From contig JARGFH010000032.1 in assembly GCA_029210695.1 (NCBI GenBank), positions 1 to 43,027 of the forward strand: 43,027 nucleotides of DNA, given 5' to 3'. The DNA comes from Acidimicrobiia bacterium (GTDB lineage: Bacteria; Actinomycetota; Acidimicrobiia; Spongiisociales; JAHEDJ01). Both the position numbers and the translations under genes were made by a program. Position 1 is the stretch's first letter. Each line of letters begins with the position of its first letter. The notes beneath the pieces were generated by a model. It saw only the letters and a program-made list of their open reading frames with translations. It was not told the DNA's origin and did no database searches. Of the stretch, positions 1 through 43,027 are shown in pieces.

Positions 1-6
1 TAGTAA

Positions 7-1779
7 CCATCAGATTGGCAGAGCCCTCCTAATCAACCGGGAACCCCTACACCCCGCTCAATTCCGAAGCGCCCCTTTAACAACGCACAACCAATTGCCG
101 ATGACGGCGGCGTCGCCGCCCTGGCAGCCATTAGCGCTTGGTCGGCGGGCGGAGGTGCTGACGGCCCGGAGGGACAGTTCTACGCTCTCGATCAGTTGAT
201 TGACTACGGCGAGTGGCGAACGGGCTCGACCAAGATCGTGGTGTGGTTCGGTGACGCACCAGCTCATGATCCGGTATGCAGCTTGATCAGCGGACTGGGA
301 TACGGAATCGACGAGGCGGCACTTACGGCGGAGCTCGTGGCGAACGACATCCGGGTGGTAGCTATCAGCACACTCACCGGGTATCCAGCCGGACTCGACG
401 ACGTTCCGTCTCTCGGCGACTACTCGGCAGCATGCGGATTCGACGGTGGCTCGGCCGGACAGGCAACTCGTATTGCCGGCGCGACCGGAGGCGTTCATCT
501 CACCGGCGTTGGATCAGCCGACATCGCACAGGCGATCCTCGATGGACTGGCCGCCATCAGCGTGACCGTGTCCATGGAGAGCACCTGCGTGGATCCGATC
601 ACGACAACATTCGCTCCGGACTTTCGGATCGTAACCAGTGGCGAAGATGCCGTGTTCACAGAGACCATCTCTGTGGCGGCGGACGCTCCGGGCGGTACAT
701 ACGAGTGTGACGACTACGCACTGATCGATGGCACTCGCCTGGATGGAGTCGTCTACACAGTGACACAAGGGGACACAACGTTCGACGTGGCACCGCTCGC
801 GGGCAGTCAGAATGTGGTCGATTTCTACGACTACGGGACGGTTCCGGCGAGTGCCAATACCGGACTGGAGACGAGTGGCGTCAGCCTGCTGTTCCTGTAC
901 ACAGGACCAGATGGATTGAGTCTGGTCACCATCCACGACGAACCGGACGATTCGGGCGGCGAGGCTTTCATGACCGTCTCCGGACTCCCGGTTGGAGCAT
1001 CGTGGACGGTGGAGGACGATCCAGAAGGCCCGAACGATCAGTACGGAGGAGGTGCGGGCACCCTGTCAGCAGATTGGGAGTGGTTCGATTGCTGCACCGA
1101 CGGCGGTGCCATCGGTGGCCTTACGGACCACATAACCGGGGATGTATGCGTGACAGTTGACGCCAGTTTCGTAGGCGTCGATAACTGGTGGTTCCTGTCT
1201 GGTGACTCCGAAGCAACAACCCGGACTCCGCTGACCATGGACCAGCCCATCGAGATCTGTTCTCGTCCGCTGATCGAGACCAAGACCATCAAGGTGCCGG
1301 AAGGCTTCTTGACAGGTGGCGGTCATATCGGCAAGGGCAATAACGGAATGAACTTCGGTGGCAACGTCGGCTTCCTGGCCGACTTCACTGTGGTCGGACA
1401 GTGGCAGTTCAACGATCGCGCCGTCAACGATCTGAAGATGCACTCGACATCGATCGAGTATCTCCAGTTCTCGAACGATGGTCTGGAAGGGCCTGAGCCT
1501 CCCGATGCCAATGCCAACGTTGCGGAGTTCGCCGGGACGGCCCGGGTCATGCTCGGTAACGACGCCTGGATTGAAGGCTGCATGTTCTTCGCCGAAGCGC
1601 ACGACCACGGCGAGCCTTCAACAAAGAAGGGAGCAGATCCCGATCAATACGGGATAGCTATCGACTGCGGAGATGCGCCGACCGACTGGGCTGATCTCAG
1701 CACCTGGGACTTCTACTACCCGGTCGTGGACATCGACAACGGCAATCTCCAGATCCACTCTGGGATAAAGGACGGATAG
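7..1779 (+). CDS. VWA-type secreted protein, 5' part missing
   Basis: The frame is open from 7 but is preceded by two in-frame stops (1-6) and has no good start; the first usable codon is a TTG at 196. The first third resembles the second half of a von Willebrand A domain: GGGADGPEGQ, then IVVWFGDAPAHDP, then a strand pattern ending near 560. The MIDAS motif DxSxS expected upstream is absent. The middle is Cys-containing beta-rich sequence. The last ~130 residues (from ~1305, FLTGGGHIGKG, to HDHGEPS near 1610) look like the post-COAP type domain of secreted actinobacterial proteins. No C-terminal anchor is seen. Either the N-terminus lies upstream in another frame (frameshift) or this is a decayed gene. 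Extracellular location is inferred from composition; the signal peptide is not present here. Confidence 0.6.
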   Translation, partial: PSDWQSPPNQPGTPTPRSIPKRPFNNAQPIADDGGVAALAAISAWSAGGGADGPEGQFYALDQLIDYGEWRTGSTKIVVWFGDAPAHDPVCSLISGLGYGIDEAALTAELVANDIRVVAISTLTGYPAGLDDVPSLGDYSAACGFDGGSAGQATRIAGATGGVHLTGVGSADIAQAILDGLAAISVTVSMESTCVDPITTTFAPDFRIVTSGEDAVFTETISVAADAPGGTYECDDYALIDGTRLDGVVYTVTQGDTTFDVAPLAGSQNVVDFYDYGTVPASANTGLETSGVSLLFLYTGPDGLSLVTIHDEPDDSGGEAFMTVSGLPVGASWTVEDDPEGPNDQYGGGAGTLSADWEWFDCCTDGGAIGGLTDHITGDVCVTVDASFVGVDNWWFLSGDSEATTRTPLTMDQPIEICSRPLIETKTIKVPEGFLTGGGHIGKGNNGMNFGGNVGFLADFTVVGQWQFNDRAVNDLKMHSTSIEYLQFSNDGLEGPEPPDANANVAEFAGTARVMLGNDAWIEGCMFFAEAHDHGEPSTKKGADPDQYGIAIDCGDAPTDWADLSTWDFYYPVVDIDNGNLQIHSGIKDG

Positions 1780-1803
1780 CACCAAAATCACGACCGACTG
1801 CCT

Positions 1804-1826
1804 GGGAGCCACCTTCGGTGGCTCCC
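1804..1826 (+). terminator. Hairpin after the VWA gene
   Basis: A perfect 10-bp stem (GGGAGCCACC with GGTGGCTCCC) closes a 3-nt TTC loop 25 bases after the VWA stop codon. There is no T-run, so it is a hairpin-only terminator candidate, possibly acting in both directions between the convergent VWA gene and argH. Confidence 0.6.
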
Positions 1827-1839
1827 GGCTCGTCCGATC

Positions 1840-1890
1840 CCGTTCTTGCGTCGGTCCGCCGCACGGGACCCGAAACTGACGCAAGAAGGG
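1840..1890 (-). terminator. Long hairpin after argH
   Basis: TTCTTGCGTC (1843-1852) pairs perfectly with GACGCAAGAA (1878-1887), and an inner stem GGTCC/GGACC (1853-1857, 1866-1870) closes the loop. It starts directly after the argH stop codon and probably ends the arginine operon transcript. Confidence 0.6.
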
Positions 1891-3243
1891 TTAGGGGAGC
1901 GTCTCGCGGAGGCGTTCGATCTGTCGGCGGACGCTTTCGGTGCTTCCGCCGCCGTTCGTTGCCCGCCGGCGGACCGAGTCGGATGGATCGATTCGCTCCA
2001 AGTCGGCCGGCTCGAAGGCCGCGTGTGCGGCGGCGAGATCGTCCACCGTCGCTTCGTCCAGCGACCGGCCGTCCGCCATCAACGCCGCCACCAGGGCCCC
2101 AACCGCCTCGTGCGCCGCCCGGAACGGCACTCCCCGGCCGACCAGCGCCTCGGCCAGATCCAGTGCGGTGACCCACGCCGAAGGCGGCGGTGGATGGAAT
2201 TCGACACCCCCGAGGAGGGCGGTGAGCGCACCAAGGGTCCCCGCCAGGGCGTCATCCGCCCGGAAGACATGCTCCTTGTCCTCCTGCAGGTCACGGTTAT
2301 ACGTGAGCGGCAAACCCTTCTGCAGGGCCAGGAGGGCGGTGAGGTCTCCGATCGTTCCTGCCGCCCGACCGCGGGCGAGTTCGGCGATATCAGGGTTCTT
2401 CTTCTGCGGCAGAGCCGATGAACCAGTCGTTAGCCGGTCCGAAAACGTCACCCAGCCGAACTCCGACGTCGACCACAGGATCATCTCCTCCGCCAGACGG
2501 GAGGCATGCACCATAGATTGAGCGCACACCCAGGCATACTCGGCAACAAGGTCGCGCGACGCGACCGCGTCCATCGAGTTCTCGAACAAGCCGGGCAGCC
2601 CCAACAACCGGGCCGCTTCTTCGGGATCGAGAGGAAGGCTCGACCCGCCGGCCGCACCCGCGCCGAGCGGCGAGACACAGAGGCGCTTCTTCACATCCTC
2701 GAATCGTTCCCGATCCCGCATCGCCATCCACGCATAGGCGAGCAGGTGATGGCCGAGTGGTACCGCCTGTGCTTGCTGGAGGTGCGTATATGAGGGAACA
2801 ATCGTCCCGGCGTGCTCCTCAGCCAGTCCGACCAGCGTTGAAACGAAAGTCTCCAACTGGGCGATCCTCCGGTCAGACGCCCGGATCAGATAGAGGCGCA
2901 GGTCGAGCGCCACCTGATCATTACGCGATCGGCCGGTATGGAGTTTCCGCCCGGGGTCCCCGATCAGTTCGATGAGCCGGCGTTCGACGGCCGAGTGCAC
3001 GTCCTCATCCGAGTCGAGGAACTCAAAGGCGCCCGCTTGCGCCTCGGACAGGACCGCACGCAGGCCATCGCCGACGGCCGCGGCCTCCTCGTCGGAGAGG
3101 ATCCCGACCTTTCCCAGCATGCCCGCATGGGCGATCGAGCCTTCGACGTCCACCTCTAGAAGGCGCCGATCCGTGTGCGACGCGGTGTAGTCCCACAGGA
3201 CCTCATCCGGGCCTTCAGCGAATCTCCCACTCCAGAGGGTCAC
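1891..3243 (-). CDS. argH: Argininosuccinate lyase
   Basis: Cleaves argininosuccinate to arginine and fumarate, the last step of arginine synthesis, in the cytoplasm. The 450-residue length is normal. It starts VTLWSGRFAEGP, typical of the family, and carries the fumarase/aspartase superfamily signature GSSALPQKKNPD near residue 280, which contains the catalytic serine loop. HTGRSRNDQV near residue 105 is the second conserved block. The start is GTG at 3243 with a GAGG ribosome site eight bases upstream. It is the last gene of the arg cluster but, unlike the other members, is separated from its upstream neighbour argG by 420 bases of repeats and hairpins, so its expression may be uncoupled or attenuated. 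Confidence 0.97.
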   Translation of the reverse strand: MTLWSGRFAEGPDEVLWDYTASHTDRRLLEVDVEGSIAHAGMLGKVGILSDEEAAAVGDGLRAVLSEAQAGAFEFLDSDEDVHSAVERRLIELIGDPGRKLHTGRSRNDQVALDLRLYLIRASDRRIAQLETFVSTLVGLAEEHAGTIVPSYTHLQQAQAVPLGHHLLAYAWMAMRDRERFEDVKKRLCVSPLGAGAAGGSSLPLDPEEAARLLGLPGLFENSMDAVASRDLVAEYAWVCAQSMVHASRLAEEMILWSTSEFGWVTFSDRLTTGSSALPQKKNPDIAELARGRAAGTIGDLTALLALQKGLPLTYNRDLQEDKEHVFRADDALAGTLGALTALLGGVEFHPPPPSAWVTALDLAEALVGRGVPFRAAHEAVGALVAALMADGRSLDEATVDDLAAAHAAFEPADLERIDPSDSVRRRATNGGGSTESVRRQIERLRETLP

Positions 3244-3260
3244 GACGCGTACCTCGAGCA

Positions 3261-3302
3261 GTACCGGGTACCTGGTAGCTGATACCTTGTACTTGGTCGC
3301 GG
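3261..3302. repeat. Heptamer tandem array (GTACCTG-like)
   Basis: Six consecutive 7-base units: GTACCGG, GTACCTG, GTAGCTG, ATACCTT, GTACTTG, GTCGCGG. The units are degenerate but keep an exact 7-base step. The array lies just upstream of argH. Confidence 0.6.
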
Positions 3303-3336
3303 ATTCGTGCGAGACCTAGAGGCGGTGGCGCGTGCC

Positions 3337-3447
3337 AGGTGGGTCGGTCCCCCCGGAGGGGGGAAAGCGCCTGCGCCAACGCGACCCGGAGAACCAAGTA
3401 GGTGGGTCGGTCCCCCCGGAGGGGGGAAGGTACCTGCGCCAACGCGA
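3337..3447. repeat. Two 48-bp direct repeats, each with a G/C hairpin
   Basis: Two near-identical 48-base copies at 3337-3384 and 3400-3447 lie 63 bases apart. Each contains a perfect 7-bp stem TCCCCCC/GGGGGGA with a GGA loop (3348-3364 and 3411-3427). Both end in a shared CTGCGCCAACGCGA block. They sit between argG and argH, and nothing suggests they are translated. Confidence 0.75.
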
Positions 3448-3515
3448 AGCGGAGGCGGAGGTAGGGGGGCCAACACGAAACACCGGCGCGCGTTCCGGAG
3501 GAACTCGAAGCCGCC

Positions 3516-3582
3516 GGCTGCAGGACGGCAGCCCCCCTCCCACCCGGCCTGCAGCCGGGTGTACTCCCCCCGGCCGGGGGAG
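3516..3582. other. Cluster of three hairpins in the argG-argH gap
   Basis: Three adjacent stems: GGCTGC/GCAGCC (3516-3533), CACCCGGC/GCCGGGTG (3541-3561) and CTCCCCC/GGGGGAG (3564-3582). On the argGH transcript they fall shortly after the argG stop and could stop transcription or protect mRNA ends. No T-run follows them. Confidence 0.5.
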
Positions 3583-3663
3583 CGACAGAGAGCGTCTCCG
3601 GCCCCGGCCTTGCTTAGATGTCTCACAACCACCAAACGCTCCCTTTCCAGGACAATGGACAAA

Positions 3664-4866
3664 TCACTCCCCTGCTCCTAGCCGCTCCTCAGCAAGCCTT
3701 CGCAGCCGGAGCGCGTTCAACTTGATGAAGCCCGAGGCATCCGCCTGGTCGTATACCGAGTCCTCTTCGAACGTGACCGTGGCGTGGTCGTACAGTCCGT
3801 AGTGATCCGACCGGCGACCCTCGACGTACACGCCGCCTTTGTACAGCTTCAACCGGGCTTCTCCCGATACCCGCACCTGCACTGAGTCCATGAAGGCCTG
3901 GAGTGCCTCCCGCTCGGGCGCGAACCAGAATCCGTTGTAGACCATCTCGGCATAGCGGGGCACGAGTTCGTCGCGGAGGTGGGCGACCTCTCGATCCAGC
4001 GTTATGGACTCGACGGCCTTGTGGGCGTGATGAAGCACGGTCCCACCGGGGGTCTCATACACCCCGCGGCTCTTCATCCCGACGAACCGATTCTCGACGA
4101 GGTCGACCCGTCCGACGCCGTGCGCTCCTGCAACGGCGTTGAGGTGCGTCAGCAGTTCGACTGGGTTCAGTTCGATGCCGTCTACCGCAATCGGATTGCC
4201 CTTCTCGAACGTCACGGTGATCGTCTGCGCTTCGTCGGGGGCATCCTGCGGGTCGACCGTCGTCCTGAACATTTCCTTGGGAGGAGCCGTCCACGGGTCC
4301 TCGAGCACTCCACCCTCATACGAGACGTGCAGAAGATTGGCATCCATCGAATACGGCTTGTCGGCCGTGACCGGAATGGGGATCCCATGACGCTCGGCGT
4401 AGGCGACGAGATCTGCCCTGCCCTTCAGGTCCCACTCACGCCAGGGGGCAATCACCTTGATGTCCGGCTCTAGGGCGTAGGCAGAGATCTCAAAACGAAC
4501 CTGGTCATTTCCCTTCCCGGTGGCGCCGTGGGAGATCGCATCTGCTCCATATCTGCGGGCCGCTTCGATCATTCCCTTGCTGATTACCGGCCGGGCCAGT
4601 GAGGTTCCGAGCAGGTAGTACCACTCGTAGACGGCGTTGGCCCGCAGCGCTGGGAACACATAGTCTTCTACGAACTCCGCGGTGAGGTCTTCGGTGATCG
4701 CCTCCACGGCGCCGGTCTGTAGCGCCTTGACCTTCGCCTCCTCGACCTCTTCACCTTGACCGACGTCAGCGGTGTAGGCGATGACCTCAGCGTCGTACTC
4801 CTCCACCAGCCATCTCAGGATGATCGATGTATCGAGACCGCCGCTGTAGGCGAGGACTACTTTCAT
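3664..4866 (-). CDS. argG: Argininosuccinate synthase
   Basis: Joins citrulline and aspartate using ATP to give argininosuccinate. It begins [14 protein letters not shown], the PP-loop (N-type ATP pyrophosphatase) motif. The central block [13 protein letters not shown] and the later [10 protein letters not shown] are family signatures. It is 400 residues, the usual length. The ATG at 4866 overlaps the argR stop by four bases (ATGA). A longer reading from 4908 would add 14 unlike residues and overlap argR, so it was not used. It follows argR directly and should share its transcript and be translationally coupled to it. Confidence 0.97.
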
Positions 4867-5336
4867 GGGCCTGCTCCGATTTGTTCGAGTTGTTCTGCAA
4901 TCCGCCAACCGCCGATGCTGTCTGCGACGACCACGAGCAGCGTGTCGTCGCCTGCCACCGTCCCCAGCACTCCTTCGATTCCTCCCCGATCGACGGCACC
5001 CGCCACGACCTGGGCGGCTCCCGGCGGCGTGGTGATGATTACGAGGTTTCCGGTCGGCACGATCGTCTCAGCGAACTCAGCCAGGACCCGGCGCAAGGCC
5101 TGAGCAACGACCGTCTCGTCGACGGCCCCGCCGGGTGCGGGAAGCGCATAGACGGAGTTCCCATGGTCGTCCCGAGCCTTGATCGCACCGAGTTCTTTCA
5201 GGTCGCGTGACACCGTTGCCTGCGTAACCTCGAATCCCGCCTGATCCAGTTGCTCGACGAGTGCCGACTGACTTGCCACCGTCTGGTGGGCGATGATGCG
5301 ACGAATCGCCCTTCGCCGCGCCGCTGTGTTGTTCAT
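4863..5336 (-). CDS. argR: Arginine repressor
   Basis: Hexameric repressor of arginine biosynthesis that binds arginine. The 157 residues have the two expected parts. The N-terminal winged helix-turn-helix contains [17 protein letters not shown] (about residues 37-53). The C-terminal oligomerisation and arginine-binding domain contains [13 protein letters not shown] (about 124-136), in which the GDD aspartates normally contact arginine. The ATG start at 5336 lies six bases after a TATAAT hexamer, so the mRNA probably begins at or next to the start codon. It sits inside the regulon it should control, a common arrangement in actinomycetes. Confidence 0.95.
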
Positions 5337-5342
5337 AGCGTG

Positions 5343-5372
5343 ATTATACGCACTACTGCATATTCATGCGAA
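5343..5372 (-). promoter_or_regulatory. argR promoter with candidate ArgR operator
   Basis: On the minus strand: -10 TATAAT (5348-5343), an 18-base spacer and a weak -35 TTCGCA (5372-5367). The -10 is six bases from the argR ATG, which implies a leaderless transcript. The spacer holds TGCATATTCATGC (5357-5369, plus strand); its halves TGCATA and TTCATGC recur (the latter as its reverse complement) at the argC promoter, so autoregulation by ArgR is likely. Confidence 0.6.
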
Positions 5373-5407
5373 TAGAGGAGGTCGGCCGATTGTTCGGTAC
5401 CGGGCCC

Positions 5408-5496
5408 TCACACCAGGTGGTGGCCACCGTCGACCACCAGGACGTCACCCGTCACAAAGGTCGAACGCGCCAGATAGAGACAGGCTTCGGCGATTG
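5408..5496 (-). pseudogene. Remnant of a short-chain dehydrogenase C-terminus
   Basis: Read on the minus strand, this stretch translates to IAEACLYLARSTFVTGDVL followed by VVDGGHHLV and a TGA at 5410-5408. That is the classic C-terminal end of an SDR oxidoreductase (FVTGxxLxVDGG). Upstream the frame runs straight into the heptamer array, so all of the Rossmann fold and the YxxxK site are gone. It lies where argF would stand in a full argCJBDFRGH cluster. It is a gene fragment, not a functional gene. Confidence 0.7.
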
Positions 5497-5523
5497 GCAA
5501 TTGGCGATTGGCAATTGGCAATT
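5489..5523. repeat. Heptamer tandem array (GGCRATT x5)
   Basis: Five exact 7-base units GGCGATT, GGCAATT, GGCGATT, GGCAATT, GGCAATT, then a partial GGCT. It separates the end of argD from the dehydrogenase remnant and marks where that remnant is cut off. Confidence 0.8.
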
Positions 5524-5539
5524 GGCTCAGCGGTAGCCG

Positions 5540-6736
5540 CTAGGCAGTTGGGCCTTCAGGTGTTGCTCTGGCGACTGCTTTCTCGAACCTCCGGACCGCC
5601 TCGGCGACCTCCTCCGCGCTGATCGTGAGCGGGGGCGTGAAACGAACCACGTCCGGCAGAACGTTGTTGATCACCAATCCTTCCCCGAGGGCGGCTGACA
5701 CGACCTCCTCGGCGATCGGTTCCTGCAGGACTGCAGCAATGAGAAGGCCGCGCCCCCGCACCTGGGCTACTCCGGCTACGCGCTCGAGGAGAAGTCGCAG
5801 TTGTTCGCCCCTCGCCACCACGTTGTCCAGCAGTTTCGTTTCCTCGATCTCAGCCAGCGTGGCCAGCGCCGCCGCGCAGATCACCGGGCCGCCGCCAAAG
5901 GTGGTGGCGTGATCTCCTGGTTGGAAGGCAGCCGCCACCTGCTTGGTCGCCAGGCAGGCGCCGATCGGAAGACCGTTGGCAAGTGCTTTGGCGGCCGTGG
6001 CGATATCCGGAGCGAAACCGAGGCTCTGCCAGGAAAACCACGTGCCCGTCCGACCTACACCGGCTTGTACATCGTCGACGATCAACAGAACCCGGCGATC
6101 GTCGCACAACGAACGGAGGTCGGTTAGATACTCCTCAACCAGGGGAAGAACTCCCCCTTCTCCCTGGGTGGTCTCGATCATCACCGCCGCGGTACCGCCA
6201 TGAATGGCCGCCGCAACGGCCGGTAGATCATTCGGAGGAATTTGCAGGAATCCGGTTGGCAGGGGAATGAACCTGGCTTGCTTCGCCGGTTGCCCGGTGG
6301 CCGCCAGCGTCGCCAGCGTCCGGCCGTGAAACGAGCCGTCGAGCGTGATGACCTCAAAGCATTCGGGACCTCGCTGAGCCTGCCCCCATCGCCGGGCGAG
6401 CTTGATGGCTGCCTCGTTGGCCGTCGCGCCGTCGTTCGAGAAGAACACACGGTCGAGTCCCGACAGTCGACACAATTGCTCGGCAAGGTCAACCTGTGGT
6501 GCGGTATAAAACAGGTTGGAGACGTGGACAAGTGCGCTCATCTGTCGGTTCACCGCTTCCGCCACCCGCGGGTTGGCATGGCCGACGGAGGTCACAGCTA
6601 TGCCGCTGAGACAATCGAGGTAGGACTTCCCCGCCACATCGAACAGGCGGGTTCCATCTCCGCGCACAAATGCGACCGGAAGCCGTTGATAGGTGTGCAT
6701 GAGGGCGGCAGCTTCGCGAGCGGCGAGTTCGGTCAC
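5540..6736 (-). CDS. argD: Acetylornithine aminotransferase
   Basis: PLP-dependent transamination of N-acetylglutamate semialdehyde to acetylornithine. It is 398 residues from the GTG at 6736, which overlaps the argB stop (GTGA). The class III aminotransferase blocks are present: SNDGATANEAAIKLAR, the FHGRTLATLAATG loop, IVDDVQAGVGRTG (usually DEVQ) and the PLP lysine in TAAKALANGLPIGA. The C-terminus carries VRFTPPLTIS as expected. A longer open frame upstream to 6853 lies within argB and has no family likeness. Substrate choice over related transaminases rests on the operon context. Confidence 0.94.
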   Translation of the reverse strand: MTELAAREAAALMHTYQRLPVAFVRGDGTRLFDVAGKSYLDCLSGIAVTSVGHANPRVAEAVNRQMSALVHVSNLFYTAPQVDLAEQLCRLSGLDRVFFSNDGATANEAAIKLARRWGQAQRGPECFEVITLDGSFHGRTLATLAATGQPAKQARFIPLPTGFLQIPPNDLPAVAAAIHGGTAAVMIETTQGEGGVLPLVEEYLTDLRSLCDDRRVLLIVDDVQAGVGRTGTWFSWQSLGFAPDIATAAKALANGLPIGACLATKQVAAAFQPGDHATTFGGGPVICAAALATLAEIEETKLLDNVVARGEQLRLLLERVAGVAQVRGRGLLIAAVLQEPIAEEVVSAALGEGLVINNVLPDVVRFTPPLTISAEEVAEAVRRFEKAVARATPEGPTA

Positions 6737-7620
6737 GACTCGACCATCGTGCCGATGCCTTCCGGCGTGAATATCTCCAGCAACAGGGCGTGCTGAACCC
6801 GGCCGTCGAGTATGTGAACACGGTGCACTCCGGCCTCCATCGCCGAAATGCACGAGTCGAGTTTCGGCAGCATCCCCTTCGAAACCGACCCGGACTCCAC
6901 CAGTTCGCGCAGTCCTTGAACCGTCACCCGCTGAATGAGTGAATCGCGGTCTCCGAGGTCGCTGTACAGGCCCTCAACGTCGGTCAGGTACACCAACTTC
7001 TCCGCTTCCAGCGCCTCGGCCAGGGCGCCGGCCGCGGTGTCGGCGTTGAGGTTGTAGACGTGACCATCTTCTCCGAGCGCCAGCGGAGCAACCACCGGAA
7101 CAACCCCTTCGACCAGCATCCGGCTGATGAGATCGGGGTTCACCTGGGTGATATCTCCAACGAAGCCGAGCATCGGGTCTCTCGGTGCGGCAACGAAGAG
7201 GCTGCCGTCGATGCCGGTCACGCCTGCCGCCATGGCCCCATGCGAACCCATCAACCGCACGATGTCCGGGTTGATCTCGCCGGCCAGCGTCGTTTGCACC
7301 ACCCGGATCGTGTCCGCGTCGGTCACCCGCAGCCCATCCATCCATTGGGGTTCAACCCCGGCCTGACCCATCGCCCTGGTGATGTGTGGCCCGCCTCCAT
7401 GCACGACTACCGGCCGAAGGCCAACCAACGCCAGGAGCGCTACATCCCCGGCGAACGTATGTCGAAGTGACTCGTCGGCCATCGCCGAACCGCCGTACTT
7501 GATGACGATCGTCTTGCCTTTGAACTCCTGGATGTACGGCATGGCCTCCATGAGGATGGTCGCCTTGCCCATCGAACGGGCGATGCGGCTCTTGGACAAA
7601 TCCGGCGGTGTTCTACTCAT
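6733..7620 (-). CDS. argB: Acetylglutamate kinase
   Basis: Phosphorylates N-acetylglutamate, the second committed step of the acetylated ornithine route and usually the arginine-feedback point. It is 295 residues from the ATG at 7620, which overlaps the argJ stop as ATGA. Amino-acid kinase motifs are visible: IVIKYGGSAM near the N-terminus, VVHGGGPHI for substrate and phosphate binding, and VYNLNADTAAGALAEAL near the C-terminal half. An N-terminal segment before the first motif (ILMEAMPYIQEFKGK) resembles the N-helix of arginine-sensitive enzymes. The open frame extends upstream to 8133 but that part overlaps argJ and is not coding. Confidence 0.95.
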   Translation of the reverse strand: MSRTPPDLSKSRIARSMGKATILMEAMPYIQEFKGKTIVIKYGGSAMADESLRHTFAGDVALLALVGLRPVVVHGGGPHITRAMGQAGVEPQWMDGLRVTDADTIRVVQTTLAGEINPDIVRLMGSHGAMAAGVTGIDGSLFVAAPRDPMLGFVGDITQVNPDLISRMLVEGVVPVVAPLALGEDGHVYNLNADTAAGALAEALEAEKLVYLTDVEGLYSDLGDRDSLIQRVTVQGLRELVESGSVSKGMLPKLDSCISAMEAGVHRVHILDGRVQHALLLEIFTPEGIGTMVES

Positions 7621-8768
7621 GAGCGTTCCCCGTTGAACCGTACGTAATCGGGGGTCAAGTCGGTGGTGAGTACCGTCGCTCGCCCCGAACCGGCGCCGAC
7701 CGTCACGTCGACCACGAAGTCGCCGCCTATCAGGGTCGAAACCAGCGCCTGTTCGTCGAAGGGAAGGCCTACTCCCCGCTGTGCCACCGTCACCCCCGCG
7801 TACGAAACCGAAATCGCCTCTGGTTCTACTCGGCCCGGGCCGACTCCGAGAGCCCCGAAGATCCTCCCCCAGTTCGGGTCGCCTCCGTAGAACGAAGCAC
7901 GAACGAGATCGGAGTCGGTCACGTGTTTGCCTATCGCTCTGGCCTCCGCATCGTCGGAAGCTCCATGCACCCGGACGGTGACCACCCGGGTCGCTCCCTC
8001 CGCATCCGCCGCGATCTGATAGGCGAGATCTCGACATAGCTCGCTCAGGGAGGCCCCGAAGTCCTCGGGGCCGGGTTCGACGCCTGAAGCACCGGAAGCC
8101 AGGATCACCACAGAGTCGTTGGTTGATTGGCACCCGTCGACGTTGAGTGAGTTGAAGCTCTCGTTGACTGCAGATTGAAGCGCTCGCTGTAGCCGATCTG
8201 CCGGAACGATCGCATCGGTCGTGAGGACCGCCAGCATTGTCGCCATATCGGGCCGGATCATCCCGGCGCCCTTGGCCATGCCGCCAATGGTGTACCCGCC
8301 GTTCGCAACCACAGCTTCTTTCCGCACCGAGTCGGTGGTCATGATGGCGGTGGCAGCCGCCCCGCCCGCCTCGCGATCGATACCCAGCTCCGTCGGGAGG
8401 CCTTGGATCAGGCGTTCAACCGGAAGTTGCGGACCGATCGTGCCGGTCGAACACACCAGGACCTCCGTTGCTTCGCAGCCGTAGGAATTCGCGGCCGCCC
8501 CAACGGTCTTGATGGCGACCTCGTAGCCGCGCCGGCCGGTCGCGGCATTGGCACAGCCGGAGTTGACCACGACCACCTGGGCCGACCCAGAGGCCAGATG
8601 TTGGCGGGATACCAGTACCGGCGGGGCGGCGGTGGTGGAGGTCGTGAAGACCCCGGCGGCCGGGACGGCGGTCCCGGCCGACACGACTGCCAGGTCGGGA
8701 ACGCCGCCGGGTTTGATCCCGCAGGCCACGCCCGCTGCGGCAAACCCGGAGGCTGCGGTAACGCTCAC
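7617..8768 (-). CDS. argJ: Bifunctional ornithine acetyltransferase / N-acetylglutamate synthase
   Basis: Recycles the acetyl group from acetylornithine to glutamate, so no separate argE is needed. The autocleavage site is clear: KGAGMIRPDMATMLAVLTTD, with the nucleophilic threonine after MA. NSGCANAATG and the C-terminal DPNWGRI block also fit the family. I chose GTG at 8768 because it overlaps the argC stop as GTGA, like the other junctions here; a GTG at 8777 in the same frame is possible and would add three residues. About 383 residues. Confidence 0.95.
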   Translation of the reverse strand: MSVTAASGFAAAGVACGIKPGGVPDLAVVSAGTAVPAAGVFTTSTTAAPPVLVSRQHLASGSAQVVVVNSGCANAATGRRGYEVAIKTVGAAANSYGCEATEVLVCSTGTIGPQLPVERLIQGLPTELGIDREAGGAAATAIMTTDSVRKEAVVANGGYTIGGMAKGAGMIRPDMATMLAVLTTDAIVPADRLQRALQSAVNESFNSLNVDGCQSTNDSVVILASGASGVEPGPEDFGASLSELCRDLAYQIAADAEGATRVVTVRVHGASDDAEARAIGKHVTDSDLVRASFYGGDPNWGRIFGALGVGPGRVEPEAISVSYAGVTVAQRGVGLPFDEQALVSTLIGGDFVVDVTVGAGSGRATVLTTDLTPDYVRFNGERS

Positions 8769-9796
8769 GGCATCCACCCCGCCTTCGGGAGCCCGGACCT
8801 CTCATCGAGTCCGAACATGAGATTGGCGGCCTGAACTGCCTGTCCGGCCGCCCCCTTGAGGAGGTTGTCGATTGCGCAAAACACCAGCGCGGTCCGCGTC
8901 CTCTCGTCGAGGAAAGCCGCGATCAGCGCACGGTTCGAACCAACGACCCACCTGGTCTGCGGTGGGTCGTCGACCACCTCAACGAAGGCTTCGTCGCCGT
9001 AGGCGGCGCGGAAGACATCCTGCAGGTTTCGCCTGGTGACTCCGCCGGCCACCGGGGCCGTCACCGTTGCCAGGATGCCGCGTTGCATCGGGACGAGATG
9101 GGGAGTGAACGTGACCCGAGCAGCGCGTCCCACGCTTCGTTCGATTCCCATCTCGATCTCCGGACGATGGCGGTGAGTCGTCACTCCGTACGCCCTGACA
9201 CCTTCGTCCACCGCACCGAATAGAAGGTCCTCCCGCAGTGACCGGCCGGCCCCGGAAACTCCTGACATGGCGTTGATCGTGATCCCGGTCGATTCGATGA
9301 TGCCATTGGCCACCAGCGGCACCAGCGCCAGCAACGAAGCGGTCGGATAGCAACCGGGCGCCGCCACGAGTTCTGAGGCTGCAATCTCGTCGCGAAACAA
9401 TTCAGGAAGCCCGTAGGCCCAGTCCTGCAGGGTATCCGGCCGCGGGTGAGGTGATCCGTAGGCCTCCTCATATCGCTCCGGGGTGTCCATGCGGAAGTCG
9501 CTCCCGAGGTCGATCACCTTCATACCGCGCCCGGCCAGCCGGCTGCCGACTAGGGCTGATGATCCGTGCGGCAGAGCCAGAAAGGCAACATCAACGTCGG
9601 GGATCGCATCAACATCGTTCGAATCGAGTACCCGAGCGCCGCGATCCAGATGGGGGTGCACGGACGAGAGAGCCGCGCCCGCCTGGGAGTGCGCCCCGAG
9701 GTAGGCGACTTCGAAGTCCGGGTGCTCATCCAGCAATCGGACGAGCTCTCCTCCGGCGTATCCCGACGCTCCGATGACTGCTGTTTGGTAACCCAT
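8765..9796 (-). CDS. argC: N-acetyl-gamma-glutamyl-phosphate reductase
   Basis: NADPH-dependent reduction of acetylglutamyl phosphate to the semialdehyde. The N-terminal Rossmann motif is GASGYAGGELVRLL and the catalytic cysteine is in VAAPGCYPTA near residue 150; the later SGAGR block is also present. 343 residues from ATG 9796 (MGYQTAVIGASG). Upstream in-frame ATGs at 9805 and 9817 would extend it into the promoter. It is the first gene of the arginine operon and follows a strong consensus promoter. Confidence 0.95.
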   Translation of the reverse strand: MGYQTAVIGASGYAGGELVRLLDEHPDFEVAYLGAHSQAGAALSSVHPHLDRGARVLDSNDVDAIPDVDVAFLALPHGSSALVGSRLAGRGMKVIDLGSDFRMDTPERYEEAYGSPHPRPDTLQDWAYGLPELFRDEIAASELVAAPGCYPTASLLALVPLVANGIIESTGITINAMSGVSGAGRSLREDLLFGAVDEGVRAYGVTTHRHRPEIEMGIERSVGRAARVTFTPHLVPMQRGILATVTAPVAGGVTRRNLQDVFRAAYGDEAFVEVVDDPPQTRWVVGSNRALIAAFLDERTRTALVFCAIDNLLKGAAGQAVQAANLMFGLDERSGLPKAGWMP

Positions 9797-9806
9797 GGAA
9801 CGCATG

Positions 9807-9836
9807 AACATACACACAAGTGCATAGAAATGTCAA
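9807..9836 (-). promoter_or_regulatory. argC operon promoter and candidate ArgR operator
   Basis: Minus strand: -35 TTGACA (9836-9831), an 18-base spacer, -10 TATGTT (9812-9807). The predicted start of transcription falls within a few bases of the argC ATG at 9796. TGCATA (9821-9826) and GCATGAA (9802-9808) on the plus strand match the two words in the argR promoter, suggesting a shared ArgR site overlapping the promoter. Confidence 0.65.
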
Positions 9837-9843
9837 TCGGGCA

Positions 9844-9871
9844 GGTTCTAGGTTTTGGGTTCTACGTTTTG
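9844..9871. repeat. Heptamer tandem array, alternating units
   Basis: Four 7-base units in A-B-A-B order: GGTTCTA, GGTTTTG, GGTTCTA, CGTTTTG. It lies upstream of the argC promoter, between argC and the peptidase gene. Confidence 0.7.
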
Positions 9872-9905
9872 CGCCGGTCGGGACGGATCCCTGACCGCCA
9901 CTGCA

Positions 9906-11444
9906 TCATGAGGGTGGGTGCAAACCCAACTCATCGATAGACGGCAAGGCCGGCGAGAACAACCATTGCTCCATGAGCTGTCGAGCTGCTGGGCCGCCGG
10001 ACGTCTCGACCAGCTCTAGGAACTGGTCTGTGCTCGCATTGCCGTAGCGGTGGGTCGTCGCCCAGTCCTGCAGAACTGCGAAGAACCGCTCGTCACCCAA
10101 CTCCATGCGCAGCACGTGCAGCGCCAAGCCACCCCTTATGTAGACGGACGCATTGAAAAGGTCGGTCGGTTGCGGGGTCCCGGGAGGCGGGTACGCCACC
10201 AGCGCCTGTTGGTATGCGGCGACCGCACTTCCGGTCGACTCGACGAGTGCCGCGCCGGAGAGGGTGCGATAGGCTCTCTCCACCTCGCCGGTGAGGGCTG
10301 CCTCGCCTCTCGAGTGGCCCGCCCACATCCATTCCGCGTACGTTGCGAAGCCCTCGTTGAGCCACACGTCACTCCAGTCGGCAACACTCACCGAGTCCCC
10401 GAACCATTGGTGCGCAAGTTCGTGGGCGACTACCGGCTCGCCCAGGGCCAGAATCTGAGTGCCGAAGGTCGCTCGCGTCTGGGTCTCGAGCGCCGCAGGC
10501 ACATTGATGGTTTCCAAGACGACGGCTCCGTACTCATCGAACGGATAGCGGCCGAACAACCCTGCAAAGAAATCGATCATCTCCCCCTGCCGATCAAAGA
10601 TCAACCGATCGGCCGGCCCGACGTCGTCATCGAAGTAGTTGACGATGGGCACTCCCTCGCCGGACGTGCTGGTCTGGCGTTCGAGGTCACCGATGGCCAG
10701 GGCCACGAGATACGGGGCGATCGGATCGTCGGATTCCCACACGAAGGTCGAGCCACCGGCCGTTTCCTCCTGGCCGCGTAGGACTCCCGACGACACCGCC
10801 ACGAGACCGGCAGGGACCGTGATCCGCAGCGAGAGGGTTGCTTTGTCGAGCGGATGGTTGTTCGAGGGGAACCAGGTCTCGGCGCCGGCCGGCTCACTCA
10901 ACGCAAACCATCCGTCCACGCTCTCGTGCCATCCCACTCGAAATCTGCCGGCTACGTTCGGGATCGACGCCGGCACGCCTTGATACTCCACAACAACTGC
11001 GACCACCCGGCCCTCCGGCAGTGGCAGAAGCGGTCGAACCAGCAACTCGTCGACCGTCTCGAAACCAGCGGTTTCGCCGTCGACGGTGACCGACACCACT
11101 GAGAGGCCGGTGAGGTCCAGATAGAAGGACGACAACGGCTCGGTCGGGCGAAGAGTCAGGGTGGCGGTTCCCGCCAGTTGCTCGCCATCAAAGTCGAGGT
11201 CTAATGCATAGTGATCTACGTCGTAGCCGCTGTTGCCCAGCCCGGCATACATCGTGTCCCCTAATCCTGGGTCACCCGGACCGGGCGTCGGAATGGTCGT
11301 GGATGTAGAAGCTGGGGACGGAGTGCTCGTCGTCGCCGCAGACGTAGACGATGCGGTCGCAACGGTTGGGATGGTCGTGGTGTCGAACGTCGAAGCGGTG
11401 CACCCAACCAGCAGCAGTGAGAGCAGTGCTGCCGGTCGCTTCAC
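9906..11444 (-). CDS. M1-family zinc metallopeptidase, lipoprotein
   Basis: Probable extracytoplasmic aminopeptidase-like enzyme. From GTG 11444 (VKRPAALLSLLLVGC) it has a short lipoprotein signal with lipobox LVGC, then a Thr/Ser/Pro-rich linker of about 40 residues and the M1 N-terminal beta domain. The zinc site is intact: HELAHQWFGDSV with the third ligand in NEGFATYAEW. The upstream substrate loop reads AALET where aminopeptidases have GAMEN, so peptide N-terminus recognition may differ. At 512 residues it lacks the large C-terminal helical domain of PepN. GTGA overlap with the nucleotidyltransferase stop implies coupled translation. Confidence 0.88.
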   Translation of the reverse strand: MKRPAALLSLLLVGCTASTFDTTTIPTVATASSTSAATTSTPSPASTSTTIPTPGPGDPGLGDTMYAGLGNSGYDVDHYALDLDFDGEQLAGTATLTLRPTEPLSSFYLDLTGLSVVSVTVDGETAGFETVDELLVRPLLPLPEGRVVAVVVEYQGVPASIPNVAGRFRVGWHESVDGWFALSEPAGAETWFPSNNHPLDKATLSLRITVPAGLVAVSSGVLRGQEETAGGSTFVWESDDPIAPYLVALAIGDLERQTSTSGEGVPIVNYFDDDVGPADRLIFDRQGEMIDFFAGLFGRYPFDEYGAVVLETINVPAALETQTRATFGTQILALGEPVVAHELAHQWFGDSVSVADWSDVWLNEGFATYAEWMWAGHSRGEAALTGEVERAYRTLSGAALVESTGSAVAAYQQALVAYPPPGTPQPTDLFNASVYIRGGLALHVLRMELGDERFFAVLQDWATTHRYGNASTDQFLELVETSGGPAARQLMEQWLFSPALPSIDELGLHPPS

Positions 11445-12823
11445 GCGTTGCCCTTCTCCTGTGCCCACCTGTCGACGAGGACGAGGGCTTCCGCTTCGGA
11501 ATACGGGCCGTGGTCGAGCCGGTACTCGAGCAGCAGGTCCATTATCTCGCCGACGATCGGTCCGGGAGGGATCCCGAGGTGCTGCATCACGGTATGCCCG
11601 TTGATAGGAGGACGGAGGGCGGCCAGTTCTTCGCGCTGGGCAAGATCGGCGATCACTCCCTCCAGCTCATCGATGCGGCGCTGGATCTTCAGTGCCAGCC
11701 CTGCGTTGGCCGTTGTGACATCACAGCGCACCAGTTGGTTCAGGTCGTCGAGCAGCGGACCGGCATCACGAACGTAACGACGCACTGCAGAATCCGTCCA
11801 CCCCATCTTGAAGGTATGCGGTCGAAGGTGCAGAAACACCAGTGTCGAGACGTCGTCCACGATCCGGTTGTCGTAACGGAGGGCTCGTAACCGTTCCCTC
11901 GCCATCCTGGCACCGACCACTTCGTGGTGATGGAACGTGACTCCCTGCGGCCCGAACTCACGGGTAGCCGGCTTCCCGATATCGTGAAGGAGGGCAGCCA
12001 GCCTTATCACAAGACGCCCCTCCGTCTTGTCGACCACCGCGATCGTATGGCTCAGCACATCCTTATGACGTTGGGTCTGGTCCTGCTCCATCCGCAGAGA
12101 CGAGAGTTCTGGGAGGAAGTGGTCGGACAGGCCGCTCTGCACCAGGCCCCACAGGGCATCCGCCACGTGGTCACCGACCATGAGCTTTGAAAGCTCGTCG
12201 CGGACCCGCTCGGCCGAGACGATTTCCAGCCGCTCGGACATCCCGGCGACGGCCGACAGAGCAGCCTCGTCGGGAACGAAACCGATGGTGGCGATGAATC
12301 TGAACAGCCGGAGCATTCGCAAGGGATCATCAGAGAATGATATTTCCGGCGAGAGTGGCGTCCTGAGCTGTTTCTGAGCGAGATCAGTGAGACCGCCGTG
12401 TGGGTCCACCAGTTCGGCGTGCGGCAACCGCAGTGCCATGGCGTTTACGGTGAAATCTCTCCGGGAGAGGTCTGTTTCGATGTCGTTCGAATATGTGACA
12501 ACGGGTTTGCGCGACTCATCGCGGTAGACCTCAGCCCGGAACGTAGTGATCTCGTGTATCTCCTCGCCCTTCCGAACGCCGATCGTCCCGAATTGCTCCC
12601 CCACCCCGAACACGTTGTCTGCCCACCCGTCGACGGTGGATCGGATCTCGTCGGGCCGGGCGTCTGTTGCGAAGTCGAGATCCGCGGGCGTCCGGCCTAG
12701 CAGAGCATCGCGCAATGAACCTCCGACCAGGTATAGCTGGTGGCCGGCCAGTTCGAACCGTTCGGCGAGTTCGACGGCCGGGGCGTCGGCGCGCACCAGC
12801 CATTGGAGCCGCTCAGGAATCAT
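11441..12823 (-). CDS. pcnA: CCA tRNA nucleotidyltransferase (HD-domain type)
   Basis: Adds or repairs the 3' CCA of tRNAs. The N-terminal class II nucleotidyltransferase core shows LVGGSLRDALLGRTPADLDFATDA (GGxxRD and the DxD metal site), then RRDFTVNAMAL and the RNA-binding segment SFSDDPLRMLRLFRF. A C-terminal HD domain (LLHDIGKP, about residue 260) suggests phosphatase or phosphodiesterase activity. The start is ATG 12823 (MIPERLQWLV), 460 residues; the open frame upstream to 12958 runs through the repeat and hairpin. M. tuberculosis has its homologue close to sigM too, so the linkage is ancestral. Confidence 0.93.
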   Translation of the reverse strand: MIPERLQWLVRADAPAVELAERFELAGHQLYLVGGSLRDALLGRTPADLDFATDARPDEIRSTVDGWADNVFGVGEQFGTIGVRKGEEIHEITTFRAEVYRDESRKPVVTYSNDIETDLSRRDFTVNAMALRLPHAELVDPHGGLTDLAQKQLRTPLSPEISFSDDPLRMLRLFRFIATIGFVPDEAALSAVAGMSERLEIVSAERVRDELSKLMVGDHVADALWGLVQSGLSDHFLPELSSLRMEQDQTQRHKDVLSHTIAVVDKTEGRLVIRLAALLHDIGKPATREFGPQGVTFHHHEVVGARMARERLRALRYDNRIVDDVSTLVFLHLRPHTFKMGWTDSAVRRYVRDAGPLLDDLNQLVRCDVTTANAGLALKIQRRIDELEGVIADLAQREELAALRPPINGHTVMQHLGIPPGPIVGEIMDLLLEYRLDHGPYSEAEALVLVDRWAQEKGNA

Positions 12824-12829
12824 GGGAGA

Positions 12830-12835
12830 AGGATA
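12830..12835 (-). promoter_or_regulatory. -10 element, probable leaderless start of pcnA
   Basis: TATCCT on the minus strand ends six bases before the ATG at 12823, and there is no purine-rich ribosome site in between. The spacing fits a leaderless transcript. No convincing -35 is visible; the upstream DNA is a degenerate heptamer array. Confidence 0.45.
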
Positions 12836-12854
12836 GGGCCACAAGAACGCGACG

Positions 12855-12903
12855 AATTGCCAATTGCGAACCGCCACCCGGGACTCAGAACCTGCAACCC
12901 ATT
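12855..12903. repeat. Degenerate heptamer array
   Basis: Seven 7-base steps, each starting with A: AATTGCC, AATTGCG, AACCGCC, ACCCGGG, ACTCAGA, ACCTGCA, ACCCATT. AATTGCC is the complement of the unit at 5489-5523, and AGAACCTGC recurs on the minus strand at 9841-9849. Confidence 0.5.
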
Positions 12904-12910
12904 TCACAAC

Positions 12911-12945
12911 AAAGGTGGGACCGTTCATTGAACGGTCCCACCTTT
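12911..12945 (-). terminator. Terminator after pilT
   Basis: A perfect 16-bp stem (12911-12926 with 12930-12945) with a 3-base ATT loop, flanked by AAA on one side and TTT on the other. It is 38 bases after the pilT stop and should end the pilT transcript. Confidence 0.85.
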
Positions 12946-12982
12946 CGGCCCTCTCCACCCGTGGCCTTGAGCTTTCGAGCTA

Positions 12983-14065
12983 TCAGACTGTTACGAGTCC
13001 CATCTGTTCGGCCTTGACCCGGAAATCGTGGGGGTTCGAAGCATTCGCAACTGCGATCTGGAACGAGATCAGGCCCTTTTGATAGAGATTGAGGATCGAT
13101 TGGTCGAAGGTCTGCATGCCGTAGAACTCGCTCTCCGCGATCACTTCGACGATCTCACCTGTCGTGGACTCGTCGACGATCCGATCGTAGACCCGACCGT
13201 TCATCGTGAGCACCTCGACAGATGGAACTCGACCCTGACCGTCCAACTTCTCCAGCAATCGCTGGCTCACGACACCCTTGAGGGTCGACGCCAGGAGGAT
13301 GCGGATTTGCTTCTGCTGATAGGGGGGGAAGAAGTCCACGATCCGATTGACCGTCTCGGTGGCGTCGATCGTGTGGAGCGACGAAAGAACCAGGTGGCCG
13401 GTCTCCGCCGCCTGGAGTGCCGCCCGGACCGTCTCCGCATCGCGGATCTCACCGATCAGGATCACGTCTGGATCCTGGCGGAGAACCCGGCGGAGCGCCT
13501 GGGTGAAGTCCTCAGTGTCCATCCCGATTTCGCGCTGGGAAATGATCGAGTTCCGGTCACGATGCAAGACCTCGATTGGGTCCTCGATCGTGACGATGTT
13601 GACCCTGCGTACCTCGTTGATGTAATCGACCATCGAAGACAGCGTCGTTGTCTTTCCTGATCCGGTCGGCCCGGTAACCAGCACTAGGCCCCGCTGTTCC
13701 ATCGACAGCTTCTCGAGTATCTTCGGAAGTCCGAGTTCCTCGAAGTTTTGTGTGGTCGGAAGCACCCTGCGCAGCACGAGGCTGACTGAGCCACGCTGCC
13801 GGTAGACGTTCACCCGGAACCGGCCGAGTTCCTGTTTCCCGTAGGCGAAATCCGCTTCGCTCGTCTCGCGGAACTCCTTGGCCGCTCGCTGAGTGAAGAT
13901 CGTCTGGGCGTACGCTTCTGTGTCCGTTGGCGTCAGCGAATCGAGGCTGGTGGGATGCAACTCGCCGTCGATTCGCATTACGGGAGGAGAACCGACCTTC
14001 AAATGCAGGTCGGAGGCTTCTACTTCGATCACTTTCTTCAGCAAATCATCCAGGGCAACGGCCAT
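12983..14065 (-). CDS. pilT: PilT-family retraction ATPase
   Basis: Hexameric secretion-type ATPase that depolymerises type IV pili. Walker A GPTGSGKTTT (about residue 130), the Asp box TIEDPIEV, Walker B DPDVILIGEIRD and the His box GHLVLSSLHT are all in order, and LLKKVIEVEASDLHLKVGSPP is the PilT N-domain. ATG 14065 has GGGAGA seven bases upstream; the TTG at 14068 is less likely. 360 residues, the normal length. No pilin, PilB, PilC or PilM/N/O genes are in this window, so its partners must be elsewhere. A single-gene transcript ending at the 12911-12945 hairpin is likely. Confidence 0.92.
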   Translation of the reverse strand: MAVALDDLLKKVIEVEASDLHLKVGSPPVMRIDGELHPTSLDSLTPTDTEAYAQTIFTQRAAKEFRETSEADFAYGKQELGRFRVNVYRQRGSVSLVLRRVLPTTQNFEELGLPKILEKLSMEQRGLVLVTGPTGSGKTTTLSSMVDYINEVRRVNIVTIEDPIEVLHRDRNSIISQREIGMDTEDFTQALRRVLRQDPDVILIGEIRDAETVRAALQAAETGHLVLSSLHTIDATETVNRIVDFFPPYQQKQIRILLASTLKGVVSQRLLEKLDGQGRVPSVEVLTMNGRVYDRIVDESTTGEIVEVIAESEFYGMQTFDQSILNLYQKGLISFQIAVANASNPHDFRVKAEQMGLVTV

Positions 14066-14118
14066 CAATGTCTCCCGTTATGGTCCGAAGGTGGGTATCG
14101 GCACCAGAGCGGGCAGAC

Positions 14119-15135
14119 TTAACGAACTTCCCAGAACTCCCCGACCGCTCTTTCCGCCAACTCGAGAGATCGCCAGGCGGCGGGTTCGGACTCGCCGTGG
14201 GATGAAGCGTTCGGATCGATGACCCCGGCGAAGCCGGCGAACGTAGCCGCCACCGAGTCGCGAATCGCATCCAGGTTATAGCCGCCCTCGAGGAACACGA
14301 TGGTCCGACCGGAAGGAACGAGGTCGACGAGGGAGTTGGCCATGTACGCGTAGTCGGCCTCGATCAGCTTCACGTCGGCCAGCGGATCGTTCAGGTGTGC
14401 GTCGTACCCGGAGCTGACGAGCACCCAATCAGGCTTGAACTGCCGTGTAACCGGCAGCACGATACGGCGGAAGGCTTCGCGGTAGACGTCTCCTGTCGTT
14501 CCGCCGGGGACCGGGATGTTGATGGTCCTCCCGGCGCCGGGCCCGTAGCCGAGTTCGTCCAGCCAGCCGCCGCCCGGGTAGTACGGGAACTGGTGGATCG
14601 ACAGATACAGGATCCGTCCGTCGGAGATGAACAGGTCCTGCGTTCCGTTTCCGTGATGCACATCCCAATCGACGATGGCGACCCTTTGCCCTCGATCCGT
14701 GAGATAGCGGGCAGCCAATGCGATGTTGTTGAATATGCAAAACCCCATCGCCCGGTTGGCGAGTGCATGGTGACCGGGGGGTCGAACCAGGCAGAAGGCG
14801 AGGTCTGCTACTCCCTCCTCCAGACGGTCCACCGCCAGCGGCCCGGCTCCCGCCGCCCGGAGCGCCGCCTCCCAGGACGCCGCTACCGCGTATGTATCAG
14901 AATCGAGGTCGCCCCCGCCGGCGGAGCAGAACCCTTCGATTGCACTCACGTATTCAGCCGTATGCAGAGTCTGAAGCAAGTTGAAATCCACGGGACCGGC
15001 TTCTCCGTCGACTATGTCGACCGGAGCGAGTTCGAGCCCGGCTCTGGCAGCAATCAGCCGATCGGGTCGCTCGGGGTGCCAGGCGCGTTGCTCGTGCAAC
15101 AGGAAGGAAGGATGTCCAACGGCCAAGACTCGCAT
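14119..15135 (-). CDS. Histone-deacetylase-superfamily amidohydrolase
   Basis: Zinc hydrolase of the HDAC / acetoin-utilisation (AcuC) / acetylpolyamine amidohydrolase family. The active site is complete: RPPGHHA with the paired histidines, DWDVHHGNGTQ with zinc ligands Asp and His, YDAHLNDPLA with the third zinc ligand, and EGGYN near the C-terminus. 338 residues from ATG 15135 (MRVLAVGHPSFLLHEQ); an upstream extension to 15291 overlaps the divergent promoter region. The substrate (acetyl-lysine protein or acetylpolyamine) cannot be told from sequence. It is divergent from a GNAT acetyltransferase gene, suggestive of an acetylation/deacetylation pair but not proof. Confidence 0.9.
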   Translation of the reverse strand: MRVLAVGHPSFLLHEQRAWHPERPDRLIAARAGLELAPVDIVDGEAGPVDFNLLQTLHTAEYVSAIEGFCSAGGGDLDSDTYAVAASWEAALRAAGAGPLAVDRLEEGVADLAFCLVRPPGHHALANRAMGFCIFNNIALAARYLTDRGQRVAIVDWDVHHGNGTQDLFISDGRILYLSIHQFPYYPGGGWLDELGYGPGAGRTINIPVPGGTTGDVYREAFRRIVLPVTRQFKPDWVLVSSGYDAHLNDPLADVKLIEADYAYMANSLVDLVPSGRTIVFLEGGYNLDAIRDSVAATFAGFAGVIDPNASSHGESEPAAWRSLELAERAVGEFWEVR

Positions 15136-15224
15136 GGTGCCTACTTTGCCACATGCTGCGCCCGTCGCCCCAGCATCTACTCTGGTTATGTGCAAAACAG
15201 CTATCTGCCCGGACAGACGATTTC

Positions 15225-15956
15225 GTGACGGGCCGCTTGAAACTTCGCGGCACCTGGCCGGGGCCGATCGCGCTGCGGCGGGGATGGGCACTTGCTACCG
15301 CCCGACCCTGGAACGACGAGAGTCCCGACGCGCACCTCCGGCTGATCCGGGGAAGTGCCGAGTTCCTGGAGTCCGCCGCCGCCGCCGTCCCGGTTGGAGG
15401 CGGCGCCGTGCTCTCCCCTCCCCTGGCGTCCGGGAGCACCGCGATCTGGGAGGAAGCCGGGTTTCGACCGCACCTCGTGCTGGACATGTTCCAGCGTGAA
15501 CTTCTCGCCGGGGCAACGCCCCCAACCGTCCCGGTGCTGGCGGGCGAAGAGGGAGAGTGGGACCATGCCATCGAGATCGATCGCGCCGCGTTCGAACCGC
15601 TGTGGCGATTAGGGGCGACAGGATTGAAGGAAGCATTGAACGCAACGCCGACATCGGTGTTCTTGACCGTGCGCGGCGACACAGGGAACACGGTGGGGTT
15701 TGCGATCGTCGGGGCCGGGGCGGCCACCGGCTATCTCCAGCGCGTCGCAGTCGATCCGGACCATGCCAGACAGGGGTACGGCAGGGCACTCGTCCGCGCC
15801 TCGCTCGGTTGGGCACGGCAGCACGGCTGTCGCACGATGTTGCTCAACACACAGCCGGAGAACGAACCGGCCGGCCGGCTCTACGAGTCGGAGGGCTTCA
15901 CCCGCGTGGCAGCAGGACTGGTTATCTGGAGTCGCGACGGACGGTCGGAACCATGA
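15225..15956 (+). CDS. GNAT-family N-acetyltransferase
   Basis: Acetyl-CoA-dependent acetyltransferase of unknown substrate. The C-terminal GNAT core shows YLQRVAVDPDHARQGYGRALV, the acetyl-CoA pyrophosphate loop (Q/RxxGxG/A), then LNTQPENEPAGRLYESEGF. The N-terminal ~100 residues are a degenerate half and may be a second, inactive GNAT fold. The start is uncertain: GTG 15225 leaves 89 bases for divergent promoters, whereas ATG 15153 would leave only 17. Its TGA overlaps the degV ATG (ATGA), so the two are probably one operon. Confidence 0.82.
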   Translation: MTGRLKLRGTWPGPIALRRGWALATARPWNDESPDAHLRLIRGSAEFLESAAAAVPVGGGAVLSPPLASGSTAIWEEAGFRPHLVLDMFQRELLAGATPPTVPVLAGEEGEWDHAIEIDRAAFEPLWRLGATGLKEALNATPTSVFLTVRGDTGNTVGFAIVGAGAATGYLQRVAVDPDHARQGYGRALVRASLGWARQHGCRTMLLNTQPENEPAGRLYESEGFTRVAAGLVIWSRDGRSEP

Positions 15957-16786
15957 TCCGGATCATCACAGATTCCTCGTCGGATCTTCCAGCGCAGGTC
16001 GCCGAGCAATACGGTGTGGACGTTGTTCCGCTCACGATCCGCTTTGGAGATGAGGAGTTCGTCGATCGGAGCACTCTCACGGCGGCCGGATTCTGGGACC
16101 GGCTGGTGACTGCCGACCAACTACCGGAAACGGCGGCGCCGAGTGCCGGTCTGTTCGAAGAGCGGTATCGGACGATGGCGAACGAGGGGGCGTCCGGCAT
16201 CGTCGTGATCACGATTTCCTCGCATCTGAGCGCCACCTACCAATCGGCGGTCATCGCCGCGGAGCGCCTGTCGGGGGACATCCGCATCAAGGTGATGGAC
16301 TCCCGGAGCGTCGGTATGGGACTCGGCTTGCCCGTTCTCGAGGCGGCCGGGTACGCGGCCGAAGGAGCCGGCTTCGACGACGTCGCCACCCGTGCTGCCG
16401 GGGCCGCACGGTCCACCAAAGTAATCGCTGCACTCGACACTCTCGAATACCTCAAACGGGGCGGGAGGATCGGAAACACGCAGGCCTTCTTCGGGAGTCT
16501 CCTCAACATCAAGCCGTTGATCACGTTGGAAGATGGGGTCGTCTCCCCGTTCGGACGGGTCAGGACGCGGACCAAAGCAATTGCTGCGCTCGAGGAGCGA
16601 GTGGCGGCACTTGGTCCGCGGATCCGGGCCGCCGCTCTCTTCCACGGTGCAGCACCAGACATCGAGTCGATCACCGCCCGGATCGAACCGCATCTGAACT
16701 CCCGTCTCATCGTCACCCTGCTCGGAGCCGTCGTCGGAACCCACACCGGGCCCGGCACGGTCGGGATCGCCTACCTCACCGGTTGA
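15953..16786 (+). CDS. DegV-family fatty-acid-binding protein
   Basis: DegV/FakB proteins bind a fatty acid and in some bacteria present it to a fatty-acid kinase. The 277-residue sequence starts MIRIITDSSSDLPAQVAEQYGV and contains TISSHLSATYQSA and SLLNIKPLITLEDGVV, both diagnostic. The open frame upstream of 15953 overlaps the GNAT gene in another frame and is not used. No FakA-like kinase gene is nearby, so its partner is not identified here. Confidence 0.9.
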   Translation: MIRIITDSSSDLPAQVAEQYGVDVVPLTIRFGDEEFVDRSTLTAAGFWDRLVTADQLPETAAPSAGLFEERYRTMANEGASGIVVITISSHLSATYQSAVIAAERLSGDIRIKVMDSRSVGMGLGLPVLEAAGYAAEGAGFDDVATRAAGAARSTKVIAALDTLEYLKRGGRIGNTQAFFGSLLNIKPLITLEDGVVSPFGRVRTRTKAIAALEERVAALGPRIRAAALFHGAAPDIESITARIEPHLNSRLIVTLLGAVVGTHTGPGTVGIAYLTG

Positions 16787-16834
16787 TGCCCAACGTCACC
16801 CTTCCAACCAGTTAGCGTCGACACAGAGGTACCA

Positions 16835-18139
16835 GTGCCCCCACGCCTACCAGAGCGATATCAGTTCGAAGTCCGCCTCGGTCGCGATCGTGACATCGAG
16901 GAATGGCTCGCAACCGATACCGCCCTCGATCGGCCGGTGCTGATCCGAATTCTCGGCCCGGAAACGAGCGAGGAACGCCAAGCGGAGTTCTTTGAGGCAG
17001 TCCGTGGTGCTTCCAGCGCAAACCACACCCACCTCGCCTCCGTCTTCGCGGCGGATCGTCTCCCCGATGGTGCCTATTCGGTTTCTGAGTGGGCGGGAGG
17101 GATAACGCTTGAACACCGAAGGGAAGCAGGCGACACGATGCCGGTGCATGAGTTCCTTCCCAACGCCGCCGGACTGGCAGAGGCACTCGCAGCACTCCAC
17201 GAGCGTGGGATTCTGCACGGATCGATAGACGAGAAGTCGATCTTCTTCTCGCTGGCCCATCCCGCCAAACTCGCCGGCTTCGGGCGGCACGCGGAAGGCG
17301 CAAGCGCCAGCAAGGACGTTCGGGACCTCGCCACCACCCTCACCACGGCGGTCACCGGCTCCGCTTCGCATGACATCGCTCCATCGCAAATGGTTGACGG
17401 CCTGTCACCCGGTGTCGACCGGATCCTCAGCAGAGCAAGGGCCGGAGGCCTCGATGCGGCAGGCCTGGCCGAACTCTTGCGCGCCGCTCCAAGTTCAACC
17501 CTGCCGGGAGCAACGCCCGAACGAACCGTCTCCTGGAGGTGGATCCTGCCCGCCGTCGCCATGCTCGGCACCGCGATCATCCTCTTCCTGGTCGGACGTT
17601 CGCTCAACACGGGATCACAGGATCCGCTCATGTTTCCAATCTCGCCCAGAGGCACCATTTCCGAGACATCAACAACCACTACAACGACCGAGCAGGCCGG
17701 GACTCCCTCATCGAGCGTGTCCGTCGTCGATGTCCGCATCTTCGACCCCGAGGGGGACGGCGCGGAGCACAACCTGGAGATACCGAACCTCACGGACGGA
17801 ACCACCTCGACCTCGTGGACCACCGAGCGCTACAACGATCCCCTCCCTCTGGTCAAACGCGGGCTCGGCTTCGCCCTGGAGGTGGACGGAACACCGACGG
17901 GAGTCGAGCTTCTCGGCTCGACGGACGGGATGTCGTACCGGCTTCTCTGGGCTCGAACGTTCGGTGATACGATCGACGATTGGGAGCCCGTTGCCGGCGG
18001 TTCGATTCGAGACGGACGCGGATCAATCCAACTCCCGGGCAGGGCAGATGGATTCTGGCTCGTGTGGATCACCGACCTGCCCGCCGATCCGGAAGGCGGG
18101 TATGTCGGGGGCATCTCCGAAGTACGCTTCCTGCCATGA
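16835..18139 (+). CDS. Membrane-anchored pseudokinase (MviN/Rv3910 C-terminal type)
   Basis: Residues ~1-215 have a protein-kinase-like fold without catalytic residues. The beta-3 lysine position reads VLIRIL, the HRD loop reads LHGSIDEKSI and DFG reads GFG. One membrane helix follows (about 233-255, WILPAVAMLGTAIILFLVG), then a Ser/Thr linker and an exported discoidin-like domain. This is the layout of the C-terminal part of mycobacterial Rv3910, where the pseudokinase is fused behind the lipid II flippase MurJ and is known to recruit FhaA. Here the MurJ half is absent; the GTG start at 16835 has AGAGG just upstream. It overlaps sigM by ATGA. A role in regulating wall synthesis is inferred. 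Confidence 0.8.
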   Translation: MPPRLPERYQFEVRLGRDRDIEEWLATDTALDRPVLIRILGPETSEERQAEFFEAVRGASSANHTHLASVFAADRLPDGAYSVSEWAGGITLEHRREAGDTMPVHEFLPNAAGLAEALAALHERGILHGSIDEKSIFFSLAHPAKLAGFGRHAEGASASKDVRDLATTLTTAVTGSASHDIAPSQMVDGLSPGVDRILSRARAGGLDAAGLAELLRAAPSSTLPGATPERTVSWRWILPAVAMLGTAIILFLVGRSLNTGSQDPLMFPISPRGTISETSTTTTTTEQAGTPSSSVSVVDVRIFDPEGDGAEHNLEIPNLTDGTTSTSWTTERYNDPLPLVKRGLGFALEVDGTPTGVELLGSTDGMSYRLLWARTFGDTIDDWEPVAGGSIRDGRGSIQLPGRADGFWLVWITDLPADPEGGYVGGISEVRFLP

Positions 18140-18717
18140 CGGCACGCTCCGGCGAAGACCTCGCCCTGGTACACCGGTTCGTCGGTGGCGACAGGTCGGC
18201 GTTCGACGCGCTCGTCCGAGCCCATGAGGACCGCGTCTTCTCGGTCTGTCTGCGGGTGATGACCAACCGCGAGGCGGCACTCGACGCTACGCAGGAGACC
18301 TTTCTGACCCTGTACCGGAAAGCCGATCGTTTCACCGGGCAGGCTGCTTTCTCCACCTGGCTCTACCGGGTCGCCGTCAACACCTGCTACGACCTGCTGC
18401 GCAAGGAGAAGCGGCGCAGGGCAGATCCGCTGCCGGAGCACCTCGAGCCGGTTGACGCGAGAGGAGCAGACGGCTTCACATCGGCGGAGCTTCGCCCCGA
18501 CCTCACAAAGGCCCTGGCACGGATCCCCGACGAGTTTCGAGTCGCGGTCATTCTCTCCGACCTGGAGGATCGATCGATTGCCGAGATCGCCGAGGTTCTC
18601 GACATACCGACCGGGACGGCCAAATCCAGGATCTTTCGCGGTCGGAGGCTCCTCGCCGACATCTTGCGGAACCAAGACGACGGTCCGCGACGTCCAAGGA
18701 ACGATCAAGATGCATGA
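18136..18717 (+). CDS. sigM: ECF sigma factor, SigM-like
   Basis: RNA polymerase sigma factor of the extracytoplasmic-function group, 193 residues. Region 2 is in the first half (FDALVRAHEDRVFSVCLRV, then DATQETFLTLYRKADRF and FSTWLYRVAVNTCYDLLR) and region 4 near the end (VILSDLEDRSIAEIAEVLDI with GTAKSRIFRGRRLL as the DNA-recognition helix). The gene order with pseudokinase upstream and anti-sigma, trxB and trxA downstream is that of mycobacterial sigM. The ATG at 18136 overlaps the preceding stop; the following anti-sigma gene overlaps its end by eight bases. Confidence 0.92.
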   Translation: MTARSGEDLALVHRFVGGDRSAFDALVRAHEDRVFSVCLRVMTNREAALDATQETFLTLYRKADRFTGQAAFSTWLYRVAVNTCYDLLRKEKRRRADPLPEHLEPVDARGADGFTSAELRPDLTKALARIPDEFRVAVILSDLEDRSIAEIAEVLDIPTGTAKSRIFRGRRLLADILRNQDDGPRRPRNDQDA

Positions 18718-19540
18718 GCACAACTTCGACCTCATCGCCGCCTTTGCGGACGGCACGGCTTCCCGGGAGGAGGCCGTTGAGGCAGAACGCGCGGTCGGGA
18801 GTTGCTCTGAGTGTGCTGCTGAGCACGAAGCCCAGCTCGCCGTACTCGAGGTCCTCCGAGCTGCTCCGGCCGTTTCAATGACCGACATAGAACGTGGCGC
18901 CCTGCACCGCTCGCTCGCCGAGGCCCTCCCGGCCCGACCGGTCGGATGGTTCTCTAGATATGCCCCTCGTATCGCCGCCGTCGCCGCCGGATTTGCAGTC
19001 GTCGGCCTGGCTTCAGTTGCCATGCTCGGCCAGCTCACCGGAAACGACACGGCGGACGACGACTATGCAACCTCAGCCGAACTCTCTTCGGCTCGCAGTC
19101 AGATAGGAGATGCTGAGGCTCCTTCGCCCGTCGCTGAGGAAATGCTGTCCCAGGCGGATGCGCCGGGAACCTCCGACGATGCTCTCCAGTATTCGGCTGA
19201 GGGCGCCGGCGGCGATGGAACGGCACCCGATACCGCCACCACGACTGCGGCCGGGGCTCCGGCAGAAGTCGTTGAACTGACCGGGGCCGACCTAGAGGAC
19301 CTGGCAGACCTGGCCGTCACTAAAGAGATCCTGGAGCAGTTTGCCGTCGTGTCCGAGATGGTCAAGACATCCTGCCCGGAGCAGCTCCCGGACCAACCCC
19401 AGTTGGAGCTTGCCGCCGAGGTCGTGTTCGAAGGCGAACCCGCCTTCGTAGTTGTTTACACCACCGCCGCCGAGAGGGTGGCCCTGGCATTGTCCCTCCA
19501 GGACTGCTCGGTTCTCGGCGAGTTCGTCTCAACGCCTTAG
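18710..19540 (+). CDS. Membrane anti-sigma factor with zinc-finger-like N-terminus
   Basis: Probable regulator of the SigM-like factor encoded just before it. The N-terminal ~45 residues hold a His...CxxC arrangement (MHEHNF with GSCSECAAEHEA) of the anti-sigma zinc-finger type. One membrane helix follows at about 80-103 (RIAAVAAGFAVVGLASVAML), then an extracellular low-complexity Ala/Thr/Glu region and a C-terminal folded part with two cysteines (SCPEQ and LQDCSV). 276 residues. The start is ATG 18710; the frame extends upstream but overlaps sigM. Equivalent to mycobacterial Rv3912 by position. Confidence 0.85.
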   Translation: MHEHNFDLIAAFADGTASREEAVEAERAVGSCSECAAEHEAQLAVLEVLRAAPAVSMTDIERGALHRSLAEALPARPVGWFSRYAPRIAAVAAGFAVVGLASVAMLGQLTGNDTADDDYATSAELSSARSQIGDAEAPSPVAEEMLSQADAPGTSDDALQYSAEGAGGDGTAPDTATTTAAGAPAEVVELTGADLEDLADLAVTKEILEQFAVVSEMVKTSCPEQLPDQPQLELAAEVVFEGEPAFVVVYTTAAERVALALSLQDCSVLGEFVSTP

Positions 19541-19580
19541 CCTGGTCCCTGCCGCGTGCTCGGCCGCTAACCTCTGGTCC

Positions 19581-19865
19581 ATGGACGAATTCGCTATCAA
19601 GTTCGCCGATTTTCTCGAGAACACCACAACGAAGGTGCGGGAGATGACGGTCGACCGCATCAGCCGTGTGCTCAAGATTGCCGCCCTCGGACTCGTGGCA
19701 GCCACTCTGGGCCTCATTGCGGTTGTCTATCTATTCATCTCAATCATCCGTGCCCTCGCCGTCCCGCTCTCCGCTGCCGGTGCTTTCGCCGTGGTCGGGG
19801 GATTATTCCTGGCCGGCGGTGCGTTCATGTGGTGGAAGAGAACAAGGGAACCTGAGGAAAACTAG
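19581..19865 (+). CDS. Small two-helix membrane protein
   Basis: 94 residues with an amphipathic N-terminus ([30 protein letters not shown] is hydrophilic), two hydrophobic segments at about 34-56 and 61-82, and a charged end ([11 protein letters not shown]). It resembles the small phage-holin/DUF-type membrane proteins found beside trxB in some actinomycetes, but I do not recognise a named family. It lies two bases before trxB. A TAACCT hexamer (19568-19573) seven bases before the ATG suggests its own leaderless promoter. Confidence 0.75.
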
Positions 19866-19867
19866 AC

Positions 19868-20791
19868 ATGCCCGAAAGAGTCATAATCATCGGGTCCGGC
19901 CCCGCCGGACTCACAGCAGCGTTGTATGCAGGTCGTGGCGATCTCGATCCGCTCGTCTTTGAGGGCAGCCAGGCAGGCGGCCAGCTGATGATCACCACCG
20001 GCGTTGAGAACTTCCCCGGTTTTCCGGATGGGATCATGGGTCCCGAGCTGATGGAACGCGTGCGCAAGCAAGCCGAACGATTTGCTCCCCGGATCCACAC
20101 TGTCGACGTTACGAAGGTCGATCTCTCGACCCGGCCCTTCAGGGTCTGGGTGGACGCGGATGAATACGAGGCCGAATCAATCATCATCGCCACCGGGGCG
20201 TCCGCCCGTTGGCTCGGCATTCCGGGGGAAGAGAAACTCCGGGGGCGCGGCGTATCAGCCTGCGCCACCTGTGACGGTTTCTTCTTCCGTGACAAAGAAC
20301 TGGTCGTCGTGGGTGGCGGTGACTCCGCCATGGAGGAGGCGCTGTTCCTGACCAAGTTCGCATCCAAGGTGACGGTAATCCACCGCCGGGACGAGTTCCG
20401 CGCTTCGGCCATCATGGCCAGACGCGTCCTCGAGCACGAGAAGATCGAGGTGCTCTGGAACACAACAATCGTCGAGGTCTTGGGCGACGACGGGGTTACG
20501 GGCGTCCGGATCAAGAACGTCGAATCGGGTGAAGTGACCGACATGCAAACCGATGGGTACTTCGTAGCCATCGGTCACGAGCCCAACACGGGGATCTTCA
20601 AGGGCCAACTGGCGTTGGACGAGGCGGGCTATATCGAGCTGCGAGGCGATGGTTCAACAGCTACCTCCGTTGAGGGGGTCTACGCCGCCGGCGACGTGGC
20701 CGATCACATCTACCGGCAAGCAATCACCGCGGCCGGTACCGGCTGCCAGGCAGCCATCGACGCCGAACGCTGGCTCGCCGACCAAAGCTGA
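19868..20791 (+). CDS. trxB: Thioredoxin reductase
   Basis: FAD- and NADPH-dependent reductase that keeps thioredoxin reduced. FAD motif [17 protein letters not shown] at the N-terminus, redox pair CATCDG near residue 135, NADPH motif [15 protein letters not shown], and the second FAD-binding block [23 protein letters not shown] at the C-terminus. 307 residues, the normal low-Mr bacterial length. GAGGAAA precedes the ATG. Directly followed by trxA. Confidence 0.97.
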
Positions 20792-20834
20792 CTCCCCGAC
20801 CGGCGGGGCGCTGAAGATCCTTCAGGAGGAACCC

Positions 20835-21158
20835 ATGAGTAACAAGATCACTATCAACGACGCCACATTTCAGGATGCGATTTCTGGAGACAAGGCGGTA
20901 ATCGTCGATTTCTGGGCAGAGTGGTGCGGACCATGCAAGATGGTCGAGCCGATCCTGGACGAAATTGCGGGTGAATACCCCGACAAACTCGTCCTGGCCA
21001 AGCTGAACATCGACGACAACCCGCAAAGCGCCGCAGACTACGGGGTCATGAGCATTCCGACCATGATCGTGTTCAGGAACGGCCAGAAGGCCAAGACGAT
21101 CGTAGGAGCGCGACCCAAGCATCAGATGCTGAAGGAACTCGCCGAGTTCATCGGATAA
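20835..21158 (+). CDS. trxA: Thioredoxin
   Basis: Disulfide reductase of 107 residues with the active site FWAEWCGPCKM and the cis-proline in SIPTMIVF. The substrate of the reductase encoded just upstream. The start is ATG 20835 behind a full AGGAGG site; the frame is open further up but overlaps trxB. Confidence 0.97.
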   Translation: MSNKITINDATFQDAISGDKAVIVDFWAEWCGPCKMVEPILDEIAGEYPDKLVLAKLNIDDNPQSAADYGVMSIPTMIVFRNGQKAKTIVGARPKHQMLKELAEFIG

Positions 21159-21235
21159 CGAGAGTCCGCTCGGCCCCGCCACCGCAAGACCAACAACGGA
21201 TGGTGCACGCCGCCCACGGGGGACGGGATACGTAG

Positions 21236-21241
21236 TACGTT
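21236..21241 (+). promoter_or_regulatory. -10 element, probable leaderless start of cwlM-like gene
   Basis: TACGTT ends seven bases before the ATG at 21249. No ribosome site lies between, and no clear -35 is seen. Confidence 0.4.
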
Positions 21242-21248
21242 ATGGGCC

Positions 21249-22217
21249 ATGCGACTGTACCGAGTCGGAGATTCCGGCGAGCCGATCCGAGACATTCAGG
21301 GTCGGCTCTCGTCGTTGGGCTTCGATTGTTCACCCGACCCCCGCGGAGAGTTTCTCGACGGCACCGCCGCTGCTGTCATTTCTTTCCAACAGATTCGTGG
21401 GTTGGACCCGGACGGCATCGTAGGCTCGGACACCTGGCGTTCCCTGTACGAGGCGGGTTTTCGTCTCGGCGATCGGATCCTCTATCACCGTCGGCCGATG
21501 CTGCGCGGAGATGACGTTGAAGAACTGCAACGACGCCTCAACGCACTGGGTTTCGACGCAGGAAAGGTCGATGGCATCTTCGGACCCGATACTGCACGAG
21601 CGATGATCGATTTCCAGACCAATCGCGGCATGCCGGTAGACGGAACTGCCGGCCCCGAAGTGATCGCAGAGCTGCAGTCCGTGAGCAAAGCCAGCCGCAA
21701 GACGGGACGCGAGGCCGTACGGGAACGAGAATGGATGCGTAATCTCCCTCGCTCATTGGTCGGGAGCCGGGCCTGCTTCGACCCCTCTTGTAGAGATGAC
21801 GTGGAGGCGGCGGCCGCCTGGGCAATGGCTTCTGCCGCAGCTAAGATCTTCCAGGTGTTGGGAGGACGACCGCTCTTCTCGCGCGGTGTCGACGTTTACT
21901 CGACTGAGTCGATTCGGGCTCGCCGGGCAAATCGTATGGGGGCAGATCTGATCGTCTCGTTGCGGCTCCCCCAGGCGGACAAACCCGGGGTCTACTTCTT
22001 CGCTTCCGCGATGAGCCGCAGCGATGCTGGGGCGCTGCTTGCCGCCTCAATCGCGTCTCGCCTCGACCTACCGATCGGCGGACGGGCCGCTCCCATCCTC
22101 AAGCACACCAGATCGCCGGCAGTGATCGTTGCGCACCCGACGCTGGGACCGGAACACGCGAAAGGATTGGTCGCCGGTATCAACGGCTTCTTTGTCGACG
22201 CCGGCGATCAGGAATAG
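21249..22217 (+). CDS. cwlM: CwlM-like peptidoglycan-binding protein with dead amidase domain
   Basis: Two tandem peptidoglycan-binding repeats (about 1-65, LGFDCSPDPRGEFLDGTAAAVISFQ, and 80-145, LGFDAGKVDGIFGPDTARAMIDFQ) precede an amidase_3-like domain. The zinc ligands are missing: the usual DPGHGG reads FDPSCRDD (near 175) and the SxH motif reads SLRLP (near 238). In mycobacteria CwlM is a non-enzymatic cytoplasmic activator of MurA (and binds FhaA when phosphorylated), encoded at this same position after trxC. No signal peptide is seen, which fits a cytoplasmic role. Function is inferred from synteny and the lost ligands. It overlaps the end of parB tail to tail by ten bases. Confidence 0.85.
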   Translation: MRLYRVGDSGEPIRDIQGRLSSLGFDCSPDPRGEFLDGTAAAVISFQQIRGLDPDGIVGSDTWRSLYEAGFRLGDRILYHRRPMLRGDDVEELQRRLNALGFDAGKVDGIFGPDTARAMIDFQTNRGMPVDGTAGPEVIAELQSVSKASRKTGREAVREREWMRNLPRSLVGSRACFDPSCRDDVEAAAAWAMASAAAKIFQVLGGRPLFSRGVDVYSTESIRARRANRMGADLIVSLRLPQADKPGVYFFASAMSRSDAGALLAASIASRLDLPIGGRAAPILKHTRSPAVIVAHPTLGPEHAKGLVAGINGFFVDAGDQE

Positions 22218-23062
22218 AAGTCCCGATAGATTCGTTCTAATTCGTCAAGTGACGAAAAGTTGATCGTGACTTTCCCCTTGTCCCCTCGATACTGGATCTT
22301 CACCGGCGTGCCCAGGTGTTCCGAAAGCCTGTGTTCCAGCTCGATGATGGCAACGGGACGAATCTGGGTGACCGTCTGCTTGGGTGGCTGATTCCTGTCG
22401 TTTGCACGGACGCGCACTGCGTCCTCGACCTGGCGGACCGACCACCCTTCGTCGACAGCGCGCCTTGCGATGTGTTCGGCAAAGGCAACGTCTTCGACGT
22501 TGAGGAGCGCTCGCGCCGCGCCGGCACTGAGCTCTCTTCGCTCGACCATGCCCTGGATCACGGCAGGTAGCTGCAGCAGGCGCAAGGCATTGGTCACGGT
22601 GGCGCGGCTCTTCCCCACTCGTTTTCCGATGTCTTCGTGGGTGAGCTCGAAATCCTCGTGTAGTTGGCGATACGCAGCAGCTTCTTCGAGTGCGCCCAGG
22701 TCTTCGCGTTGAACGTTCTCGATGAGTGCTTCGGTGAGCGTGCCCTGATTATCCGTCGTCCTGACCATTGCAGGAATCTCATTGAGGCCCGCACGTCTGG
22801 CCGCCCGCCACCGCCGTTCTCCTGCGATCAACTCATACCGGTTCTCCTCGATCGATCGGACAACGATCGGCTGGAGGACTCCAACCTCGACGATAGAGGC
22901 AGTCAACTCCTCTAAAGTAGCTTCATCGAACGACACCCGCGGTTGTTGGGGATTGGGTTCGATGTGGTCGATCGGAAGTACCGCATATCCCTGCTCAATG
23001 GAGTCGTGCTGGGGGATCAGTGCTTCGAGGCCCCTCCCGAGACCACTACGGCGTGCCGGCAT
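22208..23062 (-). CDS. parB: Chromosome-partitioning protein ParB
   Basis: CTP-dependent DNA clamp that loads at parS and organises origin segregation. It starts MPARRSGLGRGLEALIP, the typical ParA-interacting N-terminus, then VLPIDHIEPNPQQPR, the CTP-binding GERRWRAARRAG, the DNA-recognition helix-turn-helix GKSRATVTNALRLLQLP, and a C-terminal dimerisation domain. 284 residues. ATG 23062 is chosen because the longer frame overlaps parA. parS-type sites are 1.4 kb upstream. Confidence 0.95.
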   Translation of the reverse strand: MPARRSGLGRGLEALIPQHDSIEQGYAVLPIDHIEPNPQQPRVSFDEATLEELTASIVEVGVLQPIVVRSIEENRYELIAGERRWRAARRAGLNEIPAMVRTTDNQGTLTEALIENVQREDLGALEEAAAYRQLHEDFELTHEDIGKRVGKSRATVTNALRLLQLPAVIQGMVERRELSAGAARALLNVEDVAFAEHIARRAVDEGWSVRQVEDAVRVRANDRNQPPKQTVTQIRPVAIIELEHRLSEHLGTPVKIQYRGDKGKVTINFSSLDELERIYRDFYS

Positions 23063-23072
23063 CGTTCCTCCC

Positions 23073-23858
23073 CTACTCGCTCTTGTGTCGCTGAATGAAC
23101 TCACGGCCCAACTCGCGGTAGGCAATCGCCCCCCTGCTCATCGGGTCAAACGACTCTATTGGTTCTCCGTACGATGGTGCTTCAGACAGGCGAACCGAGC
23201 GAGGAATGATCGTTCTGTAGGCCTTGTCGCCGAAATGATCTCTCACCTGTGCAGCTACGTCCGCAGACAGCTTCGTACGGGCGTCGTACATGGTGAGAAC
23301 GACACCACCTATCTCGAGCTCCGGGTTGAGGCTTCCCTTCACCAAATCGACATTGCGGACGAGTTGGCTCAACCCTTCAAGAGCGTAGTATTCACTTTGG
23401 ATCGGAATGAACACTTCGTCTGCGGCTGCGAGCCCGTTGATGGTCAAGAGGCCAAGGGAGGGAGGGCAGTCGATCAGGACGAAGTCGTACATGCCGGCCA
23501 CGTCTTTGAGTGCCATCTTCAGTTTCAGCTCGCGCGAGAACATTGAAACGAGTTCGATCTCCGCGCCGGCCAGGTCGATTGTGGCGGGAATGACATGAAG
23601 GTCCCGAACGCTCGTAGGCTCAATAACGTCAACTAACGTAGACTCGCCTATTAGCAGGTCGTACATGGACGCATCGATCATCGAGCGGTCAATTCCGAGG
23701 CCGGAGGTCGCGTTACCTTGGGGGTCGAGGTCCGCGAGAAGGACTCGCTGACCCTGGTATGCAAGCGCAGCCGCGAGGTTCACGGCGGTGGTCGACTTGC
23801 CTACCCCGCCCTTCTGGTTGGCAATTGCAACGATGAGTGGGGGGTTGTCAGCGGTCAC
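23073..23858 (-). CDS. parA: Chromosome-partitioning ATPase ParA/Soj
   Basis: Deviant Walker ATPase that moves ParB-parS complexes. P-loop QKGGVGKSTTAVNLA at the N-terminus, LLADLDPQGNATSGLG, and the Walker B VLIDCPPSLGLLT. 261 residues from GTG 23858 (VTADNPPLIVAIANQKGG). This start overlaps the rsmG end by eleven bases; a longer version up to 23927 would lie inside rsmG. parB follows ten bases downstream. Confidence 0.95.
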   Translation of the reverse strand: MTADNPPLIVAIANQKGGVGKSTTAVNLAAALAYQGQRVLLADLDPQGNATSGLGIDRSMIDASMYDLLIGESTLVDVIEPTSVRDLHVIPATIDLAGAEIELVSMFSRELKLKMALKDVAGMYDFVLIDCPPSLGLLTINGLAAADEVFIPIQSEYYALEGLSQLVRNVDLVKGSLNPELEIGGVVLTMYDARTKLSADVAAQVRDHFGDKAYRTIIPRSVRLSEAPSYGEPIESFDPMSRGAIAYRELGREFIQRHKSE

Positions 23859-24474
23859 GAGGACCAATGATAAGGATCTTTCCTCCGCCGTCAAGGACCT
23901 TTGGTGGAATAGAGACCACCCGTCCATCCGGGATCGCCGTACAAACGTCCCTAGCCTGCCGGGTCAGGCCTACGACGGCCCGGCCCCGAGGGGTTAGTAG
24001 ATGGGCGATTCGCTCCGCAAGTACGGCCGGCGTGTTCACTCCTCTCGCCACTACCGCCTCATATGCGCCACTGTGGTCCTCGTACGTTCCCTGAACCACC
24101 CTCACGTTCGCCAGGTCCAGCACGCGAACGGCCCTACGGAGGAGGTCCGCTCGCCGGCCGGATCGGTCGAGCAGAGTCCAACGGCTCGTTGGCCAGAGAA
24201 TCGCCAGCGGAATGCCGGGCAGGCCTACGCCGCTGCCTACATCGACGCCGGATCGGGGAGCCGCTTCGTCGAACCATGCCTTGGCGAATGCCAAGGAATC
24301 GCATATGTGCCGGTCCCAGAGGCGGGGCGCCTCGTCAGGGCCGATTCCACCGGACGGAAGCGCTTCGGATAGCAGCCAGTCGGCATAGCTGTGAAGGACA
24401 CGGGTCTGATCCCTACCGAGAGGTACCCCTACCCATTTCCTCACGCGCTCCAGGTGACTCTGTTGCTGTGCCAT
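23848..24474 (-). CDS. rsmG: 16S rRNA (guanine527-N7)-methyltransferase
   Basis: SAM-dependent methylation of 16S rRNA G527. The SAM-binding motif is DVGSGVGLPGIPLAI near residue 75, followed by TLLDRSGRRADLLRRA and the family segment VVARGVNTPAVLAE. The start is uncertain: ATGs at 24474, 24480 and 24486 are in frame; 24474 lies seven bases after TATGCT and gives 208 residues. Upstream lies a parS-type palindrome overlapping the promoter. First gene of rsmG-parA-parB. Confidence 0.9.
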   Translation of the reverse strand: MAQQQSHLERVRKWVGVPLGRDQTRVLHSYADWLLSEALPSGGIGPDEAPRLWDRHICDSLAFAKAWFDEAAPRSGVDVGSGVGLPGIPLAILWPTSRWTLLDRSGRRADLLRRAVRVLDLANVRVVQGTYEDHSGAYEAVVARGVNTPAVLAERIAHLLTPRGRAVVGLTRQARDVCTAIPDGRVVSIPPKVLDGGGKILIIGPRDR

Positions 24475-24486
24475 TGACATCAGCAT

Positions 24487-24502
24487 AGTTACACGTGGAA
24501 CC
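24487..24502. promoter_or_regulatory. Degenerate parS-like site
   Basis: AGTTACACGTGGAACC matches the better site at 24523 in 13 of 16 bases and keeps the central CACGTG. It lies between that site and the rsmG start, so ParB bound there could affect rsmG-parA-parB expression. Confidence 0.45.
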
Positions 24503-24522
24503 TCCTGGCTTTCGTTCGGCCA

Positions 24523-24538
24523 TGTTCCACGTGGAACA
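24523..24538. promoter_or_regulatory. parS: parS site
   Basis: TGTTCCACGTGGAACA is a perfect 16-base palindrome and differs from the classic bacterial parS (TGTTTCACGTGAAACA) only at one symmetric pair. It lies just upstream of rsmG-parA-parB and about 4.5 kb from oriC, where ParB sites are expected. Confidence 0.9.
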
Positions 24539-24541
24539 TAC

Positions 24542-24573
24542 AAGAAGCCCCACCGCCAGGGGTGGGGCTTCTT
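24542..24573 (-). terminator. Terminator after jag
   Basis: A 13-bp perfect stem (AAGAAGCCCCACC with GGTGGGGCTTCTT) and a six-base loop, ending in CTTCTT, lies between the jag stop and the parS site. It should end the rpmH-to-jag transcript. Confidence 0.85.
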
Positions 24574-24619
24574 ACTGAACGTCTACTGAATGCGCCGAAA
24601 GGGCCGTTGCCCCACGCGG

Positions 24620-25507
24620 CTACTCCGCCGACACGACCACGCTGCGATGCGGTTCTTCGCCCTCGGAAAACGAGCGCACGCCATCGATCTCGGCGATTGC
24701 GTCGTGAATCACTTTCCGATCGCTCGGGTTCATCGACTCGAGCATGACTTCTCCGCCCTCTGCCAGAACTTGTTCCGCCAGGCGCTTGGCGTAGATTTGC
24801 AGTGCCTCGCGACGCTGTTCGGCGTAGCCGGCTATGTCGAGGCGCAGTCGAGTACCTTCGCGGATCTTGCGCTGGGCAACGGTTCGGGTGATCTCGTGAA
24901 CGGACTGCATGATGGATCCTCGTTGTCCGATCAGGGCCTCTGTCTGTGCACCGTCGATCGACGCGAACACAATCCCTTCCTCTCCATGCGCCTTAACTTC
25001 TCCTTCGAGACCGAAAGCTCCGACCAGGCCTTCGAGAAAGGACTGCACGACTTCGACGCGCTCGTCCATCGTCACTTCCGGCAGATCCGACTCAGGCTCA
25101 TTCGAAGGTGCGGTCTTCCGATCCATGGTTTCCTCCTGCCGTTGAGGGCGCCGTGGCCTACCGTCTGCCTTCGGCTTGTTGTCGCTCCGTTGTTGTCTTG
25201 ATGCGTTCTGTTCCGAACGGCCACCACCCTCACTCCCTTGGGTCCGTCGTGATTGCCTCGGCTTGTCCCGACCGGATGATTGCTGACGACCGTCGCTCCC
25301 TTGTGGCTTGCGTCGCCTCTTGGCGCGTCTCTTCGGCTTTGCCTTGACCCGGACTATGGCATCAGCACGGCCCATACCCAGGAAACCCTTCTCGGCCTGC
25401 TGGATGACCTCGACGTCTGCGAACTCGGCCGATTCCAATCCCAGTTCGGAAAGAGCGGCTTCCACGGCTACCTGAACGGTTCTTCCTTTGACTTCGACCC
25501 ACTCCAC
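24620..25507 (-). CDS. jag: Jag/KhpB RNA-binding protein
   Basis: Single-stranded-RNA-binding protein of the KhpB family, tied to cell-wall and division control in Gram-positives. Domain order: Jag-N (residues 1-50, VEWVEVKGRTVQVAVEAAL, with EKGFLGMG), a long Arg/Lys/Gln/Ser-rich linker of about 80 residues, a KH domain with ALIGQRGSIMQ (GxxG loop), and a C-terminal R3H domain with NPSDRKVIHDAI. At 295 residues it is longer than most because of the linker. GTG 25507 overlaps the yidC TAG by one base. Confidence 0.93.
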   Translation of the reverse strand: MEWVEVKGRTVQVAVEAALSELGLESAEFADVEVIQQAEKGFLGMGRADAIVRVKAKPKRRAKRRRKPQGSDGRQQSSGRDKPRQSRRTQGSEGGGRSEQNASRQQRSDNKPKADGRPRRPQRQEETMDRKTAPSNEPESDLPEVTMDERVEVVQSFLEGLVGAFGLEGEVKAHGEEGIVFASIDGAQTEALIGQRGSIMQSVHEITRTVAQRKIREGTRLRLDIAGYAEQRREALQIYAKRLAEQVLAEGGEVMLESMNPSDRKVIHDAIAEIDGVRSFSEGEEPHRSVVVSAE

Positions 25508-26364
25508 TAGTTCCTCCTCCTGCGCTGCTTCTTCTTGGCCGATCCCTGCGGCTTCTCCGGACCCGGTTTGGGATCATCCGAATCTGAGTCTGACTGCTTC
25601 GGCTCTTCCTTCGGCGGGGGAGCGGGGCGGCCGTCCATCTGGAAAATCATGGCTTGCTGACCCAGGCGGAAAATGTTCGATGTCGCCCAGTACAACGTGA
25701 GGCCGGCAGGGAAGCTCCACGAGATAAAACCGATGAACAACGGCATGAACTTCGTGATGGTCTGCATCTGCTGCGCCTGCTTGTCCTGCGGACGACCATC
25801 CCGGGGTTGCGCGTGCCACTGCTGGACGAACTGAACCGCCACCATGATGGCCATCAATACGAGGTACGGAATGGTCGCTACGAGGCCTTCCGCCGAATAG
25901 ACATCCGAGGGGTGAAAACCAAGGTCCATTCCAAGGAACCTGCCGCCCCCGGCAAGGAGGTGTTCCAACAAGGAGGAAGATACTGGAATACCCGATTCCG
26001 CGATAGTGTCGGCGCCGGCCGCGTCCCTCAAGACCCGAAAGAGGGCAAACCAGATCGGCATCTGGACCAGCAGGGGAATGAGGCATCCGCCCGGTGTCGC
26101 ACCTGCCTCTTTCTGGATCTTCATCATCTCGGCCTGGAGGGCCTGAGGATCGTCCTTGTGCTTGGCCTGAAGCCGCTTGATCTCCGGCTGGATGGTTTGA
26201 AAAGCTCTGGTAGATCGCGTTTGCTTGAGCGTCAACGGGAACAACACGACGTTGATCAAGATCGTCAACATGATGATGGCGACCCCGTAGTTCGGGACGA
26301 CGTCGAAGAACAGGGCGAGGAACCATCCGAGCACCTGCTTGATGCCGTCGAAAAAGGCACCCAT
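25507..26364 (-). CDS. yidC: YidC/Oxa1 membrane-protein insertase
   Basis: Inserts and folds inner-membrane proteins with or without SecYEG. Short Gram-positive type without the large periplasmic domain. Helices are at about 25-45 (VAIIMLTILINVVLFPLTL), 95-110, 165-185 and 210-235 (FMPLFIGFISWSFPAGLTLYWATS), with the coiled segment QPEIKRLQAKHKDDPQALQAEMMKI between the first pair. The tail is charged and ends KKKQRRRRN, a ribosome-binding-like extension. 285 residues. Starts with a TGATG overlap with yidD. Confidence 0.95.
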   Translation of the reverse strand: MGAFFDGIKQVLGWFLALFFDVVPNYGVAIIMLTILINVVLFPLTLKQTRSTRAFQTIQPEIKRLQAKHKDDPQALQAEMMKIQKEAGATPGGCLIPLLVQMPIWFALFRVLRDAAGADTIAESGIPVSSSLLEHLLAGGGRFLGMDLGFHPSDVYSAEGLVATIPYLVLMAIMVAVQFVQQWHAQPRDGRPQDKQAQQMQTITKFMPLFIGFISWSFPAGLTLYWATSNIFRLGQQAMIFQMDGRPAPPPKEEPKQSDSDSDDPKPGPEKPQGSAKKKQRRRRN

Positions 26365-26618
26365 CAGCTGGCCTCCTCTCTTTCAGGAACTGGATCGAAG
26401 CCACCTTCACGGAAAGGATGGCAGCGCCCGATACGACGAATCCCCATCCATACGCCGCGCACTAGCCCGAATCGGCCAATCGCATCGTAGGTGTAATGCG
26501 AACACGTTGGCTGATAGCGGCAATTCTTCCCCAAGACGGGGGACAATGCCTTCTGGTAGACCCGGATGAAAGCCTGGGCCACACCTGCGGGGCCGAATCC
26601 GGCCCTCGTTTCTGTCAC
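26364..26618 (-). CDS. yidD: Membrane-protein insertion efficiency factor YidD
   Basis: Small protein (84 residues) that supports YidC-dependent insertion. The family signature is complete: [31 protein letters not shown] followed by [11 protein letters not shown] with the conserved cysteines. GTG 26618 overlaps the rnpA stop (GTGA) and its own stop overlaps the yidC ATG. Confidence 0.95.
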
Positions 26619-26938
26619 GCCTCTGTCTCCTCACTGGCGATGGCATCCGCCAGCCATCTGATCAACCGGTCGAAGGGAACTCCTACGACCGCCGCGGATG
26701 CGACTATCACATAGTCTGTCTCATCCTGGAGCGATACCCTCCGAACCGCTTCACGAAGCCTGCGCTTCGCTCGATTCCGTTGTACTGCGCCCCCTACCTT
26801 ACGCCCGACCACGAACCCCACCCGAGGTGGACCGGCCGGCCCGGGCGCCCGAACGACTAGAACCCCACCGCGCCGACATCGGGTACCAAGACGAAATACC
26901 GCTTGGAAGTCGGAAGCACCTCGCAGCGAGAGGTACAC
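26615..26938 (-). CDS. rnpA: Ribonuclease P protein component
   Basis: Protein subunit of RNase P, needed for tRNA 5' maturation. From GTG 26938 ([18 protein letters not shown]) it has 107 residues, close to the family norm. The RNR motif is [19 protein letters not shown], and the hydrophobic groove strand is VGFVVGRKV. The open frame continues to 27031 but that part overlaps rpmH out of frame and has no family likeness. Four bases separate this start from the rpmH stop. Confidence 0.92.
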
Positions 26939-26942
26939 CGTC

Positions 26943-27077
26943 TCAGACGGCGATTCGCTTCCGCCCTTTTTGCCGGCGTCGCTTGATAATGGCGCGGCCA
27001 GCCCTGGTTCGCATCTTGCCGCGAAAACCATGCTTCTTGTTGCGCTTGCGCACGTTAGGTTGAAAGGTGCGTTTCAT
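26943..27077 (-). CDS. rpmH: Ribosomal protein L34
   Basis: 44-residue ribosomal protein [20 protein letters not shown]... ending [12 protein letters not shown], a full match to the bacterial L34 pattern. ATG at 27077, stop at 26945-26943. GGGGGAAG lies just upstream of the start. It is the first gene of the rpmH-rnpA-yidD-yidC-jag operon. Confidence 0.97.
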
Positions 27078-27107
27078 GGGGGAAGTCTCCGAATCTGAGG
27101 TGGCACG

Positions 27108-27137
27108 AGGTTACGGAGGGTGACTCCCCTTTGTCAA
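27108..27137 (-). promoter_or_regulatory. rpmH promoter
   Basis: Minus strand: -35 TTGACA (27137-27132), an 18-base spacer and -10 TAACCT (27113-27108). The leader would be about 25 bases. Confidence 0.7.
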
Positions 27138-27338
27138 AGGCCGTGAGGCAAATCGCGACCGTACTCACGTTCGATCCGCGAGAAATTTGGCTAACACGCG
27201 AAAACCCGTTTCCGGCCGAATTGCCCACATCCGGACTCCGCGCGGCGTCGAGCGACACCCGAGAAAGATGCACTGAACAGGCGAAACTCCGGCGGCAAAG
27301 CAACCCACAATTAGTCCACAAGGTCGGTTTTCGCCGTC

Positions 27339-27368
27339 TTGAGACACCGGACGGGTCACCCATATACT
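27339..27368 (+). promoter_or_regulatory. dnaA promoter
   Basis: -35 TTGAGA (27339-27344), an 18-base spacer and -10 TATACT (27363-27368). It would give a leader of about 170 bases that includes the DnaA boxes at 27487-27519. Confidence 0.65.
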
Positions 27369-27486
27369 CCGCTCCCGCCGGCAGGGCTTTGAACTACCGG
27401 GCACTTCCCCAACGTGCTGTACAAAAAAACGAGGTCGTGCGCGGCCCCGAATACGGAATAAGTCAGTACCCGGAGGTCGGGGAACG

Positions 27487-27519
27487 CTCTCCACATGGTG
27501 TGGAAATACCTGTGGACAT
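27487..27519 (+). promoter_or_regulatory. DnaA-box cluster upstream of dnaA
   Basis: Three DnaA-box-like 9-mers in 33 bases: CTCTCCACA (27487-27495), TGTGGAAAT (27499-27507, reverse) and TGTGGACAT (27511-27519, reverse, one base off TTGTCCACA). Another weak one, TAGTCCACA, is at 27312-27320. They fit autoregulation of dnaA or an upstream origin sub-region. Confidence 0.6.
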
Positions 27520-27545
27520 CTAGCACGGAAGGTTGGAGGAAGACG

Positions 27546-28919
27546 TTGACGCAAGTTCAAGCGACAACCGACGATTGGAAGTCGTTCCGCAAGAGTTTGC
27601 AGGACCGGGTATCTCCGGTGACCTGGCAAACCTGGCTGGCGCCTCTGGATCTCAGAGAACCCGTTGACCGTGAGCTCACCCTCGTCGCGCCGAGCGATTT
27701 CCACCGGAGATGGATTGCCGAAAAACACCTCGCCGCAATCGAGGGAGCGGCTTTGGCGGTCTTTGGCCCGGACATCGAGGTTCAGTTGGAAACAGGAACG
27801 ATGACGCTGCCGTTCGACGAGGAACCGGAGCCCGAGGCCGCTGAACCGGAACCCCCTCCCCGCCCACGGCCCGCTGATCGGAAACCGAACCGGCCGGGTA
27901 GCCGTTTGCTGCCCCGGTATACGTTCGAACACTTCGTGGTTGGTCAGTCCAACCGTTTCGCCCACGCGGCGGCGATGGCCATCGCCGAGCAACCCGGGAC
28001 CCATTACAACCCCCTCTTCATCTACGGTGGGGCGGGCCTCGGCAAGACGCACCTACTGCAGGCCGTCGGTCATCACGCCCTGGAACTCAACCCGCTACAG
28101 GTTGTCCGCTACGTTTCCTCCGAGAACTTCTTCAACGAGTTCATCGACGGCATCCGCAGCAAACGGATGGACGAGTTCAAGGCTCGCTTTCGAAGCACCG
28201 ACGTTCTCTTGCTCGACGATGTGCAGTTCTTCGAAGGAAAGGAACAAATCCTCGAGGAGTTCTTCCACACGTTCAACACGCTGTATGAATCTGGCAAGCA
28301 GATGATGTTCAGCTCGGATCGACATCCGCGTCACCTGGACACTCTCGAGGATCGCCTCCGCAGCCGGTTCGAATGGGGACTACTTACCGACATCCAGCCG
28401 CCGGACGTCGAAACTCGTCTCGCCATTCTTCGCATGAACCTCGAATCCCTTCGCCAACCAGTGCCGGAAGATGTTCTGTTGTTCATTGCCGAGAGCGTCG
28501 AGAACAACATCCGGGAACTCGAAGGAGCAATGACCCGGGTCACCGCGTTCGCCGGCCTCACCGGCCAGCTGGTGAACCTCGAGATGGCGCAGGATGTGCT
28601 GCAGGATCTTGTTCCCTCCTCCACCCCCAGACCCCTGACCGCTGACCAGATCATGGACCGGGCGGCTGCGGCCTTCGGCTTCTCAGCAGTCGACCTCCGG
28701 GCGAAGAGCCGCCGGCAGCCGCTCGTACTCTCGCGTCAGGTGGCGATGTATCTGTGCCGCGAACTCACCGACCTCTCGCTCCCTCAAATCGGCAATCTCT
28801 TCAACCGTGATCACTCGACGGTGCTCCACGCGGTCGATAAGGTGAAGGGCCTGCTGCAGACCGATCATGCGGTTTTCGAACGGGTCACCGCGCTGTCCCA
28901 GGAGCTGCGCACAACATGA
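27546..28919 (+). CDS. dnaA: Chromosomal replication initiator DnaA
   Basis: AAA+ initiator that melts oriC. Domain I at 1-75 (WKSFRKSLQDRVSPVTWQTWLAPL), a Pro/Glu-rich domain II linker, AAA+ domain III with FVVGQSNRFAHAAA, Walker A YGGAGLGKTHLLQA and Walker B VLLLDDVQFF, and DNA-binding domain IV with LSRQVAMYLCRELT and the signature FNRDHSTVLHAVDKV. I chose TTG 27546, with GGAGGA five bases before it; an ATG at 27495 is in frame but would place DnaA boxes inside the coding region. 457 residues. Confidence 0.95.
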   Translation: MTQVQATTDDWKSFRKSLQDRVSPVTWQTWLAPLDLREPVDRELTLVAPSDFHRRWIAEKHLAAIEGAALAVFGPDIEVQLETGTMTLPFDEEPEPEAAEPEPPPRPRPADRKPNRPGSRLLPRYTFEHFVVGQSNRFAHAAAMAIAEQPGTHYNPLFIYGGAGLGKTHLLQAVGHHALELNPLQVVRYVSSENFFNEFIDGIRSKRMDEFKARFRSTDVLLLDDVQFFEGKEQILEEFFHTFNTLYESGKQMMFSSDRHPRHLDTLEDRLRSRFEWGLLTDIQPPDVETRLAILRMNLESLRQPVPEDVLLFIAESVENNIRELEGAMTRVTAFAGLTGQLVNLEMAQDVLQDLVPSSTPRPLTADQIMDRAAAAFGFSAVDLRAKSRRQPLVLSRQVAMYLCRELTDLSLPQIGNLFNRDHSTVLHAVDKVKGLLQTDHAVFERVTALSQELRTT

Positions 28920-29099
28920 CGACAAACGCAAGCTGCGAACACCCGTCCACGGGCCCTGTGGGAATCTCCCTGGTTGTCCTCAACCGCTGTGGAGACAGGA
29001 AAGGTCCTCTGAACTGGCCCTTTCCTGTGGTTCTCAACAATCCACAGGGCCTATTACTACTACTACCGTTAATTTAGAACTTAGAAGGGATAGACATAC
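28920..29099. other. oriC: Chromosomal origin of replication (oriC)
   Basis: The 180-base dnaA-dnaN gap has DnaA-box-like sequences on both strands (28957-28965, 28989-28997, 29026-29034, 29038-29046), an 8-bp dyad AGGAAAGG/CCTTTCCT (28997-29004 with 29019-29026), flanking CTGTGGA/TCCACAG, and an A+T-rich end (29051-29099). A DnaA-trio element lies at 29051-29065. Confidence 0.85.
29038..29065 (+). promoter_or_regulatory. Basal unwinding element: DnaA box, GC block, five DnaA-trios
   Basis: CAATCCACA (29038-29046) is followed by GGGC (29047-29050), then five in-phase triplets CTA TTA CTA CTA CTA (29051-29065). Their complement reads 3'-GAT AAT GAT GAT GAT, the DnaA-trio consensus defined in Bacillus subtilis. 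A+T-rich DNA follows. Confidence 0.8.
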
Positions 29100-30185
29100 G
29101 TGCGCATCCGAGCCGAACGAGACGACCTTGTCGACGTATTTTCTCGGGCAGCCCGAGCAGTTGGCCCGCGAGCCGCATTACCGATTCTTCAGGGCGTGCT
29201 GTGCGAAGTCACCGGAAAGACGCTGCGAGTAACCGGCACCGATCTCGAGATGACGGTGCGCACGATGACGGAGGTGGAGGTCCTCGAAGAGGGTTCGGTA
29301 GTCATTCCTGCGAAACTCGCCGACGGAGCTATCTCAAAGATGCCCCAAGGAGCCGTTACGGTCGGGTCGGGGGACGGAGAAGTGGAGATCCTGGGAGCCG
29401 GCCCTGCGTTCAAGTTCCGCGAACTCCCGGTTGACGAATACCCGCAGTTGGGTGACCCCGATTTCTCTGAGGCGGTCAACCTCGACGGTGACCTCCTCGC
29501 CGCCTCAGTGGCACAGGTATCAACAGCGGCCAGTGGGGATTCAGCGCGGCCCATCCTGACCGGAATACTGGTGGAGGCGACAGAGACCGGCACTCGGCTG
29601 GTCGCAACCGACTCGTACCGATTGGCCGTCCGCGACCTGCCGGGCGTTTCGCCGGCCACTACTGCTCTGATTCCCGCCAGGGGACTCCGCGAACTGAGCA
29701 AAACCGTGGGTTCTGCAAAGGTCAAAATGGCGCTCGGCACCCGGGAGGCCGCCTTCGGGTCCGAGCGAGGGACCCTCTCGTTGAGGCTGATTGAAGGGAC
29801 TTTTCCGAACTATCAGCAACTACTCCCGGAGTCGTATCCCAACCGGGTGATAGTCCTCAAGTCGGCCTTGCTCGAAGCTCTGTCCAGAGCAGCACTGGTA
29901 GCCGAGGATCACATTCCGGTCAGACTCAAGCTGATGGAAGGCGGCGTTGAAATGACGGTCACCCGCCAGGACGTCGGCGGAGAGGCGGAACACCTGCCAG
30001 GAGAGTTCTCCGGTTCGGAGGATGAGATTCTGATCGCCTTCAACCCGAGGTATCTGGCCGATGGGGTGTCAGCCATCGAGGACGACCGCATCGAGATCCA
30101 GGTCATCGACGGTCTCAAACCCAGTGTGATTAGAGGCGTGGACGCCAGGGACTTCCTCTATCTGTTGATGCCCGTTCGGATCTGA
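29100..30185 (+). CDS. dnaN: DNA polymerase III sliding clamp (beta)
   Basis: Ring-shaped processivity clamp. The 361 residues fold as three repeats; recognisable blocks are RAARAVGPRAALPILQGVL, TGTDLEMTVRT, the ATDSYRLAVR segment and the C-terminal YLLMPVRI, which forms part of the partner-binding pocket. GTG start at 29100 with AGAAGGGA about ten bases upstream. The gene opens immediately after oriC and is followed without a gap by recF. Confidence 0.96.
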   Translation: MRIRAERDDLVDVFSRAARAVGPRAALPILQGVLCEVTGKTLRVTGTDLEMTVRTMTEVEVLEEGSVVIPAKLADGAISKMPQGAVTVGSGDGEVEILGAGPAFKFRELPVDEYPQLGDPDFSEAVNLDGDLLAASVAQVSTAASGDSARPILTGILVEATETGTRLVATDSYRLAVRDLPGVSPATTALIPARGLRELSKTVGSAKVKMALGTREAAFGSERGTLSLRLIEGTFPNYQQLLPESYPNRVIVLKSALLEALSRAALVAEDHIPVRLKLMEGGVEMTVTRQDVGGEAEHLPGEFSGSEDEILIAFNPRYLADGVSAIEDDRIEIQVIDGLKPSVIRGVDARDFLYLLMPVRI

Positions 30186-31283
30186 ATGCGGATCGATTGG
30201 GTCGAGCTGACCGGGTTTCGCTCGTACCTGCACGTTCGACTCGAACCGGAAAAGGGCATCAACGTCCTGGTTGGCGACAACGCATCTGGCAAAACGAACG
30301 TCCTGGAGGCGATCGCTTATCTCGGCGCGCTGCGCTCGTTTCGCAATGTGACGGATGTGGATCTGGTGAACGACGAGGCTGAAGCAGCGGTTCTCCGGGC
30401 CAACGTAGAGCGAAGCGAAGGGTCCTCCTTGATCGAAGTCGAGATTCCCCGGCAGGGCAGGCGTCGTGTTCAGGTAAATCGACAGCGACCGGCCCGATCG
30501 AGCGATCTGCTCGGGCACCTGCGTGTCGTGGTTTTTCTGCCGGACGATCTCGACATCGTCAAACGCGGCCCGGCATATCGGAGGGACTTCCTGGACGCTA
30601 CAGCCGTGCAGTTGTGGCCGGGAGCGTATCTCGATCAACAGGAATATGACCGCTCGGTCCGGCAGCGAAACACGCTCCTTCGTCAAGAAGGCCGTGACGC
30701 CGACCCGGTCACGCTGGCGGTGTGGAACGAAAGAATGTCACAAGCGGGCGCGAAAGTGATGGAAAGAAGAGCACGGACCGTGGAAGCCCTTCAGCCATGG
30801 GTGCGGTCCACCTACGAGCGGTTGGCAGGAGAAGAAGCCGATGTGTCCTTCCACTATGCCTCAAGCTGGGGTGGCGATCTGGCCACCAACATCACAACCG
30901 ACGAGCGGGCCGAATTGCTTATTGCCTCGCTCGTCGAGCACGATCGAGTCGACCGGGAGCGGAGGGTCACCACCGTTGGGCCTCATAGGGATGAGCCGAT
31001 CGTGCTCCTGAACGGCCGGGATACACGGACAAAGGCCAGCCAGGGTGAGCAGCGAACACTCATGTTGGCGATGCGACTCGCCTCACACGAGGCCATTACG
31101 GAGGCGGTGGGGGAGCCACCGGCCCTGCTTCTCGATGATGTGTTCTCCGAACTCGATCGCGACAGGGCCGGCGCTCTGGCAGGGGCACTTCCGGCCGCAC
31201 AGACCTTCATAACGACCGCTCGTTCCGAGGAGGTTCCTGTGGAGGGCCATCGGTGGTCTGTGGCTAACCGGGGGATCCGGTGA
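30186..31283 (+). CDS. recF: DNA replication/repair protein RecF
   Basis: SMC-like ATPase that helps load RecA at gaps. Walker A GDNASGKTNVLEAI at the N-terminus, ABC signature TKASQGEQRTLMLAMRLA and Walker B PALLLDDVFSELD near the C-terminus; also RRDFLDATAVQLWPGY-type family block. 365 residues. The ATG directly abuts the dnaN stop, and its stop overlaps the next start (GTGA). Confidence 0.95.
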   Translation: MRIDWVELTGFRSYLHVRLEPEKGINVLVGDNASGKTNVLEAIAYLGALRSFRNVTDVDLVNDEAEAAVLRANVERSEGSSLIEVEIPRQGRRRVQVNRQRPARSSDLLGHLRVVVFLPDDLDIVKRGPAYRRDFLDATAVQLWPGAYLDQQEYDRSVRQRNTLLRQEGRDADPVTLAVWNERMSQAGAKVMERRARTVEALQPWVRSTYERLAGEEADVSFHYASSWGGDLATNITTDERAELLIASLVEHDRVDRERRVTTVGPHRDEPIVLLNGRDTRTKASQGEQRTLMLAMRLASHEAITEAVGEPPALLLDDVFSELDRDRAGALAGALPAAQTFITTARSEEVPVEGHRWSVANRGIR

Positions 31284-31579
31284 ACGATCTTCACTCGATA
31301 GGTGCTTTGTTGAGGTCGGCGCTTGGTGCGATGGGTCTCGAGCAGGTAGACCTGACGCTGTCGCTCATGCAAGACTGGGATGAAATCGCTGGGTCGCCCT
31401 GGGCCGGCGCGTCGAATCCGCTGGTGATAAAGGATGGGGTCCTGATCGTCGAGGCGGCCTCATCGACGGCGGTCCGGTTCCTCCGGTACTCCGTTGGCGA
31501 CCTCATGCGGCGCCTCGACGAGCGCTTTGGCGAGGGAGTTGTGAATGCCGTCACAGTACGACCTCCACCAACCCGATAA
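31280..31579 (+). CDS. DUF721 (DciA-like) protein
   Basis: 99-residue protein of the DUF721 family. Actinobacterial members follow recF (Rv0004 in M. tuberculosis) and the family includes DciA, the widespread helicase loader/operator. LMQDWDEIAGSPWAGASNPLVIKDGVLIVEAASSTAVRFL is the typical core, with DW and the W near residue 41 conserved. A DciA role here is inferred. GTG 31280 overlaps recF. Confidence 0.88.
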   Translation: MNDLHSIGALLRSALGAMGLEQVDLTLSLMQDWDEIAGSPWAGASNPLVIKDGVLIVEAASSTAVRFLRYSVGDLMRRLDERFGEGVVNAVTVRPPPTR

Positions 31580-31617
31580 TTCCATATGAAATATGGCGAT
31601 TCCGCCTATCGGAGAGC

Positions 31618-31646
31618 TTGGGAAAGGGCCTCCAAACCGCTATAAT
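31618..31646 (+). promoter_or_regulatory. gyrB promoter
   Basis: -35 TTGGGA (31618-31623), a 17-base spacer and a perfect -10 TATAAT (31641-31646). It predicts a leader of about 73 bases. A small palindrome CCATAT-GAA-ATATGG lies just upstream at 31582-31596. Confidence 0.8.
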
Positions 31647-31672
31647 CACATCGTTGTAAATCGCGTTCCCGA

Positions 31673-31689
31673 GGGCCGCACGCCGGCCC
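31673..31689 (+). other. Hairpin in the gyrB leader
   Basis: GGGCCG/CGGCCC stem with a five-base CACGC loop, then CCCTTT. It lies between the promoter and the AAGGAG ribosome site and might affect leader readthrough; no peptide or ligand motif is seen. Confidence 0.4.
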
Positions 31690-31716
31690 CCCTTTGCTGA
31701 GAACGTCGAACGCTGA

Positions 31717-33636
<1,920 letters not shown>

Positions 33637-33648
33637 GCAGAGGACCTC

Positions 33649-36081
33649 ATGACCGATCAAGACCCACACGGGAATATCCGCGAGATCGACATCAACGACG
33701 AGATGGCACAGTCGTTCGTCGACTATGCGATGTCCGTCATCGTCTCGCGTGCCCTTCCAGACGTCCGCGACGGACTCAAGCCGGTGCAGCGACGAATCAT
33801 CCATGCGATGAACGTGGCGAACATGGGTGCCGGATCACGCCACAAGAAGAGTGCCACGGTCGTCGGAGACACGATGGCTAAGTATCACCCTCATTCGAAC
33901 GACGCCATTTACGACGCGCTCGTTCGCCTCGGACAGTCGTTCTCACTTCGCCATCCGCTTGTTGATCCGCAGGGGAACTTCGGAACCATCGACGATCCCC
34001 CGGCCGCCATGAGGTACACGGAGTGCCGTCTTGCTCCGATCTCGACGAAGCTGCTCGAAGGGATCGACGAGAACACGGTCGACTTCGTAGAGAACTATGA
34101 CGGCGAGCATCAGGAGCCTTCCGTGCTTCCCGCCCGCTTCCCCAACCTGCTCGTCAACGGTTCACAGGGAATCGCAGTCGGCATGGCAACGAATATCGCC
34201 CCGCACAACCTCGGCGAGATAATCGACGCCTGCGTGTACGTGATCGAGAACCCGGATGCCGCCGTCGAGGACCTATTGCAGTTCGTGAAGGGACCAGACT
34301 TCCCGACCGGTGCATATATCGTCGGGACGGCGGGAATTCGGGATGCTCTCACCACCGGGCGTGGCTCGGTCAAGATGCGGGCGGTTGCCGACGTGCAAGA
34401 AGTACGCAAAGGGCGCAACGCCATCGTGGTGACCGAACTCCCGTACCAGGTCTCCAAAGACCGGGTCCTCGAGAAGATCGCCGCCCTCGTTCACGACAAG
34501 AAGATCACGGGCATTTCTGATCTCCGCAACGACTCGTCGGCACGGGTCGGTACCCGGCTGGTCATCGAATTGAAGAAGGACGCCGTTCCCCAAGTTGTGC
34601 TGAATCAGCTCTTCAAGCTGACCCAGTTGCAGGAGAACTTCAGCGTCAACACGGTGGCTTTGGTCGACGGAGTGCCCAGGACGCTCAACCTCGGGGAGAT
34701 CATCGGGCACTACCTCGATCACCAGATGGAGGTGATCGAACGGCGAACCCAGTTCCGTCTCGACAAGGCGAAGGCCAGGGCGCACATCCTCGAAGGCCTG
34801 ATCATTGCGGTCGACAATATCGATGAAGTCGTCCGGATCATCAGGGCATCGTCCGACACCCCGGAAGCGCGTGCCTCGCTGATTGAGAGGTTCAGCCTCA
34901 GCGAAATCCAGGCGAACGCCATTCTCGACATGCCGCTTCGACGGCTCACCGCCCTCGAAACCGAGAAGCTGCGGGCCGAACTGTCCGAGATCCATGCGCT
35001 CATCACTGAACTCGAGGCAATCCTGGCCGACCCTGCACGGCGGCGGGCCATCATCAAAGAGGAACTGATTGCGATTCGCGAGAAGCACGGGGAGCCTCGC
35101 CGATCGCGGATCGTTCCCGACGAAGGCGACCTTTCGCTCGAGGACTTGATTGCCGACGATGAACTGATCCTCACCGTGAGTAACAACGGTTACCTCAAGT
35201 CGGTGCTGGCGGCCACTTACCGGATCCAGGGTCGTGGTGGGCGCGGCGTGAAGGCTGCCGAACTGCGCGAGGACGATGTCGTCGAGTACATGGTTCACAC
35301 AACCGCCCATGCCTACCTGCTGTTCTTCACGAACAAGGGAAAGGTGCACCGGGTCAAGGCGCACACAATACCGAGGCAGGCCCGCACCTCGAAGGGCGTG
35401 TTGGCGCAATCCGTGTTGCCGATCGAGCCGGACGAGCGGATCGAAGCCATCGTCGACACGCGTGATTATGAGACCTCCCGTTTCCTCGTGATGGTGACCC
35501 GCAAGGGCGTTGTCAAGAAGACGTTGTTCCGCGAGTACGACTCGCGTCAATCGAGCCTCATCGCCATCAAACTGCAGGACGGCGACGAGGTGGTGGCAGT
35601 TCGAACAACCACCGGGGGCAACGATCTGCTGATTTTCACGGAACAGGGTATGGGAATTCGATTCAAGGAATCCGAGTTGCGTCCCATGGGTCGAGCTACT
35701 CAGGGCGTACGCGGCATCAGGCTGCGCGAGGGTGATCGGGTGGTGGCCGCCGCTTCGAGCGCCGACGGTCCCGAGGTGCTGATCCTGACGTCCGGCGGAT
35801 ACGGCAAGCGGACGGTCATGGATCAGTTCCGCGACCAGAAGCGCGGGGGATTGGGCGTGAAGGCGATCAAACTGACCCGGGTCCGCGGCAAGCTCAGCGG
35901 CGCCAGGGCGGTCGCCAAGGGCATGGAAGTGTTTGTGATCGCCTCTAACGGAGTCGCCATTCGAACGAAAGTCGATTCGGTCAGCCGGCAGAAGCGGGAG
36001 GCCAGTGGCGTGAAAGTAATCCGGCTTCCAGAGGGTGTGACGGTTAGTGCGTTCACGCCCGTCGTAATAGAAGAGGAGTAG
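33649..36081 (+). CDS. gyrA: DNA gyrase subunit A
   Basis: DNA breakage-reunion subunit. The active tyrosine is Y123 in AAMRYTECRLA. The C-terminal beta-pinwheel contains the GyrA box as QKRGGLG, needed for wrapping, so this is gyrase and not ParC. 810 residues. The quinolone-resistance region (80-89) reads HPHSNDAIYD, with Ser, Asn and Asp at the E. coli 81, 82 and 83 positions, all unlike the usual G-D-S/A. AGAGG precedes the ATG. It lies 12 bases after gyrB. Confidence 0.96.
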   Translation: MTDQDPHGNIREIDINDEMAQSFVDYAMSVIVSRALPDVRDGLKPVQRRIIHAMNVANMGAGSRHKKSATVVGDTMAKYHPHSNDAIYDALVRLGQSFSLRHPLVDPQGNFGTIDDPPAAMRYTECRLAPISTKLLEGIDENTVDFVENYDGEHQEPSVLPARFPNLLVNGSQGIAVGMATNIAPHNLGEIIDACVYVIENPDAAVEDLLQFVKGPDFPTGAYIVGTAGIRDALTTGRGSVKMRAVADVQEVRKGRNAIVVTELPYQVSKDRVLEKIAALVHDKKITGISDLRNDSSARVGTRLVIELKKDAVPQVVLNQLFKLTQLQENFSVNTVALVDGVPRTLNLGEIIGHYLDHQMEVIERRTQFRLDKAKARAHILEGLIIAVDNIDEVVRIIRASSDTPEARASLIERFSLSEIQANAILDMPLRRLTALETEKLRAELSEIHALITELEAILADPARRRAIIKEELIAIREKHGEPRRSRIVPDEGDLSLEDLIADDELILTVSNNGYLKSVLAATYRIQGRGGRGVKAAELREDDVVEYMVHTTAHAYLLFFTNKGKVHRVKAHTIPRQARTSKGVLAQSVLPIEPDERIEAIVDTRDYETSRFLVMVTRKGVVKKTLFREYDSRQSSLIAIKLQDGDEVVAVRTTTGGNDLLIFTEQGMGIRFKESELRPMGRATQGVRGIRLREGDRVVAAASSADGPEVLILTSGGYGKRTVMDQFRDQKRGGLGVKAIKLTRVRGKLSGARAVAKGMEVFVIASNGVAIRTKVDSVSRQKREASGVKVIRLPEGVTVSAFTPVVIEEE

Positions 36082-36086
36082 GCTGC

Positions 36087-36115
36087 GGGGCCGGTCGGGG
36101 AACTCGACGGGCCCC
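36087..36115 (+). terminator. Hairpin after gyrA
   Basis: GGGGCC-G-GTCG pairs with CGAC-G-GGCCCC, a 10-bp stem with one mismatch and a seven-base loop, six bases after the gyrA stop. No T-run follows. Confidence 0.55.
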
Positions 36116-36163
36116 TACAGCGTTGAACGACTCGGTATCCCCCGCGCAGTCGGGAGTTGCCGG

Positions 36164-36169
36164 TACAAT
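36164..36169 (+). promoter_or_regulatory. -10 element before the DUF3566 gene
   Basis: TACAAT lies 23 bases before the ATG at 36193; AAGGAG follows at 36183. No consensus -35 is seen. Confidence 0.45.
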
Positions 36170-36192
36170 CTCGACGCTCAGCAAGGAGTGCC

Positions 36193-36678
36193 ATGACGTC
36201 GGTACGACGGGTACGCAGAATCATCAGAAAGTTCGACCCCTGGACCGTTCTCAAGGTCTCCGCGGTGTTGTATGCCGTCCTGGGTCTGGCGCTCGTGCTC
36301 GGTCTAGTCATCGTGTGGTCCGTCGTCAACGCCGTTGAGATCCCTCAGAAGATCGAAAGCTTCTTCACCGAACTGGCCCTGTTCGACTCAACGAACATAA
36401 TCCCGGATAGTGAGCAACTACTCCGGACCGCAGTGTTTCTGTCGATCGCGTGGACCGTGTTCATGACCGGCATGACCACGCTGGCGGCCGTCATGTACAA
36501 CCTCGTCAGTGATGTGGTGGGAGGCATCGAGGTGGTCGTGCTCGAAGAGACAATGAACGTCCCAGTTGCCCCACAACGACCCCCGGCCGGTTGGCAAACG
36601 AACCCGACGCCACCACCGAACAAGGAGACGTCAGGGGTCGACGAACCGACGCAGGAAGTAGCGACTACGCGGCGCTGA
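36193..36678 (+). CDS. DUF3566 membrane protein
   Basis: 161-residue membrane protein. Residues ~1-12 are basic (MTSVRRVRRIIRKFDPW), then a helix at 18-42 (VLKVSAVLYAVLGLALVLGLVIVW) and a second at 77-100 (FLSIAWTVFMTGMTTLAAVMYNLVSDVVGG), with a Pro/Glu-rich tail. This is the DUF3566 pattern; the family sits right after gyrA in actinomycetes (Rv0007) and its role is unknown. Its end overlaps the convergent gene by 14 bases. Confidence 0.85.
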   Translation: MTSVRRVRRIIRKFDPWTVLKVSAVLYAVLGLALVLGLVIVWSVVNAVEIPQKIESFFTELALFDSTNIIPDSEQLLRTAVFLSIAWTVFMTGMTTLAAVMYNLVSDVVGGIEVVVLEETMNVPVAPQRPPAGWQTNPTPPPNKETSGVDEPTQEVATTRR

Positions 36679-37417
36679 ACGAAGCGACTCCCAACCCGGC
36701 AGCCACACACGCTTTGAGATACTCGGCTGCGAGCACCTGGACCTCGATCTGACGGTCGACAGGCGGCCCATCGATGAGCATGATCGCCGCACCCGCCAGA
36801 GCGATCGCTCCGCTGAAGAGCGGGTCATCGACGACGGCCTCGAGTGCGGTTACGTGATGCGTTCCGACGAATCCCTCGGCTCGGACACTGATTGCCGTGA
36901 GCTCTCCATCGTATGGAGCATGCGCGAACATCAATCCCGCCGGCGAAGAAACCGGTGCCGGAACCGTTTCACACCATCGAACGCCGACAGGATCGGGGAA
37001 CATCACCGAACGATCCTGCCGGATTCGTTTGGGCGGAACTGTGATGGCTGCCACCACCGACTCGACCACATCGAAGCGCTCCATGAGGAGCACGGCAAGC
37101 GCCGCCGGTAAACCCGAGCCGATCGACGCGGCGGCAACCACCGGAGCCATACGGCTTGCCTTCCGGATGTGGCGGAGTGGGTGTGGTGTGATGATCGGCA
37201 CGTGCTGGTCGATTGCCGCCAGGATGCGAGGGTCGTCGATGGCGGCGTCCGAGACCATCACGTCCCACCCGGCGAGGTCATCGATCTTGGTGACCCTGGA
37301 ATCTCGTGAGCGCACACCGGTTCCCAACGTACCCAACGCCTCAACGCGCTCGTCAGCCAGCAACACCCGCCCGGCCCTCATGCCGATAGCGTCCGACGGG
37401 GCGAGTGCGACCCTCAT
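36665..37417 (-). CDS. Unrecognised Rossmann-like protein
   Basis: 250 residues from ATG 37417 (MRVALAPSDAIGMRAGRVLL). Alternating short strands and small-residue turns (SDAAIDDPRILAAIDQHVPIITPHPLRHI, then VVAAASIGSGLPAALAVLLMERF) suggest an alpha/beta, possibly dehydrogenase-like fold. There is no clean GxGxxG near the N-terminus, no signal peptide and no membrane helix. I do not recognise the family. The start overlaps the stop of a tiny membrane-protein gene (ATGA), so the pair is probably co-expressed. It is convergent with the DUF3566 gene. Confidence 0.65.
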   Translation of the reverse strand: MRVALAPSDAIGMRAGRVLLADERVEALGTLGTGVRSRDSRVTKIDDLAGWDVMVSDAAIDDPRILAAIDQHVPIITPHPLRHIRKASRMAPVVAAASIGSGLPAALAVLLMERFDVVESVVAAITVPPKRIRQDRSVMFPDPVGVRWCETVPAPVSSPAGLMFAHAPYDGELTAISVRAEGFVGTHHVTALEAVVDDPLFSGAIALAGAAIMLIDGPPVDRQIEVQVLAAEYLKACVAAGLGVASFSAA

Positions 37418-37548
37418 CCGGCGATGTCGCGCGGGACCCACGTTCCCGCTTCGGCCGAGGGCGGAGAGCCGTGGCGCGCTCTATGCAGAAGCACCGCGAT
37501 GAGCAGTGAGATCAGGCCGAGGGATGGAAGAAGCGTGCGGGTCCTCAC
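37414..37548 (-). CDS. Very small single-helix membrane protein
   Basis: A 44-residue frame: VRTRTLLPSLGLISLLIAVL then LHRARHGSPPSAEAGTWVP..., one hydrophobic helix after two arginines, followed by a polar tail. It starts GTG 37548, and its TGA overlaps the next gene's ATG. On the minus strand, TACACT (37561-37556) is seven bases before the GTG, so transcription would start at the codon. Too short for most gene callers; coding status rests on this start signal and on the overlap. Confidence 0.5.
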   Translation of the reverse strand: MRTRTLLPSLGLISLLIAVLLHRARHGSPPSAEAGTWVPRDIAG

Positions 37549-37574
37549 TTCGGGGAGTGTAGGTGATTGCGCTC

Positions 37575-37835
37575 TCAGGAAGCAGATCTGAGGCGCCGAC
37601 GTCTGCGCAGCGGCTGTAGTTCGTCCTGCGTCAACCCACCCCAGATGCCGTAGCGGGGCCCGGTCTGGAGCGCATAATCGAGGCAGTCGGCTTTGACCGG
37701 GCAGCCTGCACAGATCGCCCGTGCTTGCTGGAGTGAGCTCGTCGTCGAGGTCGATTCCCCTCCGAAGAAGAGGGAGGGATCATGTGACCTGCACGATGCT
37801 CGTGCACGCCATGAGCCGTCGGGAGGAAGTTCCAT
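37575..37835 (-). CDS. WhiB-family iron-sulfur transcription factor
   Basis: 86-residue WhiB-like protein. Four cluster cysteines are present: C15, and C42/C45/C51 in ICAGCPVKADCLDYAL, followed by the beta-turn GIWGGLT that binds the sigma factor and a basic tail RRRRRLR for DNA. These proteins bind a [4Fe-4S] cluster and the primary sigma factor. The family is confined to Actinomycetota, which supports the host assignment. I cannot place it in a numbered WhiB subgroup. Confidence 0.93.
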   Translation of the reverse strand: MELPPDGSWRARASCRSHDPSLFFGGESTSTTSSLQQARAICAGCPVKADCLDYALQTGPRYGIWGGLTQDELQPLRRRRRLRSAS

Positions 37836-38115
37836 ACCTTCTTGTACGTCGCCGCCAATCGTTGCGGATGATCACAATGAGCCCGGCGACCCATGTCTTT
37901 GCGTGGCCACTCTGCGTAGTATTGAAGTGCGAGTTGGTTCCCCGGGTTCGATTGGGCCACCGGGGACCATCCGGGCGCGCAGAGGGCACGTTGTCGTCAG
38001 GGAATCTTTCAACGTGTTTCCGGTGCCCGGGCTCGGACACGGGCGTCCGGCTTACCGGGCGCTCGTGGCTGCTCCAGCTCTTGGGGAGAGCAAGTGAACG
38101 GACGTGGGGACCTGA
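37836..38115. other. Gap between whiB and the pirin terminator
   Basis: About 280 bases with no supported gene. It includes a TCCCCGG/CCGGGGA hairpin (37939-37945 with 37960-37966) whose loop resembles a tRNA T-arm by chance. It must hold the whiB promoter, but no clear -10/-35 pair was found. Confidence 0.4.
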
Positions 38116-38145
38116 AAGAATCCCCCCTACATCGGGGGGATTCTT
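38116..38145 (-). terminator. Terminator after the pirin gene
   Basis: A 12-bp perfect stem AAGAATCCCCCC / GGGGGGATTCTT with a six-base loop, followed on the minus strand by TTC. It is 25 bases past the pirin stop. Confidence 0.8.
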
Positions 38146-38169
38146 CGCTTATCGGGCCCGGTGGGGCGG

Positions 38170-39186
38170 TCACCGAGTCTTCTGCATGGCCCGGTGCTCG
38201 ATCGTGCCATCGGCGTGAAGGGCGAAGCGTCCTTCTGTTCTGGCATGCACGGGGTCCGGCCGGGACCATTCCCAGTCTCCGAACCCTGTTCGTCGGTAAT
38301 CGTCGACGGCGGTACGTAACTCCTCGGCGGAGTTCATGACGAACGGACCCATCTGGAATACCGGAGCCCCGATTGGCTTCCCCTGGAGGAGGAGAAGCTC
38401 GGCGGGCTCGCCGTTGTTGGCCATGGGTGCGGCTGGCTCCGACCGGAGAGTGACACCGCTTCCCTTCGCGATGCTCGTTGACGCAACGGTTACTTCGGAA
38501 CCTTCGAAGAAGTGCAGCATCCGGTTGGTTCCAGCCGGGGCAGCGGGGAGATCCCAGCGGGCGCCCGAACCGAGTCGGATCAACCAGATGCCCAGTTCTG
38601 TTCCTGATTGTGAAGCCCACGAATTCGGCGGAGCCGGCGGGCCATTGAGCCCGGCGAGGCTGCCGGCAATCACGTCCACCTCAACGCCGGGACCCGGCGA
38701 CAGCGTGGGGATGTCCTCACCCCACAGCATCGAGAAGTGGGCCGGCACCAGCTTTGACCCCGGGGGCAGATTGAGCCAGATCTGGAAGAGTTCGAGAGGA
38801 TTCGGGCCGGCCGGGTTGATGAGCGGGAACATCTCCGCATGCATGATCCCGTTTCCGGTGGTCAACCACTGGACGTCGCCCTCGCCATACCGGGCGGTCG
38901 CTCCTAGGGAATCGGAGTGGTCTACGTATCCCCGCCGGACCACCGTGACCGTTTCGAATCCCCGATGGGGGTGCTGCGGGAACCCGGGCACGCTGCTGCC
39001 GTGATACATGCTCCAACCGTCGAGATAAGAGAAGTCCGAACCGATGTTCCGACCGTTCAGCGGGGCGTCCGGCCCGAGGGCGGTGTTGCCGGCCGGATAG
39101 TCGTCGACGTGGTGCACAGTGAAGACGAACGGGTCGAGACCATCCCACGGAAAACCTAGTTCCACAACATCTAATACCGGATTCAT
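38170..39186 (-). CDS. Pirin-family cupin protein
   Basis: Bicupin of 338 residues. The metal motif is HPHRGFETVT (about residue 72) with the later HAEMF supplying the other His and the Glu ligand. LFQIWLNLP is also typical of pirins, some of which have quercetinase activity; the substrate here is not known. ATG 39186 has GGGGAG five bases upstream. Confidence 0.88.
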   Translation of the reverse strand: MNPVLDVVELGFPWDGLDPFVFTVHHVDDYPAGNTALGPDAPLNGRNIGSDFSYLDGWSMYHGSSVPGFPQHPHRGFETVTVVRRGYVDHSDSLGATARYGEGDVQWLTTGNGIMHAEMFPLINPAGPNPLELFQIWLNLPPGSKLVPAHFSMLWGEDIPTLSPGPGVEVDVIAGSLAGLNGPPAPPNSWASQSGTELGIWLIRLGSGARWDLPAAPAGTNRMLHFFEGSEVTVASTSIAKGSGVTLRSEPAAPMANNGEPAELLLLQGKPIGAPVFQMGPFVMNSAEELRTAVDDYRRTGFGDWEWSRPDPVHARTEGRFALHADGTIEHRAMQKTR

Positions 39187-39270
39187 GAATCTCCCCTCGG
39201 ATCTGCAGTTAACAGTACGGAATGCGCAGAGCTATTGGATGAATCGTGTCTCCCTCCGATCGTCCGGCTG

Positions 39271-40182
39271 TCACAGCCCGGAATCGGGGCTCACTCGAGC
39301 GAGTTCGCGACGCGCCAGGCCGGACTTGATGAACAGCCAGGGTGCCCCATAGGCGCCCCAGAACCCCACGACCGCATAGCGGAGCAACCGGAACACGAGG
39401 GCGGGCTCCAGGCCGTTCAGGACGGTACGCAGGCCCCACCAGAGCACGACGAGGACGAAGCCGCCGACAACGAACCGACCTACCCTGGAAATGACTGGTC
39501 CGGCGGTCGCGAAGCGGAGAGAGCGCCGCTCGAGGATGACTCCGAAACCCATCCCGATGAAGGTTCCTCCGGCGGTGACGACGTCGTCGGTCGGTGCGGC
39601 GATCATCGCCATCAGGGGGAGTGCGGCGGTTAGTGCCAGTTGGCGGTTGAGAGGCAAACGACAGAACCACGCCTCGGCGCGCCGACCGTACTTCAGCCAG
39701 ACGAACAAGACGAGCATGCCCAGAATGAAGCCACCCAGGATGTCGGTGGGGAAGTGAACGCCCAGGTAGATCCGCGAAAGCCCGACGCCCAGCGTGAGCA
39801 AGCCGGCGAGAAACCAGACCCAGCGGCGTCTCGTCTCGGTGGCGATGAAGCCCCAGACCACCACTGCACTCTGGGTGTGCCCGCTGGGGAGTCCGTATCC
39901 GCTCGCGTCGACTAGGCGAACCACCCGGTCGTCGTACGTGAACGGACGTGGTTGGCCGCCTAGCGTCTTGGCGACGGTGTTCACGAGACTCGACGACAGG
40001 GTGACGATCATCAGGCGAACGCCGGTGGCACGGTCGACACTCCAGTAGACCAGGGGCAGCAAGATCAGGTAGAACTCCTCGTCACCCAGGAACGTGAAAG
40101 CCTTGAAGAGGGTGTCTAGTCCCGGGCTGAACTGCTGGAACCACAGGACGAGATCGATGCCTCGGTCGAGCAAGGTGTCCAT
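39271..40182 (-). CDS. PAP2-superfamily membrane phosphatase
   Basis: Lipid-phosphate type phosphatase. The three PAP2 motifs are in order: KTLGGQPRP (near 75), PSGHTQS (near 95) and SRIYLGVHFPTD (near 140), which carries the catalytic histidine. Several membrane helices are present and an extra hydrophobic C-terminal half (about 190-290) extends it beyond the minimal core, to 303 residues. The substrate (undecaprenyl or phosphatidate type) is unknown. AAGGA is placed just before the ATG. Confidence 0.9.
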   Translation of the reverse strand: MDTLLDRGIDLVLWFQQFSPGLDTLFKAFTFLGDEEFYLILLPLVYWSVDRATGVRLMIVTLSSSLVNTVAKTLGGQPRPFTYDDRVVRLVDASGYGLPSGHTQSAVVVWGFIATETRRRWVWFLAGLLTLGVGLSRIYLGVHFPTDILGGFILGMLVLFVWLKYGRRAEAWFCRLPLNRQLALTAALPLMAMIAAPTDDVVTAGGTFIGMGFGVILERRSLRFATAGPVISRVGRFVVGGFVLVVLWWGLRTVLNGLEPALVFRLLRYAVVGFWGAYGAPWLFIKSGLARRELARVSPDSGL

Positions 40183-40349
40183 AGCGTCCTTTCGTGAGTC
40201 GAGAGCGTAGTGCGGGAGGTCGGGGCATCGAGGCCGTTGGTCGACAACGGGAAGCTCGAAAACTGCGCAGGGACTTCGTTTCTCTCCCGGGGAAGCATCC
40301 CACCCACAATCCGCCGCCTACTGCCAGATATGGGCAATACTGCAGATAT

Positions 40350-40571
40350 ATGACAGAATCGCGGCTTCTCGCCAGGGGGCCAACCGGACAGGATTCGGAC
40401 CGATTGTTTCGGATCCTTCACTCCTTCTCGGGCATCTCAACCGAGGCGGTTGTCATCCTGGGCACCGCCGGGGTGCTAGTGGTCCGTCGCGGATTTGGTG
40501 ACTTGGTCTCCTGCCGGACGATCCCCGCTGTGGCAGGGTTCGTGGCACTGCCTACCCCGGTCATCAAATAG
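40350..40571 (+). CDS. Short open frame before the GGDEF gene, possible broken N-terminus
   Basis: 73 codons with one hydrophobic stretch (TEAVVILGTAGVLVV) and no family recognised. It ends at TAG 40571, in a different frame from the GGDEF gene 24 bases later. It could be an independent tiny protein or the frameshifted front of the cyclase. Confidence 0.25.
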   Translation: MTESRLLARGPTGQDSDRLFRILHSFSGISTEAVVILGTAGVLVVRRGFGDLVSCRTIPAVAGFVALPTPVIK

Positions 40572-40594
40572 CAGACAGACCACTAGCTACGAGC

Positions 40595-41404
40595 TTGGTC
40601 GAGTTCGTGACCGACTTCCGATTCCCGAACGGGATCGTCTTCGTCCTGATCGTCGGCGGGGTGGCCTTCCATGGCAGCGCCTCTGCCGGCGGTTCTCTAG
40701 CCCTTCTGGCGGGCGTCGGGCGGATTATCTCGACAGGTACGGCCGTCTCCAGGAATCCAACGACGTTCTCGGCCGCCGTTCTCGAAGGTTTGACGCTCGT
40801 AGCGCTCCTGCTCGGTTTTGTGATTCTCGCCGACGCCCTCAGCCGGACCATCGGCGCGTTGCAGGAACAGGCCTTGCGCGATCCACTCACCGGCGCGTTG
40901 AACACGCGCGGGTTCATGGAGCTGGGCGAGCGGGAGCGGTTGCGGGTCATCCGCGAAGGCCTTCCACTAACCGTAGCGTATTTCGACATCGATGGGCTGA
41001 AGGAATACAACGATCGGAAGGGCCATCAGGCAGGAGATCTCCTTCTGGTCGAGTTTGCCAAGGCAACAGCCACCACCATCCGGGCCTACGACGTCTTTGG
41101 CCGACTGGGTGGGGACGAGTTTGCCCTGATCCTCCCGGCCACCGATCAGCAGGAAGCGTTCGGCGCGGTAGGCCGGATCCATGATCAACTTGGGGGGAAG
41201 AGCGCCGTCGTGTCGGTGAGCGTCGGCGTCGTGACCTACGCGACACCCACCGACCCGCTCGAGGGTCTCCTGCAGGCGGCAGACGACTTGATGTATCAGG
41301 CGAAACAGGCCGGCGGTAACCGTCTGGTGGGTAGCGTCAGATCGCTGGAGTCGGCGTCAGTCGAGGAGCCTGTTGACTTGGCCAGGCTGACCGAACCGGA
41401 CTGA
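40595..41404 (+). CDS. Membrane GGDEF diguanylate cyclase
   Basis: Makes cyclic di-GMP. Two or three hydrophobic segments occupy residues ~5-85, then DPLTGALNTRGF, FDIDGLKEYND and the active site RLGGDEFAL. An inhibitory-site RxxD (RAYD) lies five residues before GGDEF, so product feedback is likely. DDLMYQAKQAGGNRL ends the domain. The start is not clear: TTG 40595 or GTG 40607, neither with a good ribosome site; the N-terminus may be truncated. Confidence 0.85.
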   Translation: MVEFVTDFRFPNGIVFVLIVGGVAFHGSASAGGSLALLAGVGRIISTGTAVSRNPTTFSAAVLEGLTLVALLLGFVILADALSRTIGALQEQALRDPLTGALNTRGFMELGERERLRVIREGLPLTVAYFDIDGLKEYNDRKGHQAGDLLLVEFAKATATTIRAYDVFGRLGGDEFALILPATDQQEAFGAVGRIHDQLGGKSAVVSVSVGVVTYATPTDPLEGLLQAADDLMYQAKQAGGNRLVGSVRSLESASVEEPVDLARLTEPD

Positions 41405-41527
41405 CGGCCGTGTCCTTTGTCGGTCCCACCCTCGCGCCGGTTGCGGTCTTATGTCATGATGGCGGTCATGAAACAGCGCCCCGCCGGTACCTGGCCGTCT
41501 CCCGTCACCGCCGCGTGTCGGACCGGG

Positions 41528-41556
41528 CCGTACCTGCGCCGATGACGCAGGTACGG
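41528..41556 (+). other. Hairpin enclosing a start codon
   Basis: CCGTACCTGCG (41528-41538) pairs perfectly with CGCAGGTACGG (41546-41556), leaving a seven-base loop CCGATGA that contains the ATG of the next gene. Confidence 0.6.
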
Positions 41557-41970
41557 CGGATACCCGATTCTCCATTGAGCCAGCCCGATTTCTTCGTGGG
41601 TTGGTGGGAGATTGTCTTCCACACCAGAGATGGTGAGCAGACAGACGTCACCGGCATCATCGAGCACGTCGACGCTGCCGGTCGCTTCACGGTGTTCAGG
41701 GGCGGCGAACGCATCGGCGCCGGCCGCCACGTCGACTTCACGGTCGACCCGGACGGCTTCACCAACGTGCAGGAAGTCCCTGGCGCACACAAGCAGATTG
41801 GGCGCGAGCTTGCGGTCTACCGGTTCAGCGGGGACGTGTTGGAGGTCTGTAAGGCCAGCGAGCACACTGGTTGTCCAACGAGCTTCGCATCGCCTCGCGG
41901 GAGCGGGTGGACCCACGTTGCGATCCGCCGGATCAGCGACGATCACCCACGTATCGGCGCCCAGCGCTAA
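41542..41970 (+). CDS. TIGR03067-like small beta protein
   Basis: 142 residues from ATG 41542 (MTQVRRIPDSPLSQ). FVGWWEIVFHTRDGEQTD near the start and YRFSGDVLEVCKASEHTGCPTSFASPRGSGW at the end follow the TIGR03067 / lipocalin-like pattern (G-W...DG, then GD.L..C......PT.F.S..G.G). Such proteins are of unknown function. A GTG at 41410 in the same frame would add 44 residues of poor quality. The ATG lies in a hairpin loop. Confidence 0.6.
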   Translation: MTQVRRIPDSPLSQPDFFVGWWEIVFHTRDGEQTDVTGIIEHVDAAGRFTVFRGGERIGAGRHVDFTVDPDGFTNVQEVPGAHKQIGRELAVYRFSGDVLEVCKASEHTGCPTSFASPRGSGWTHVAIRRISDDHPRIGAQR

Positions 41971-42473
41971 GGCTCGCTCGGGCGATCGATATCGACAGCT
42001 GCATCGTCCTCGTCAGGAAGCACGAGATCCGGCAGATGGGGCGCAAGGCGTCGCCACGCTTGGTGTTCGCCGCGGAGCAGGGCAGGCGAGCGCCGAGGTG
42101 AGGATGTGTGGGTAATCCGTCGCCGGTTTGGTGGAATGGGCGATATCCCTCGGTATCAGTTGTTCGGCGTTCCAGTTGCGTCCGAGGAGATCCACGGCGA
42201 CGAAGGCGCCGGTTCAGGCATGTCGAGGAACGAGGCCGACGGGACGGACCGCAGGGTCGAGTATTACTCGCACATCCTCCTGAAGGTTATGGTCAGCAAC
42301 CGTCGCTTTGCGGATGTCGCCCGAGCATGTCGCTCGCTCACAGGCGTGCGGGCACGGCGAATACGACGTTTTGCCGCTGGGATTCGCCTTCAGGGCCCGC
42401 CTTCGCCTCTAGCGGGCTGCCCAACCGGGGGTGATAATGGAGTTAGCCCCTGAACGCCGAGAAGGTGCGACCG
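41971..42473. other. 500-base stretch with no firm gene
   Basis: Open frames exist on both strands (for example 42106-42453 plus, 115 codons starting GTG) but none shows a recognisable motif, a ribosome site, or likeness to a family. 42106-42453 is the best protein-like candidate (YSHILLKVMVSNRRFADVARACRSL) and may be a hypothetical gene. Confidence 0.4.
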
Positions 42474-42908
42474 ATGAAAGCCACCAAGACCGTGCACGTC
42501 GACGCGACGCCGGAACAAGTGCTCTCCTTCATGCTCGATACGACCGCCACCCCGCCGGGGATGACGATGGAGGCCGTGTACGAGAGTCCAGATGTTGTGG
42601 GCAACTCGTACGAATGGACTTTCAAGATGCTCGGCATGCCACGCAAAGGGGTGACGGTCTACACCGACTACGTCCCCGGCGAGCGAATTGCCGTCCGGAA
42701 CTTCGGAGCGATGGAGGGAACCCAAACGGAGACCGTCGAGCCGGACAATGGTGGGTCGAAGGTGACCCACGAAATAGACAGCTGCCTTGCCGTCCCCTTG
42801 ATCAGCCGTTTCCTCGACCCCATGCTGCGAAAGGGGTGGGAGAAGAACCTCGAGTGGGGCAAGCGGGAGATTGAGAAGCGGGCGAAGGGCAAGAAGGCAA
42901 CCGCCTAG
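42474..42908 (+). CDS. SRPBCC (START/Bet v1-like) protein
   Basis: 144 residues from ATG 42474 (MKATKTVHVDATPEQVLSFML), with GAGAAGG at nine bases upstream. The initial beta strand and VDATPEQV, the middle GERIAVRNFG and the C-terminal long helix (LISRFLDPMLRKGWEKNLEWGKREIEKRAKG) follow the polyketide-cyclase/START fold that makes a hydrophobic ligand pocket. Ligand unknown. No neighbouring gene suggests a pathway. Confidence 0.75.
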   Translation: MKATKTVHVDATPEQVLSFMLDTTATPPGMTMEAVYESPDVVGNSYEWTFKMLGMPRKGVTVYTDYVPGERIAVRNFGAMEGTQTETVEPDNGGSKVTHEIDSCLAVPLISRFLDPMLRKGWEKNLEWGKREIEKRAKGKKATA

Positions 42909-43027
42909 CTGCACGTGCCCCGTAGGCCGTCCGAGGCCGAGCCATGCCCTCAGTGACGCCGCTCGCTGAAATTCCCCAGGGTTGCTCATCGAAATTCCTC
43001 ACCTTGGGTTGGGTTTGGATGCTAGTT

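Follow-up and report, generated by a model that had tools for sequence, protein, structure and literature searches.

A stand-alone membrane pseudokinase of the Spongiisociales occupies the place of a receptor kinase that appears intact in most other families of the Acidimicrobiia

In Mycobacterium tuberculosis, Thr947, which follows the kinase fold of the MurJ-fused pseudokinase, is the reported site of the phospho-switch between PknB and FhaA. The protein concerned, Rv3910 or MviN (PDB 3OTV, 3OUN and 3UQC; ActPs3 in PMC12599244), carries a tryptophan, Trp789, that fills the ATP pocket (accessible text of PMC12599244), and a linker of 140 residues is bound by CwlM in the same organism (accessible text of PMC6180346). 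The unfused arrangement is already known too, since the S6 legend of PMC10166564, the part of that source used here, records a 'protein kinase family protein' frequently located downstream of an unextended mviN in Actinobacteria. A further membrane pseudokinase, EssB/YukC of type VII secretion, serves as a scaffold (accessible text of PMC12599244); it resembles the protein treated here by that description and belongs to another locus.

We analyzed a window of 43,027 nucleotides (contig JARGFH010000032.1 of assembly GCA_029210695.1) from a member of the order Spongiisociales, class Acidimicrobiia. All features named below lie on its forward strand. The gene of interest, X (16835–18139), starts with GTG and encodes a protein of 434 amino acids, which the open frame, its residues and an AlphaFold model (mean pLDDT 83.8) identify as a receptor-like membrane pseudokinase. 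The stand-alone membrane pseudokinase proposed here by the initial annotation was thus borne out. Its cytosolic pseudokinase domain (residues 1–222; 16835–17500) is followed by a presumed single transmembrane helix (residues about 236–256; 17540–17602), indicated by a hydrophobic stretch and by a modeled helix at 237–256, C-terminal to the kinase fold. A disordered Ser/Thr-rich linker (residues about 257–293; 17603–17713; pLDDT <50 at 258–292) then leads to an exported β-sandwich resembling CBM32 and F5/8 type C domains, assigned by model and fold search (residues about 295–434; 17717–18136). By sequence comparison, the kinase part is of the PknB type; in Pfam it matched PK_Tyr_Ser-Thr just over the cut-off of that family (E 4e-5), whereas Pkinase stayed under its own. 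Ranks 1–3 of a Foldseek search with the model were taken by the Rv3910 pseudokinase (3oun, 3uqc and 3otv; 3oun_B with E 1e-11), which was found by fold but was not among the best 60 of 257 matches of a profile sequence search of the PDB. In VIA, X scored practically the same against Rv3910 (3otv_C, Z 23.3 over 222 residues at 2.7 Å) and PknB (Z 23.2). The PknB-type PASTA kinases share the plan of kinase, helix and exported domain with X and are the nearest active kinases by sequence and fold; in X, however, the catalytic residues are lost and a CBM32-like domain replaces the PASTA repeats, and the genome possesses a separate PASTA kinase.

The alterations of the catalytic Lys, HRD and DFG that had been noticed in X are all real: VAVK reads VLIR (R38), HRD reads HGS (residues 128–130), DFG reads GFG (residues 148–150), and alignment revealed no active-kinase residues. 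The α-C Glu and the Asn are missing as well, and the activation segment is nearly gone. This state is general in the order. Across 71 aligned rows, Arg stands for the β3 Lys in every case, at least two of the Lys and the two Asp are lost in all 71 rows and all three in 70, and the distance from DFG to helix F amounts to 0–13 residues in 64 rows as opposed to 36–44 in active rows; the remaining seven rows, with 22–39 residues, are perhaps misaligned. Ordinary ATP-driven phosphotransfer is accordingly not to be expected of X, as far as can be inferred from its residues. The hinge, on the other hand, carries Glu85-Trp86 in 71/71 rows. A tryptophan at this position occurs in none of 68 active rows, where the residue is Leu, Phe, Tyr or His, and in 6 of 17 other pseudokinase rows (Fisher p 3e-5, a descriptive value, as the rows are related by descent). 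Counted from F724 in the PDB construct, Trp86 matches W789 of Rv3910, and by this analogy it may plug the nucleotide pocket in the way reported for Trp789. X thus shares with Rv3910 the kinase fold, the loss of motifs, the short activation segment, the hinge Trp, the C-terminal membrane helix with an exported β-sandwich and, as judged from the loci of family f41, the place beside sigM-trxB-trxA-cwlM. It differs in that it is unfused, in that R, HGS and GFG correspond to T, LSI and no counterpart in Rv3910, and in having Glu23 at the place of F724.

When the exported domain was modeled alone from 32 sequences, a pLDDT of 95.9 was reached. Its top match in VIA was an IFT25 chain (Z 13.8), followed by the CBM32 of AlyQ (7d2a, Z 13.6 over 120 residues at 2.4 Å) and a galactose-bound CBM (13.6), and identities to the CBM entries among the VIA rows ranged from 8 to 16%. 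The model therefore resembles the CBM32/F5-8C fold, from which sugar binding would be a possibility. At least 95% conservation across the 71 rows of the order was seen at 36 positions of the kinase part, including the non-catalytic Glu85-Trp86, and at 17 positions of the exported part, which argues that selection on X is still at work.

X belongs to a same-strand run that opens with genes for a GNAT acetyltransferase (15153–15956) and DegV (15953–16786), both recognized by Pfam, the ATG of the latter overlapping the stop of the former. After a gap of 48 bases X follows, and its stop overlaps (ATGA) the start of the gene for a SigM-like ECF sigma factor (18136–18717). Next come a probable zinc-finger anti-sigma factor (18710–19540; zf-HC2 below the Pfam cut-off, start assigned by eye) and a gene at 19868–20791 which, going by its sequence, we take to be trxB and which served as the reference for trxB labels in other regions. 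A CwlM-like protein (21249–22217; two PG_binding_1 and a weak Amidase_3 match in Pfam) is encoded 3.1 kb from X, in agreement with the 3 kb given initially. This protein has 322 amino acids and, compared by eye, no tail like the M. tuberculosis CwlM phosphopeptide described in the accessible text of PMC6180346. A consensus scan, by itself weak evidence, found no promoter-like site in 14900–19600. X is thus homologous in place as well as in fold to the Rv3910 module next to sigM, as the initial annotation had it.

The gene order common to class and order is HDAC-GNAT-(DUF6049)-(murJ)-(DegV)-X-sigM-trxB-trxA-cwlM-parB-parA. The interval from GNAT to DegV contains a DUF6049-like gene in relatives belonging to the class, plus murJ in some families, and the window has neither. 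The DUF6049-like gene is present in most relatives in the class (e.g., L169:3190-5460 and L178:3275-5728, the latter under the Pfam cut-off); at the locus the order lacks it as well as murJ, and it was labeled in none of 70 loci from named genomes of the order. Most of these 70 loci, where the contig spans them, read HDAC-GNAT-(DegV in 11)-X-SigM-TrxB-TrxA-CwlM-ParB-ParA.

Within the order, matches at E 0.001 or better were obtained in 58 of 59 relatives; in family f8 (8 genomes) these were only ordinary kinases. Full-length orthologues with 41–91% identity exist in most of the 59 relatives, and none of them contains internal stops. A scan of the contigs of the named genomes with a single protein returned no relative, and an alignment scan of the same genomes returned 74 loci, all from metagenome-assembled genomes that are named mostly as Acidimicrobiia or Actinomycetes/Actinomycetota and in a few cases as 'bacterium' or another phylum. 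Seventy of the 74 were readable; the other four, lacking an open reading frame with the exported domain, were dropped. In family f8, GNAT and/or DegV run straight to SigM in 7 of 8 regions, the eighth being cut. The seven regions without X (L219–L223, L225 and L226) retain sigM, trxB, trxA, cwlM and parAB, and the exported domain is absent from 9/9 f8 genomes searched. X has therefore been cleanly deleted in this one family and is dispensable there.

Outside the order, 85 regions were compared. Forty-eight stem from the 54 genomes of the class with a match (G122, G195, G404, G412, G427 and G439 were left out) and 37 from outside the class; because the latter were chosen among the top-scoring rows for a pseudokinase profile, the share of pseudokinases among them is not a frequency. 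In many regions murJ, sometimes followed by degV, precedes a stand-alone gene for kinase, helix and CBM32-like domain, after which sigM, trxB, trxA, cwlM, parB and parA follow. A fusion to MurJ was encountered in only two of the 85, both from family f41. The initial annotation had regarded X as a module separated from MurJ and had called for a survey of split and fused forms. X is indeed unfused in the window, yet there is nothing special about this in Actinomycetota, and the implied direction of change is wrong, an unfused gene directly downstream of a separate murJ being common in the phylum. We rejected the idea that X is a remnant split from a MurJ fusion, as murJ lies elsewhere in the genome and the stand-alone form is widespread. 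It rather looks as if the dead, MurJ-fused version of mycobacteria is the later arrangement. The gene of PMC10166564 has the same position, is likewise unfused and presumably belongs to the same family; its S6 legend is silent on domains and catalytic state. In the present comparison the gene is intact by its residues in many lineages, whereas in the order X is dead and murJ is gone from beside it. In the open-access literature, searched mostly without full text, we found no published description of intact kinases at this locus or of MurJ displacement in the order.

Among the 48 regions of the class, 44 contain a locus-anchored gene with the Lys, HRD, DFG, α-C Glu, Asn and an activation segment of 36–44 residues; the others are a pseudokinase (L300), a truncated gene (L299) and two genes with intact residues but without the locus context (L270 and L292). 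In families of the class outside the order, Lys, HRD and DFG are hence kept in 44 of 45 readable locus homologues, on which basis we regard X as derived from an active-looking receptor kinase, with catalysis lost in a single order. Most of these families carry, at the position of X, a homologous receptor kinase whose catalytic residues are intact. 'Active' here denotes homologues that look active by their residues, from which activity itself may at most be surmised. Outside the class, 12 active and 14 pseudokinase genes were anchored in the locus, in a sample biased as described. Setting aside 13 regions without locus context and one truncated gene, 71 of the 85 could be classified. Among the active genes, 24 have murJ adjacent, 30 have none in the locus and in two murJ was not judgeable; among the pseudokinases, 12 are adjacent to murJ, two are fused to it and one lacks it. 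With 30 active genes lacking murJ in the locus and 12 pseudokinases beside it, we rejected the general rule that inactivation accompanies the disappearance of murJ from there. Family f42 is mixed, L150 and L153 being active and L157, which has HGA, grouping with both at support 99. Intact kinases with the same exported domain also occur outside this gene order (L151, L156, L158, L159, L162, L164, L166, L167, L175, L177, L270 and L292), so that the architecture of kinase and exported domain is not limited to the locus. The exported domain was found in every locus gene read, which is no independent test, as the domain was part of the search.

In the genome from which the window stems (181 contigs, 97.85% complete), a single strong MurJ was identified on contig C4 (E 3e-68), besides one weak match on C30; the separate murJ that the initial annotation had suggested looking for is therefore present, and the locus itself has none. 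This MurJ is an open reading frame of 552 amino acids that stops about 40 residues after the Pfam match. MurJ was detected in 58 of 59 genomes of the order but in none of the 74 named loci within up to 8 kb on either side of X, and on contigs that carry both, X and murJ are about 121 kb (G020) and 659 kb (G054) apart. In phylogenetic trees with all rows from Actinomycetota, a grouping of the MurJs of order and class was rejected with 58 rows, 18 of them from the order by random draw (AU p 0.012), and again with 51 rows, 12 of them from the order by a chosen list (AU p 8e-5), where f41, f42 and f49 were left out as long branches and other MurJ lineages were added. A tree of TrxB, ParA and ParB, in contrast, favors order plus class (p 0.892), and the MurJs of f10 and f12, which are also encoded away from X, remain in the clade of the class. 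As the MurJ of the order groups apart from that of the class while the neighboring genes group with the class, the native murJ has probably been displaced in the order by a MurJ of another lineage. Fast or extreme divergence is the alternative: the branch leading to the MurJ of the order is long (2.0), and it is to the MurJs of the class that it has its highest identity (32%), though not its best bit score. The MurJs of the order (L180–L208 and L001) stand on a very long branch, separate from the phylum's locus-type MurJs, and are possibly foreign. Those beside X in L150, L153, L157 and L161 (f42 and f49) are also very divergent and yet remain in the locus.

In trees of X, the rows of the order form one clade with support 99. 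The active or pseudokinase state changes three times on the full-column tree and eight times on the exported-domain tree, and a single clade of all pseudokinases was not clearly rejected (AU p 0.084 for all columns, 0.052 for the exported domain), nor was a grouping of order and class (0.357 and 0.347). The gene order with GNAT and DegV, common to the class, speaks for descent of the order's X within the class. The full tree places the order beside the pseudokinases of f41, f36, f45 and f65, which counts against such descent unless long-branch attraction is at work. Long branches limit these trees, and the number of catalysis losses varies with the tree.

What X does has to be considered against the mycobacterial precedent. 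The initial annotation suggested that a free module could act on MurJ or on CwlM in trans; this would parallel the fused domain of mycobacteria, which works in cis. Fold and locus are those of the Rv3910 module, CwlM is encoded nearby, and murJ neighbors 12 of 15 pseudokinase genes outside the order and is fused to two more. Within the order, however, the evidence points away from it. MurJ is apart from the locus murJ of the class while TrxB, ParA and ParB are not, and f10 and f12 retain an intact-looking X with murJ elsewhere. The linker bound by CwlM in M. tuberculosis is without evident counterpart, as the genome's own MurJ ends early and the kinase fold of X begins at the N-terminus. Nor is the Thr947-FhaA switch visible in the order, since no juxtamembrane column has 80% Ser/Thr in 71 rows, some Thr being present in 49. 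FhaA_N was found in 46 of 59 genomes of the order, in 10/11 of f8 but in only 3/12 of f6. Seven of the f6 genomes without it carry full-length X; f6 thus has X without FhaA_N and f8 has FhaA_N without X, so that the two are separable. That X acts on either MurJ or CwlM in trans is therefore unsupported and appears improbable to us. FhaA_N is missing from nine of the 12 f6 genomes but general elsewhere in the order, and in the genome of the window FhaA, a second FHA protein, a PP2C phosphatase, RodA/FtsW, a transpeptidase and the PASTA kinase are encoded in one cluster.

X and sigM look coupled: sigM is the next labeled gene after X in 68 of 70 named loci of the order, and the stop of X overlaps the next start (NTGA) in 55. 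A sensor dedicated to sigma-M, with X binding the anti-sigma factor or sigma-M itself and controlling release, would fit this as well as the scan without a promoter-like site. We nevertheless rate it as rather unlikely, though a more serious contender than action on MurJ or CwlM, because f8 keeps sigM without X and because eleven relatives have X without an adjoining sigM label (L141, L142, L157, L163, L179, L269, L271, L274, L283, L286 and L290), a label that was assigned only at >50 bits against the SigM of the window and could miss a divergent sigma factor. These two observations also mean that the partner of X is not readable from its neighborhood. That X is a dying gene, deprived of catalysis at the displacement of murJ and now being lost, would agree with its clean absence in f8; the uninterrupted orthologues and the 36 positions of the kinase part conserved to at least 95%, Glu85-Trp86 among them, make this very unlikely. 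The chance is slimmer still that X is an unusual enzyme whose kinase fold catalyzes a different reaction, for instance AMP transfer. Switches of this kind are known in other pseudokinases (accessible text of PMC12599244), but X has lost the HRD Asp, the DFG Asp, the Asn and the β3 Lys and has Trp86 where the pocket-filling Trp789 of Rv3910 sits.

Our preferred reading, which we put forward tentatively and at a little under an even chance, is that X is an envelope-sensing one-pass scaffold, with a CBM32-like domain outside and a dead kinase fold inside, that was kept in the order after catalysis had been lost. The exported domain would read the state of glycans or wall precursors, and the dead kinase domain would relay the signal by dimerizing or by binding a cytosolic partner, which might be a true kinase such as the PASTA kinase of the genome or one of its substrates. 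The output could be a tuning of wall synthesis or of the sigma-M envelope response; MurJ in cis would not be needed and FhaA probably not. We infer the sigma-M pathway, the PASTA kinase and CwlM as candidate partners, MurJ less so.

On a wider view, and as a proposition that we consider evenly balanced, an ancestral receptor kinase of the murJ-sigM locus may have been inactivated several times in Actinomycetota, repeatedly with acquisition of the hinge Trp, and its inactivation in the order would have coincided with the displacement of MurJ. 'Several' is put forward only as a possibility, because neither tree of X proves the number. The conserved job of X would not be control of MurJ in cis, since the dead receptor has been kept across many genera without a flippase neighbor. 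The switch formed by PknB, MurJ and FhaA is the standard case for control of wall growth by a pseudokinase, and it has been read from one fused protein. Intact-looking, dead and free, dead and fused, and cleanly deleted forms in living relatives now constitute a natural series, which lets one ask what the substrate of the ancestral kinase was, which signal the outer domain receives, and which function outlasted both catalysis and the flippase neighbor.
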